From Stichopus chloronotus (taxonomy: Eukaryota; Echinodermata; Holothuroidea; Aspidochirotida; Stichopodidae): a stretch of 64,000 nucleotides of DNA. The stretch lies in NCBI GenBank assembly GCA_021234535.1, contig CM037833.1:5788709-5852708 (forward strand), given 5' to 3'. Of the stretch, positions 1 to 64,000 are shown piece by piece (position 1 is the stretch's first letter; each line of letters begins with the position of its first letter). The position numbers and the translations under genes are program-made. The notes under the pieces are model-generated. The model was not told the origin of the DNA. It saw only the letters and a program-made list of their open reading frames with translations, and did not search any database.

Positions 1-2
1 TA

Positions 3-127
3 CGTGTCGCCGCCGCCTTTGAATTTGGGATGAAATCGCCACCAGAAACTCTGGCAGATTTGAAGTTTCCGGGCAAACGTCGATTTGTTCCCCATCAATA
101 CCCCTCCCCTCTTATTCCCCGACAGAG
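3..127 (+). CDS. possible 3' part of an exon, gene unknown
   Basis: The frame starting at base 3 is open for about 41 codons from the window edge. It reads like a mixed-composition protein and ends just before a donor-like site (AGAG followed by GTAAAC). I do not recognise the protein. No upstream sequence is available and no partner exon was found downstream, so this is an open frame with a plausible splice end and nothing more. Confidence 0.22.
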
Positions 128-1166
128 GTAAACACGATGCAGTCAGTCGTTAAACCGATGTTAACTCGATGGTCCCCCTTCCCAGAACACGCCCTGCAGG
201 TGGGTCATTTCCAGCTTTTATACTGTACCTTTTGCAGAACATATTTTTTCTTTCAATGACGCTGCCACTGATCAATAGGTAGCGAGCCCGACAACTTGAA
301 CTCCTGTCAAATTTGGATCAAGGGTTTGATAAAACTTTAAAGTATTGCTGCTTTGATAAACCCTAGGCTACTCCCTTGAAAAGAAAGACCGCATCTTTAA
401 AGTAAGCTAAAGGATATATATTTGTCTCGCCCGGCCAGCCAAAAACCGCTTCTCTATATGATCATTATGTGAAATAAATAACCCACTACTTGATATTTAC
501 GGCATTCCCCATCAATTTGATGCTACGAAAACTGCGGTAGGAAAGCTGGTAGGAACGACGGAAATATACCTATATAGACCCCCTGCGATATTGTATCATT
601 ATTATCATCAAGGCAAAACGTATCCACTGATTTTGCAATTCGTAATATAAATATTCTTGTAACATAAACGAAGGGAGGAAATTTCCGGTTTTGCGAAGAT
701 TGTACGTACCCGAATATCCATTTTTAGAATGAAATACCAAGGACTGGACCCAGAATGTGGCATCTGGTTGTACATCAGGTTCATTTTCTGACCAGGCTTT
801 AGGCTTAAATAAGGCATGTACGGACTCTCTACTGACACATGGATAGGTTTACCAAATGTACAACCACACGGTGAAAAGGTATTGCAAAAACAATTAAATT
901 GGAGAAAAATATTCACAATCTCACTACGATATAAAATCTGCAGTGCACGTCTCAGTGCGTACAGTTTAGACCAGGTTAACGTTAACGCACGGGAAAAAGT
1001 AAGTCTATTCCTCATGTTCAGAAAGGATTCCACACATAATCTTAGTCAAACAATTTTGAGATGCGAACGTGGTAAAATCGCACAATGTCTTTGTTCATAA
1101 CAAGTAACACGTTTTGGTAATTAAATGGTTGATTACGCGACATGAAGCGCTAGAAAACGTAAAGTT
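128..1166. other. intergenic or intronic, nothing recognised
   Basis: AT-rich sequence with stops in all frames. Two open frames around 608-1100 overlap on opposite strands and look like chance. No repeat or RNA gene was recognised. It ends at the TTAA target of the piggyBac element. Confidence 0.5.
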
Positions 1167-1186
1167 TTAACCCTTTGAACCCTAAA

Positions 1187-1270
1187 GGCCGGAAAACCGG
1201 CCGCACAGAAAACGTAGAATAACCGGAAAGGCCGGTTTTCCGGCCATAGACCAGGTGACCATAATCACCT
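1187..1270. repeat. subterminal hairpins of the piggyBac left end
   Basis: GGCCGGAAAACCGGCC (1,187-1,202) and its reverse complement GGCCGGTTTTCCGGCC (1,230-1,245) form a perfect 16-bp inverted pair. Each half can also fold on itself. A smaller AGGTGA/TCACCT hairpin follows at about 1,252-1,270. Subterminal inverted repeats of this kind commonly serve transposase binding in piggyBac-like elements; that role is inferred here. Confidence 0.6.
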
Positions 1271-1368
1271 GACTTTTAGTGGTCGCTAAGCTTTGTTTAC
1301 ATTGATTGCCGCCCTCCATTACACAAAAACACATTTTTACGTTTCATTCGGAACATTTTCCAAAGAAA

Positions 1369-3277
1369 ATGAGCCGCAGATACACCGTTGAAGAAGTTGT
1401 TGCCCTTTTGTTTGATGACGAGTCGCAAGAAGACCTCGACGAATCTGACTATCATCATGATAGTGATTTTGAAGACGAATCGACAAGAGAATCGGAGATC
1501 GAAGAGAGTGAAAGTGAAAGCGGTAACAGTGTTGCTACACCTGTTTGTACAGATTGGCCTAACGCTAGGCCTAGCACTAGTGATACTACCACTAGTAATG
1601 TAGATTTACAGCCTAGGGGAGTTGTTAGAGGTGGACGTGGTAATGGTGGTGAACCAGTTAGGAGTGGTGGAGCTGTCAGGGGAGGTGGTCGTGGAAGAGG
1701 CACACATATGGGTGTGGTACAAAGAAATGACCAGTGGGTAAGGGATACAAGGGGCTTTACTGAATTGCCTTTTCAGCCTAATGAACAACCTGGTCCCAAA
1801 GACATGCCATCAAATATTGGTCCCTACGGTGAGCCACTGGATTTTTTCTCTCTATTTTGGGATGACGCATTGTGGCAACTGCTTGTGACTGAAATAATAA
1901 CCAGGCAGCTCGGGTGAAAGCTGCTAAACCAAAAAACTATATTGCAAAGAATTGGGCTGATGTGAACTTGGCTCTAATGAAGGCCTTCATGGGCTGTAGG
2001 GTTACTATGGAGATGCTCATTCATAAGGACCGCTATGAACAATATTGGCGGGTAAAGGATAATTTGCTTACAGCTACCCCTGGGTTTTCAGATGTCATAT
2101 CCGTTTCCGTTTCCTTGGTATATGGTCAATGCTACACTGCGTAAACGAGGATGACCCGAATGTTGACAAAACTGATAAAAAAACTTACGTTCTTGAACGA
2201 TTCAAGCGTCATTATGTCCCTGGCCAAGAGCTCTCCCAACCAAAAATTCATTATCAATCAAACAATATATCAAAGATAAGCCAATTCGATGGGGAATAAA
2301 AACTTTCCTTTTATGTGATAGTGTACATGGTTACATTGTAAATGCAGAGATATACACAGGGAGAAGGGAGGACGCTTTGGCAGTTGACGGTCTCGGTGTA
2401 ACCGGGAATTTAGTTGTGAGAATGATGAACGATTTCAGGGGTCAGAACTACTGCGTATACACTGACAGGTTTTACACCAGTGTAGACCTTTCAGAATACT
2501 TACATGTGGCACTGCAATGACAAACAGAAGATCTTTTCCAAACGCTCTACAGAAGAAGCAGGGGCAGTTACGAAAAGGGGAATCTGAGTTACTCTTCAAT
2601 GGGAAGGTAGCAGCAATTGTTTGGCAGGACAAAACGCGTGTGTATTTTGTAACTTCCATTTATGTTGATGCTCCAAACACCACAGGTATGATGCTACTCA
2701 ACACAGGCGCATTCAAGTTACATGCCCCATGGCTGTAAAATCGTACAACCAGTTCATGTAAGGTACGGACAAGAATGATCAGATGACTCGCCTCCAGAGA
2801 TGTCGCCGTCATTATAAGTGGCCCCGTAGGCTTATCATGAAATTCTTTATGTGGGCGGCATATAATGCCTATATTTTGATAGGATTTCAAAAACAGCACA
2901 ACCAACCAGGACAGAGACTATACACATTCCATGCTTTCTTGGAGAGGCTTTGTATTCAGCTTGTTGGGGAGGTGCGAAACACTGACCATCGAGGACGAAG
3001 GCGCTCTGGTGCTGATATAGACACCAGACTGCAGGATACTGGGAGACACCATGTGGAAAGAGCACCACATGCTACCACTAATCGTAGTTGTGTTGTCTGC
3101 TGTAAAAAGTACAGGAGGACAAAAGTAACAAATCCTCAGCTAAGCGATAAAGACTTGCCAAAACGGAAGACTGTATTTTGGTGCAATTTTTGTGAGGAAT
3201 TTCTCTGCATCGGGACGGTGGATTCGAACTGCTGGGTAGACTGGCACAATAAAGGTGGCATACTGGCAATCAGGTAG
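1369..3277 (+). pseudogene. piggyBac transposase (DDE_Tnp_1_7 type), degenerate
   Basis: The first ATG, at 1,369, opens an acidic N-terminus rich in D, E and S, followed by a Gly/Arg-rich stretch, as in PGBD-type proteins. The frame then breaks near 1,915. The transposase core resumes at 1,914-2,144 with WADVNLALMKAFMGCRVTME and continues through several stops and frameshifts over about 2,160-2,740. It recovers at 2,783-3,277 with NDQMTRLQRCRRHYKWPRR, a typical piggyBac segment, and a Cys-rich tail (CVVCCKKYRRTK, CNFCEEF) matching the C-terminal zinc-binding domain of the family. At least four lesions mean no functional protein. Identity comes from family knowledge plus the TTAA ends. Confidence 0.82.
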
Positions 3278-3477
3278 GCAAAAAACAAAGTTTTCTTTTA
3301 CAATCATGTCTGTATTCAATAAAAATAGATTTTGCATACATGGAAAATAACAAACAGTACAGTATGAAGTTGCAACAGTGAGTAAAAATTGCAAACACTC
3401 AAACATGCATATATTATGCAAATAATTCAGGGTGAGGGTCACGACAGTCCAAAATAATTCAGGGTTCAAAGGGTTAA

Positions 3478-4390
3478 GAGGCTGCGTTGCCAAGTCTAAC
3501 AGCAAGGTCGTAACTTCGCCCCTGATTTAGTACGGGGTATCCTGTATTATTAAATTAGGGAAGTTCGTTACGAAGTTCGACATTCTAGTGTTGCATTTCT
3601 TTACAAAATTCGTACCACAATGCGTGTATACTAGGAACAGTGATGGATTAAGTAACAATGACAAGACGCACAGCTTACATGATGTTGTGAACTTTTCGTT
3701 GCCAGCCTCAGGTTCGTCTTCATTCGCCTCACTAAACATTGAAGTTTAACAGTAATTTCTTTGTTGGTACCGGGAAACATGCTTAAATCGCAGAGAAAAT
3801 ATAGAATACCATTTCCCCATTTGAAAATCGAGTAGGTACAACTGCCAGCACTATCAGGCCTATCCGTCTGTTGCCTAACACAAAACACACGATGACATAT
3901 GGCCAGGGTTGGAAAACCTTGCGAACGTGGTTGGCGGGAAATCCTGCATGTATGGACACATTTAAAAAACTAGAAAGCCAAAAGGTTTAGTGATTCCTTG
4001 CCTCATGATATACATTGTAACAAACATGAATCGCCCACATGACAAGCGTGAGATCCCACACAGTTATCCTACTTGAGATACCATCTTAGTAAGGTCAAAA
4101 CCTTTTGAAATCTCGTGACCCAAAATGACCTTTCACCTCCACTTGAAACAATAGGAATCACATACCCTATATGGCCATCACATGCTAAATATGAACAATT
4201 CACAAACTAAGTATAAGATCCCTCATATTAATCACCCTTGACCTTTTCTCACCCCAAATAACCTTTAATCTACACAAACAGCACTTTATTTTGTCGAATT
4301 ACAGCTATTGGTGGCAGCTCTTTCGTATTTGATTTTTTGGCGTTATGCCCATGAGGTCCTTGAAAATTAGCAAAAACTGATAACCCTATT
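3478..4390. other. segment present only in unit 1, between two TTAA sites
   Basis: In unit 2 the piggyBac right end and its TTAA are followed directly by ACCAGAATCT. In unit 1 about 915 bp separate the TTAA at 3,474 from the TTAA before the same ACCAGAATCT at about 4,394. Open frames here (3,140-3,890, minus) have no recognisable domain. From about 4,030 the segment holds a degenerate copy of the TGACC-type tandem repeat. No gene is supported. Confidence 0.6.
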
Positions 4391-5100
4391 AAACCAGAAT
4401 CTGGCATGACTTGCAATTTTGCCTTCAGTCTACTTAAAGACACAACACACAGTGCAAGTTTCCCTGGTTTGATATAGGGCGTTTAAAATACACCAACATG
4501 GCATACAAAGAAATTCGCTTTAACCATTGCTAAACCATTCAGTCTCATGAATAAATATCTGTCAAAGCTTTATCTCCACAAAACATTATGCATGTGATGA
4601 GTAACATATGCATCATTTGGGTGAACAAATTATATTGTTGAGCAAGAAATAAGTAAATTTCTGATCTGTGAGAATCTTATTCCTTGAAAATAAGGCTACT
4701 TATAATTCGTTATTTTGAATAATCTATCATTCTATGTCCATTGAGCACCTGGCTCAACAGACTGTATGATTTATTCTGGACATTGTGGTTTCTACTGGCA
4801 GTCAACTGTAATAAATTATGTCAGATAACAGTGACCAATTTGAACAGAGGTGGGTCAGTTACAATTTGATTCATTCAATTAAGCAATCACAGTTCATGGA
4901 CGCTCAAGGGTATTTGATCCAAATGATCAGTAATTTAGTTCCTTTTACAAAGCTAATAACCCGTGGTATATTTGATCAATTCGAATTTACAATTCATGCA
5001 TGCTCACATGTCCTTATGAGGACAGTGGCATAAGGTTGGTTATCGAAGAGACTGTGTTGGTATGTCCTAAAAGAAGTTCTCAAATCAACAAGAGGATTCT
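4391..5100. other. unique non-coding stretch
   Basis: AT-rich and duplicated at about 41,187-42,060. A 71-codon open frame at 4,818-5,033 persists in both copies with a few amino-acid changes but has no recognisable motif, splice context or start context. No gene is claimed. Confidence 0.4.
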
Positions 5101-5119
5101 ACATTACAAGTATAAAATT

Positions 5120-5870
5120 CACTAGAAGGACCCTTCTTTAAATATTGTAGATTCAAGTTTGTCACATTTTGACCTCCCATGACCCCAAATGACCTTTCAC
5201 CTCTGCCCAAGAAAATAGGGATCATCTACTCGATATGGGCAATTCACACGGTAACTATGAGATCTCTCACATTTATCGTTCTGGAGATATCGTGTTAACG
5301 AGCAATTTTCAAGGTATTTACCTTTTGACCTCTGGTGACCCTTGTACTCAATAAGATACACCTACACACTTCGTATGACATCTGTTCCAGCTTCTCTAAC
5401 TTGAGATATCGTGTTTACATGGTTTTCACAATTTCACCCCGTTGACCCCAAATGACCTTTGACCTCCACTGAAAACGATAGGGTTCCTCTACTCAACATG
5501 GTTCAACTACATACTAAACATGAGATTTCTACAAGCTTCCTTTCTTGAGATATCGTGCTTACAAGGTTTTTACAATTTGACCCCTATTGACCCCAAATGA
5601 TCTTAGGGATCATCTACTAAATAAGGGCAACCTTCATGCCAAGTCTGAGATCACTCAGAGTTACGCTTCTGGAGATATCGTGTTTACAAGCAATTTTCAA
5701 GGTATTTACCTGTTGACCTCTAGTGACCCCAAATGACCTTTGACCTCCACCAAAAACAATAGGGATCATTCACTAAATAACGGCAATCTACTTGCCAAGT
5801 ATCAGATTACTCAGAGTTACGCTTCTTGAGACGCACATACACGCACATACATACATACACACACACACGA
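5120..5870. repeat. tandem array with TGACCTTTGACC core, then (CA)n
   Basis: About five diverged repeats of roughly 130-150 bp. Each contains a block like GACCCCAAATGACCTTTGACC, then 'CAATAGGGATCATCTACT', then 'TTGAGATATCGTGTTTACAAG'. The array ends in a CA-rich microsatellite at about 5,830-5,870. TGACCTTTGACC is the reverse of AGGTCAAAGGTCA, a DR1 nuclear-receptor half-site pair. Any regulatory use is inference. Confidence 0.8.
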
Positions 5871-5910
5871 CATCATCATCGCATAGATTCCTTCGGCAAG
5901 GAATTAAAAA
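5870..5910. repeat. hairpin terminus of the array-bearing repeat
   Basis: GACATCATCATCGCATAG is followed by ATTCCTTcggcAAGGAAT, a short perfect stem-loop. The same module in reverse orientation starts the array at 37,217, so this is a conserved end of one repeat family. Duplicated at about 42,623-42,660. Confidence 0.65.
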
Positions 5911-6890
5911 CAGGGGGAAAAACGGGAAATCTTTAGAGAAACAAAATAAATGAGGGAGAACGGGGCAAAATGTTAAAAAAAATATTGAGAGAAAGCCCTG
6001 TTGTTCGTTATTGCTTGCGAAACTCACATAGGCGAATCGCGCGAGCACGATGTACAGTACATCCACAATGACCAGACATGATTCGCGCAGTGCTCCTGCA
6101 CAATTTCACCTCCGTCGGTACATACACAACATACATAGCGGAGCAGCAAGCAGACCCATTCGGAGGTTTTTACCTTTGTACCTTCTTTACGTTTAACATC
6201 TTACACCCTGATGCAATGCTAATTCCAAACACCTTTCTGGAAAACATACCGTTACATGCAGTAAAACCATTGTTGTGATCAAACCATTTTGAAACATAGG
6301 GGAAATGACTTTTAGTTTGGCACAAATGTCGTGGCCGCAACAGCTGGTTGATTTTGGGTATTAGGAATGCGATAAATGTCACAGGTGTTTTGTGTGAGCT
6401 AGACGTCCAGAGACCAAACTACAAGACGTCAAATAAATAAGAAAATTGTCAACACGGAAAGGGTAAAAACATGAATAGCAATGGATGTGAAGCTAGCCAA
6501 CCAAAAAACGACTTAAGGGGATATCCGAGTGGCAATATTCGTGAATGCAAAGAAATTGCCCCCCACGGTGTTGAACTTCTAATTTTTGGGGGGTCCTGTA
6601 CATGTGTATATACTATATCTGTGTGGTTCTATTACTGTAAGGAACATCTTCTGTTTCATTTGGTAGTTTGTAAATAGTTCACGTTTTTGCTTTTCCTGTG
6701 ACGGTTTGAGTTGTGTTGTGTTTCTGTGCCGTTTTGATGCACTTAAAAAGTAGTATACATGGCTGCTACATACCTAAATGGCAGGAAAATATCCCCTTCA
6801 TTACTATTCCAATTACGTACAAGTTCAGTTACATACTGTTAATTTTGATACTGTAGGTGTAGGTGTCAATGCCATGCCCACATATACCAC
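5911..6890. other. non-coding, nothing recognised
   Basis: Open frames at 6,078-6,278 and 6,471-6,677 recur in unit 2 (42,806-43,036 and 43,104-43,436) at similar length. They have no splice sites, domains or coding-type substitution pattern that I can see. Probably the body of an unrecognised repeat. Confidence 0.4.
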
Positions 6891-6894
6891 ACAG

Positions 6895-7400
6895 TTTATT
6901 TACAAGGTTTTCACACTTTGACCCTTGTTGACCTCAAATGACCGTTGACCACCATTTAAAAAAATTGCGTTCTTGTACTCGTACAAGTTACATACAAGCA
7001 CATATTTCATATAACATCTGTCCAAGCTTCCCTTCTTGAGATATTGTTTACAAGGTTTTGACAACCTGACCACTGTTGACCTCAAATGGCCTTTCACCTC
7101 CACCAGAATCAATACGGATGTTGTACTCAATGTGGTAAACCAACGCAGCAAATGACATTTGTCCAAGTTTCCCTTCTTGAAATATTGCATTTACAAGATT
7201 TTCACAATTTGACCCCTGTTGACCCCAAATGACCTTTGACCTCCACCAAAAACAAAAGGGTTCTTCTACTCAATGTAGTACACCTACATACCAAGTATGA
7301 GATTTGTCCAAGCTTTGCTTCTTGAGATATCATGTTTACAAAAGCAGGCGTCACGGACATACACACCCACAAACAGACACACATATACACACATATGCAT
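6895..7400. repeat. second TGACC-type tandem array with CA-rich end
   Basis: Three to four units with the same 'TTGACCCC...AAATGACCTTTGACCTCCACC' and 'TTCTTGAGATAT' blocks as the array at 5.1 kb. It ends in an ACACAC stretch at about 7,360-7,400. The unit 2 counterpart (43,785-44,120) is shorter by about one repeat. Confidence 0.78.
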
Positions 7401-7463
7401 GATTAGAAAGGTTACGATTATCATCAAAACCAAAAACTGAAATTTTATACTCACAATCTACAG

Positions 7464-7634
7464 GTGGGATGGTTACAACGTGGCTGACCGTCCCTTGAAG
7501 CCACCACCGAAGAAGGGAGATTGGCCAAGCATCCTAGCAAACTGCAACGCTTCGACAAGATCAAGGTTGTGATGCGGGAAGGCACAAACAGTGAAAGAAA
7601 AATTTTGTACATTAACGATCCGTACAAAGGATAT
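7464..7634 (+). pseudogene. exon A of a BEN-domain gene remnant
   Basis: Acceptor CTACAG precedes 7,464 and donor GTAAGT follows 7,634. The 5' part reads WDGYNVADRPLKPPPKKG. After a frame change near 7,530 the 3' part reads KLQRFDKIKVVM...YINDPYKGY. Both halves look coding and both are kept in unit 2 (44,185-44,352), where one codon is cleanly deleted. The frame change is shared by both units, so it predates the duplication or hides an unrecognised structure. Confidence 0.45.
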
Positions 7635-8554
7635 GTAAGTGTTTAAAAAATCACGTTCATTCTAGTGCAAAGAAATGGCAGTGGGAACTGTCAACTTGAC
7701 TGGTACTAATTTCGAGTGATTTTCACCCTAGTTTTAGCGATCGAAATGCATGTCAGCGCGTTGCTACTGGTCATTCTCATTTTTTATATATCAATGTATT
7801 TCATTCTGTTTACCTTTGTTTGTGATCTCATAGGTGACAAGGCGACAACTTCGCGCCCAATACATTTGACGCACCATGTACCTTATTCATGATTTCAATG
7901 AATTTTGCACCGGGGTATGGGTCATTTCAGTTGGCTGGGTGTGGGGTGTCACAAGATGTTCTGTTTGATAGACCATCTAAACGTATCGCCAGTTTCGCGG
8001 CCTTGGGAGAGATCTCCTAATTTGCAACTTTCGTCCGAACATCCTGCCATTGGGTTAGAGTACGGTAATGAAAGACTATGACATCAGGCTCGCGTATGCT
8101 TATTTTCCCATAAGCTGCTTTTTCTGTAGCTACTTTTGATAGAGACTTCCTCATTGCAAAAGTTTTGAGACTGGTGCGTAGGAGTGCCATGTGTAATGAA
8201 AAAATTAAGAATTTAGTTAGTTTTTCTGGAAAGTGATAGAGAACTAACTCAAATATCCAACTATCACTTTCCAGAAAAACCAGAAAATTGACCTTTTGTA
8301 AATATATGATTCGTATCAGAGTAGCACGAATACAAAATGAAAACCAAATGTCACAATGTTGAGGAATAGTTTTTACCGGACAGTTGTACGAACAACAGAT
8401 TTTTTTAAAATATCGCATTTATTACTCAATACGGTACGTATACTAGCCTTACCTCGGCAGTTTGAATTCGGATACGGCAATAAGACAATGTCAACTCATA
8501 TATGACTATTCTCACATAGCCTGCGCTATTATCTCATTTTGAAGGTAATCCCAG
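7635..8554. other. presumed intron of the BEN gene remnant
   Basis: Begins GTAAGT and ends CCAG. Nothing else recognised apart from the inverted repeat at 8,220-8,280. Confidence 0.4.
8220..8280. repeat. 20-bp perfect inverted repeat, unit 1 only
   Basis: GTTTTTCTGGAAAGTGATAG (8,220-8,239) pairs perfectly with CTATCACTTTCCAGAAAAAC (8,261-8,280) across a 21-nt loop. Unit 2 at about 44,935 has only the right arm, so the left arm and loop were gained in unit 1 or lost in unit 2. Confidence 0.8.
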
Positions 8555-8760
8555 GATGTAAAGAAACAATCCACTACGAGTTATTGTCAGAGTGGACCGA
8601 AACTAGTTTGGAAAAATCCTTTTGACGAAACGTCAGGTACACTGGAAAGTAACCCACCATCGCCGAGGTCACCCTTACCCCTCCGCCATGGACACTAGAA
8701 GAACGTGAAGAACCTGCAATAGCTTCCACCCCTACTAAGAGGCGAAAAGGGGATAAGACA
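8555..8760 (+). pseudogene. exon B of the BEN-domain gene remnant
   Basis: Flanked by an AG acceptor (CCCAG) and a GTAAGT donor, phase 0 at both ends. The first half reads FDETSGTLESNPPSP in frame. A missing G in the run after CCGAG then shifts unit 1. Unit 2 keeps that G but carries a 20-bp difference upstream that breaks its own frame, so each copy is damaged in a different place. The 3' end encodes a basic TPTKRRKGDKT segment resembling a nuclear localisation signal. Confidence 0.45.
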
Positions 8761-9182
8761 GTAAGTTTGACATGTTTGTTTGTTCGTCCGACTGTACGTT
8801 TAACTGTGGGTATGTTTGTCAATGTGTGTGTTTGTCAGTCTGTCTAACTGTATGCATGTCTGTCTATCCATACCCGTCTGTCTATCTAGTGTGTATGCGT
8901 GTACATGTGTGTGTGTGATAATTTACCGTGTCACAGAGAGATTTGGCTGATACAATATATACCGGCGAAATACCAAACATAGATTACTCGGATCATTAAG
9001 CTGTTGAGAAATCTGTGAATGAATGCCCACGTTTCGTCAGGATAAAGTGAAGTTGTTCCTCTAAAACTTTTGACAGCCGACCAAGTGTGTCCTTGTTAAC
9101 TGCAATGGAATACAGTACGTCTCTATGGAGGTTTCATCTGTGTACGAACGACGTCTCTTTTTTTCCCTTCTCATTTGTAGAG

Positions 9183-9248
9183 TTTACCCCGCATAATCAA
9201 AACCGATCAAAGACGAAAAACACCGCAACCGTGGCTGTGACCAAAAAG
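9183..9248 (+). pseudogene. exon C of the BEN-domain gene remnant (short, basic)
   Basis: A pyrimidine tract and TAGAG precede the frame FTPHNQNRSKTKNTATVAV, which ends KK before a GTAAAA donor. Phase 0 at both ends fits exons B and D. Conserved at 45,815-45,880. Assignment to the same gene rests on phase and basic composition. Confidence 0.4.
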
Positions 9249-9514
9249 GTAAAACATGAAGCTGCAGGATTTCGCCTGCATGTATACAGTGCAAAGTAGT
9301 TATAATATGACCAATTGTATTGCAGTGCATCTGCGCATGTTAAACAAAGGATTTCCTATCACCTTCCAAAAATACATATGGAAGAATAACGTGTAGATAG
9401 GATTTTTGAAACAAATCAGAGAATAAACGACTGATCTGGTTGGATGTTTCTAGCCGAGTGTGTGCCTCCAATTCTCACTTTATACAAAATAGTGCAATTA
9501 TTTGTGCTACATGT

Positions 9515-10115
9515 TTTTGGAAGGTCAACGGTCACTTGGGGTCAACAGGGGTCAAATAGTGAAAGGGCGTGTGACATGAAAATGACATTTTTTAGAATTG
9601 GGTGCATTCAGCATTGGAAATGTTAAAAATAGCCACAAATTCCATCATCTGTCACAACTTGACCAAATTACAGACGAATTAGTGTTTCACAGCTGTATCA
9701 TAAATAATCATTGGCTTAGTATGGAAATTTGTGACGTCAAGAGATGGACTCCTATGATTTTTCTCATCAAAAATATCGATAACACTCACCAATGTGAGCA
9801 TATAGGGTGTGTGTATGTGACGTGTACCTTGTAAACACGATAGGGAAGATTCAGCCAATATCACATAAGGTATGTAGGTGTACTACACGAAGTACAAAAT
9901 CCGTTTTGATTTGAGGTCAACGGAGGTCAAATTGTGAAAACTTTATAAACACGATATCTCAACAAGAGAAGCTGGGGCAAATCTTACATGTGGTGTGTAG
10001 GGGTACAAGAGCCCGATTAATTTGGTGAAGGTCAAAGGTCATTCGAGGTCTATTGCCTATTGATTTTGTTGAAGTTAAAGGGCCATTTGAGGTCAACAGG
10101 AGTCAAATTGACTAG
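9515..10115. repeat. third TGACC-type array, opposite orientation
   Basis: Blocks such as AAGGTCAACGGTCACTTGGG, GGTCAAATTGTGAAAAC and AACACGATATCTCAA are the reverse complement of the units at 5.1 and 6.9 kb. Unit 2 (46,150-46,900) holds an extra repeat of about 100 bp. Confidence 0.75.
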
Positions 10116-10177
10116 TTGATTTATAGTTGATTTAAAGATAGATTGATTAGCAGATTTATTTTGTTTGTTCGTTGGAG

Positions 10178-11220
10178 ACCGCTAAAGTTCTCAGTACAGG
10201 TGCGCCAAGACGAGTGTTCAGTTCAGGCCCGCACGTAACTAGTGACCACTTGCTCAGTGTCAACCATTAGGATGCAAAAGAACAAAGAGTTGCTCAAACA
10301 GAAGAAAGATGAGGTCATGACCAAGGCAACATCTGAACGGAATCGCGTACGCCTACAACGTCGCCCCATACCTAACCACAGCACACAAGCCATTGGGATG
10401 AGAGAAGGCCAACTCAGACAAATGATGTTGAAAATGCCAGTATTACCACCTTAAAAGATGAAGTTCATCAACTTCGCACAATGCTCGAGGCATTGCAACA
10501 GCATGTCAAGAAAGTCGAAGCTGATGTTGCAGAGCGTATCGTTAAGCGATACATCAGCAATTTTTGCTGAGAGTATGGAGGTGTTGAACGAAGATCCTTC
10601 GAAGACGATTCATTTTCGACGCAATTGCCAGATGTAAATAGTTCTCTTCCTGCTACTTCTTCTTCAGGTTTTATTGGAAGTTCATCTCCACTCGCCCGAC
10701 CTCAGTTATTGCAGCAACTGCTGCTCAAAACACATCTGCCACCCCATCTAAAGTAGATGGAAACATCGGGCAGTCAACGGGAGCTTGTGAGTTAGCTCAC
10801 ACGTTCATAGAATCTGTCGTGCTATACCGACCGACCCTCTGTAGTTGCACATAAATTGGTCGGTGTAATGTTCACTCGAAGGGAGACTGAGTAGTGCAAC
10901 TGCAATGGTACCACGGTAGAGAAGGTCTGCCGCCCGAAAAGTTAGCCTCCCTTAAAAAATACTTGTTTGGGATAACTCAGACTCCAGTCAGAAGACAGAC
11001 AGCTGTCTGGAAGAGTGTTACAACTTCAGTAGATGCCTCCTTTCGCAGCCAGCGGGCGTACAAAAAGAAAAAACAGTTGCAAGTAGCACGGGCTAATATC
11101 ATGTCTGGTTGTCGCGATATCCCTATTCTTTTAAATTTACTAGAATTTAACAATACAGAATTTAACATGTGTATTTTAGTAGTTAAAATAAGAACCATGT
11201 GCATTTTTCTAAAAAAATGA
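10178..11220 (+). pseudogene. exon D: coiled coil and BEN domain, frameshifted
   Basis: Follows a degenerate acceptor (GTTGGAG here; GTTGCAG, a proper acceptor, in unit 2). The first frame (to 10,454) is a basic stretch with MQKNKELLKQKKDEVMTKAT. After a frameshift comes a heptad-like segment LKDEVHQLRTMLEALQQHV (about 10,455-10,540). At about 10,830-11,075 the pieces ARKLVGVMFTRRE, LPPEKLASLKKYLF and WKSVTTSVDASFR match the order and spacing of a BEN domain, a DNA/protein-binding fold of chromatin factors. Several stops and shifts are shared by both units. Unit 1 has also lost about 85 bp at the C-terminus that unit 2 keeps. Confidence 0.5.
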
Positions 11221-11582
11221 ATAACATATACAAAAACTTCTTTAGGGAGAACCGTACAAAATCTAGCGTATCTATTGTAACTCATTGATACCAAACTGCA
11301 AGAGTAAAGGACTTCAAATCATTTGAAATGTTTTATCGCATACTTATTTAGCGTCAAATGAATATATACGCGTAAATTTCTTTCATTTTATGTGCTTAAT
11401 TATAAGAACACCTAAAATGACAAAGCAAATACCCTTGGCGGACGTCACCAATGCACCCGCTGGAAACCCTCCTACTTTGAGAACATGTGAATTTTATACG
11501 GGTAGAAAATTTGACAGACATAATGACAATCTGCTCATGTCAACCGATTGTTGATTACATTCATTTCTTTTCCTTCATTTAG

Positions 11583-12320
11583 GTGTAATGCGAGAAAGAA
11601 GGGTGTAGCAGGCGGTTCAAAAATCGCCATAACATAAAGGGGCATGTAAGAAAGGTACATACCCCATTCACGCAGTTATGCAATCAATGCGGTCGGAGTT
11701 CAGAACAAAGTGGGAGTTGGAGCGTCATGAAAAATCAGTGTATGCGCACAATCGTCAAAGAAAGACAGAAGAAATACCGTCGGAATTGGAAACAGCGCCG
11801 ATGCAGGTGGATCATGGGGACGTGACGAGTTACACCTCGGGGGGTCGTGGCCTGGAACCACCGATTTGGGCCGACATCCCTGCTAGGGGGGAGGGGGAAA
11901 CCCACAAAAGGGGATGGGACCCAGTACCCAGCCTGGAACGGCCCCTGTATTTCGCCACTACAAAATTAAAATTTCAATTTTCTTCTTCGGCAGATCCACC
12001 CTATGTTCCTGACACGTCGAGTACAGCATCCAGCCTGGATGACACAACTTCAAGCAGCGAAAATGAGGGTAATCCTGTCCGACGAGGCCGGAAGCGAGCA
12101 CGAAACTTACCAAAATGGAAGAAAGGCGTTCCTAAAACAAACCGCGCATAGGGCTTCAAGTATGCAGAAGTCAATGATGAGGAAGCTTCTGCCAAGAAAG
12201 AAGGGAAAGCATTTTTGACTCCTACGGACTTAGACATGGCTAGTTGGACAGAGAGGCAAGCTGCAGGCACCAGACCTGCAGATTTTACCGGAACCTCAAT
12301 CCAGTTCTGAGGTAGGAGAA
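11583..12320 (+). pseudogene. C2H2 zinc-finger-like exon and Ser/acidic tail, degenerate
   Basis: An acceptor TTTAG is followed by a frame with two C2H2-like fingers. One has Cys-x4-Cys and the FKNRHN.KGHVRKVH region. The other has CNQCGRS, then after a one-base shift TKWELERHEKSVYAH. A later open stretch (11,990-12,150) is Ser/Asp/Glu-rich and then basic (VRRGRKRARNLPKWKKG). The one-base shift is present in both units (48,450-49,230). The fingers are assigned from Cys/His spacing only. Confidence 0.4.
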
Positions 12321-14631
12321 GAGAGTGGTTGACGAGAGTCTACCACCGCAGCTGGAGTGCTCAGATCGCGTAGCAAATCCACACTCGATACTAGCGTCTT
12401 CTGGACCCATGCCGACCAAGGGAAAGAAGAGTCAAAACCCTCCTTTGGCAAAGGAGAAGTCGATAGCAAAAAGGAAGCGCAGCCCTTGTACATCTCACTC
12501 TGCTAGAAGCAATCACACAGCCCCCCACGAAGTACCTCCAGATCAAGCTCTACCAACATCGACCTTCACTCAATGCTCTGCCCTGTGTCAACACAGGGTC
12601 TTTGGGTAAGCAAATAATGGTTTGGGGGTATGTAACTCATGAGCAATAAGGAAGGCTACGCTTGGATACATCTGTGTAACCAAGCTCTATCAACATCGAC
12701 CTTCACTCAATGCTCTGCCCTGTGTCAATACGTACTTTGAAATTATACTCATGAGCAATAAGGAAGGCTATGCTTAGATACATTTGTGTAACCGTTCAAG
12801 TAACCTCATTATGATCTCTGTTTCAATTTCTCACAAGTCAGGTAGATACAATATCATTCCAGTTCTGTTCATGTCAACCAGATTGCTGTTCACTTCTTCG
12901 ATTTGGGTTGTGGGGTATGTCACCCACTGATCCAAGAGTTGCAATTGATGAGAAAATATTGAAATTACGAAGTGCACTTGAGTTGGAATGTCACATTTCT
13001 ACTAAGGGCTTTTGGAATACACTTAAAGGTTTGAATTGAAAATCTGAACTAATTGAAGAAGAGAAGTTACTATTTCTTTCTTTACACATGCAATTTTCAG
13101 ATCAAGTTCTTTGTTTAGTATAGTACTTACTGCGTTCGATATAAAGTACATCAAATTAGAGTGGGTCAAGCTTTGTATACGAGTTAATTATCGGTTAATT
13201 CATTGTATGATTATACTTGATACATTGGATTTTATGTCACCTTTCATTGATTCTTAACTTGATATGACATGTTAACAAAGTTTTTAGTGTGTGATCTCAC
13301 GTGATCGCAGATAACCTTCGATTTCCTTAAAAACAGTACGGTCATTCCACTGGATGCAACACATTCACATGCTATGTACCAAAAGGTTTCATGATTTGTC
13401 TTGAGATATCATGTTATCAAACTTTTCAACTTTAGTCCTCTTCTGTCAATAGACGACCTATGATTGCCACTTAGAACAACTATTTTTCCAACACAAACAT
13501 TAGTCCAACACAAACATATGCAGCAATACGTGCCGAGTGTGAGAAACGTATTTTTTTTTATAAAGGTATCGTGTAATAAGTTAAATGTAACAAAGACACA
13601 GACATACACACGCAATCATAGGTTTCTGTTTTCATCTCAACTAATTTACATCGTGGAAACCGCAATGCATTTGCACGCGTTTGTTGTACCTACACTGCCT
13701 AATAAAGCATGTAGGCAATACTATTTAAATCATTATGATCACACATGAAAAAAAAATATTGGGGTTACTATCACAAACTGAAAATCATTACTTGCATCGA
13801 TTGCGCAATCAATTAATACAACTGGTTTAGTCCATGATCTCTAAGTAGTCACCACACCTTTCGATTTCTTCGAAGTTTTTTCCATATCCTCAAGCTAACG
13901 AAACGTAAACACATCGGGATCTTACACGCGACTAGAATGAAGAAACGCGTATTTCACATCTAACGAGATTCATGGTCTTAACTGTCCAGTTGCTGAAAAA
14001 CCACACACGGAAGATGTAAACATTGAGATTCCTAAAAGGACAAGAAATTACTGAATAGCAAACAATAAAAGAGCAGATGAGTTAAAAGAAGACTCCTTCA
14101 CAGACATTTTATGCAGTCAACTCTTCTTAACATCCTGCTCCGCCAAGAGAAAGTCCAACGATAGAAGTGTCAATCACAGAGCAATAGCCGTGTTGCAATA
14201 GCCATGTTGCAGAAGGGCAACATTGCCATTGTAGCACAACTTTATAAACCATTAATGCAAAGGGATCCAATGGGGAGCTTTGGAGGCCTGCCCCTCCCCC
14301 TTTTGGAATTTTTTTTCACCATAGACTCTACACCTAACAATGCTCCAATATTTTGGTATGTGACCATGCCGTATTTGCGTTTGGGTTCCTAATTTTGCCC
14401 CCTCCCCCGAAAGGTAACTGATATTCCTAGAATATTAAACTTATTTTAGATGTGAAAATGTAATAAAATTACCTGTAGTTTAGGTTCCCTGGTAGCGACT
14501 TTAATGCATATTGAACAATGAGAACACTAGCAAAATGCTAACCATCAACGTGTGATACATTGTATAAGAAAAATTAGTAAAACTGCAATGAATAATCATG
14601 TCATGTAATTGTCCTTCTATACAGACAATCT
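12321..14631. other. non-coding, with collapsed local duplication
   Basis: Holds a basic open frame (12,325-12,609) ending near a GGTAAGC donor-like site, then fragments of a locally repeated block ('CTCAATGCTCTGCCCTGTGTC' at about 12,575 and 12,710). Unit 2 has this block as a nearly complete tandem pair. The rest (12,800-14,600) is AT-rich with a (CA)-rich spot near 13,595. No gene is supported. Confidence 0.4.
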
Positions 14632-14893
14632 GGTATGTAATGGGCAGACAAGGTAGAAGCTGGTTTCAATGCTCAGAGATTTGATGGACAGCAAGAAGTC
14701 CTTGAAGATGCTGTTGAAGCTTCAGAGAGTAGTTCGGTACAGGACAATGAGGAGAGTGAAATACATGAGGATGCTTTAGAAGATGATGTGGAGGGAGACC
14801 CTGTGTGGGAAGAGTTTGAAAGAGAGTACTACTATCCAGGACTTGAAGATATGGATGCAGTTGATCTTAGTGTTGGCGATGAAGATCTATGAC
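14632..14893 (+). pseudogene. acidic protein exon, likely 3' terminal
   Basis: Follows the acceptor ATACAG at about 14,624. The frame ADKVEAGFNAQRFDGQQEVL continues into a strongly acidic tail and ends VGDEDL before TGA. In unit 2 (52,085-52,450) the frame begins with an ATG lost in unit 1 (ATGTAATGG versus ATGGAATGG), but the last part is deleted. Function unknown; it could be the end of the zinc-finger gene upstream. Confidence 0.35.
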
Positions 14894-15889
14894 GACACCA
14901 GTGAAAAAGATCATGCTGAGGAGTAGTCGAGTATAAAGTAACAATACTTAACGAAACATGCTATTTTTAAAATCTGTGTTTAATCAAACTGTACCTCGCA
15001 ATCATTTCAATTTAGCTTACAACCACTGTTTGGCATTAGCTGTTACTCATGGTTCCCACAAGATGGAAAAGATATTAAAATGTCTCGGATTTTTTTTTTC
15101 GGGGGGGGGGGAACTGCCCAGGCTGGGAGAATCATGACATTAATTCCGGGAAAAAATTGTTGAAAAGTCATGGAACCTAAAAAAAAAACAATGCAGAAAT
15201 GCATTGAGGTTTTGATGACCCGATTTAGAGAATTTTTTTCCGGAATCTGATATAATAGCATTGACTATGTGTCAGATTGAGCTACGTATGCTTTATATCA
15301 AATGTGAGATCTGCACAATCTTCCTTTCTTGAGATCATATCTACATGTTCACAATCTGACGCTTCTTGACATGCGACGACCTACTTCCATTAAAGACTAA
15401 CGTTCTTCTGCTAAATGAGATAAAACTACACATTGAATACGACATCTGTGAAGGCTTCCCTTCTTGAGATAATATGTTTACAAGAGTTCCACACTGTGAG
15501 CCTGTTGAACGCACATAACCTTTGACCTTCACTAAAGAAAATCAATAACTTCTTACTGAGAGCATACAACCAGTAAGTGATATACCAGGATAGTAGTAAC
15601 AAATAATACCAACAGGAACTTAATTTGTATGTAGAATAATAACCAAGGCCCAGGAGACTAATGATTAAGGCATTGGTGAGTGTTTTTGTTTCTGTGCCGT
15701 TTTCATGAAAAAGTACAGAGTGACAATGTTCGTTTTCATTTTATTCACATTCACTGATACCCAACAGGCCAGTTGGTCAAAATGTTATATGTAAATCGAT
15801 CTTGTGTTAGTAATGTAAATCAGAGTTCATTGTCTCTTGGATAGAGTAAGTCCCTCCCAGTCGGAATTAGTTAAGAATCCTAACTCATC
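14894..15889. other. non-coding with degenerate TGACC array
   Basis: Contains a T-run followed by a G-run at about 15,090-15,112 and a decayed TGACC-type array at about 15,290-15,545 (two to three units, motifs TTCTTGAGAT and ACCTTTGACC). Otherwise nothing was seen. Confidence 0.5.
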
Positions 15890-16027
15890 ATGGCAATCAA
15901 ATCTACTTCTCCCAATGACGGCCAATCTATGGGTACACTTGACCTTGATATTGATAGAATGAGAACATCAAATGTAAACAGATTAATAACAGCAACCGAG
16001 GAGGGAGTACTGAGAGTATACAATACA
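15890..16027 (+). CDS. first coding exon of an NHL/propeller-like gene remnant
   Basis: ATG at 15,890 opens 46 codons (MAIKSTSPNDGQSMG ... EEGVLRVYNT) to a clean GTAAGT donor at 16,028. In unit 2 (53,148-53,279) the exon is open with exactly two codons removed, which suggests protein-level constraint. The 'LITATEEGVLRVYN' segment resembles a beta-propeller blade strand. I could not connect it in frame to the next exon. Confidence 0.4.
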
Positions 16028-16204
16028 GTAAGTAATTTGGATGTAGAATAATAACCAAGGTCCTGTAAACTAATGATTTAGGTATTGGTAAGTGCGACCA
16101 TTTGTCTAGATTACGTCTTTTAGTGTTTCGCACTCGATTCTGTGTGATTTCAGATTTTTTCCGTTCAAATTTTTCGACAGTTTTTGCTGCCAGCTCGTCC
16201 TAAT

Positions 16205-16975
16205 TTAGTAAATGTACACACTATACATATGGCAGAGATACGCATTTGAAATGCTCATGTTTGTCACAAAAATTCATAATCCTGACCTCCAAGGTTTATA
16301 ATATCAATCATGACACAACAGGAAGTAGAAATGGTGTGCGATGGAAGTTGTTAGCCATACAGATCTATACGATAGTCACAGGATAGGCTGCAAGGTGTGT
16401 ACGCAAAATTTGTAAAAGTTTTCATTACACAGTAACGATGATCACCGTACAGTACAATACCGTGATGGAGTAGCGAGGTGTATGGTCGTCAGCGAGACTG
16501 GAGACATTTATGTTGGTTTGCTAGGATCCAACAAGGTGATTGTGTTTGATGGTGAATTAAATATCGTTAAATCAACTACCTTATAGTGTGTAAACGTACA
16601 CACTATATGTATTACAGAGATAAGCATGTGAAATTCTCATGTTTGTAAAAAGAGGATTCATCATCCTGACCTCGAAGTTTTATAATATCAATCATCACAC
16701 AACAGGAACAGGAGGTAGAATTGGGTGTGCGATGGTAAGTTTGTCGCCATTCAGATCTATACGATAGTCACAGGATAGGCTGCAAGGTGTGTACGCAAAA
16801 CTTGTAAACTTTCGATTACACAGTAACGATGATCACCGTACAGTACAATACCGTGATGGAGTAGCGAGGTGTATGGTCGTCAGCGAGACTGGAGACATTT
16901 ATGTTGGTTTGGTAGGATCCAACAAGATGATAGTGTTTGATGGTGAATTAAATATCATTAAATCAATCACCTTGC
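16205..16975. repeat. local tandem duplication of the NHL-like exon, unit 1 only
   Basis: About 385 bp (16,205-16,590) recur immediately at 16,591-16,975, beginning TGTACACACTATA / CGTACACACTATA and ending in ATTAAATATC.TTAAATCAA. Unit 2 has a single copy (53,460-53,830). Confidence 0.75.
16441..16586 (+). pseudogene. NHL-repeat-like exon fragment, first copy
   Basis: Same reading as the next copy (VARCMVVSETGDIYVGL, then a VFDGELNIVKS-type end). 'Gly-Asp-Ile-Tyr-Val' followed by 'ValPheAsp' is typical of NHL blades in TRIM/NHL proteins. The frame closes shortly after the repeat. Confidence 0.4.
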
Positions 16976-17007
16976 TTAGAATCTGGAGTGGATGGCCAAT
17001 TGGCTAA
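16830..17007 (+). pseudogene. NHL-repeat-like exon fragment, second copy
   Basis: The frame YRDGVARCMVVSETGDIYVG continues to IVFDGELNIIKS and stops at 17,005. One or two propeller blades at most, so this is a fragment of a larger gene or a decayed copy. Unit 2 has the equivalent at about 53,690-53,868. Confidence 0.42.
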
Positions 17008-17325
17008 GTGTAATAGCAGACACTTCAAAGGTTTTTAATTTGCAAGAATCCGAGGTTAATTGCACACTTTACTGTGCAGAACATGTTTCTCTGGCTATGA
17101 AAGCAAAATACAGTAGCTGGAGTGTGCCACTACTATATTCCAATCGTGCGCTTTGAAAATCAACCAACAGAGTGTTTGTTTTGATTTTATTCCCATTCAC
17201 TGATAACCAATAGTGAAGTTCGTTCAAACGTACATGAACCAGTTTTATGTAAGTAATACAAATCAGTGCTCTTTCTCTCCTGGATAGAGCAAGTCCCTCC
17301 CAGTCGGAATTAGTTCAGAATCATC

Positions 17326-17442
17326 ATGGCAATCAAATCTCTTTCTCTCTCTGACGGCCAATCGGACTGGCCTATCCCAAATCAGTTTGAGTTGTGGGAT
17401 TGGGGTTTACTTTATTGGAGCCGGGGTAATCCAGAGCCGTAG
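17326..17442 (+). CDS. second 'MAIKS' first-exon paralogue
   Basis: The ATG context and the first 12 codons repeat the exon at 15,890 (MAIKSLSLSDGQS). It sits behind the same upstream sequence (AAGTCCCTCCCAGTCGGAAT). It reads on for 38 codons into the MITE and stops. This is a local duplicate whose 3' part was replaced by the MITE; in unit 2 the ATG region is partly deleted. Confidence 0.3.
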   Translation: MAIKSLSLSDGQSDWPIPNQFELWDWGLLYWSRGNPEP

Positions 17443-17465
17443 CCTGGGCAAAATCCCTGGGGGGG

Positions 17466-17620
17466 AGTAGTATGGGGGAGTATAGACACCACACCTTTGT
17501 GATGTAAATTTTTCTATTGTGTCCGGATTAAGGATTATGAATATTAATGAGGGGGGCGGAATGGGGTCAGGTGATGTCATGCTTAATGCATGAATGACGT
17601 CATTATTAGAGCACCCTCTA
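17466..17620. repeat. Polinton left terminal inverted repeat
   Basis: About 155 bp matching the reverse complement of 32,926-33,078. By eye the arms differ by one G in a G-run, one inserted A and one A/G substitution. Contains a perfect TGACGTCA palindrome. Confidence 0.93.
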
Positions 17621-17632
17621 ATTTTTAAGTCT

Positions 17633-18240
17633 TTGGCCCTTCATTGTTCGCTGAGTTGAATGGACTTGAGTGGACGCTTTTTGTAATCCTAATTACCTCT
17701 TTAACTAAGATTAAGTTAGAGGAGACGACCAGTTTGAAGTATGATGGTAAAGAAATAGTTAAGAAAACAGCGCTGTTACGCTAGGGTTCTCAAATCCTAA
17801 TTGATTGAATAAGAAGTAAATTATTTTCTCTGAAGGAATTACTTAAGAAAGGATTATAGGTGTCTCTTGGCCCTTCATTGTTGGCTAGATGGAATTGGAC
17901 TTGGGATGGACCTAATTGTAATCCTAAGTATCTCTTTTAGTGAGATTAAGGTAGTCAAGATGACTATGTTGAAGTAAGCTTGTAAAGAAAAAAAAGTTAA
18001 GAAACCATCACTTTGACTCTGTAGTTTTCAAATCCAAATTGATCGGATAAGGACTAGTTTTTTTTTTCTTAAGGCATTACTTAAGAAAGGATTATAGATG
18101 TCTCGTTGCTCTTCATTGTTGGCTAGATTGAATTGGACTTGGGAGGGACGCCAATTGTAATCCTAAGTACCTTTTACCGAGCTTAAGTTAGTCAAGATGA
18201 TAAAGTATTTTTAAAAGGAATAGAATTTTTAAAGGAATAG
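17633..18240. repeat. left subterminal tandem repeats (about 3 units)
   Basis: Blocks starting near 17,633, 17,877 and 18,107 share 'CTTCATTGTTGGCTAGAT', 'TGTAATCCTAA', 'AGATTAAG.TAGTCAAGATGA' and 'ACTTAAGAAAGGATTATAG'. Period is about 230-245 bp and the third unit is incomplete. They lie between the inverted repeat and the polymerase gene. Confidence 0.8.
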
Positions 18241-18583
18241 TTGGAACTTGGAGACAAAGGAATGTCAGAGAGTCAAAAGAAGCTCATTAGGCAGTTTTAA
18301 AGACTTGGGTCAATAAAATGAAGTGAAAGTAAAGAAAAAAAAAATGCTGGGTGGTAACCGGTTGGGTGGATCGATCTTCAGGGTTATTGAATAACACTTG
18401 TTTTCTTCATGACGCAACAAGTTTCAGCCAAGTTGTACAGGCTGATTAACTATGCGGGAACATGTCTCTCTGAAAAAGAAATACGAATTTTCTTCATTCG
18501 TCGCTAAGCGTTTGAAGCAGAAACATCGCTCTTTACGTTATCTCTTCAAGAAAATCACTCTTTAGTTAACGAAAGAAAAAAAA
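18241..18583. promoter_or_regulatory. presumed polymerase promoter/leader region
   Basis: About 340 bp between the subterminal repeats and the polymerase ATG, with A-rich tracts near 18,335 and 18,572 and no clear TATA box. Called regulatory only by position. Confidence 0.3.
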
Positions 18584-18764
18584 ATGGCATCTATAGTCAA
18601 AATGATTGCTGACGCAAAGACAGTGGATGAACTGGATGGCATTGTACGTGACGAAAGTCTGACTGAAGTAGAAAGAGGATATTTGTTCAACCGTTTGTGT
18701 TACCTCACAACCAACGGATGTCCAGTTTCCCAAGTGGAAACTGGTGAAATTGAAGGGGAAGAAG
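18584..18764 (+). CDS. Polinton DNA polymerase B, exon 1
   Basis: ATG at 18,584, in A-rich context AAAAAAAATGG, opens 60 codons (MASIVKMIADAKTVDELDGI ... GEIEGEE) and ends one base into a codon before a GTGAGT donor. Exons 2 and 3 also start with AT after AG acceptors, so each junction makes a GAT codon in phase 1. The chain of phases is the main support for this start. The short helical, acidic N-terminus has no known domain. Confidence 0.62.
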
Positions 18765-19204
18765 GTGAGTTAATTTTACTTTTCTCTTTCGTATAAGTGT
18801 TTTCTATAGGTTTTAGCATAATACGTATTTTGTGTATGTGTGTGTTTGTATGTTTGTGGGGTTCGTGTGCGTGTGTGTGTGTATGTGTGTAGTTCTGTAA
18901 GTTTGACTAAAAGTGTCAATCGGTATTAGTGAAATTTTAGGCTTCGAATGGCATGCAGTTACACTACGTCGCCAAGCAATCAGTGTGGAGGAAAGTCGGT
19001 GGTTGTTATACTTCCCAAAAGTCTAGTCCCGTCGTTTTTAACTCCAAAAGATTTACATCAAATTTTGGACCTTCTTCAAAAAGGCCATTTCAGAGTATTG
19101 TTAGTTGTTGTTATTAAGATGTATTTTCTACATACACATATACTGTCTCATATAGCATATTGTAACATGTCCATGGACCGTTCTCTCATTTCACTGTTGC
19201 TTAG

Positions 19205-19303
19205 ATATTGTCCAGTATTGGACTCGGGCAGGGTCTCCTGAATTAGCTGCTAGTCAGAGAGATGCCTTGGAGAGAATTATGGACGGAGATCAGGACGAAA
19301 ATG
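19205..19303 (+). CDS. Polinton DNA polymerase B, exon 2 (repeat motif)
   Basis: 99 bp between a TTAG acceptor and a GTTCGT donor, phase 1 at both ends, exactly 33 codons. It encodes W-x-R-x-GSPEL-x-ASQ-x4-LER-x-M, the same motif that opens exon 3, so the exon looks like an internal duplicate. Skipping or including it would keep the frame. The donor is non-consensus after GT, which lowers confidence. Confidence 0.5.
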
Positions 19304-19560
19304 GTTCGTGTTTTTAATACTTTTTTTTATAATATTTTTTCCCCTACTTTTCTACTTTCTACGTTTTTTTTTTTTACTCTGTTTTATTTATTTGTTTATT
19401 CATTTCTTTACATTCGATTCATTCATTTATCCATTAAATAATTCATTCATTAATTCATTCATTAATTAATTCATTTTCTTTTTTTTTTTGTCGGGTAGTA
19501 TTTTGTCTCATTTCTTTGTTTATTCATTTATCTATTCCATTTATTTTTTCATTGGAACAG
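19304..19560. other. intron with T-rich and ATTC-repeat tract
   Basis: Low-complexity T runs and TTCATTCATTAATT repeats (about 19,380-19,480), ending in a TTGGAACAG acceptor. Confidence 0.5.
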
Positions 19561-22500
19561 ATGAGGTAAGCGAATGGCTTCGATCTGGATCGCCAGAACT
19601 GACCGCAAGCCAGGAAGTCGTCTTGGAGAGAGCAATGACTGGCGGGAGTCACACTGGAGAAGTCAACGAAGGCGCTTCTACTTCGGGGATTCCCAGAGAA
19701 AAAATAGGGGGGAAACGGGACCTAGCCGCTGTACAGGATGAAGACAGCGATGATGAAAACGATGAAGCAGCAAATGATGTAAGCCGTTTTTATGAAATTG
19801 TGAAAGTAAATGAAAAGTACGTTAAAAAGTACAAGGCAACCTCCAGCGATTACAACATTAATTTCAATTTTACGGATGGAGAAGACATTAACGCTCAGCC
19901 TGGTAATTTTACCCAAATTTTAGGCCAGATTTTTGAGCATTTGTTGCATCGCCTTAATGAAAATATTTCCCCCCACGATATGGTCCGAATTGTTCTTAAT
20001 TCGGATCGCTTAGATACGCCTATTGCACTTCCCTTTATTAGGAGACGAGATATGACAGTAGAACGAATGATGGCTAAAATTGAAAGTGTTTTACAGTCAA
20101 ATAAGGACTTGTACTTAGACGAGAACTTTCGTTTAAATTTTATCCACTTGAAAATGCCGTCGGGAGGTGGGAGGTCGAAAGGTTTTAACGGTTTGCAATC
20201 TGTAGAATCATTTTTCCGTGGTAAAAGGTGCATCATTAGGATACCGAAGGATGAGCATGGTGTTTGTTGTGCAAGAGCCATTGCTACGGCTATTGCTATA
20301 CACGAAGGCAAAGACCCCAAACTTGACAAAATCAAAGCTGGTAGAAAAATCCAGCTTGAATTGGCTAAACAATTACACGCTCAAGCAGGCGTTCCTGAGG
20401 GTCATTGCGGTATTCCTGAAGTGGAAGTTTTTCAAAATCATTTGAAATCAAGATATCAAATTATTGTTTTGACATCTTTGCGTTCTCCTTTAGTTTTGTA
20501 TAAAGGACCGCATTTAGCTAAAGGATTTCAAATCTACTTATTTTATCATGATGAACATTATCATCTTTTATTGCAACCAAGTGCGTTTTATGGATACGGC
20601 TATTATTGCCATTTTCATAACAAGTTGTACAATGACAGGTTTAAGCATAGTTGTGAAATGACATGTAACGTATGTTTCCACGGCAATTGTAAGCTTGGAC
20701 CAGACGAAGCCTGGCTTCATTGTGATAGTTGCAATAGGGATTTTAAGAACAGGCAATGCTTTAATTATCATTTGAAACCTAGTAATAATGGGGATAAAAT
20801 GTCTATATGCGAGAGATTTTTTATTTGTGAACATTGCAATAAGTTTGAAAAAGTTCGTAAAACTAAGAAGGGGGTTATTATTCCTCATCATTGCAATGAA
20901 TATTTTTGTACAGTTTGTAAGATCAAAGTGATGGACGGACACAAGTGTGCCATTCAGGTACACTTCGATAAAGTGGGGGACCACTGGGAAAGAAAACATA
21001 ATGGACTGAAAGCGGGTAATAGCGCGACATGTAACCAAAACAAAAGTAGCGAGAAAAAATCTTTGCCACACACCTACGTTTTTTATGATTTCGAAACCAT
21101 ACAAGAAACAGGAACTCATGTACCCAATTTGTGTGTGGCGCAAGTTGTGTGTGAAGATTGTGTAGATGAATCTCTTGAGTCTCCCTGCGAATATTGCCAA
21201 GAAAAACAAGTAATTTTCAAAGGAGCTAACACATTACATGAATTTGGTGAGTGGTTTATGTGAAAAAAGAATTCTACTTTCATAGCGCATAATTTTAAAG
21301 GATTTGACGGTTACTTCATCTTGGAATATTTGTATAAACTAGAATACGTACCGAAAATGATAAAGCAAGGAGGTAAGCTCATGCAAATAGAATTGCCATG
21401 CAACAATATTCGTTTCATCGATTCGGTCAATTTTTTGCCAATGCCCTTAGCAGATCTACCAAAAACCTTCGGTATTACTGAACTACAAAAAGGGTACTTT
21501 CCACATTTATTTAACACGTCTGAAAATCAAAATTACATTGGCCCTTTACCCTCTGCCTCTTTTTACTGTCCAGACTCTATGTCAACAAAAAAGAGACTTG
21601 CGTTCATGACGTGGTACGAAAACGAAGTCCAAACCGGTAAACTGTTTGATTTTCAAAAAGAAATTGTCAGTTATTGCGTCAGTGACGTCGATATTCTTAG
21701 ACGCTGCTGTTTACTATTTCGTAATTTTTTTATGGAGGTGACGAAGAAACATGTTAGTCTGCTATCTGGAGCTTCTTTTGAAAACGATTTAGATGGTATT
21801 GATTGTCACGTAGAGGTAACGGACAATGATGCAGAGTTAAACGCAGAAACTGAACGAGGGGTTGATCCATTTAAACATTGCATCACCATTGCTTCAGTAT
21901 GTAATCTTGTCTTTCGTCGTAATTTCCTACAAAGCGATTCTATTGCTGTCTTTAATAGTCAACAACAGAAAAATCATTCATATGCTGCATTACAATGGTT
22001 ACAGCATGAGCGTGTAAGGCGAAATATTCACATTGAAGATGCCCGGAATGGAGGGGAAAGAAAAATTGGCCCCTATTATGTGGATGGGTTTGCTCCTGAA
22101 ATCAATACTATATTTGCTTACCAAGGGTGTTTTTGGCACGGGTGCCCAGATTGTTATAATGAGGACACCTTACATCCATTGTACAATATCACTATGGGTG
22201 AAGTGTACAAACGAACCGTAAAGACCCGAAAGTTTTTTAGGGATGTTTGTCCAGAATACAAGTATGAAGAGATGTGGGAACATGAATGGTGCGCCCTAAA
22301 GGACGGCTTTTTTACTCCAGAAATGAGAAACAATATTAACAAAGTGCCAAAAAGTTTAACGCCCTTGACGCCCCGTGAAGCTTTCTTTGGCGGTAGAACA
22401 AATGGGATCAAATTATTTCATCAAGTTAAGGGGGAAGAACAAATTAAATACGTGGATTTTTGTTCCTTATATCCATTCGTAAATAAGTATTGCTCTTATC

Positions 22501-23744
22501 CACTTTCTCATCCCAAAATTTTAACGGTAGATTTATCTCACGATGTATCACGTTATTACGGTTTGGTCCGGTGTCAGATATTACCCCCTAAAAAATTATA
22601 TCACCCTGTACTGCCTGTAAAGATTCATGACAAACTGATGTTCCCCCTGTGCCGAAAATGTGTTGAAGAAAAGTCTAAAATAAAATGTACTCATTCAGAT
22701 TTAGAAAGAGCGATAACTGGAACCTGGGTGACTTTAGAGGTGGAAAAGGCTGTAGAAAAGGGTTATAAGATTTTAAAGATGGAAGTAGTTTGGCACTTCG
22801 AAGAAAAGGCGGTTTATAATAGAGAGACCAAATCAGGTGGTTTGTTTACCGACTACATAAACACCTTTTTGAAAATCAAACAGGAGGCATCTGGTTGGCC
22901 TTCATGGTGTAAAAGTGAGCAAGATCGAGAAAAGTACGTGAGCGAGTATGCCACGAACGAAGGCATTTTGTTGGACTCTGAAAAGATCACTTACAATCCG
23001 GGTCTGAGGGCTCTTGCAAAGCTGATGTTGAACAGCTTTTGGGGTAAATTTGGTCAACGACCAGACATGGAAAAAACTGAAATAGTTACATCAGTTGAAA
23101 GGTTGTACGATTTGCTAAAAGACACTGACAAAACTGAAGTCACTAACATTAATTTTGTAAACGAAGAGGTTTTGGAAGTCGATTACAAAGACAAGGAAGA
23201 ATTTTCACGACCAAATGCTAGAGTCAATGTGGTAATTGCTGCCTTCACTACGTGTCATGCTCGCTTGCGTTTGTATGACGTACTCGATCGGCTGCAAGAA
23301 AGAGTATTGTACTTTGACACGGACAGTGTGATTTACGTCTCTAAGCCGGGTGAATGGGATCCCCCCACAGGAGATTATCTTGGTGAACTTACAAACGAAA
23401 TCGATCCAAAGGACGGTCACTTTATTACAAGCTTTTGTACTGGCGGCCCTAAGAATTATGCGTATACCTTAGATTCAGGGAAAACGGTATGCAAGGTTCG
23501 TGGTATCACATTAAATTATGAAAATAGTAAAATAGTTAACTTTGACACCTTACACATGATGGTTCAAACAGTCGTTGCCAATGAAATTTCTCCAGTTGTT
23601 ACCGTTACTGACAATCATAAAATAACCAGAGATGTCAAAAAACGGAAAATTGTAAATAAAGTTATGAACAAAGATTATCGGGTTGTGTACGATAAAAGAA
23701 TCTTGTTAGATGATTTCAGAACCATTCCCTTCGGATACGGCTGA
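19561..23744 (+). CDS. Polinton protein-primed DNA polymerase B, main exon, one in-frame TGA
   Basis: Replicates the element by protein-primed synthesis. After an acidic N-terminus come a conserved pPolB region (CCARAIATAIA ... HYHLL), a Cys/His-rich segment with repeated CxxC pairs, exonuclease motifs FYDFET, AHNFKGFDGYF and YCVSDVDIL, then polymerase motifs A (DFCSLYP), B (KLMLNSFWGKFG) and C (YFDTDS). A TGA at 21,261-21,263 lies between Exo I and Exo II. Upstream and downstream are in the same frame with no indel, so it is a point nonsense change, a readthrough site or a sequence error. All catalytic residues are intact. The stop codon is at 23,742-23,744. Confidence 0.93.
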
Positions 23745-24035
23745 TTTGTAGATTCATTAAACTCACGTTTATCAAGGGCGGGTAGGGGGGGGGGACTGGG
23801 TAGGGGAGGAGCAGAAGAAAGGAGGGAGGTGAGGAGGGAGGTGATGAGGGAGGGTTAAGGTATGTTGACTCGTGTAACAACATGGTATGTAAATAACAAG
23901 AATATTGTCATTTGTTTGTTTTGTAACATTTATTGTAAACATTGAAAGAACTGGAGTAATAAAACAACAAGGAATCAAGAAAAGAAAAAGAATGGAAGAA
24001 AAAGGAGGAAAACATTACATAAATTATGAACTTGA
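23745..24035. terminator. shared 3' region of convergent transcripts with poly(A) signals
   Basis: AATAAA at 23,958-23,963 serves the + strand polymerase. Its reverse TTTATT at 23,929-23,934 serves the - strand gene cluster, so the predicted transcript ends overlap. A G-rich tract at about 23,780-23,862, with runs of 3 to 11 G on the + strand, lies just past the polymerase stop and could form G-quadruplexes. Confidence 0.5.
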
Positions 24036-24773
24036 TTATAGGGTATCCCACCTCAACAATTTATGTCGCTTCGTAAATGATTTATCAGAAATTGCCTTTC
24101 GACGTCTCTTATTAGGAGGGGTGGGTAATGCAAATCTTGGTTCACCAGATTTGTCCTTCTCTTTTAGCTGCTGCATAAATTGTCGCCTTTTTAAATGACC
24201 AACGTAGGCTTCCGGAAAATTAATCGCTTTTAAGCCCCGCATAAACTGTTGCCACCCAGTAGGATTAAAGTCTTTACGAGATTGTAACACATCGATGATT
24301 AAGTCGGTAACGTTGGAGCCGGGCACTTCCTTCCCTTCAAAGAGTAATTCCCCCTTAGAATTCCAATCAATGGTAGGATTATCTAATTCGGATAAACGTT
24401 GCCGACGAATACTTTCTAATAGTATTTTAGCCTTTCCCTTGATGGACTTTGGAAAACTTCGAATTAAATCTTCATCTGACTCTCTGGTGAGGGCAGCATC
24501 TTTTCCATCCTGTTGTGTTTTAGGCGTCCCGTTTTCATCCGTAACACGAAGCTCAATAGGCACCCCAGCTGATTTTCCCTCATCGAGGTAGCGTTGTAGA
24601 ATTTGGTGGTACAAGTCTACTTTCTCATAGATAGATAAATCCTTTCTCTCTAATGTGTTTTTCATGGCTTCGTCTAATTGTTCGAGCCTCGACGGGGTTT
24701 TGTCTTGATTGGTGGCATTAACCACTCTGGCCACGTCTTGAGGCATAAGAATCATCTTCTTCGTGAATTGCAT
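24036..24773 (-). CDS. conserved Polinton protein, 245 aa, unknown function
   Basis: Intact frame from ATG at 24,773, last gene of the - strand cluster, 15 bp after the preceding stop. The N-terminal part has AMKNTLERKDLSIYEKVDLY, a helical segment that I recall from uncharacterised Polinton-associated proteins of invertebrates. The middle is acidic. The segment PTGWQQFMRGLKAINFPE is followed by a basic, Lys/Arg-rich C-terminus with a likely nuclear signal (NKRRRK). No enzyme motif. Its place beside the ATPase and capsid genes suggests a structural or assembly role, which is inference. Confidence 0.75.
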   Translation of the reverse strand: MQFTKKMILMPQDVARVVNATNQDKTPSRLEQLDEAMKNTLERKDLSIYEKVDLYHQILQRYLDEGKSAGVPIELRVTDENGTPKTQQDGKDAALTRESDEDLIRSFPKSIKGKAKILLESIRRQRLSELDNPTIDWNSKGELLFEGKEVPGSNVTDLIIDVLQSRKDFNPTGWQQFMRGLKAINFPEAYVGHLKRRQFMQQLKEKDKSGEPRFALPTPPNKRRRKAISDKSFTKRHKLLRWDTL

Positions 24774-24788
24774 ACTGGTTGTTTGTTG

Positions 24789-25139
24789 CTATCTTTGGGT
24801 CACAGCACCGAGTAACATACCTCCCAATGACTGGATTATAGGTTTTAAAATCAAACTTAGAAATCCACCCCGCTGAACTAAAATGTCCTTGCGTTTCTTA
24901 TTGGATAAACGCTTATTTGAAAGATCCCTGAGATGTTTCTTGTACGGGGACAGTTTTGATTTCTGAGCACGAGACAAAGGTACGTTGCCTTTTACCACAT
25001 TGGCGGCACATTCGCATAGACTGGTTATTAGGTTAGAGTTGGCGTGTTGTAAGAAGGCTTTTCTTTGTCTAGGGGAACATTTTGATAAAAATTCGATTTC
25101 CCTGGCGTGATTCCTCAAACGACGTAATGCCGGTGCCAT
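24789..25139 (-). CDS. small basic Polinton protein with hydrophobic C-terminus, 116 aa
   Basis: ATG at 25,139. Helical basic N-terminus, then an LCECAANVVKGNVPLS segment and repeated Lys/Arg (LSNKRLSNKKRKDILVQRGG), ending in a hydrophobic tail (LSLILKPIIQSLGGMLLGAV) that could be a membrane-active or membrane-spanning helix. This layout is seen in small proteins next to Polinton ATPase genes. By analogy with adenovirus minor proteins it may be a cement or membrane-lytic factor, but I see no direct homology. Confidence 0.7.
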   Translation of the reverse strand: MAPALRRLRNHAREIEFLSKCSPRQRKAFLQHANSNLITSLCECAANVVKGNVPLSRAQKSKLSPYKKHLRDLSNKRLSNKKRKDILVQRGGFLSLILKPIIQSLGGMLLGAVTQR

Positions 25140-25199
25140 GGTGACTGTTCAGATAACGAATGAGGTCAAAGAAGCTGTGCCTTTTGTTTTTATTGGTTA

Positions 25200-25832
25200 T
25201 TACTTTGGTACGTAGCCATATTGGGTCTGATCAGGGAAAATATTTGTACGTAGCCGAAACTCTTCGGGGGTATACGGCTTTAGGTCGATAAAGAGATATC
25301 CATACGGCTCCTTCGTGGCGTCTGCAAATGCTTCTTGAACAAATTTGACTTGTCCCGGATACATCTGTTTTCCCAGATTGGATACTTGAGTTTTATCCCT
25401 AGGATTTTTAAATAGTACAATGTAATGTGCATTGAGCGTAATATTGCGCGTCTCTTTTGCCCCATAAAAAAAGTTTTGCAATATATAGATGACAGAAATA
25501 TTTCTGTGATGAGAACCTTTGGAAAATAAATCAGTTATGCGCTGATCGTTCCCATGTGACGTCATTATATCGTCTAAAATGATCAATGTCTTGTAAGTTG
25601 GGTCAAGATATGTCTCCAGATTCGACGGGAGGCCCTCAACAAAGCGGATTTTAGGTACGGCATCAGACAGCTCCACAAAAGCTGGCTGATATTCGCCATA
25701 GCAGTACACAATCCTCTCAGGCGTTCCTTCAATGACATTTTGCGTTAAGAGTTGCTTTACGAATTGAGTTTTTCCACAACCGGTAGGTCCTGCTATTACA
25801 CAGGTAAACGGATGTATCAACTTTGGATTCAT
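25200..25832 (-). CDS. Polinton packaging ATPase (FtsK/HerA, A32-like)
   Basis: 210 aa from ATG at 25,832. Walker A is GPTGCGKT at residues 15-22, directly after a hydrophobic strand. Walker B is LIILDD at 83-88. Length is in the usual range for Polinton/virophage packaging ATPases, which pump DNA into the capsid. It starts 102 bp after the protease stop and is transcribed with the capsid genes. Frame intact. Confidence 0.93.
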   Translation of the reverse strand: MNPKLIHPFTCVIAGPTGCGKTQFVKQLLTQNVIEGTPERIVYCYGEYQPAFVELSDAVPKIRFVEGLPSNLETYLDPTYKTLIILDDIMTSHGNDQRITDLFSKGSHHRNISVIYILQNFFYGAKETRNITLNAHYIVLFKNPRDKTQVSNLGKQMYPGQVKFVQEAFADATKEPYGYLFIDLKPYTPEEFRLRTNIFPDQTQYGYVPK

Positions 25833-25934
25833 CTGTAAGAATGAACCAGTAAAAGGTGCTCCTCTTCTTTTATGCGAATTCCGTCCTATAGTCAGAAATT
25901 TTCTGCGTGGTAGTTAACGTTACCTACATTTTTA

Positions 25935-26516
25935 CTAATTATGTAATTTTTTGTTTACCAAGCTCCCGTCTTTTTCATGAATGACTTTAGCAATTTGATG
26001 TGCCATTAATTCCTCATCTATTACAGGTAAACGAATGTCATAGCGTCTTTCAATAAATTCGTTTACTAACGCGTCATTCTGGTCAAAATCTTTTGTAAAT
26101 AGATTGACGATGTTCGGCATTGACATACCTCTGACTCTGTGCAATAGAAAATACAAGCAATACTGTCCACAAACTGCTGAAAAGAGACCTTGGATCTGTT
26201 TGTTATTTATTTTTTGTGATGACCTTGAGGCATACTTCTTTAAAAATGGTCCAAAATCAGAGGCGCATGCTTCCGGAGGACGTCCAAATGTATCGAAAAA
26301 TTCCACGTTTTCATCATTGACGTATATCGCTACCCAGTGACTTCCCGGTTCTCCCTGTCTATCCGTGTTTGCAACTAGACACCATGGTGGTCTCATGGAC
26401 CCAGTAGGCAAACAATCTGAAGGGAAAACTCCTCGACATAGAGGGCGCAGCACAGAATCCGCCTTGATTACTCTCAATATCTGTTTCGTATCCATGGGGG
26501 GCAAATTAAAAGTCAA
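25935..26516 (-). CDS. adenain-like cysteine protease (Ulp1 fold)
   Basis: 193 aa. Predicted catalytic set in adenain order: His60 (GSHWVAIY), an acidic residue in VEFFDTFG (Asp75), Gln109 and Cys116 (QGLFSAVCGQYC). It would mature capsid proteins. The ATG at 26,516 overlaps the end of the major capsid gene by 11 bp. A second ATG at 26,495 (MDTKQIL) would avoid the overlap and starts at a typical position for the family, so I favour it slightly. Frame intact. Confidence 0.92.
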   Translation of the reverse strand: MTFNLPPMDTKQILRVIKADSVLRPLCRGVFPSDCLPTGSMRPPWCLVANTDRQGEPGSHWVAIYVNDENVEFFDTFGRPPEACASDFGPFLKKYASRSSQKINNKQIQGLFSAVCGQYCLYFLLHRVRGMSMPNIVNLFTKDFDQNDALVNEFIERRYDIRLPVIDEELMAHQIAKVIHEKDGSLVNKKLHN

Positions 26517-27825
26517 TGAATACGTTGCGAGACTTATCCACTTCTACTACGGCATCATACTCAGCGTACACGATCACACTGACACTTTTTGTCAGAGCAT
26601 GTTCAAATTGCATTTCAAGACGCACATTACCATTTTTACGCAGATTAAAATGCCCTCCGTTGGCCAGATCAGGCGTCATATCAAAGGCATACAAGGTGTA
26701 CCCTCTTCCATAGTCACTGCGACTTATCTGATTTCCTTTATCAGTAAACATACTATTTAACCCTGAAAACAGGGTTTGGTAAGACATAATGTAACGCTCA
26801 TCTGCAAAATTTGGGCGAAGTGGTTTCCATGGTAATTGTTCTCCATCGACGTATAAGGCCAAAAAGTTCAGGTGATGGTGATGAAAATTAAATGGATTTT
26901 TATTGTAAGCTCCGTTTAACGCCTCTGTATCGACACAGCCCAACACAATTCGTTTTGGGAGACTGCCTAAGAACAAACTTTCGCGTTTGAATATTAAATT
27001 CCCTCTCGGAATGGACAATGTCGTTACTTCTACTCTGTTGATGGGGTATTTAGCAGTACCTTGTTCCAAAGCCTTAGCATGCGCTAAAGCCACTTCGGGA
27101 TGAACTTTAACATGTCGAACGTAAAGAGAAGCGTCTACAATGCGCACTTTAAAAGCTGCATTTGCTTCACTCGATAACAAGCAAAACTCATTTTTGCTTC
27201 GGTGTAGCTTTAGTTTTAATTCTACGCCTCCTAACAACATCTTCTGCTGAACGAACATATCACAATGTAGGGGACCAACTAAATCGACGACTTTGCTGTT
27301 TTTAACAAACTCATATCTGCTTTTCAATCCTTCATTTACTACTTGCTCATCTCCATTAGGATTACAAGAATCCATTTTTCCAGCAGTATCTTTATAAAAC
27401 AAGCTTCCTGTGAGCTGGGATTCCTTCGCCTCGGGGCCATAAGAAAGCAACGTCTCCAGTAGGGCACGGTAAGGGTAAGTGTTTGTAGAAGGCGTTACTA
27501 AACGGTCGTTCAGCGTCACATCAACTTCGGAAAAGAGAGACTGTAACATTAAATTAACAGGTCCAACGTTTGCGTCTTGCGGGAGATCATCACCGTTGTT
27601 TTGAAGCAACTTTGCTCTCACGTGAAGAATAGTTTGAGACAAATCAAGATAATCTTCAGTTGATCCCTGCACAGAGAATTGTATCGGAGCTGAATCGGTG
27701 ATGTTGGTAAGAGGGTGATACTGGATCCAATTACCCTTCATGATACTAGTTTGAGTCGGAGGCACGGTAAATAAATCCAGCTCTGATTTCATGCATTCGC
27801 ATGAATGATTATGGACAAGGGCCAT
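26506..27825 (-). CDS. major capsid protein (double jelly-roll)
   Basis: 439 aa from ATG at 27,825. Near the N-terminus comes TSIMKGNWIQYHPLTNI, then PIQFSVQGSTEDYLDL and LHVRAKL, a pattern shared by Polinton/adintovirus hexon-like proteins. Further on are a TPSTNTYPYRALLETLLSY segment and late strands SYQTLFSGLNSM and FDMTPDL. Length is in the range expected for this family. It lies 11 bp after the basic core-like gene and overlaps the protease gene. Intact, no stops. Confidence 0.9.
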   Translation of the reverse strand: MALVHNHSCECMKSELDLFTVPPTQTSIMKGNWIQYHPLTNITDSAPIQFSVQGSTEDYLDLSQTILHVRAKLLQNNGDDLPQDANVGPVNLMLQSLFSEVDVTLNDRLVTPSTNTYPYRALLETLLSYGPEAKESQLTGSLFYKDTAGKMDSCNPNGDEQVVNEGLKSRYEFVKNSKVVDLVGPLHCDMFVQQKMLLGGVELKLKLHRSKNEFCLLSSEANAAFKVRIVDASLYVRHVKVHPEVALAHAKALEQGTAKYPINRVEVTTLSIPRGNLIFKRESLFLGSLPKRIVLGCVDTEALNGAYNKNPFNFHHHHLNFLALYVDGEQLPWKPLRPNFADERYIMSYQTLFSGLNSMFTDKGNQISRSDYGRGYTLYAFDMTPDLANGGHFNLRKNGNVRLEMQFEHALTKSVSVIVYAEYDAVVEVDKSRNVFIDF

Positions 27826-27836
27826 GATAATTCAGA

Positions 27837-28229
27837 TTACACATCAAAAATATCCGGAGATCTTTTCACTCTCTTGGCTCGTCGCCTTCTGATGCTTTTA
27901 GAATTTGCTTTTCTTTTTAAAGGTTTTCTTCTTGACGTTGATCCTTCAAGTACTCTGGTAGTGATCCGCTGTCCTGCCTGACCCAGTCGTCTCTTAGCGG
28001 AAGTTTTTATGTGTTCTCCTTGCAGTGCGTCATTCACAATTTCCGTTCCAGTGTATAACGCCTGTTTACCAAGTTCTTTAGCCCCCCGTTTTAAGAATGG
28101 CAATGCTGACCTGGCTAATCGACCCAATATGCCGCCTAATCCGTGCCCCTTCTGATGCTGATAGCCAGTGAACACTGGTAATCCATGTCCGACTTGTCGG
28201 AGGTAGTAATCTTCAAACGAATTCTTCAT
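27837..28229 (-). CDS. small basic core/capsid-associated protein, 130 aa
   Basis: ATG at 28,229, 14 bp after the minor capsid stop. GHGLGGILGRLARSALPFLK resembles the amphipathic segment of proteins adjacent to the Polinton capsid gene, and GAKELGKQALYTG follows. The C-terminus is very basic (RRKPLKRKANSKSIRRRRAK), suiting DNA binding or nuclear targeting. It resembles the adenovirus pVI/pX group in layout only, and the function is inferred. Confidence 0.72.
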   Translation of the reverse strand: MKNSFEDYYLRQVGHGLPVFTGYQHQKGHGLGGILGRLARSALPFLKRGAKELGKQALYTGTEIVNDALQGEHIKTSAKRRLGQAGQRITTRVLEGSTSRRKPLKRKANSKSIRRRRAKRVKRSPDIFDV

Positions 28230-28243
28230 GTTAAAAATTATGG

Positions 28244-28984
28244 TTAGATAAAAAGAGAAGATTTGGTCTGCTTAAAGTGAAGTTTCGCGATCACACGCCC
28301 AAGTTGGAATGGAATCAATTGTCCAAGATCATCCCTTAAATCTATTTGTATGTTCTGTATTTGCTTGGATTTGACGGGGATGTAGTGAGGATTGTTGTAT
28401 GATACAGTGACGTGCTCCCCCGGTCGCTTTTCCCCTATTTTAACAACACGCAGTAAAGGTACGTGAGAGTCACCCACTCTCTGATGTTCTACTATGTCAC
28501 TGTAAACAAAAAAACTAGTGACGCCACCATGCACATCGGAAATCACGTCACCGATGTGTAATCCCTCTGTGCATATCTTGTTATGGTCTAGGAAACCAAA
28601 CATCTGGCTGAGACCCCGAAGATCAAGTCGATTACCTCGTTTTACCCTCACCGACGTTTTGAGAGAATGTTTATTGAGATGGAGTTTCACGTTCAGTGTC
28701 TCCTCCTTAGTTAAAGTGTCGTGGAAAGCATCAATGACATTTTGGATGTTGTCATAATATCCATGTGGTATACATATTTCCCTGTGGTTGATGAGCATAC
28801 TGCAATTTGCCTCCGTCACATTATGCCAATTGAAAGGATACTGAATTTCACAAAGCGCTACTTCCCAATTGCCTGATAATACAATAGGTTCCGCTAACTG
28901 CGTGGTAAAACTGGAAAGCGTGTTGTTTGGAAAATATTGGTAGGAACTGTTGCTGGGTAACGTCACGTAAAAATGTGATGCCAT
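28244..28984 (-). CDS. minor capsid protein (penton-like)
   Basis: 246 aa from ATG at 28,984. The start HFYVTLPSNSSYQYFPNNTL and the segments SGNWEVALCEIQYP and NVIDAFHDTL are typical of Polinton/adintovirus penton proteins with a single jelly-roll. The ATG shares one base with the integrase stop (TAATG), so the two frames are directly coupled. Frame intact. Confidence 0.85.
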   Translation of the reverse strand: MASHFYVTLPSNSSYQYFPNNTLSSFTTQLAEPIVLSGNWEVALCEIQYPFNWHNVTEANCSMLINHREICIPHGYYDNIQNVIDAFHDTLTKEETLNVKLHLNKHSLKTSVRVKRGNRLDLRGLSQMFGFLDHNKICTEGLHIGDVISDVHGGVTSFFVYSDIVEHQRVGDSHVPLLRVVKIGEKRPGEHVTVSYNNPHYIPVKSKQIQNIQIDLRDDLGQLIPFQLGRVIAKLHFKQTKSSLFI

Positions 28985-30066
28985 TATGTCTTCTCAACGT
29001 CCTTTACCCAACTGTTAAACTTGGTTGGATATCCCTGCCATTTAACGAAATATTCAGTGTGTCCTCCTCTCCTTCGTTTTCGCAAAACCTTTTCTACTCT
29101 GAAGAGGGCACGTTCATGTACATTAACACTTTGTATTTCGTGTTCATAAAAGGTACCATCAATTACCTCACCACCCCAATCTTGGAGTTTGTACACGGGA
29201 ATAGGTTTAGATATCCTCTTCACCACGGTGAACACTTCTTCACTCCAATTAGGCAAATAACCCTTTTCAAATTTGAGTTTTGATTTTGCAATTCTCACTT
29301 TTTCTCCTAAGTTAAATTTAAAATTGTGGTTAGGTGTACGGCCACGGGAAAAATATAACGTTTGCCACACACTTCCTTCATTTTCTTTCGTCACGTCGAT
29401 AGGTCTCATTTTAATGGATCTATGATAAGCACGATTGTAACCTTTTACCAGTTTTGGAAGAACATCAATGTATTTCAGAGAATTGCGATGTGTAAAGTCT
29501 TTCCACATTCTTGATTTCAAAGTGCGATTAAACCTTTCTACAACAGAGGCTTTTGTTTCATTATTGGTCGTAAAATAATGAATATTTTTATCTTTTAAAA
29601 ACGCTTGAATGTGTTTATTCATAAATTCACCACCTCTGTCAGTATGAATTTGAAAGGGCGTCCTTCCAGAGGTAAACATGGTCTTGATAGCTTTTAATAC
29701 CACAGGGCCTGTTTTACTTTTGAGAGGTACCACCCAGGCATGCTTAGATAAAACATCAATGCATGTTAATAAATATTTAAACCCTCGATTGTACCGTGAG
29801 AGAGAACTTAAGTCAACCAAATCCATCTCCCATTGGTGATCTATTGCACTGACCAATACTCTGTTTCTAAGGAACTTTTTTCTTGCGCTTTTATGTAATG
29901 TGTACACATCTTGCTTTTTCAACCAATCGCGGATTGCTTTCCGGGTAATCTGAAACAGTCCCTCTCGCTTGATCTCTGAGTAAAGTTTGTTAACACCTCC
30001 ATAACTTGCAGGGTGACTGGGATCGTAGTAAATCTTCTTAAGGTATCTTTCGTGGTTTGCATCCAT
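28984..30066 (-). CDS. Polinton integrase (rve) with C-terminal chromodomain
   Basis: Inserts the element into chromosomal DNA. I start at ATG 30,066 (MDANHERYLKKIYYDP), giving 360 aa. The frame is open upstream to about 30,300, but that part is a low-complexity hydrophobic/Pro stretch read from a G-rich tract; an ATG at 30,126 is an alternative. Catalytic triad: Asp82 (WEMDLVD), Asp143 (HTDRGGEF), Glu177 (VVERFNR). The C-terminus (FRVEKVLRKRRRGGHTEYFV to WQGYPTKFNSW) is a chromodomain, which may steer insertion by binding modified histones. Intact. Confidence 0.93.
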   Translation of the reverse strand: MDANHERYLKKIYYDPSHPASYGGVNKLYSEIKREGLFQITRKAIRDWLKKQDVYTLHKSARKKFLRNRVLVSAIDHQWEMDLVDLSSLSRYNRGFKYLLTCIDVLSKHAWVVPLKSKTGPVVLKAIKTMFTSGRTPFQIHTDRGGEFMNKHIQAFLKDKNIHYFTTNNETKASVVERFNRTLKSRMWKDFTHRNSLKYIDVLPKLVKGYNRAYHRSIKMRPIDVTKENEGSVWQTLYFSRGRTPNHNFKFNLGEKVRIAKSKLKFEKGYLPNWSEEVFTVVKRISKPIPVYKLQDWGGEVIDGTFYEHEIQSVNVHERALFRVEKVLRKRRRGGHTEYFVKWQGYPTKFNSWVKDVEKT

Positions 30067-30621
30067 TTTGGGCTGACAGTTCTTAGTTATGAGAAGAGCG
30101 AAAACTGAATGACAAGCTCTTGTCATGGATAATATCTTAAATAAAAGAATATGTCTAAATGCATGTATTACAATGACGTTGGATGGACGAGGTGGGAAGG
30201 AGGTGGGAAGGGTGGGGGGAGGGGGTATAGATGGAGTGGGACAGATTAATATTAATAACAAAGAAATGAAAAAGACTAACAGAAACGACAAAAAACACAC
30301 AAAAATGTCATTGTGAAGAGGAAATTGTAATTTGCGGTATTAAAACAAAAATGAATAAAAATTCAATGTATTTGCTTAACATTTACTTACACAGCAATTG
30401 TTTAAATAAAATGTATAACGTAGTCGTCATTAGTTAATGTTTAGAGGTAGAAGGTAGGATAATTTAATATTGAATAGAAACGACAAGACAAAATTTAAAT
30501 GTAATATTGTACTCGAGCTTTTAAATCGTGAGAGAAAATATTTACATTATAATTACTCAACATTTAGTAACAAAATCACACGACTTTAAGAAATTCCTAA
30601 CAATTAAAGGTTTAACAACTT
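30067..30621. promoter_or_regulatory. integrase upstream region with G-rich tract
   Basis: Contains a G-rich + strand tract at about 30,187-30,240 (GGTGGGAAGGAGGTGGGAAGG), then AT-rich sequence to the end of the next gene. Position suggests promoter and poly(A) functions; no motif is decisive. Confidence 0.3.
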
Positions 30622-31209
30622 TTAATGTTTCAAATCTTTCCTCAGGTCTAACATTATCCTTCGTAAAAGATTTGCTTGCTTACGTAATGTACGATACACA
30701 AAATGGTACATTTCCCACAATACTCCCGATGCAATATTTATCTTTAATGCTCGACATTTAATAAGATATTTTGTTTTAAAAACATTTTCATTGTCCAAAT
30801 TTTTAACAGCATCATCTAGAAATATGTCAAGTCTTTCCTCGTCCGACGCCATAAGACACCAGTCGTGCTGTAATTGGCTTGGATGATTAACACTGCAACC
30901 ATAACATAAATCACCACTTTGTCTGCTTATAAAGTCCCAAAGTTCAGTACAAATGACTTTCTTTGCTAGCCTACGTAACATTTTTTTCGTATGTTCGGTC
31001 GTTTGAACCTCGTCCACTACGATGTCATCATCAATGAACAGCCTCTTCGGTCGACATCCGGGATGACTCCTCTGAATGTGTCTCGAAACTTTGGGTGCTT
31101 TTACACTTGGTTGGTGTGTACTGACCTTCGTGATTTCCAGGTCTGCCTCTTCATCTGAATCCAGAACCAAGATTACTTCATTTTCTCCCTGAAAACCACA
31201 AACGAACAA
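30622..31209 (-). CDS. SIM and zinc-like Polinton protein/exon, no ATG of its own
   Basis: The open frame has no ATG near its 5' end and is preceded by TTTTGTGG-TTTTCAG, a good splice acceptor at about 31,189, so it is probably a downstream exon of the tandem-PC4 gene or of another leader. It begins with EVILVLDSDEE, a hydrophobic core followed by acids, as in SUMO-interacting motifs. Later, CYGCSVNHPSQLQHDWC places Cys102, Cys105, His109, His115 and Cys118 as a possible zinc site, and the rest is helical. This Cys/His segment looks like uncharacterised Polinton-associated proteins I recall. No enzyme function is claimed. Confidence 0.6.
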   Translation of the reverse strand: MFVCGFQGENEVILVLDSDEEADLEITKVSTHQPSVKAPKVSRHIQRSHPGCRPKRLFIDDDIVVDEVQTTEHTKKMLRRLAKKVICTELWDFISRQSGDLCYGCSVNHPSQLQHDWCLMASDEERLDIFLDDAVKNLDNENVFKTKYLIKCRALKINIASGVLWEMYHFVYRTLRKQANLLRRIMLDLRKDLKH

Positions 31210-31222
31210 CGTGAATAGCTAA

Positions 31223-32002
31223 CTAGAAACCAACGCCGTACAAACTACTGCAATCAGAAACCAACTGAGTGAGTCTTTCTTCAATGTTAGGCACGACACT
31301 CTCTAACCACATCCACTCAGTGCAGGTTAAATTGATGCCTTTCTTTGTCGGATATATCTTGCCATACACGTTATACCGTTTGTGTTCTCGAAGACTGACA
31401 TACAACTGTCCGTTGAAATAAGAAACTCCTGCCATTTTGAAAGGCTTCTCAACAGTGTTAGTTTCCTTCTCAGGTTGTAAATGGTGCTTTGCATAGTCTG
31501 CAACTAATGGGTTCTGTTCCCCCTCTTTCAAAGCTTTGCTGATTTTCGGCATGATCATTTTTAGTTCACTCCACTGCTGAATAGTTAGACTGAGCCCTTT
31601 TTTGCCTGGTAGTAATTTATCACACTCATCCTTCATATAATATTCTCTAATGTCAACGTAAACCTTGCGGCGAAATGTGTGTACTCGTACATGCCTATTG
31701 CCTTCGAGATGAAACGTATCATTGTTACTCACTTGTGATGATTTGCCACCTGTTTCGTCCGATCCGCTCTGCAATGGCGATACCGTTGGTGAAGGCGTCT
31801 CTGACGAACGAACAGGACTCGGCCACGATAATTGAGTCTCCTCATCACAAGGCGTGGAAGGGACTTCTGTCAAGTTGTATTTGGCTTTCTTCGTTACCTC
31901 CAAGTCCAGAGGCACAGCATTTTGACGTCGCAAGCGCTTTAGTTCCGCACGCATCTTTTTTGTTGCCTCAGTGGGGGTAGATGTCGTTACAGGAGAATCC
32001 AT
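31223..32002 (-). CDS. tandem PC4/Sub1-fold protein, 259 aa
   Basis: ATG at 32,002, the 5'-most gene of the - strand cluster. Residues 1-94 are Ser/Thr/Pro-rich with a basic start. Residues 95-157 form a PC4-type domain (FHLEGNRHVRVHTF, VYVDIREYY, LLPGKKGLSLTIQQW). Residues 186-244 form a second, more diverged one (VSYFNGQLYVSLREHKRY, YPTKKGINLTCTEW). PC4/Sub1 proteins bind single-stranded DNA and act as transcription coactivators. Two in tandem could mimic the PC4 dimer. In a protein-primed element a role in replication-fork ssDNA or late transcription is plausible but inferred. Confidence 0.72.
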   Translation of the reverse strand: MDSPVTTSTPTEATKKMRAELKRLRRQNAVPLDLEVTKKAKYNLTEVPSTPCDEETQLSWPSPVRSSETPSPTVSPLQSGSDETGGKSSQVSNNDTFHLEGNRHVRVHTFRRKVYVDIREYYMKDECDKLLPGKKGLSLTIQQWSELKMIMPKISKALKEGEQNPLVADYAKHHLQPEKETNTVEKPFKMAGVSYFNGQLYVSLREHKRYNVYGKIYPTKKGINLTCTEWMWLESVVPNIEERLTQLVSDCSSLYGVGF

Positions 32003-32105
32003 TATAATTAAATTACTATGTCAAGATGAAGCTCGTTGCAAAACGTCTAAGTTTAACTTGAATAAAAGATGAAACTAGTTGAAAAACATTCAAGTCCAAC
32101 CTTTT

Positions 32106-32335
32106 GGCAAGATGATACTCGTTGAAAATTGTTCTAAGTCCAAACTTTTGACCAGATGAAGCTCGTTGAAAAAAATCTAAGTCCAAAGATTTTAGATGAG
32201 GTGAGATCAACGTTAAGTTTGGCAAGATGATAGTCGTTGAAAATTTTCTAAGTCCAAACTTTTGACCAGATGAAGCTCGTTGAAAAAAATCTAAGTCCAA
32301 AGATTTTAGATGAGGTGAGATCAACGTTTGGGAAC
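32106..32335. repeat. right subterminal direct repeats (2 x about 115 bp)
   Basis: Units at about 32,105-32,219 and 32,220-32,335 are nearly identical (GGCAAGATGATA.TCGTTGAA ... GATGAGGTGAGATCAACGTT). Each contains smaller repeats of 'TCGTTGAAAA...TCTAAGTCCA', and more single copies sit at 32,025-32,105. They lie just upstream of the tandem-PC4 ATG, where a promoter/enhancer would be. The - strand open frame across them is an effect of the repeat. Confidence 0.8.
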
Positions 32336-32925
32336 GATGTGAACAGTGAGACGTCTCGAAGCAGAGTGATTTTATACAGGGTTTTACTGAACACCAGTAT
32401 CTCTTCTAATAATCCTCAATCAATGAGACGACTATAAGCTTTTTCCATTAACTACATTAGTTTGAAGACCTGGGTAATCAATTCCCAGACGGAACAAATA
32501 ACCTCATCCCATCTTTCTAAGCTGTTTTTTCAGTCATTAGAAGTAATCCTCCTGCAAAATTTCTAATGATTTCTCTGTTTAATCTACTTCATTATCATTA
32601 TTTTTTTTTTTTTTTTTACAATCCTCTCCCGATAGCACTTAAGTTAAGCTTCTCATTAAAAAAAGTTCTTTCAATTCATTACCACTTGCTGGTTATGTCA
32701 ATCTTGACGACCAAAACAAGTTAAAACTTGCTCTCTACCTGACACGTCTTATCCTAAAACTTAACAAATGGAGGGCGCTTGGATCATCATGACGTGAGCA
32801 TTTTCATTGTCTTGTACCTCAAACTTTTTAATTAGAGGGCGACCTATCTTATGACGTCAGATGAAATGATGTCATGTTACATCTGGCAAACACTCATTCA
32901 TATTCAGTAACTTAAACTTTTAAAC
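32336..32925. other. right subterminal non-coding region
   Basis: AT-rich with a T run at about 32,602-32,618 and a TGACGTCA-type site near 32,854. No coding frame. Confidence 0.5.
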
Positions 32926-33078
32926 TAGAGGGCGCTCTAATAATGACGTCATCATGCATTAAGCATGACATCACCTGACCCCATTCCGCCCCCTCATTAA
33001 TATTCATAATCCTTAATCCGGACACAATAGAAAAATTTACATCACAAAGGTGTGGTGTCTATACTCCCCCATACTACT
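32926..33078. repeat. Polinton right terminal inverted repeat
   Basis: 153 bp, reverse complement of 17,466-17,620 with about three differences. Ends CCATACTACT directly before a run of seven G. Confidence 0.93.
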
Positions 33079-33194
33079 GGGGGGGCAGTTAAGGCACTGC
33101 CCGTAGAGCATCACCATCCTTTAGCACTAAGTGTGTGGAAATTTCAGGGGGGAGAGGCAGTGGCCCCCTTGCTTCAATGCAGGCTACGGCCCTG

Positions 33195-33699
33195 TAGTTT
33201 CATAGTCAGATTTGACGCTTTAAGATGTGCATTCTATAACAGTAACAATGCAAACCGACTCGTGGAATATCGAAGCGTCCCACAGGCCTGTATCTAATAT
33301 ATATACGTTCGCGAGCGTATTGCAGCTGCTTTTGGGCAGATTGTGCATGTTACAATATAGGCCTAAGTTGGGCTCGGCGGTGTTTTCTTCGATAACACGG
33401 TTTTTTAATTATATATGGAAACTTTTCTGAGAGTGGGGGAGAACCCCCGCCCCTCCCATTTCCTACGTATATGACGTGCTTTACTTGGCGTTTATTTCTC
33501 AGGTACGACTGCTTCAATAGTTCACAACATTTAAGCCTACCTTTTGTTGAAACCGTGAATCTCATCTTTGATAGGCCGAATTCATATCAAGGGTGCGTGG
33601 AATGCTGTGAAATTGACTTGCCTACTCTTTCTTTTCAGTGCATTGTATAGATTTCTATAGTCTTTGTGAAAGACCAGTTTGATTTTTCTAGTTATCTGA
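33195..33699. other. non-coding between MITE and CpG-rich block
   Basis: Overlapping short frames on both strands (33,052-33,565) recur almost unchanged in unit 2, but they reflect the near identity of the units here rather than coding constraint. Nothing recognised. Confidence 0.4.
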
Positions 33700-34080
33700 C
33701 CTGGCTAGGTGGATGAAATACCGCCAAAATATGAGCCTTGTTACTTTTGCAAAATTTACGTGCGCGCCGACCGGGTACGGCGATATAACAGACATTGTAT
33801 ACACTGGCATGGCATGCCAGCTAGCTCTAGCTAGTGTACACGTACACACGACACGTATGTACGTGCATAGTGCACACTAGACTGCAGACGACTGGACTGT
33901 GGCCGCGGCGTGCATGCACTTTGCAAATTTGACGTCAAAGAACTGCCACACACCGTACGGACGCTCTTCCGAAGTTCCGTTCCTTCCTGGAAATTTGCAT
34001 CATAAATGTATCAACTTCCTTATGCCCCGTTTCTATTCTAAACGTATAAAGATGGAGCAAGAAGCAGCCGACGTTAAGTG
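33700..34080 (+). promoter_or_regulatory. CpG-rich possible promoter and first exon
   Basis: Dense CpG (GCGCGCCGACCGGGTACGGCG, GGCCGCGGCG, CGTACGGACG) contrasts with the AT-rich surroundings. A TATAAA-like CGTATAAAG at about 34,045 precedes ATG GAG CAA GAA at 34,051, which runs 26 nt to a GTGAGT donor at 34,077. This could be the promoter and start of the gene whose later exon is at 36,705; the phases do not join directly, so another exon would be needed. Confidence 0.3.
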
Positions 34081-34161
34081 AGTTAAAATTTATTTGGCCT
34101 AGGCCCTATCCTAACACTAGCAGTACTGAGTTAGCTTAGGCCTAGCCTAAGCCTAGGCCCG

Positions 34162-34281
34162 TAACACTAATTGCCCCTAGCTGCCTTGGGCCTATGGTTT
34201 GATTTTCGGTTGTACCCTAGACTATAGGCGACGATCGTAATTCATCTGATACTAGCCCTAGCCTAGGGGCAATTAGTGTTA
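34162..34281. repeat. 19-bp inverted repeat in CCTAGG-rich DNA
   Basis: TAACACTAATTGCCCCTAG (34,162-34,180) and its exact reverse complement (34,263-34,281) enclose an 82-nt loop, within a stretch rich in TAGGCCTA. Identical at about 55,310-55,429. Possibly a small MITE or palindromic repeat. Confidence 0.6.
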
Positions 34282-34956
34282 GCGCCTATAAGAGAAAACA
34301 CGAAAATCTACGCTTTTTCCCTGTTGGCCCGATTTTCACCAAACTCGGATGTTCTTTGGTAAGCCTAATATTATTTCTGCAAAAAATCCGGTCAAAATGG
34401 GACTTAAAATGGCGAAATCAGAATCCACATTTCCGGAAAATAGGCAAAGTAGTAATGCTTGAGCGGGCAAGGTAGCTATAGGCCTAGGCTAGATTCTTGT
34501 ACAAGGTAGAAGTCTGTGTGTAGGCCCAGGCTAGTCTCATTAAGAGTCAGTCTCTATAAAGGCGTACCAAGTGGTAATTCATGGGCTAGGCCTACAGAAA
34601 ATTTGATAAAAATTTGCAGACTCCTCGCTCTTTCTGTTCCTCCACAGACAAATCATGAAAAAAATACCTCATGAAACTGCACATCAATTAGGGGGTATTC
34701 AAATGTCTGCAAAACTCTGCGCAAACTAGTGCATTTTCTTGATGCATGAGATGCCTAGGCTATATCACAAACGTTCACAATTTGTTCGCGTGTCGTCAAC
34801 CCGAATCTTTTGTGTGAAGTGCCCTCGTGGCATTTTCAAACCTAGGGCCTAGGCCTATAACTTTTGGTAAGCCATCAAGATCCCAGGAATTAGTTAAGTT
34901 TACATCGAAGGACTCACAGCCATAAAGCAGAAGTGATACCCGTGTGCATTCCACCG

Positions 34957-35280
34957 CTATATCTGTTTAAATTCCTCAGCACTTTGAGTGTCCTTCTGCC
35001 TACGTTGAAATATATCAGCGACTTTAGACCAAGATGGCGTTGTATCCCTGAAATGTTCAATAAATGCCTCCCTCAAGATGGAAAAGTCTCGTAGTGCCGC
35101 CTCCTGTAACGTTTTAAGCCATCTCTGAGCAGCACCACGCAAAAGGAGAGAAAATGCTGCTATCTACTTTTGTGTTGAAAATCCTTTGAAAGTGCAGTAA
35201 TTTTCAAAACGTTCCATCCATTCTTTAGGATCGACACAAGAATCTCCATCAAATGAGTCCATTGGAAACTGAAATTACCA
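34957..35280 (-). pseudogene. retrotransposon gag-like exon with in-frame TAG
   Basis: On the minus strand the frame starts after a TTTCAG acceptor-like site near 35,276: PMDSFDGDSCVDPKEWMERF, then CTFKGFSTQK, a TAG stop, then AAFSLLLRGAAQRWLKTL and LREAFIEHFRD...SAEEFKQ. The layout (F.G....P..W...F, then LL.G.A..W...L, then F..L...F...F) is the retrotransposon gag (Ty3-type) domain. It ends abruptly with no nucleocapsid or pol. The TAG is shared with unit 2 (56,105-56,425). Confidence 0.55.
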
Positions 35281-36704
35281 CAACGGGATTAGCATAAATT
35301 TAATTAATATAGTCAAATGCAAAATAAGGTTGATACACAAGTATAGTGGCTTAGCAGTGTATTCTCACTCTCTGTACAATTAGTTTAAAATAAAAGGAAC
35401 TTGGCAAATAAGTAAGTTTAGAATGGCAAATGCACTGTATACTGTAGTTATGAAAGCAAGATCTCCTCTGAAGTCCTACAGCTCCACCTAGGAGCTACTA
35501 TAGGACCAGTGCACTAAGACTGTCCAGAGAGGTAGTAATAATAGTGACCAAACAAGGTAGTGAAAGCTGGAACTGCCAAAGGAAGGTCAATGCTCTAAAA
35601 TGTGTCCATCAAAACTGTATTTATGACTTTGTATGCCTGAACTAGTGGTTAGCCTAAATAGACAACAGCTGTGATGTGAAGGACCAAAATAATTTCACAG
35701 GACAAAGAATAACGCTGTGATACCTGTTGCAAGCGATCGAGAAAAGGTCTGCTGCCAAGGATTGTTTATGGCAAGACACTTTTTTTTAGCAGAAGGGGAT
35801 TGCTTGACGAATATTCCACAATTTTCTCAACTTGTACTGCAGCCAACTGTTTTGGAATTTGGTTTTGTTCAGAAAAAGATCCAAGTGCAGCGGACAGCAT
35901 GACGAACAGGTACTGTACAGTAGTGAGGGTTACTAGGCCTATCATTAGTCAAACGGGTAATGAGGTTTTACAAAAGCACCGAGACGAAGACGTATAAATA
36001 TGTTTGACAATGTTTAAAGTACATTTCACAACGTAATTTAGGCTTAACCCTGGAATGACCACGTCATGAATCATGTGTAGTCAGAGGAGCTAGTGTAGCA
36101 GCTCATGTGGATGTCTTTGACTAAGATTTTTGTAAACATTCTCAATGTTACTAAGCTGCAATGATAGCAAAAGTAAGTCGATGTAGCCTCATTCTGAACG
36201 TGGTTTATTTTTAGTACTACGTACAGTACCTTTCGTAACAACAGTCTGGCCATGAATAAAAGATTTTTCAACGGGCCAGCTGGCATTGCCACACAAGGGG
36301 AGAATTGAAACTTGAAATATTTTACACAATTTTATAACATTGAGGCAAGTATTGTGTAAATGACCATGTCACGAAGTACTTAGTGGAGAGTTCTCGTCTT
36401 CGCCCCATCCCTGAACCATGTAGTAAGTAAACCATGTAATTGTGATGTGACCACTAGTCGAAACTCCACTTTTCACATTCCGATCAAATTCTCAAAATCG
36501 GTTGCAGCTTTGAATTGCAATATTGATTTATTGCTTCTATTTATGGATTTTCAGCGTACTGTGAAGCAGAGCCATGTGCTAAAATAGGAACATTTATACA
36601 TGAATGAAGGGATGTCTTCAATCAGTATCAATGTCTTTTGTTTTCCATTGTTTAGCAAGGGTACGGTTTCATTCATTTTTCTCGTTTTGATTTCTTTTTC
36701 ACAG
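35281..36704. other. non-coding, probably intronic
   Basis: Short frames only. Duplicated at 56,426-57,750 with small indels (for example about 100 bp near 35,915-36,020 missing in unit 2). Confidence 0.4.
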
Positions 36705-36841
36705 ACAGAATCGTCTGATAGCATACCGGCTACCTGCCATGTGGTCAAACCACTCGATTCCGTTGGGTAAAGGAGTAAGGATTGCTCTCCCATCCTGCTG
36801 TGTTAATGGCATCCGAGACAGGTCTCCCGAGGATGATCCAG
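36705..36841 (+). CDS. exon resembling a P2X7 C-terminal-type domain
   Basis: A polypyrimidine tract and CACAG precede the frame NRLIAYRLPAMW...LGKGVRIALPSCCV...IRDRSPEDDPG, followed by a GTAGCA donor. 'AYR...W...LGK..R..LPSCCV..IR...P' is the core of the P2X7 C-terminal-type domain found in many invertebrate proteins that are not channels. The unit 2 copy (57,751-57,887) has the same length and is nearly identical. Partner exons were not identified, so whether the gene is alive is unknown. Confidence 0.5.
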
Positions 36842-37216
36842 GTAGCATGCGTAGGTTTCAAGGAAGTGACAGATGCTATGGAAATGGAGTGAACATGATA
36901 AACGTGAATGAATCTATGGACTTGTGATCTGACTTTGGTTTCATTTGGCTGCATTACCTGGTTGTTTTCTCTCTGAATTAACCTTGCGGAAAGCAAGACT
37001 TGTAACTTTCTGTAATGAGAGAAAAAAGGCAGGGACCCCCCGTCCTTCCTCTCTTGACGGCTGGTCTGACTGGACCTGTTCTCCAGGTGACCTATTGGCT
37101 GAGTTGAATGCGGTTCTGATGTCCCTTTTCGATGACGCTATGTGCGAGTCATCATGCCGGACCAACTAAGATGGACAAGAATATTGTATCCATTGATGTC
37201 CTATTTAGACGATGGT
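36842..37216. other. non-coding after the P2X7-C-like exon
   Basis: Overlapping frames on both strands (36,941-37,169) without recognisable domains. Nothing supported. Confidence 0.4.
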
Positions 37217-38200
37217 GCTTTTTGATTCCTTGCCGAAGGCTCAAGGAATCTATGCGATGGTGATGTCGTGTATGTGTGTGTGTGTATGTAACACTTTGCT
37301 TGTAAACACGATATCTCAAGAAGGCCAATTTGGAGGGATCTTGTATTTGGTATGTCGGTTGGTCATACTGAGTAGATGATTTCTATTGTTTTTGGTCAAG
37401 GTCAAAGGTCATTTGAGGTCACCAGGGGTCAAAATGGGAAAACCTTGTAAACACGATATCTCAAGAACGATAACTGACTGATGTCATACTTGGTGTGTGG
37501 GTTGGTCACATTGAGTAGATGGTCCCCATTGTTTTTGCTTGAGATCAAAGGTCATTTGAGGTCACCAGATGCCTTAACTTAGAAAACCTTGTGAACACGA
37601 TATTTCCAAAAGGGTAACTGTGACTGATGTCGTACTTGGTGTGTGGGTTGGTCATATTGAGTAGATGATCCCTATTGGGTTTGGTCGAGGTCAAAGGTCA
37701 TTTGAGGTCACTAGAGATGAAACTGTAAAAACCTTGTAAATACAACATCTCCAGAATGGTAACTGTGACTGATGTCATACTTAGTGTGTTGATTGGTGAT
37801 AATGAGTAGATAATCCCTATTATTTTTGATGTGTCGGTTGGTAAAAATGAGCAGAAGATCCCTTTTGATTTTTGTGGGGTTAAGGGTCATTTGTAAAAAT
37901 GTGTAAACACAATATTACCAGGAATGTTAACCTTGACTGATGTCATACTTTGTGTGGATTGTATACACTGAATAGAAGACTTTTTGTTTTTGTTGGAGGT
38001 CAAAGGTGTGAGGTCACCTGAGGTCAAACTGTGAAAACCTTGCAAAAACATAATCTCCAGAAGGGTGCTGTTGACTGATGTCATACTTGATATATAGGTT
38101 GGTCATATTGGGTAGGTGATCCCTTTTGCTTTTGGTGGAAGTCAAATATCATTTGAGATCACCAAAAAAAATGTCAGTTTGGGTTAATGTGGTGTTTGAA
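37217..38200. repeat. hairpin end, (TG)n and TGACC-type array
   Basis: GATTCCTTG-ccgaaggct-CAAGGAATC, then CTATGCGATGGTGATGTCGTG, a TG microsatellite and about six units with AGGTCAAAGGTCATTTGAGG. This is the mirror of the 5,120-5,910 element: same hairpin module, same microsatellite, same core, opposite orientation. Duplicated at about 58,272-59,070 with one or two units deleted. Confidence 0.78.
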
Positions 38201-38735
38201 GAACAGTAACTGTAGTTGATCTCATACTTTTCATGTGGAAAATTTATTTGTTCTGATAACACCACCATGTGGCAAAGGAATAACAAAGCCTTTTGGCTTT
38301 CTGGTTGCTATGAAAGTGATGACTGCACTGTATTTAGTATGGTACATCCAGAGAGTTGATACTTGTCAAATAGTGCAAAATTATTTCTCTTGTTTGAACT
38401 TTGTTTGAAAGGAACAATTTCTTCATGCTTAGTGTTGATTCAGTTTGCAGTACTTTTAATGGTATGGTACACTCATCATTATATACATGTATACTGGAAA
38501 CCGATTCATATGGAACAACACCAGGTGGTGCTGTGATACCTAATCAACTTTTTTCAACTCCATGATAGCTTCCTGCAGCAAAGCAATGCAGAATTTTTTT
38601 TCTGCTGAAAAAAGGTTCTGACCACTTTTCCATGGCTTTCAGTTGCTAATTTAATGACCACCTAGCTCTCGCAAGTCAAAACATTTGAGGAAAACAGTTG
38701 CACTTGCTGAAAGGTACAGATAGTCTCAGGATGGA
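38201..38735. other. non-coding, nothing recognised
   Basis: AT-rich, duplicated at about 59,071-59,610. No gene. Confidence 0.4.
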
Positions 38736-39010
38736 ATCGATACCGGCGCTGAGAGGACAGTCCATCGACGGGAGCTCCGGTTATCAGGTACTCATGTTGT
38801 CCCAGAAGACCCAGTGCAACAAACAGATGCTGCAAGTGACGTAAACAAGTGATGAATCCGGTTCACATTCCGACGCGGACAGTGAAGACTATTGCTACCG
38901 TCGCAGTTCTAGACGTGGCAGAGGCACCCACCGCAACCTTCATCGAGAGCCACGAAGTGTCTTTGCATCATTCAGCTCAAATTGAGCCAGACTTTATTAT
39001 TAGCCAAATT
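38736..39010 (+). pseudogene. retroelement ORF fragment
   Basis: The frame 'DTGAERTVHRRELRLSGTHV' looks like a linker near the C-terminus of a retroelement polyprotein. It is followed after stops by a Ser/Asp- then Arg-rich stretch. Unit 2 retains a longer 5' part (59,830-60,110, RPGGNTSHTIRLADDTG). Too short to classify. Confidence 0.3.
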
Positions 39011-39252
39011 AACGAAAGACTGCAATATGTTCAAAAATCTTCATCCAAAATGTTGCAGTCTCTCCTGCAAACTTAATTGAATCATCATTTTAGGCAAAAC
39101 TGTGGAACATGTAACTAAAGTTTCTTTTCGTTGTTAGTAAGAATCACACGTCATTTACAAAACATTCTCGAATTTTACGATAAGATGACGATTACTATAT
39201 CTTATTTCGCATTAAGTACTTTTGTGCTTTATTCAAAATATTATAGGGTTTA

Positions 39253-40860
39253 GTGGGACGATGTGAAGTCCCGCATCAAACAGTTTACAGTCGAATACTG
39301 TGTAGCAAGGGCTCGTCGAAGAAGGGAGGAGTTCCTCTCGCTGTGCTCTAGGGAGAGGAACGGGGACTCCTCCGCGCTTCACGCAATCCAGCAGTATCTT
39401 GATCAAAAACTACACGGGGCTCGTGTCCGCGCTCGAGTACTTTGCGTGGAGGCGGAGGAAAGACCAAGTATTAAGTTCTACGGAGACTTCACGAAGTCAT
39501 AAAGGCGTGACGTCCATGGTGTGGTACAGAAGGACCCTCTCGACATCGTAAAGGTTTTTAAGAACTTCTATGAGCAGCTTTATACTGCAGCAGTCCCTAT
39601 TAGATAATTTTGCTTGGGCCCCTTCCGACGATCAGAACGACGAACTTGGTTCTCCGTTGACAGTCGACGAGCTCTGGATGAAATCCGGTGAAGCCCCTGG
39701 GTCCGACGGTATTCCGGTTGAATTTTACAAACGCTTCTGGAGTACCGTTGGTCCCTATCTGCGTGATGTATTCGTCTCCGCCTTCCTTACTGGCTCATTG
39801 AGCCCTTCGCAGCGCACAGGTGTGATAACGTTGTTGCCAAAGTCAGGGATCCCCTTGAACCAAAAAACCAGCGGCCAATCACCCTGTTGAACGTGGACCA
39901 CAAGATCCTGCAAAAGCCCTTTGTAACAGGCTAGGCATAGTTATGCCGGATCTTGTTATGCCGGATCTTGTTGGGCCTTTTCAGACATGTGCGGTGCGGG
40001 GACACAGTGTTCAGCAGAACCTCGGGTTGATGCGGGACTTAGTTGAATATGTTATTGACGGTGACCTCCCATGTGCGCTTGTCTCCCTCGATCAGGAGAA
40101 GGCCTTTGACATGGTTGATCCGGGTTTTCTCCTTAAAGTGTTGGCGAAGTTTAATTTACACCCAGCCTTTGTTGCATGGGTTAATTTTCTGTTTAATAAT
40201 GCAAGCGGTTTTGTTATTGTGGATGGCTTTTCATTGGACACCTTCAGAGTCCAGCGCGGGGTACGACAAGGGTGTCCCCTCCCACCTCTCCTCTGTGTTT
40301 TGTTAAGTGAATCCCTTGTAAAAGCCTTTCAAGTCGACCCTTTGTTCCGTCCGTTCAATATTCCTGGTGGATCTGAGGTCAAGTGCCTTCAGTACGCTGA
40401 TGACGACACTTGCGTAGTCTCTGACCTAGCCTCCTTCAGTGCCCTTACTGGCACGCTGGCTACCTTTCAAAGAGCAACATGTGCCAGACTGAACCCGCAA
40501 CAAAGACCAAAGGACTTCGTCTAGGTGGGTGGCGATATAGACAACTGCCCTTCGCGGCATCGTGAGTGGATGGCGCATTAAAAAGTAATGGTATATGGTT
40601 TGGTTATGGTTCGCCGGAGTCACTAACCTGGTGGTCTCTCGTGGTACCCGGGCACTGTTCTGGTTGCTCCAGATGGTGTCCTGGCTCGATTCTAGAGGAC
40701 CGTGTTTAGTTTTCTATGGTCAGGGAAGACGGAGTTGATCAAAAGACCTTAGGAGTGGGGGATTGGTCCTTGTGCATTTTCCTTTCAAGCTCCGTTTTCT
40801 CTTGACCAAATGTTTATACTGCTGTTGACAGCCACATGTCGTTTACCTATTTTGTTCGTT
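39253..40860 (+). pseudogene. LINE (L1/Tx1-like) reverse transcriptase, unit 1 copy, disrupted
   Basis: Pieces of a non-LTR retrotransposon ORF2: linker (VKSRIKQFTVEYCVARARRR), RT motifs APGSDGIPVEFYKRFW, LVSLDQEKAFDMVDPGFL, RGVRQGCPL and the catalytic LQYADDDTCVV. Several deletions relative to unit 2 (near 39,498, 39,590 and 39,680), stops, and loss of the segment between about 40,625 and the C-terminal part. It ends at 40,860 where the tandem junction cuts it. No endonuclease domain was seen. Confidence 0.82.
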
Positions 40861-40866
40861 CAGCTA
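40855..40866. other. tandem duplication junction
   Basis: LINE sequence TTTTGTTCGTT (continued by ATTGGGG in the intact copy at 63,909) passes directly into CAGCTAAGCG of the piggyBac tail (preceded by AAATCCT at 3,131-3,136). At most one shared base (T) lies at the joint, as in end joining. Confidence 0.8.
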
Positions 40867-41186
40867 AGCGATAAAGACTTGCCAAAACGGAAAAAGACTG
40901 TATTTTGGTGCAATTTTTGTGAGGACGGTGGATTCGAACTGCTGGGTAGACTGGCACACAAAGGTGGCATACTGGCAATAAGGTAGGCAAAAAACAAAGT
41001 TTTCTTTTACAATCATGTCTGTATTCAATAAAAATAGATTTTGCATACATGGAAAATAACAAACAGTACAGTATAAAGTTGCAACAGTAAGTCAATATTG
41101 CAAATACTCAAACATGCATATATTATGCAAATAATTCAGGGTGAGGGTCACGACAGTCAAAAATAATTCAGGGTTCAAAGGGTTAA
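40861..41186 (+). mobile_element. truncated piggyBac right end, unit 2
   Basis: Copy of 3,137-3,477 including AGGGTTCAAAGGG (41,170-41,182) and TTAA. It lacks everything upstream because the duplication began here. Confidence 0.85.
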
Positions 41187-42060
41187 ACCAGAATCTAGCA
41201 TGACTTGCAATTTTGCCTTTAGTCTACTTAAAGATACAACACACAGTGCAAGTTTCCCTGGTTTGATACACAGTAGTCATTTGTTTAAAGCTTACCTGAA
41301 CTACTGTAAAGTGAGATAGGGCGTTTAAAATACACCAACATGGCATACAAAGAAATTCGCTTTAACCATTGTTAAACCATTCAGTCTCATCAATAAATAT
41401 CTGTCAAAGCTTCATCTCCTCAAAACATTATGCATGTGATGAGTAACATATGCATCATTTGAATTTTAAAAAGTTTGCGTGAACAAATTATATTGTTGAG
41501 CAACAAATAACTAAATGTCTGATCTGTGAGAATCTTATTCCTTGAAAATAAGGCTACTAATTCGTTATTTTGAATAATCTATCATTCTATGTCGACAAAT
41601 AATGGTTTTAAAAACCCTACTTCCCTGTAAACTTATACAGTAAATGTTTAAGTCCATTGAGCACCTGGCTCAACAGACTGTATGATTTATTCTGGACATT
41701 GCGGTTTCTAGTGGCAGTCAACTGTAATAAATTATGTCAGATAGCAGTGACCAATTTGAACAGAGGTGGGTCAGTTACAATTGGATTCATTCAATTAAGC
41801 AATCACAGTTCATGGACGCTCAAGGGTATTTGATCCAAATGATCAGTAATTTAGTTCCTTTTATAAAGCTAATAACCCGTGGTATATTTAATCAATTCCA
41901 ATTTACAATTCATGCATGCTCACATGTCCTTATGAGGACAGTGGCATAAGGTTTGCCAAATAATAATCTTCATCTTTTCTTCGTGGTTATCGAAGAGACT
42001 ATGTTGGTATGTCCTAAAAGAAGTTCTCAAATCAACAAGAGGATTCTACATTACAAGTAT
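41187..42060. other. non-coding, counterpart of 4,391-5,100
   Basis: Includes about 50 bp near 41,270-41,320 and 60-70 bp near 41,595-41,655 absent from unit 1. No gene. Confidence 0.4.
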
Positions 42061-42074
42061 AAAATTCACTAGAA

Positions 42075-42660
42075 GGACCCTTCACATTTTGACCTCCCAT
42101 GACCCCAAATGACCTTTCACCTCTGCCCAAAAAAAGGGATCATCTACTCGATATGGGCAATCCACACAGTAACTATGAGATCTATCACATTTATCGTTCT
42201 GGAGATATCGTGTTTACGAACAATTTTCAAGGTATTTACCTTTTGACCTCTGGTGACCCTTGTACTCAATAAGATACACCTACACACTTCGTATGACATC
42301 TGTTCCAGCTTCTCTACTTGAGATATCGTGTTTACATGGTTTTCACAATTTGACCCCGTTGACCCCAAATGACCTTTGACCTCCACTGAAAACGATAGGG
42401 TTCCTCTACTCAACATGGTTCAACTACAACTAAACATGAGATTTCTACAAGCTTCCTTTCTTGAGATATCGTGCTTACAAGGTTTTTACAATTTGACCCC
42501 TGTTGACCCCAAATGATCTTAGGGATCATCTACTAAATAAGGGCAACCTTCATGCCAAGTCTGAGATCACTCAGAGTTACGCTTCTTGAGACGCACATAC
42601 ACGCACATACATACACACACACGACATCATCATCGCATAGATTCCTTCGGCAAGGAATTA
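42075..42660. repeat. TGACC-type array with hairpin end, unit 2
   Basis: Counterpart of 5,120-5,910 with about one fewer repeat unit, the CA tract at about 42,595-42,620 and the same ATTCCTTcggcAAGGAAT hairpin. Confidence 0.75.
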
Positions 42661-43784
42661 AAAACAGGTGGAAAACCGGGAAATCTTCAGAGAAACAAAA
42701 TAAATGAGGGAGAACGGGGCAAAATGTTAAAAAAAAATTATTGAGAGGAAGCCCTGTTGTTCGTTATTGCTTGCGAAACTCACATAGGCGAATCGCGCGA
42801 CCACGATGTACAGTATATCCACAATGACCAGACAGATGATTCGCGCAGTGCTCGTGCACAATTTCATCTCCGTCGGTACATACACAACATACATAGCGGA
42901 GGAGCAAGCAGACCCATTCGGAGGTTTTTACCTTTGTACCTTCTTTACGTTTAACATCTTACACCCTGATGCAATGCTAATTCCAAACACCTTTCTGGAA
43001 AACATACCGTTACATGCAGTAAAACCATTGTTGTGATCAAACCATTTTGAAACAGGGGAAATGACTTTTAGTTTGGTACAAATGTCGTGGCCGCAACAGC
43101 TGGTTGATTTTGGGTATTAGGAATGCGATAAATGTCACAGGTGTTTTGTGTGAGCTAGACGTCCAGACACCAAACTACAAGACGTCAAATAAACTAGAAA
43201 ATTGTCAAGTCGGAAAGGGTAAAAACATGAATAGAAATGGATGTGAAGCTAGCCAACCAAAAAACGACTTAAGGGGATATTCGAGTGGCAATATTCGTGA
43301 ATGCAAAGAAATTGCCCCCCACGGTGTTGAACTTGTAATTTTTTGGGGGTCCTGTACATATGTATATACTGTATCTGTGTGGTTCTATTACTGTAAGGAA
43401 CATTATCTTCTGTTTCATTTGGTAGTTTGTAAATAGTTCACGTTTTTGCTTTTTCTGTGACGGTTTGAGTTGTGTTGTCGTTTCTGTGCCGTTTTGATGC
43501 ACTTAAAAGTAGTATACATGGCTGCTACATACCTAAATGGCAGGAAAATATCCCCTTCATTACTATTCCAATTACGTACAGTTCAGTTACATACTTTCTG
43601 ATCGACTAACTTGAGAAGCGAGGGGATATCAACTGGTTTCTTCACACGGCTTTACTTTTTACGACGTATTATCCATTTTTCCGGGTACACCTGGTATGTT
43701 TGGTATACTTGTTAACTGTTAATTTTGATACTGTAGGTGTAGGTGTCAATGCCATGCCTACATATACCACACAGTTCATTTACA
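42661..43784. other. non-coding, counterpart of 5,911-6,890
   Basis: Contains an extra stretch of about 110 bp near 43,595-43,715 not present in unit 1. No gene. Confidence 0.4.
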
Positions 43785-44120
43785 AGGTTTTCACACTTTG
43801 ACCCTTGTTGACCTGAAATGACCGTTGACCACCATTTAAAAAAATTGCGTTCTTGTACTCGTACAAGTACGTACTTCATATGACACCTGTCCAAGCTTCC
43901 CTTCTTGAGATATTGTTTACAAGATTTTCACAATTTTACCCCTGTTGACCCCAAATGACCTTTGACCTCCACCAAAAACAAAAGGTTTCTTCTACTTAAT
44001 GTAGTACACCTACATACCAAGTATGAGATTTGTCCAAGCTTTGCTTCTTGAGATATCATGTTTACAAGCAAGCGTCACGGACATACACACCCAGACACAC
44101 ATACATACACACACATGCAT
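43785..44120. repeat. second TGACC-type array, unit 2
   Basis: Counterpart of 6,895-7,400, one repeat shorter. Confidence 0.7.
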
Positions 44121-44184
44121 GATTAGAAAGGTTACGATTATCATCGAAACCAAAAACTGAAATTTTATACTCACAATTTTACAG

Positions 44185-44352
44185 GTGGGATGGTTACAAC
44201 GTGGCTGACCGTCCCTTGAAGCCACGACCGAAGAAAGATTGGCCAAGCATCCTAGCAAACTGCAACGCTTCGACAAGATCAAGGTTGTGATGCAGGAAGG
44301 CACAAACAGTGAAAGAAAAATTGTGTACATTAACGATCCGTACAAAGGATAT
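44185..44352 (+). pseudogene. BEN gene exon A, unit 2
   Basis: As in unit 1, with one codon deleted in the Glu/Lys-rich middle and two amino-acid changes near the end (Arg to Gln and Leu to Val). AG acceptor and GTAAGT donor intact. Confidence 0.45.
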
Positions 44353-45230
44353 GTAAGTGTTTAAAAAATCACGTTAATTCTAGTGCAAAGAAATGGCAGT
44401 GGGCACTGTCAACTTGACTGGTACTAATTTCGAGTGATTTTCACCCTAGTTTTAGCGATCGAAATGCATGTCAGCGCGTTGCTACTGGTCATTTTATCAT
44501 TTTTTATATATCAATGTATTTCATTCTGTTTACCTTTGTTTGTGATCTCATAGGTGACAAAGCGACAACTTCGCGCCCAATACATTTGACGCACCATGTA
44601 CCTTATTCATGATTTGAATGAATTTTGCACTGGGGTATGGGTCATTTCAGTTGGCTGGGTGTGGGGTGTCACAGGATTTCCTGTCTGATAGACCATCTAA
44701 ACGTATCGCCAGTTTCGCGGCCTTAGGAGAGATCTCCTAATTTGCAACTTTCGTCCGAACATCCTGCCATTGGGTTAGAGTACGGTAATGAAAGACTATG
44801 ACATCAGGCTCGCGTATGCTTATTTTTCCATAAGCTGCTTTTTCTGTAGCTACTTTTGATAGAGATTTCCTCATTGCAAAATTTTTGAGACTGGTGCGTA
44901 GGAGTGCCATGTGTAATGAAAAAATTCAGAATTTACTATCACTTTCCAGAAAAACCCGAAAATTGACCTTTTGTAAATATATGATTCGTATCAGAGTAGC
45001 ACGAATACAAAATGAAAACCAAATGTCACAATGTTGAGGAATAGTTTTTACCGGACCGTTGTACGAACAACAGATTTTTTTAAAATATCGCATTTATCAT
45101 TCAATACGGTACGTATACTAGCCTTACCTCGGCAGTTTGAATTCGGATACGGCAATAAGACAATGTGAACTCATATATGACTATTCTCACATAGCCTGCG
45201 CTTTTATCTCATTTTGAAGGTAATCCCAAG

Positions 45231-45459
45231 ATGTAAACAAAAACAATCCACTACGAGTTATTGTCAGGGTGGACCGAAACTAGTTTGGAAAAATCCATAG
45301 GTCATCCAAACAAGAATTTTGACGAAACGTCAGGTACACTGGAAAGTAACCCACCATCGCCGAGGGTCACCCTTACCCCTCCGCCATGGACACTAGAAGA
45401 ACGTGAAGAACCTGCAAATAGCTTCCACCCCTACTAAGAGGCGAAAAGGGGATAAGACA
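45231..45459 (+). pseudogene. BEN gene exon B, unit 2
   Basis: Keeps the G missing in unit 1 (VTLTPPPWTLEEREEP is open), but it has a 20-bp insertion-like difference near 45,297-45,317 and an extra A after CCTGCA, each breaking the frame. Confidence 0.42.
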
Positions 45460-45814
45460 GTAAGTTTCACATGTTTGTTTGTTCGTCCGACTGTACGTTT
45501 AACTGTGTGTCTGTTTGTCAGTCTGTCTAACTGTATGCATGTCTGTCTGTCCATACCCGTCTGTCTATCTAGTGTGTATGCGTGTACAGGTGTGTGTGAT
45601 AATTTACCGTGTCACAGAGAGATTTGGCTGATACAATATATACCGGCGAAATACCAAACATAGATTACTCGGATCAGTTAGCTGTTGAGAAATCTGTGAA
45701 TGAATGCCCACGTTTCGTCAGGATAAAGTGAAGTTGTTCCTCTAAAACTTTTGACAACCGACCAAGTGTGTCCTTGTACGAACGACGTCTTTTTTTTCCT
45801 TCTCATTTGTAGAG

Positions 45815-45880
45815 TTTACCCCGCATAATCAATACCGATCAAAGAGGAAAAACACCGCAACCGTGGCTGTGACCAAAAAG
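45815..45880 (+). pseudogene. BEN gene exon C, unit 2
   Basis: Same splice sites and length as 9,183-9,248. Two substitutions noted by eye. Confidence 0.38.
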
Positions 45881-46149
45881 GTAAAACATGAAGCTGCAGG
45901 ATTTCGCCTGCATGTATACAGTGCAAAGTAGTTATAATATGACCTATTGTATTTCAGTGCATCTGCGCATGTTAAACAAAGGATTTCCTATCACCTTCCA
46001 AAAATGCATATGGAAGAATCACGTGTAAATAGGATTTTTGAAACAAATCACAGAATGAACGACTGATCTGGTTGGATGTTTCTAGCCGAGTGTGTGCCTC
46101 CAATTCTCACTTTATACAAAATAGTGCAATTATTTGTGCCACATGTTTT

Positions 46150-46900
46150 TGGAAGGTCAACGGTCATTTGGGGTCAACAGGGGTCACATAGTGAAAGGGC
46201 GTGTGACATGAAAATGACATTTTTTAGAATTGGGTGCATTCAGCATTGGAAATGTTAAAAATAGCCACAAATTCCATCATCTGTCACAACTTGACCAAAT
46301 TACAGACAAATTAGTGTTTCACAGCTGTATCATAAATAATCATTGGCTTAGTATGGAAATTTGTGACGTCAAGAGATAGACTCCTATGATATGTATTTTT
46401 CTCATCAAAAATATCGATAACACTCACCAATGTGAGCATATAGGTTAACACAAGATATACTGACACTGCAACATGCGGCGGTGAATGTGGGTGGGTGTAT
46501 GTGACGTGTACCTTGTAAACACGATAGGGAAGATTCAGCCAATATCACATTAGGTATGTAGGTGTACTACACGAAGTACAAAATCCGTTTTGATTTGAGG
46601 TCAACGGAGGTCACATTGTGAAAACTTTATAAACATGATATCTCAACAAGAGAAGCTGGGGCAAATCTTACATGTGGTATGTAGGGGTACAAGAGTCCGA
46701 TTAATTTGGTGAAGGTCAAAGGTCATTCGAGGTCAACAGGGGTCAAATTGAGAAAACCTTGTAAACATCTCAAGAAGGGAATCTTGGACAAATATTATAT
46801 TTGGTATGTAGGTGTACCACATTGATTACAACATGCCTATTGATTTTGTTGAAGTTTAAAGGGCCATTTGAGGTCAACAGTAGTCAAATTGACTAGTTGA
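46150..46900. repeat. third TGACC-type array, unit 2
   Basis: Counterpart of 9,515-10,115, longer by about one repeat (46,735-46,840) and with an insertion near 46,440-46,490. Confidence 0.72.
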
Positions 46901-46958
46901 TTTATAGTTGATTTAAAGATAGATTGATTAACAGATTTATTTTGTTTGTTCGTTGCAG

Positions 46959-47944
46959 ACCGCTAAAGTTCTCAGTACAGGTGCGCCAAGACGAGTGTTC
47001 AGTTCAGGCCCGCACGTAACTAGTGGCCACTTGCTCAGTGTCAACCATTAGGATGCAAAAGAACAAAGAGTTGCTCAAACAGAAGAAAGATGAGGTCATG
47101 ACCAAGGCAACATCTGAACGGAATCGCGTACGCCTACAACGTCGCCCCATTCCTAACCACAGCACACAAGCCATTGGGATGAGAGAAGGCCAACTCAGAC
47201 AAATGATGTTGAAAATGCCAGTATTACCACCTTAAAAGATGAAGTTCATCAACTTCGCACAATGCTCGAGGCATTGCAACAGCATGTCAAGAAAGTCGAA
47301 GCTGATGTTGCAGAGCGTATCGTTAAGCGATACATCAGCAATTTTTGCTGAGAGTATGGAGGTGTTGAACGAAGATCCTTCGAAGACGATTCATTTTCGA
47401 CGCAATTGCCAGATGTAAATAGTTCTCTTCCTGCTACTTCTTCATCAGGTTTTATTGGAAGTTCATCTCCACTCGCCCGACCTCAGTTATTGCAGCAACT
47501 GCTGCTCAAAACACATCTGTCACCCCATCTAAAGTAGATGGAAACATCGGGCAGTCAACGGGAGCTTGTGAGTTAGCTCACACGTTCAAAGAATCTGCCG
47601 TGCTATACCGACCGACCCTCTGTGATTGCACGTAAATTGGTCGGTGTAATGTTCACTCGAAGGGAGACAGAGTAGTGCAACTGCAATGGTACCACGGTAG
47701 AGAAGGTCTGCCGCCCGAAAAGTTAGCCTCCCTTAAAAAATACTTGTTTGAGATAACTCAGACTCCAGTCAGCAGACAGACAGCTGTCTGGAAGAGTGTT
47801 ACAACTTCAGTAGATGCCTCCTTTCGCAGCCTGCGAGCGTACAAAAAGAAAAAACAGTTGCAAGTAGCACGGGCTGAGTATATTAAGAAATATCCAGCTC
47901 ACCAATTGTGCCCAATAGAAATGAGATCAAAATATTGGGCCTAA
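46959..47944 (+). pseudogene. BEN gene exon D with BEN domain, unit 2
   Basis: Proper TTGCAG acceptor. Same internal frameshifts as unit 1. The BEN C-terminal half is open from about 47,675 to a TAA at 47,942 and ends EYIKKYPAHQLCPIEM, a stretch deleted in unit 1. The longer tail is probably ancestral. Confidence 0.5.
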
Positions 47945-48449
47945 TACAAGAAAGTCACGCTAATATCATGTCTGGTTGTCGCGATATCCCTATTCTTTTA
48001 AATTTACTAGAATTTAACAATACAGAATTTAACATGTGTATTTTAGTAGTTAAAATAAGAACCATGTGCATTTTTCTAAAAAAATAGAATAACATATACA
48101 AAAACTTCTTTAGGAAGAACCGTACAAAATCTAGCGTATCTATTGCAACTCATTGATACCAAACTGCGAGAGTAAAGGACTTCAAATCATTTGAAATGTT
48201 TTATCGCATACTTATTTAGCGTCAAATGAATATATACGTGTAAATTTCTTTCATTTTATGTGCTTAATTATAGAACACCTAAAATGACAAAGCAAATACC
48301 CTTGGCGGACGTCACCAACGCACCCGCTGGAAACCCTCCTACTTCGAGAACATGTGAATTTTATATGGGTAGAAAATTTGACAGACATAATGACAATCTG
48401 CTCATGTCAACCGATTGTTGATTACATTCATTTCTTTTCCTTCATTTAG

Positions 48450-49230
48450 GTGTAATGCGAGAAAGAAGGGTGTAACAGGCGGTTCAAAAATCGCCATAAC
48501 ATGAAGGGGCATGTAAGAAAGGTACATACCCCATACACGCAGTTATGCAATCAATGCGGTCGGAGTTCAGAACAAAGTGGGAGTTGGAGCGTCATGAAAA
48601 ATCAGTGTATGCGCACAATCGTCAAAGAAAGACAGAAGAAATACCGTAGGAATTGGAAACAGCGCCGATGCAGGTGGATCACGGGGACGTGACGAGTTAC
48701 ACCTCGGGGGGTCGTGGCCTGGAACCACCGATTTGGGCCGACATCCCTGCTAGGGGGAGGGGGAAACCCACAAAAGGGGATGGGATCCAGTACCCAGCCT
48801 GGCACGGCCCCTGTATTTCGCCACTACAAAATTAAAATTTCAATTTTCTTCTTCGGCAGATCCACCCTATGTTCCTGACACGTCGAGTACAGCATCCAGC
48901 CTGGATGACACAACTTCAAGCAGCGAAAATGAGGGTAATCCTGTCCGACGAGGCCGGAAGCGAGCACGAAACTTACCAAAATGGAAGAAAAGCGTTCCTA
49001 AAACAAACCGCGCATAGGGCTTCAAGTATGCAGAAGTCAATGATGAGGAAGCTTCTGCAAAGTGTTACGAAAAATCAGCCAAGAAAGAAGGGAAAGCATT
49101 TTTGACTCCTACGGACTTAGACATGGCTAGTTGGACAGAGAGGCAAGCTCCAGGCACAGTTAGACAAACTCCCCGCACCAGACCTGCAGATTTTACCGGA
49201 ACCTCAATCCAGTTCTGAGGTAGGAGAAGA
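48450..49230 (+). pseudogene. C2H2-like and Ser/acidic exon remnant, unit 2
   Basis: Counterpart of 11,583-12,320. The first finger keeps FKNRHNMKGHVRKVHTPY, and the same one-base shift before the second finger is present. Two short stretches absent in unit 1 (near 49,060 and 49,160) are retained. Confidence 0.38.
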
Positions 49231-49239
49231 GAGTGGTTG

Positions 49240-50450
49240 ACGAGAGTCTACCACCGCAGCTGGAGTGCTCAGATCGCGTAGCAAATCCACACTCGATACT
49301 AGCGTCTTCTGGACCCATGCCGACCAAGGGAAAGAAGAGTCAAAACCCTCCTTTGGCAAAGGAGAAGTCGATAGTAAAAAGGAAGCGCAGCCCTTGTACA
49401 TCTCACTCTGCTAGAAGCAATCAGACAGCCCTCCACGAAGCACCTCCAGATCAAGCTCTACCAACATCGACCTTCACTCAATGCTCTGCCCTGTGTCAAC
49501 ACAGGGTCTTTGGGTGAGCAAATAATGGCTTGGGGGTATGTAACTCATGAGCAATAAGGAAGGCTATGCTTGGATACATCTGTGTAACCGTTCAGTAACT
49601 TCATTATGATCTCTGTTTGAATTTCTCACAAGTCAGCTAGATACAATATCATTCCAGTTCTGTTCATGTCAACCAGATTGCTGTTCACTTCTTCGATTTG
49701 GGTTGTGGGGTATGTCACCCACTGATTCAAGAGTTGCAATTGATGTGAAAATATTGAAATTGCGAAGTGCACTTGAGTTGGAATGTCACATTTCTACTAA
49801 GGGCTTTTGGAATACACTTCAAAGTTTGAATTGAAGAAAGTTTGAACTAATTGAAGAAGAGAAGTGACTATTCGCAGCTGGAGTGCTCAGATCGCGTAGC
49901 AAATCCACATCCGATACTGACGTCTTCTGGAACCATGCCGACCAAGGGAAAGAAGAGTCAAAGCCTTCCTTTGACAAAGGAGAAGTCGATAGTAAAAAAG
50001 AAGCGCAGCCCTTGTACACCTCAGACTGCTAGAGGCAATCAGACAGCCCCCCAACGAAGCACCTCCAGATCAAGCTCTATCAACATCGACCTTCACTCAA
50101 TGCTCTGCCCTGTGTCAATACGTACTTTGAAATTATACTCATGAGCAATAAGGAAGGCTATGCTTAGATACATTTGTGTAACCGTTCAAGTAACCTCATT
50201 ATGATCTCTGTTTGAATTTCTCACAAGTCAGCTAGATACAATATCATTCCAGTTCTGTTCATGTCAACCAGATTGCTGTTCACTTCTTCGATTTGGGTTG
50301 TGGGGTATGTCACCCACTGATCCAAGAGTTGCAATTGATGAGAAAATATTGAAATTACGAAGTGCACTTGAGTTGGAATGTCACATTTCTACTAAGGGCT
50401 TTTGGAATACACTTCAAAGTTTGAATTGAAAGTCTGAACTAATTGAAGAA
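49240..50450. repeat. local tandem pair of about 0.6 kb, unit 2
   Basis: 'CGCAGCTGGAGTGCTCAGAT' and the following sequence occur at about 49,255 and again at about 49,874, each followed by the same ACTCATGAGCAATAAGG and TGGGTTGTGGGGTATGTCA blocks. Unit 1 keeps the start of the first and the end of the second. Confidence 0.72.
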
Positions 50451-52075
50451 GAGAAGTTACTATTTCTTTCTTTACACATGCAATTTTCAGATCAAGTTCT
50501 TTGTTTAGTATAGTACTTACTGTGTTCGATATAAAGTACATCAAATTAGAGTGGGTCAAGCTTTGTATACGAGTTAATTATCGGTTAATTCATTGTATGA
50601 TTATACTTGATACATTGGATTTTATGTCACCTTTCATTGATTCTTTTTGAAAGTTTTGAAAGTTTTTAGTGTGTGATGTCACGTGATCGCAGATAACCTT
50701 TGACTTCCTTAAAAACAGTACGGTCATTCCACTGGATGTAACACATTCACATGCTATGTACCAAAAGGTTTGATGATTTGTCTTGAGATATCATGTTATC
50801 AAACTTTTCAACTTTAGTCCTCTTCTGTCAATAGACGACCTATGATTGCCACTTAGAACAACTATTTTTCTCCTGTATTGAACGCATTGCTGTGTTACGG
50901 ATTTACAGCTTCCATGATGTTTATCTTGCGACATCACGAAATTTTGGACTGCTGGGTCCCCAGGTGACCTCAAATGAAGTTTGAAGTCCAACACAAACAT
51001 ATGCAGCAATACGTGCCGAGTGTGAGAAACGTATTTTTTTTTTATAAAGGTATCGTGTTATAAGTTAAATGTAACAAACACACAGACATACACACGCAAT
51101 CATAGGTTTCTGTTTTCATCTGAACTAATTTACATCGTGGAAACCGCAATGCATTTGCACGCGTTTGTTGTACCTACACTGCCTACTAAAGCATGTAGGC
51201 AATACTATTTAAATCATTATGATCACACATGAAAAAAAAATATTGGGGTCACTATCACAAACTGAAAATCATTACTTGCATCGATTGCGCAATCAATTAA
51301 TACAACTGGTTTAGTCCATGATCTCTAAGTAGTCACCACACCTTTCGATTTCTTCGAAGTTTTTTCCATATCCTCAAGCTAACGAAACGTAAACACATCG
51401 GGATCTTACACGCGACTAGAATGAAGAAGCGCGTTTTTCACATCTAACGAGATTCATGGTCTTAACTGTCCAGTTGCTGAAAAACCACACACGGAAGATG
51501 TAAACATTGAGATTCCTAAAAGGACAAGAAATTACTGAATAGCAAACAATAAAAGAGCAGATGAGTTAAAAGAAGACTGCTTCACAGACATTTTATGCAG
51601 TCAACTCTTCTTAACATCCTGCTCCGCCAAGAGAAAGTCCAACGATAGAAGTGTCAATCACAGAGCAATAGCCGTGTTGCAATAGTCATGTTGCAAAAGG
51701 GCAACATTGCCATTGTTGCACAACTTTATAAACCATTAATGCAAGGGGATCCAATGGGGAGCTTTGGAGGCCTGCCCCTCCCCCTTTTGGAATTTTTTTT
51801 CACCATAGACTCTACACCTAACAATGCTCCAATATGTTGGTATGTGACCATGCCGTATTTGCGTTTGGGTTCCTAATTTTGCCCCCTTATTTTAGATGAT
51901 GTGAAAATGTAATAAAATTACCTGTAGTTTAGGTTCCCTGGTAGCGACTTTAATGCATATTGAACAATGAGAACACTAGCAAAATGCTAACCATCAACGT
52001 GTGATACATTGTATAAGAAAAATTAGTAAAACTGCAATGAATAATCATGTCATGTAATTGTCCTTCTATACAGGG
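50451..52075. other. non-coding, counterpart of 13,060-14,620
   Basis: Carries about 130 bp at 50,870-50,990 absent from unit 1. No gene recognised. Confidence 0.4.
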
Positions 52076-52084
52076 GGCTGCTGA

Positions 52085-52450
52085 AGAAGACAATCTGGTA
52101 TGGAATGGGCAGACAAGGTAGAAGCTGGTTTCAATGCTCAGAGATTTGATGGACAGCAAGAAGTCCTTGAAGATGCTGTTGAAGCTTCAGAGAGTAGTTC
52201 GGTACAGGACAATGAGGAGAGTGAAATACATGAGGATGCTTTAGAAGATACCTTAGATGATGTGGAGGGAGACCCTGTGTGGGAAGAGTTTGAAAGAGAG
52301 TACTACTATCCAGGACTGTTTGGCATTAGCTGTTACTCATGGTTCCCACAAGATGGAAAAGATATTAAAATGTCTCGGAATTTTTTTTCGGGGGGGGGAA
52401 CTGCCCAGGCTGGGAGAATCATGACATTAATTCCGGGAAAAAATTGTTGA
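52085..52450 (+). pseudogene. acidic exon, unit 2, 3' end deleted
   Basis: ATG at 52,100 opens the same acidic frame as 14,632-14,893. It jumps from the tyrosine-rich segment into downstream non-coding sequence through a deletion, so the natural C-terminus is lost. Confidence 0.35.
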
Positions 52451-53147
52451 AAAGTCATGGAACTTAAAAAAAACAGAATGCAGAAATGCATTGAGGTTTT
52501 GATGACCCGATTTAGAGAATTTTTTCCGGAATCTGATATAATAGCATTGACTATGTGTCACATTGAGCTACGTATGCTTTATATCAAATGTGAGATCTGC
52601 ACAATCTTCCTTTCTTGAGATCATATCTACATGTTCACAATCTGACGCTTCTTGACATGCGACGACCTACTTCCATTAAAGACTAACGTTCTTCTGCTAA
52701 ATGAGATAAAACTACACACTGAATACGACATCTGTGAAAGCTTCCCTTCTTGAGATAATATGTTTACAAGAGTTCCACACTGTGAGCCTGTTGAACGCAC
52801 ATAACCTTTGACCTTCACTAAAGAAAATCAAAAACTTCTTACTGAGAGTATACAACCAGTAAGTGATATACCAGGATAGTAGTAACAAATAATACCAACA
52901 GGAACTTTGTATGTAGAATAATAACCAAGGCCCAGGAGACTAATGATTAAGGCATTGGTAAGTGTTTTTGTTTCTGTGCCGTTTTCATGAAAAAGTACAG
53001 AGTGACAATGTTCGTTTTGATTTTATTCACATTCACTGATACCCAACAGGCCAGTTGGTCAAAATGTTATATGTAAATCAGAGTTCATTGTCTCTTGGAT
53101 AGAGTAAGTCCCTCCCAGTCGGAATTAGTTAAGAATCCTAACTCATC
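52451..53147. other. non-coding with degenerate TGACC array, unit 2
   Basis: Counterpart of 15,190-15,889, with the decayed array at about 52,575-52,825. Confidence 0.45.
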
Positions 53148-53279
53148 ATGGCAATCAAATCTACTTCTCTCAATGACGGCCAATCTATGGGTACACTTGA
53201 TATTGATAGAATGAGAACATCAAATGTAAACAGATTAATAACAGCAACCGAGGAGGGAGTACTGAGAGTATACAATACA
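53148..53279 (+). CDS. 'MAIKS' first exon, unit 2
   Basis: 44 codons from ATG to the GTAAGT donor. Two codons shorter than unit 1 and otherwise nearly identical. Confidence 0.4.
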
Positions 53280-53689
53280 GTAAGTAATTTGGATGTACAA
53301 TAATAACCAAGGCCCTGTAAACTAATGATTTAGGCATTGGTAAGTGCGAACATTTGTCTAGATTACGTCTTTTAGTGTTTCGCACTCGATTCTGTGTGAT
53401 TTCAGATTTTTTCCGTTCAAATTTTTCCACAGTTTTTGCTGCCAGTTCTTCCTAATTTAGTAAATGTACACACTATACATATGGCAGAGATACGCATTTG
53501 AAATGCTCATGTTTGTCACAAAAATTCATAATCCTGACCTCCAAAGTTTATAATATCAATCATGACACAACAGGAAGTAGAAATGGTGTGCGATGGAAGT
53601 TGTTAGCCATACAGATCTATACCGATAGTCACAGGATAGGCTGCAAGGTGTGTACGCAAAATTTGTAAAAGTTTTCATTACACAGTAAC

Positions 53690-53868
53690 GATGATCACCG
53701 TACAGTACAATACCGTGATGGAGTAGCGAGGTGTATGGTCGTCAGCGAGACTGGAGACATTTATGTTGGTTTGGTAGGATCCAACAAGGTGATAGTGTTT
53801 GATGGTGAATTAAATATCATTAAATCAATCACCTTGCTTAGAATCTGGAGTGGATGGCCAATTGGCTA
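53690..53868 (+). pseudogene. NHL-repeat-like exon fragment, unit 2 (single copy)
   Basis: Reads VARCMVVSETGDIYVGLVGS then VIVFDGELNIIKS. Only one copy here, against two in unit 1. Confidence 0.42.
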
Positions 53869-54193
53869 AGTGTAATAGCAGACACTTCAAAGGTTTTTAA
53901 TTTGCAAGAATCCGAGGTTAATTGTACACTTTACTGTGCAGAACATGTTTCTCTGGCTATGAAAGCAAAATACAGTAGCTGCAGTGTGCCAGTACTATAT
54001 TCCAATCGTGCGCTTTGAAAATCAACCAACAGAGTGTTTGTTTTGATTTTATTCCCATTCACATCATGGTAAACAAATCTCTTTCTCTCTCTGACGGCCA
54101 ATCGGACTGGCCTATCCCAAATCAGTTTGAGTTGTGGGATTGGGGTTTACTTTATTGGAGCCGGGGTAATCCAGAGCCGGAGCCGGGGTAATC

Positions 54194-54342
54194 CAGAGCC
54201 GTAGCCTGGGCAAAATCCCTGAGGGGGGGGGGGCAGTGAAGGCACTGCCCGTAGAGCATCACCATCCTTTAGCACTAAGTGTGTGGAAATTTCAGGGGGG
54301 AGGGGCAGTGGCCCCCTTGCTTCAATGCAGGCTACGGCCCTG
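54194..54342. mobile_element. intact MITE, empty Polinton target site
   Basis: 149 bp with inverted ends CAGAGCCGTAGCCTG / CAGGCTACGGCCCTG and an uninterrupted run of 11 G at the position where unit 1 has G7-Polinton-G7. A 20-bp direct repeat (GGAGCCGGGGTAATCCAGAG) precedes it. Confidence 0.75.
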
Positions 54343-55228
54343 TAGTTTCATAGTCAGATTTGACGCTTTAGGATGTGCATTCTATAACAGTAACAATGCA
54401 AACCGACTCGTGGAATATTGAAGCGTCCCACAGGCCTGTATCTAATATATATACGTTCGCGAGCGTATTGCAGCTGCTTTTGGGCAGATTGTGCATGTTA
54501 CAATATAGGCCTAAGTTGGGCTCGGCGGTGTTTTCTTCGATAACACGGTTTTTTAATTATATATGGAAACTTTTCTGAGAGTGGGGGAGAACCCCCGCCC
54601 CTCCCATTTCCTACGTATATGACGTGCTTTACTTGGCGTTTATTTCTCAGGTACGACTGCTTCAATAGTTCACAACATTTAAGCCTACCTTTTGTTGAAA
54701 CCGTGAATCTCATCTTTGATAGGCCGAATTCATATCAAGGGTGCGTGCAATGCTGTGAAATTGACTTGCCTACTCTTTCTTTTCAGTGCATTGTATAGAT
54801 TTCTATAGTCTTTGTGAAAGACCAGTTTGATTTTTCTACAGTTATCTGACCTGGCTAGGTGGATGAAATACCGCCAAAATATGAGCCTTGTTACTTTTGC
54901 AAAATTTACGTGCGCGCCGACCGGGTACGGCGATATAACAGACATTGTATACACTGGCATGGCATGCCAGCTAGCTCTAGCTAGTGTACACGTACACACG
55001 ACACGTATGTACGTGCATAGTGCACACTAGACTGCAGACGACTGGACTGTGGCCGCGGCGTGCATGCACTTTGCAAATTTGACGTCAAAGAACTGCCACA
55101 CACCGTACGGACGCTCTTCCGAAGTTCCGTTCCTTCCTGGAAATTTGCATCATAAATGTATCAACTTCCTTATGCCCCGTTTCTATTCTAAACGTATAAA
55201 GATGGAGCAAGAAGCAGCCGACGTTAAG
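54343..55228 (+). promoter_or_regulatory. CpG-rich block and possible first exon, unit 2
   Basis: Near-identical copy of 33,195-34,080. The CpG-rich part is about 54,850-55,228 and the ATG is at 55,201. Confidence 0.28.
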
Positions 55229-56104
55229 TGAGTTAAAATTTATTTGGCCTAGGCCCTATCCTAACACTAGCAGTACTGAGTTAGCTTAGGCCTAGCCTAA
55301 GCCTAGGCCCGTAACACTAATTGCCCCTAGCTGCCTTGGGCCTATGGTTTGATTTTCGGTTGTACCCTAGACTATAGGCGACGATCGTAATTCATCTGAT
55401 ACTAGCCCTAGCCTAGGGGCAATTAGTGTTAGCGCCTATAAGAGAAAACACGAAAATCTACTCTTTTTCCCTGTTGGCCCGATTTTCACCAAACTCGGAT
55501 GTTCTTTGGTAAGCCTAATATTATTTCTGCAAAAAATCCGGTCAAAATGGGACTTAAAATGGCGAAATCAGAATCCACATTTCCGGAAAGTAGGCAAAGT
55601 AGTAATGCTTGAGCGGGCAAGGTAGCTATAGGCCTAGGCTAGATTCTTGTACAAGGTAGAAGTCTGTGTGTAGGCCCAGGCTAGTCTCATTAAGAGTCAG
55701 TCTCTATAAAGGCGTACCAAGTGGTAATTCATGGGCTAGGCCTACAGAAAATTTGATAAAAATTTGCAGACTCCTCGCTCTTTCTGTTCCTCCACAGACA
55801 AATCATGAAAAAAATACCTCATGAAACTGCACATCAATTAGGGGGTATTCAAATGTCTGCAAAACTCTGCGCAAACTAGTGCATTTTCTTGATGCATGAG
55901 ATGCCTAGGCTATATCACAAACGTTCACAATTTGTTCGCGTGTCGTCAACCCGAATCTTTTGTGTGAAGTGCCCTCGTGGCATTTTCAAACCTAGGGCCT
56001 AGGCCTATAACTTGGTGGGCCATCAAGATCCCAGGAATTAGTTAAGTTTACATCGAAGGACTCACAGCCATAAAGCAGAAGTGATACCCGTGTGCATTCC
56101 ACCG

Positions 56105-56425
56105 CTATATCTGTTTAAATTCCTCAGCACTTTGAGTGTCCTTCTGCCTACGTTGAAATATATCAGCGACTTTAGACCAAGATGGCGTTGTATCCCTGAA
56201 ATGTTCAATAAATGCCTCCCTCAAGATGGAAAAGTCTCGTAGTGCCGCCTCCTGTAACGTTTTAAGCCATCTCTGAGCAGCACCACGCAAAAGGAGAGAA
56301 AATGCTGCTATCTACTTGTGTGTTGAAAAGCCTTTGAAAGTGCAGTAATTTTCAAAACGTTCCATCCATTCTTTAGGATCGACACAAGAATCTCCATCAA
56401 ATGAGTCCATTGGAAACTGAAATTA
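56105..56425 (-). pseudogene. gag-like exon with in-frame TAG, unit 2
   Basis: Same frame, same TAG and same truncation as 34,957-35,280. Confidence 0.52.
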
Positions 56426-57750
56426 CCAGAAGGGGTTCGCATAAATTTAATTAATATAGTCAAATGCAAAATAAGGTTGATACACAAGTATAGTGGCTTA
56501 GCAGTGTGTTCTCACTCTCTGTACAAGTAGTTTAAAATAAAAGGAACTTGGCAAATAAGTAAGTTTAGAATGGCAAATGCACTGTATACTGTAGTAATGA
56601 AAGCAAGATCTCCTCTGAAGTCCTACAGCTCCACCTAGGAGCTACTATAGGACCAGTGCACTAAGACTGTCCAGAGAGGTAGTAATAATAGTGACCAAAC
56701 AAGGTAGTGAAAGTTGGAACTGCCAAAGGAAGGTCAATGCTCTAAAATGTGTCCATCAAAACTGTATTTATGACTTTCTATGCCTGAACTAGTAGTTAGC
56801 CTAAATAGACAACAGCTGTGATGTGAAGGACCAAAATAATTTTACAGGACAAAGAATAACGCTGTGATACCTGTTGCAAGCGATCGAGAAAAGGTCTGCT
56901 GCCAAGGATTGTTTATGGCAAGACACTTTTTTTAGCAGAAGGGGATTGCTTGACGAATATTCCACAATTTTCTCAACTTGTACTGCAGCCAATTGTTTTG
57001 GAATTTGGTTTTGTTCAGAAAAAGATCCAAGTGCAGCGGACAGCATAACGAACAGGTACTGTACATTTCACAACATAATTTAGGCTTAACCCTGGAATGA
57101 CCACGTCATGAATCATGTGTAGTCAGAGGAGCTAGTGTAGCAGCTCATGTGGATGTCTTTGACTAAGATTTTTGTAAACATTCTCAATGTTACTAAGCTG
57201 CAATGATAGCAAAAGTAAGTCGATGTAGCCTCATTCTGAACGTGGTTTATTTTTAGTACTACGTACAGTACCTTTCGTAACAACAGTCTGGCCATGAATA
57301 AAAGATTTTTCAACGGGCCAGCTGGCATTGCCACACAAGGGGAGACTTTGAAACTTGAAATATTTTACACAATTTTATAACATTGAGGCAAGTATTGTGT
57401 AAATGACCATGTCACGAAGTACTTAGTGGAGAGTTCTCGTCTTCGCCCCATCCCTGAACCATGTAGTAAGTAAACCATGTAATTGTGATGTGACCACTAG
57501 TCGAAACTCCACTTTTCACATTCCGATCAAATTCTCAAAATCGGTTGCAGCTTTGAATTGCAACATTGATTTATTGCTTCTATTTATGGATTTTCAGCGT
57601 ACTGTGAAGCAGAGCCGTGTGCTAAAAGTAAAGGAACATTTATACATGAATGAAGGGATGTCTTCAATCAGTATCAATGTCTTTTGTTTTCCATTGTTTA
57701 GCAAGGGTACTGTTTCATTCATTTTTCTCGTTTTGATTTCTTTTTCACAG

Positions 57751-57887
57751 ACAGAATCGTCTGATAGCATACCGGCTACCTGCCATGTGGTCAAACCACT
57801 CGATTCCGTTGGGTAAAGGAGTAAGGATTGCTCTCCCATCCTGCTGTGTTAATGGCATCCGAGACAGGTCTCCCGAGGATGATCCAG
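57751..57887 (+). CDS. P2X7-C-like exon, unit 2
   Basis: 137 bp with the same acceptor and donor as 36,705-36,841. Protein segment unchanged by eye. Confidence 0.48.
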
Positions 57888-58271
57888 GTAGCATGCGTAG
57901 GTTTCAAGGAAGTGACAAATGCTATGGAAATGGAGTGAACATGATAAACGTGAATGAATCTATGGACTTGTGATCTGACTTTGGTTTCATTTGGCTGCAT
58001 TACCTGGTTGTTTTCTCTCTGAATTAACCTTGAGGAAAGCAAGACTTGTAACTTTCTGTAATGAGAGAAAAAAAATGCAGGGACCCCCCGTCCTTCCTCT
58101 CTTGACGGCTGGTCTGAGTGGACCTGTTCTCCAGGTGACCTATTGGCTGAGTTGAATGCGGTTCTGATGTCCCTTTTCGATGAAGCTATGTGCGAGTCAT
58201 CATGCCGGACCAACTAAGATGGACAAGAATATTGTATCCATTGATGTCCTATTTAGACGATGGTGCTTTTT

Positions 58272-59070
58272 GATTCCTTGCCGAAGGCTCAAGGAATCTA
58301 TGCGATGGTGATGTCGTGTGTGTGTATGTAACACTTTGCTTGTAAACACGATATCTCAAGAAGGCCAATTCGGAGGGATCTTGTATTTGGTATGTCGGTT
58401 GGTCATACTGAGTAGATGATCTCTGGTGTTTTTGGTCAAGGTCAAAGGTCATTTGAGGTCACCAGGGGTCAAAATGGGAAAACCCTGTAAACACGATATC
58501 TCAAGAACGATAACTTTGACTGATGTCATACTTGGTGTGTGGGTTGGTCACATTGAGTAGACGATCCCTATTGGGTTTGGTCGAGGTCAAAGGTCATTTG
58601 AGGTCACTAGAGATGAAACTGTAAAAACCTTGTAAATACAACATCTCCAGAATGGTAACTGTGACTGATGTCATACTTAGTGTGTTGATTGGTGATAATG
58701 AGTAGATAATCCCTATTATTTTTGATGTGTCGGTTGGTAAAAATGAGCAGAAGATCCCTTTTGATTTTTGTGGGGTTAAGGGTCATTTGTAAAAATGTGT
58801 AAACACAATATTACCAGGAATGGTAACCTTGACTGATGTCATACTTTGTGTGGATTGTATATATTGAATAGACTCCTTTTGTTTTTGTTGGAGGTGTGAG
58901 GTCACCTGAGGTCAAACTGTGAAAACCTTGCAAAAACATTATCTCCAGAAGGGTGCTGTTGACTGATGTCATACTTGATATATAGGTTGGTCATATTGGG
59001 TAGGTGATCCCTTTTGCTTTTGGTGGAAGTCAAATATCATTTGAGATCACCAAAAGAAAATGTCATTTTG
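58272..59070. repeat. hairpin end, (TG)n and TGACC-type array, unit 2
   Basis: Counterpart of 37,217-38,200, shorter by about one to two repeat units. Confidence 0.75.
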
Positions 59071-59619
59071 GGTTAATGTGGTGTTTGAAGAACAGTAACT
59101 GTAGTTGATCTCATACTTTTCATGTGGACAATTTATTTGTTCTTATATCACCATGTGCAAAGGAATAACAAAGCCTTTTGGCTTTCTGGTTGCTATGAAA
59201 GTGATGACTGTATTTAGTATGGTACATCCAGAGAGTTGATACTTGTCAAATAGTGCAAAATTATTTCTCTTGTTTCAACTTTGTTTGAAAGGAACAATTT
59301 CTTCATGCCTAGTGTTGATTCAGTTTGCAGTACTTTTAATGGTATGGTACACTCATCATTATATACATGTATACTGGAAACCAGATTCATATGGAACAAC
59401 ACCAGGTGGTGCTGTGATACCTAATCAACTTTTTTCAACTCCATGATAGCCTCCTGCAGCAAAGCAATGCAGATTTTTTTTTCTGCTGAAAAAAGGTTCT
59501 GACCAATTTTCCATGGCTTTCAGTTGCTAATTTAATGACCACCTACCTCTCGCAAGTCAAAACATTTGAGAAAACAGTTGCACTTGCTAAAGGTACAGAT
59601 AGTCTCAGGATGGAATCAA

Positions 59620-60246
59620 AATCAATGCTACCATGCATTAAAGTAATGTATTAAAGTCACAAATGTAGAATACAATACTTTAAATAAAATCAAACTACTT
59701 TGCCCGCTACATTACACCCTGGAAGTACACTTTATACTACAAAGTTCTCATTTGGGTATTCTCTCTAATATGAAAAAGTGAACTGCATACCGATGGGGCC
59801 CTCTAGTATATAAAGTAATTGGTCGACCTGGAGGTAATACCAGTCACACAATTAGACTGGCTGACGATACCGGCGCTGAGAGGACAGTCCATCGACGGGA
59901 GCTCCGGTTATCAGGTACTCATGTTGTCACAGAAGACCTAGTGCAACAAACAGATGCTGCAAGTAACGTAAACAAGTGACGAATCCGGTTCAGATTCCGA
60001 TGCGGACAGTGAAGACTACTGCTACCGTCGCAGTTCTAGACGTGGCACCCACAGCAACCTTCATCGAGAGCCACGAAGTGTCTTTGCATCTTTCAGCTCA
60101 AATTGAGCCACACTTTATTATTAGCCAAATTAACGAAAGACTACAGTACGTTGAAAAATCGTCATCCAATATGTTGCAGTTGTTAGTAAGAATCACATGT
60201 CATTTACGAGACATTCTCGAATTTTACGATAAGATGACGATTACTA
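59620..60246 (+). pseudogene. retroelement ORF fragment, longer unit 2 version
   Basis: Includes about 250 bp (59,620-59,870) missing in unit 1. The frame RPGGNTSHTIRLADDTGAER is followed by stops and then the Ser/Asp- and Arg-rich stretch upstream of the LINE. Confidence 0.3.
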
Positions 60247-61698
60247 CAGTGGGACGATGTGAAGTCCCGCATCAAACAGTTTACAGTCGAATACTGTGTG
60301 GCAAGGGCTCGTCGAAGAAGGGAGGAGTTCCTCTCGCTCTGCTCTAGGGAGAGGAACGGGGACTCCTCCGCGCTTCACGCAATCCAGCTTTATCTTGATC
60401 AAAAACTACACGAGGCTCGTGTCCGCGCTTGAGTACTTTGCGTGGAGGCGGAGGAAAGACCAAGTATTAAGTTCTACGGAGACTTCACGAAGTACGCCAT
60501 TGATCGGCGCATAAAGGCAGTCCGTGACGTCCATGGTGTGGTACAGAAGGACCCTCTCGACATCGTAAAGGTTTTTAAGAACTTCTATGAGCAGCTTTAT
60601 ACTGCAGCAGATGTTGATGAGGGCCTTCAACAGTCCCTATTAGATAATTTTGTTTGGGCCCCTTCCGACGATCAGAACGACGAACTTTGTTCTCCGTTGA
60701 CAGTCGACGAGCTCTGGAGGGCGGTGGCGAAGATGAAATCCGGTAAAGCCCCTGGGTCCGACGGTATTCCGGTTGAATTTTACAAACGCTTCTGGAGTAC
60801 CGTTGGTCCCGATCTGCGTGATGTATTCGTCTCCGCCTTCCTTACTGGCTCATTGAGCCCTTCGCAGCGCACAGGTGTGATAACGTTGTTGCCAAAGTCA
60901 GGGATCCCCTTGAACCGAAAAACCCTGCCAATCACCCTGTTGAACGTGGACTACAAGATCCTGGCAAAAGCCCTTTGTAACAGGCTAGGCATAGTTATGC
61001 CGGATCTTGTTGGGCCTTTTCAGACATGTGCGGTGCGGGGACGCAGTGTTCAGCAGAACCTCTGGTTGATGCGGGACTTAGTTGAATATGTTATTGACCG
61101 TGACCTCCCATGTGCGCTTGTCTCCCTCGATCAGGAGAAGGCCTTTGACATGGTTGATCCCGGTTTTCTCCTTAAAGTGTTGGCGAAGTTTAATTTACAC
61201 CCAGCCTTTGTTGCATGGGTTAATTTTCTGTTTAATAATGTAAGCGGTTGTGTTATTGTGAATGGCTTTTCATTGGACACCTTCTGAGTCCAGCGCGGGG
61301 TTCGACAAGGGTGTCCCCTCCCACCTCTCCTCTGTGTTTTGTTTAGTGAATCCCTTGTAAAAGCCTTTCAATTCGACCCTTTGTTCCGTCCGTTCAATAT
61401 TCCTGGTGGATCTGAGGTCAAGTGCCTTCAGTACGCTGATGACGTCACTTGCGTAGTCACTGACCTAGCCTCCTTCAGTGCCCTTACTGGCACGCTGGCT
61501 ACCTTTCAAAGAGCAACATGTGCCAGACTGAACCCACAACAAAGACCAAAGGACTTCGTCTAGGTGGGTGGCGATATAGACAACTGCCCTTCGCGGCATC
61601 GTGGGTGGATGGCGCATTAAAAATTAATGGTATATGGTTTGGTTATGGTTCGCCGGAGTCACTTACCTGGAATGAGAAAGTGGACCTGGTGGAAGCTA
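60247..61698 (+). pseudogene. LINE (L1/Tx1-like) reverse transcriptase, unit 2, 5' part
   Basis: The better preserved copy. One frame runs 60,442-61,287 with linker, APGSDGIPVEFYKRFW, an LPITLLNVDYKILAKAL segment, LVSLDQEKAFDMVDPGFL and NFLFNN. A single TGA at 61,285 then interrupts before RGVRQGCPL and LQYADDVTCVV. After 61,563 the frame shifts again and the LINE is cut by an insertion at a TA dinucleotide (61,697). No endonuclease domain upstream. Confidence 0.85.
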
Positions 61699-63590
61699 CA
61701 ATCTTGGACAACATTCCTTGGGACACCCCGCGCCCCCGTTCAAAGTTGGCTATAGGATTGCTGTTCAAAGGGTACATTCACTTCTATAGCGCAACATTGG
61801 AAAGGGGCGCGGGGTTTCATGTTATCCTCTCACCTAAAATTCAGTATTATATTTGCAACATACGACAAAGTGTCCCAACAATTTTGTCCAAGATTGTCTG
61901 AGAATTTCGAGGGGTTAGAAGCATGCGGAGGGCACAGGAAAATCGTCAGTTTCAAACAAGTTAAACTGCAAAATGTGGGGTGATATTCCTTGCAACAAGA
62001 AACATCAGCAGTGCATGTTCGGAATGTTTGGGGCCTATATTGAAGTTGGTTTACTGTAATAATATTATTGTGTGAATGTTGTCAATGTTATTACGGAGTA
62101 AAGGGAGGAATAAGTCGGATAAATCCATGTATTTGCACTAAATGTGCTACATAAAATGCAGTCATTGGGGTGGTAACATCTAAACTCCAATGCATTTTGT
62201 CGACCAGGAAACTACTTTAAAACATTTTTTATGATACAAATGACGTACTTTCGGCTCAAACTCTGATAATGAGACAGGTACCGCAGAAAAAAACAAACAA
62301 AAACAAAAACACCCCCCTCAAAAAAAAAAAAACTTACATGTTAGTGGTCCGTTGAAGAAGATCGATGTATATGTGTTATCTATTCAAATTGTTCACAGTG
62401 ATGACGAGGTGTGTGCTGTTAAAGTAACTACGCTTAATGACTATTAGGACTTACTTTCAGGTGAATCTGGGTAAAAAAGTGTACTATCATTATACAAAAA
62501 AAACCCTAAAATGCAAATTTAATTAGTGTGACGTTTGCTCATATTCACGTAACAGTGACATTGTGGCACCCATTCTAATGTACCGTACATGGTGCAGTGT
62601 AATATGTCAGTCATTTTAAGAGGTTTCAACGGACTTTATAGTACATTTGCTGTTAGAGCTATATCATTATATTGATATACATATATGTATTACCTTATGT
62701 TATATATGAATGAATGAAAAATGAGAAGTTGACAGACATTTGAGTTTTGAATGGATAATTGAGCAGTGAAAAACACTATGGTCATGACGTGAATTGAACC
62801 CCGGCCTTCCCATCCAAGCTGACTTAGACCTAACAACAGCGTCCGACAGTATAGGTTAATGAAACCCACGTTCTACCAAATGTTTTGACAGGAAAACCCG
62901 TAGGAAAATTGCGTAGATTACAAGACTGGAGATTACTTACGTTACCAGCTTCATGCAATGTAAAAATTGCAGTCACAAATCTTGATTTAGCGGCCAAAAA
63001 TGTAAAAAACCAGCCTTAACTAACGTTCTACCATTATTTTAATATTAAGCTGAATCTACAATTCTGACTTTAACGCATTTTGGTAGCACGTGGAGCTACT
63101 TCAGAACACATTATAACTGGGATTCCTACCAGCATTCTACAATTGCAGTAACACTCCTGTTGCAACGCAATGCAACAGCTGCTCATCAATGTTATTTCTA
63201 AACGCAACTATTTTTGTCCTCATCCAATACCATGAAACAATCTATTCATTCATGATCACTCCTTTTCAACAAAAATTAAAAATCCCCAGAAGAATAGGCC
63301 CCAATAAATATTTTTTATGATGCACCTTGTCCAAAAATGTTCAATTTTCTTTCGAAATTTCGCTCCGAAATTGCTCCCAAAAAAGTCAGACAATCTTGGA
63401 CAAAATTCCTTGGGACACCCCGCGCCCCCGTTCAATGTTCGCTATAGGATTGCTGTTCAAAGGGTACATTCACTTCTATAGCGCAACATTGGAAAGGGGC
63501 GCGGGGTTTCATGTTATCCTCTCACCTAAAATTCAGTATTATATTTGCAACATACGACAAAGTGTCCCAACAATTTTGTCCAAGATTGTA
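61697..63590. mobile_element. 1.9-kb TA-flanked insertion with 198-bp terminal direct repeats
   Basis: Begins CAATCTTGGACAA (61,699) and ends TTGTCCAAGATTG (63,588), flanked by TA on both sides. The first 198 bp (61,699-61,896) recur almost exactly as the last 198 bp (63,391-63,588), in the same orientation. Each 198-bp block itself starts and ends with the inverted CAATCTTGGACAA / TTGTCCAAGATTG pair. The 1,494-bp core is AT-rich with no open frame of note. It resembles a Tc1/mariner-type MITE present twice around unrelated DNA. Confidence 0.65.
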
Positions 63591-64000
63591 GGTTGGAGGA
63601 CTTCAGGGATCGCTACATTAGCCTGTTGGGGAAGGTTACTGTTATCAATCGTTTCGTTTACCCTCTCTTGTGGTACCCGGGCACTGTTCTGGTTGCTCCA
63701 GATGGTGTCCTGGCTCGACTCGAGAGGGCCGTGTTTAGTTTTTTATGGTCAGGGAAGACGGAGTTGGTCAAAAGAAGGGTAGTGTATCAGGACCTTAGGA
63801 GTGGGGGATTGGGCCTTGTGCATTTTCCTTCCAAGCTCCGTTTTCTCCTGACCAAATGTGTTCATAGTGCTGTTGACAGCAACATGCCGTTTGCCTATTT
63901 TGTTCGTTATTGGGGAGGGCTTTCTTTCCGCCGTTTTTTCCCCTCCCTTTTTAGCAACAGTGCTCCCCACAGCTGGAGGCCCACGAAGGCCTACGGCCAC
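63589..64000 (+). pseudogene. LINE ORF2 C-terminal part, continues beyond window
   Basis: Reads LEDFRDRYISLLGKVTVINR, FVYPLLWYPGTVLVAPDG, then VVYQDLRSGGLGLVHFP and on to the window edge in one open frame. This is the post-RT region of L1/Tx1-type ORF2. The bases after 63,908 are absent from unit 1. Confidence 0.75.

Follow-up and report, generated by a model that had tools for sequence, protein, structure and literature searches.

A tandem-PC4 gene in a sea cucumber Polinton, probably sharing its first exon with the HPSQ gene behind it

In a Polinton of the sea cucumber Stichopus chloronotus, a gene for a tandem-PC4 protein appears from its sequence to supply the first exon of two alternative products. 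We suggest that the unspliced transcript would give a PC4 protein similar to those deposited as MOSUB, a pseudo-dimer binding single-stranded DNA (ssDNA), and that splicing would instead yield another protein, the HPSQ protein. We put the probability of this joint reading at roughly 0.6. More widely, we lean towards an echinoderm Polinton splicing switch, in which one exon 1, encoding a WW-like module or else a brief conserved N-terminal stretch, would lead either through a retained intron to a PC4 ssDNA-binding protein (with one or two PC4 domains) or through splicing to an HPSQ protein. Several Polinton lineages of the genome, and another sea cucumber, would have retained such a switch, with the N-terminus, the number of PC4 domains and the position of the unit within the element all varying. 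The shared-exon arrangement was missed by the earlier note on this DNA and is the part worth following.

The tandem-PC4 gene and its element

The gene lies in the window, by which we mean the whole stretch of 64,000 nucleotides that was analysed (contig CM037833.1, positions 5,788,709 to 5,852,708). The features of the element and of the gene are as follows, in window positions.

17466..33078, no strand given: Polinton element of 15,613 bp, with ends AGTAGT...ACTACT and inverted repeat arms
17466..17630, + strand: left terminal inverted repeat
32916..33078, - strand: right terminal inverted repeat
31223..32002, - strand: ORF of the tandem-PC4 protein, 259 aa, with the ATG at 32002 (ORF and Pfam match)
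31514..31720, - strand: PC4 domain 1 (D1), residues 95-163 (Pfam, AlphaFold model)
31253..31450, - strand: PC4 domain 2 (D2), residues 185-250, with the first hairpin shortened (Pfam, AlphaFold model)
32370..32376, - strand: TATAAAA, 374 nt upstream of the ATG
32019..32296, no strand given: array of six direct repeats of 34 nt, between the TATA box and the ATG

Judged by its ends and core genes, the element is a Polinton, a virus-like mobile element. The end motif (AGT)2//(ACT)2 is given for vertebrate Mavericks in the available text of PMC8097293. A run of seven G stands on either side of the element and fits a 6-bp target duplication, the limits of which are not definable. An rve integrase with a chromodomain and an Adeno_IVa2/Pox_A32 packaging ATPase are matched above the Pfam cut-offs. 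Matches to a double-jelly-roll capsid and an adenovirus protease lie under the cut-offs, and the capsid and protease ORFs recur next to PC4 at other loci of the genome. PolB is split over two ORFs (591 and 807 aa; window 19488-23744, + strand), the second of which matches DNA_pol_B_2 (E 1.2e-41) and the first of which has no match in Pfam.

The ORF carries two PC4/Sub1-type domains in tandem, as the earlier note had proposed. In brief, the whole ORF matches PF02229 in two stretches (E 1.6e-28, 98.4 bits), and in a genome-wide six-frame PF02229 search both domains alone exceed the curated cut-off of 25 bits, D1 with 69.1 and D2 with 35.2. A sequence search of the PDB matched D1 to the human PC4 and MoSub1 chains (E 8e-11 to 1e-6) and reported no PC4 chain for D2 up to E 10. 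When the halves are aligned with each other the score is 93, and 1000 shuffles reach at most 45; D1 and D2 are identical at 18 of 54 residues. PHROGs gave one match to the protein, a phage transcriptional regulator (E 2e-6).

The AlphaFold model, built on four sequences, has a curved antiparallel sheet and then a helix, once per domain. The PC4 sheet and helix are thus present twice, and the proposal of a single-chain pair agrees with the model, in which D1 and D2 are predicted to pair within one chain. D1 fits 1pcf with 0.8 A rmsd. The arrangement of D1 and D2 is much like that of PUR-alpha repeats I-II, the best structural match spanning both domains (Foldseek), and we suggest that the two domains fold on each other as a pseudo-dimer in the manner of these repeats.

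The residues of PC4 that contact DNA include R70, F77, R86, W89, R100 and K101, according to the available text of PMC4350104. D1 keeps all six positions, counting W89Y and R100K as conservative. D2 keeps four (the F77, R86, R100 and K101 equivalents, with R100K allowed); it has no equivalents of R70 and W89, and K208 stands at the W89 position. Since these two equivalents are missing, D2 may bind DNA weakly or act only as a pairing partner. D1 would be the main DNA-contacting half. On the predicted fold, the best reading of the protein is a single-chain ssDNA-binding module.

Selection was measured by Nei-Gojobori counts between genome copies. Between the window and locus L007, dS is 0.41 and dN 0.117 for the whole gene, dN 0.081 and dS 0.554 for D2 (dN/dS 0.15), and dN 0.107 and dS 0.389 for D1 (dN/dS 0.28). 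Between the window and L008, dS is 1.72 and dN 0.41. The low dN relative to dS between divergent copies means that both domains are kept by selection; the near-identical copies, with 1 synonymous change and 2 or 3 replacements, differ too little to reveal selection.

The figures for the single domains bear on a tentative alternative, less probable than our reading and still a serious one, in which D2 is a degenerate pairing scaffold and DNA is bound by D1 only, in an asymmetric pseudo-dimer. D2 is the better conserved domain between the window and L007 and retains four contact equivalents, which argues against mere scaffolding. The two lost equivalents and the loss of part of the first hairpin speak for it, as does the D2 of a second tandem protein (L019, see below), which likewise has a non-aromatic residue, His, at the W89 position.

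The direct repeats upstream of the gene exist, as the earlier note had observed; its suggestion that they look like a promoter is unsupported, because they lie downstream of TATAAAA, between the TATA box and the ATG, and their copy number varies. The array sits in the probable 5' leader. Counted with up to 3 mismatches, a 15-mer of the repeat occurs upstream of the gene 6 times in the window, 8 times in L002, 5 times in L004 and once in L007, and it is absent there in L008 and L012. The window, L002 and L004 are near-identical copies despite their differing repeat number. The TATA word stands within 500 nt in the window, L002, L004 and L008; L007 and L012 lack it within this distance, which means that it too is missing from some copies.

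Copies and kinds of PC4 gene in the genome

In the host genome (719 Mb, 267 contigs) the window protein has 60 matches. Four copies (the window's own on C5 and a further one on each of C9, C19 and C15) share 99-100% identity and differ by 3 or 4 substitutions over 777 nt. PF02229 gave at least 71 matches at no fewer than 53 places, at least 18 of these 53 having two domains; matches within 1 kb were joined as one place, and the likely host gene is included. We chose 20 loci from the window-protein matches. A core Polinton-type ORF lies beside PC4 in 19 of them, and a capsid ORF in 15; in the remaining locus, L011, HPSQ is the sole partner ORF.

The survey of other loci for the same gene found three kinds. 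The window type has two PC4 domains and adjoins HPSQ and the integrase. The second kind joins a single PC4 to a WW-like module; at most of the loci seen, the protease is its neighbour, on the other strand. Examples are L016 (3920-4588), L017, L018, L020, L015, L025 and L029. A WW match was found in 5 of the 6 scanned ORFs of this kind (E 7e-5 to 0.02), all under the Pfam cut-off, and Pfam calls both WW and PC4 in database relatives such as P0061 and P0078. P0061 carries the name RNA polymerase II coactivator p15. The third kind is a second, distant tandem-PC4 protein at L019 (4082-4978), located by the protease gene of another Polinton lineage; it matches PF02229 with 83 bits in two stretches.

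In a tree of 32 domains, which are too short to trust, the D1-type domains split from SUB1, fly and algal domains at 0.94 support, window D2 and L029 are on the same side as these, and L019 D2 falls away from window D2. The two tandem forms may have arisen separately. Locus L033 holds a likely host SUB1 exon, which groups with human PC4 in the same tree; host SUB1 is a weak candidate for the immediate source of the gene. Several copies have broken frames, in HPSQ (for example L007, L012) or in PC4 (for example L005, L006). L005 and L006 (G000:C17:12477204-12477932 and 12482781-12483509) are 94% copies, inverted and about 5 kb apart, each interrupted by a single in-frame TAG, which has the same position in both.

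Protein-primed strand displacement is the presumed mode of Polinton replication. The ssDNA bared in this process would most likely be bound by the PC4 protein. It is rather unlikely, in our judgement, that the protein is instead mainly a transcription cofactor or a modulator of host transcription, acting at element promoters or on RNA polymerase II, and not a replication ssDNA-binding protein. This reading draws on the related Polinton lineages that couple PC4 to a WW-like module, the WW fold being one that binds proline-rich peptides, among them the polymerase II tail; in the window-type N-terminus, however, Pfam finds nothing up to E 0.01. Eukaryotic PC4/Sub1 is active in transcription as well as in DNA repair, according to the available text of PMC4350104, whereas a phage T5 homologue of PC4 is, by the title of its report, implicated in recombination-dependent replication.

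A putative shared exon and the HPSQ ORF

The HPSQ ORF (30622-31209) is next after PC4 and has the motif CYGC-x4-HPSQ-x2-H. The splice signals divide the two ORFs as follows, a slash marking the junction.

31733..32002, - strand: putative shared exon 1 of 90 codons, donor CAA/GTGAGTAA, phase 0 (donor scan)
31189..31732, - strand: putative intron of 544 nt, holding both PC4 domains and the stop codon (splice signals)
30622..31188, - strand: putative exon 2 of 188 codons plus stop, encoding the CYGC-HPSQ-H protein (acceptor, selection)

We suggest that the PC4 protein is translated from the unspliced transcript, with the intron retained, and that a splice from the donor at codon 90/91 to the acceptor at 31189/31188 would join the same 90-residue start to the HPSQ protein. 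With a shared start and optional splicing, one promoter would thus give two products, their ratio being set by splicing. Exon 2 begins at the putative acceptor with GENEVILVLDSDEEA, and the start of the window-type HPSQ exon, VILVLDSDEE, resembles a SUMO-interaction motif. The AlphaFold model of the HPSQ ORF has a mean pLDDT of 41, too low to use.

The window-type donor is formed by V91-S92, encoded as GTG AGT just ahead of D1, in the window and in L001-L012; it was not found in L013 and L014. The donor word is also found ahead of PC4 in L029 and L032. In the window the donor is in phase 0, as is the acceptor. Genes of the WW and L019 types have the donor inside D1, at LG/GKR (GGAG/GTAAG), in phase 1, in 14 loci. 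Among the loci of these types examined for acceptors (L015-L020, L024 and L025), phase-1 acceptors stand ahead of HPSQ-like ORFs in all but L015, where the scan found none. Read from the sequence, the donor is conserved, in frame and of the same phase as an acceptor that precedes the HPSQ ORF. The donor scan was negative for the PC4 frame of L013, L014, L026, L030, L031 and L033 (the likely host gene). In L026 the HPSQ motif is upstream of PC4.

In the four divergent members L015, L016, L025 and L019, the codon is identical at 7 of 30 conserved residues, and the donor codons make up three of these seven (hypergeometric odds 35/4060 = 0.009, for a site picked after the fact). The LGGK motif in L019 D2 has a non-donor codon. 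In the window set 11 of 43 codons are identical, with both donor codons among them; the odds here, about 0.06, were computed by hand for a post hoc site and are only suggestive.

The first Met of the window HPSQ exon is codon 70 past the putative acceptor, ahead of the Cys motif. Strong purifying selection acts on the 69 codons that precede it: dN is 0.41 between the window and L008, where 33.5 of 44.3 synonymous sites differ, and 0.31 between the window and L012, where 37.2 of 45.3 differ. A 3' splice site lies directly ahead of these codons in the window (GGTTTTCAG/GGA), L007 and L012. In L008 and L011 the acceptor is CAATTGTAG/GAT, and its AG belongs to an in-frame stop TAG.

The same junction is used in gene annotations of Holothuria leucospilota. 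Among the HPSQ-type models aligned, from which P0068, P0083 and P0088 were left out, FPLG is joined directly to the HPSQ exon in 7 of 9; the other two, P0059 and P0060, have the junction further inside PC4. A further model, P0029, departs from the PC4 frame close to where the window-type donor lies. P0057, which has an Mcl-1-like name, looks like a fused gene model.

These data make it improbable that there is no splicing and that HPSQ is a separate cistron with an internal or non-AUG start, the GTGAGT and GGAGGTAAG stretches being kept for the protein. Donor-like words are common, and the donor word turns up three times off the PC4 frame (in L019, L026 and L027). A Met is available in the HPSQ exon, at codon 70 in the window and already at codon 9 in L008, yet the 69 codons ahead of the window Met are under purifying selection. 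Intact vertebrate Mavericks have intronless ORFs, according to the available text of PMC8097293. A separate cistron is also at odds with the TAG of L008 and L011, which doubles as an acceptor AG directly before a conserved exon, with the agreement of donor and acceptor phases in two lineage groups of different phase, and with the H. leucospilota junctions.

We regard it as very improbable that the element merely captured a host SUB1 copy, which is now decaying and does nothing for it. This reading is in keeping with PC4 being a family of host genes, with the likely host SUB1 exon in L033 and with the siding of window D2 and L029 with SUB1 in the domain tree, but dN/dS between divergent copies is well below 1, core Polinton-type ORFs (in L011, HPSQ) accompany the gene and the D1-type domains stand apart in that tree.

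Significance and known relatives

The conserved PC4 gene is a direct candidate for the ssDNA-binding protein of Polintons. In the excerpts of the Polinton, Maverick and adintovirus literature, among the matches listed, we found no description of a PC4 gene in Polintons or of a Polinton ssDNA-binding protein, and no use of the term "alternative splicing". If the shared-exon splicing is true, host splicing would set the balance of two Polinton proteins, and the H. leucospilota models that cut across such a unit (for example, those called coactivator p15 or hypothetical protein) would need rereading.

The earlier note knew of no described Polinton protein of such a layout. Proteins of similar predicted fold are nevertheless on record as MOSUB of adintoviruses. 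The top BFVD match (Foldseek, E 5.9e-7) is the MOSUB of a Branchiostoma lancelet adintovirus (A0A5H3CIS2, 203 aa), with 190 alignment columns and a TM-score by target length of 0.64 at only 20% identity, so that the likeness rests on the predicted fold. The same is true of the MOSUB of a Bos-associated insect adintovirus (A0A5H3CT48; 197 aa, 178 columns, rank 14), which has only 8% identity. Adintoviruses are Polinton-related animal viruses and thus the same class of element as the host element; the adintovirus paper reportedly gave the MOSUB gene its name. On the predicted fold, the layout is less new than first thought, a similar viral protein having been deposited as MOSUB. Scans of viral contigs with the protein, a WW+PC4 alignment and a capsid alignment gave no confirmed relative.

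Outside algae, the best named relatives of the gene are H. leucospilota proteins. Two sea urchin proteins, P0085 (putative RNA polymerase II transcriptional coactivator) and P0091 (uncharacterized), have an LGGKR-type PC4 domain and may be element genes or domesticated copies. Green-algal multi-PC4 proteins (e.g. of Trebouxia and Coccomyxa) likewise have several PC4 domains per chain; unlike the window protein they have three or four, as counted by eye, and several also have a DEK-C domain.

PUR-alpha repeats I-II form a single-chain pair of PC4-like repeats. They differ from the window protein in belonging to another sequence family, with about 10% identity, and the resemblance is in fold only; the PUR family is absent among the Pfam matches of the protein up to E 1. 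Human PC4 and MoSub1 share with it the PF02229 family, the fold and the contact residues of D1, and MoSub1 has Tyr at W89, as does D1. In contrast, these proteins have one domain per chain and form homodimers, according to the available text of PMC4350104, whereas the window protein has two domains in one chain.
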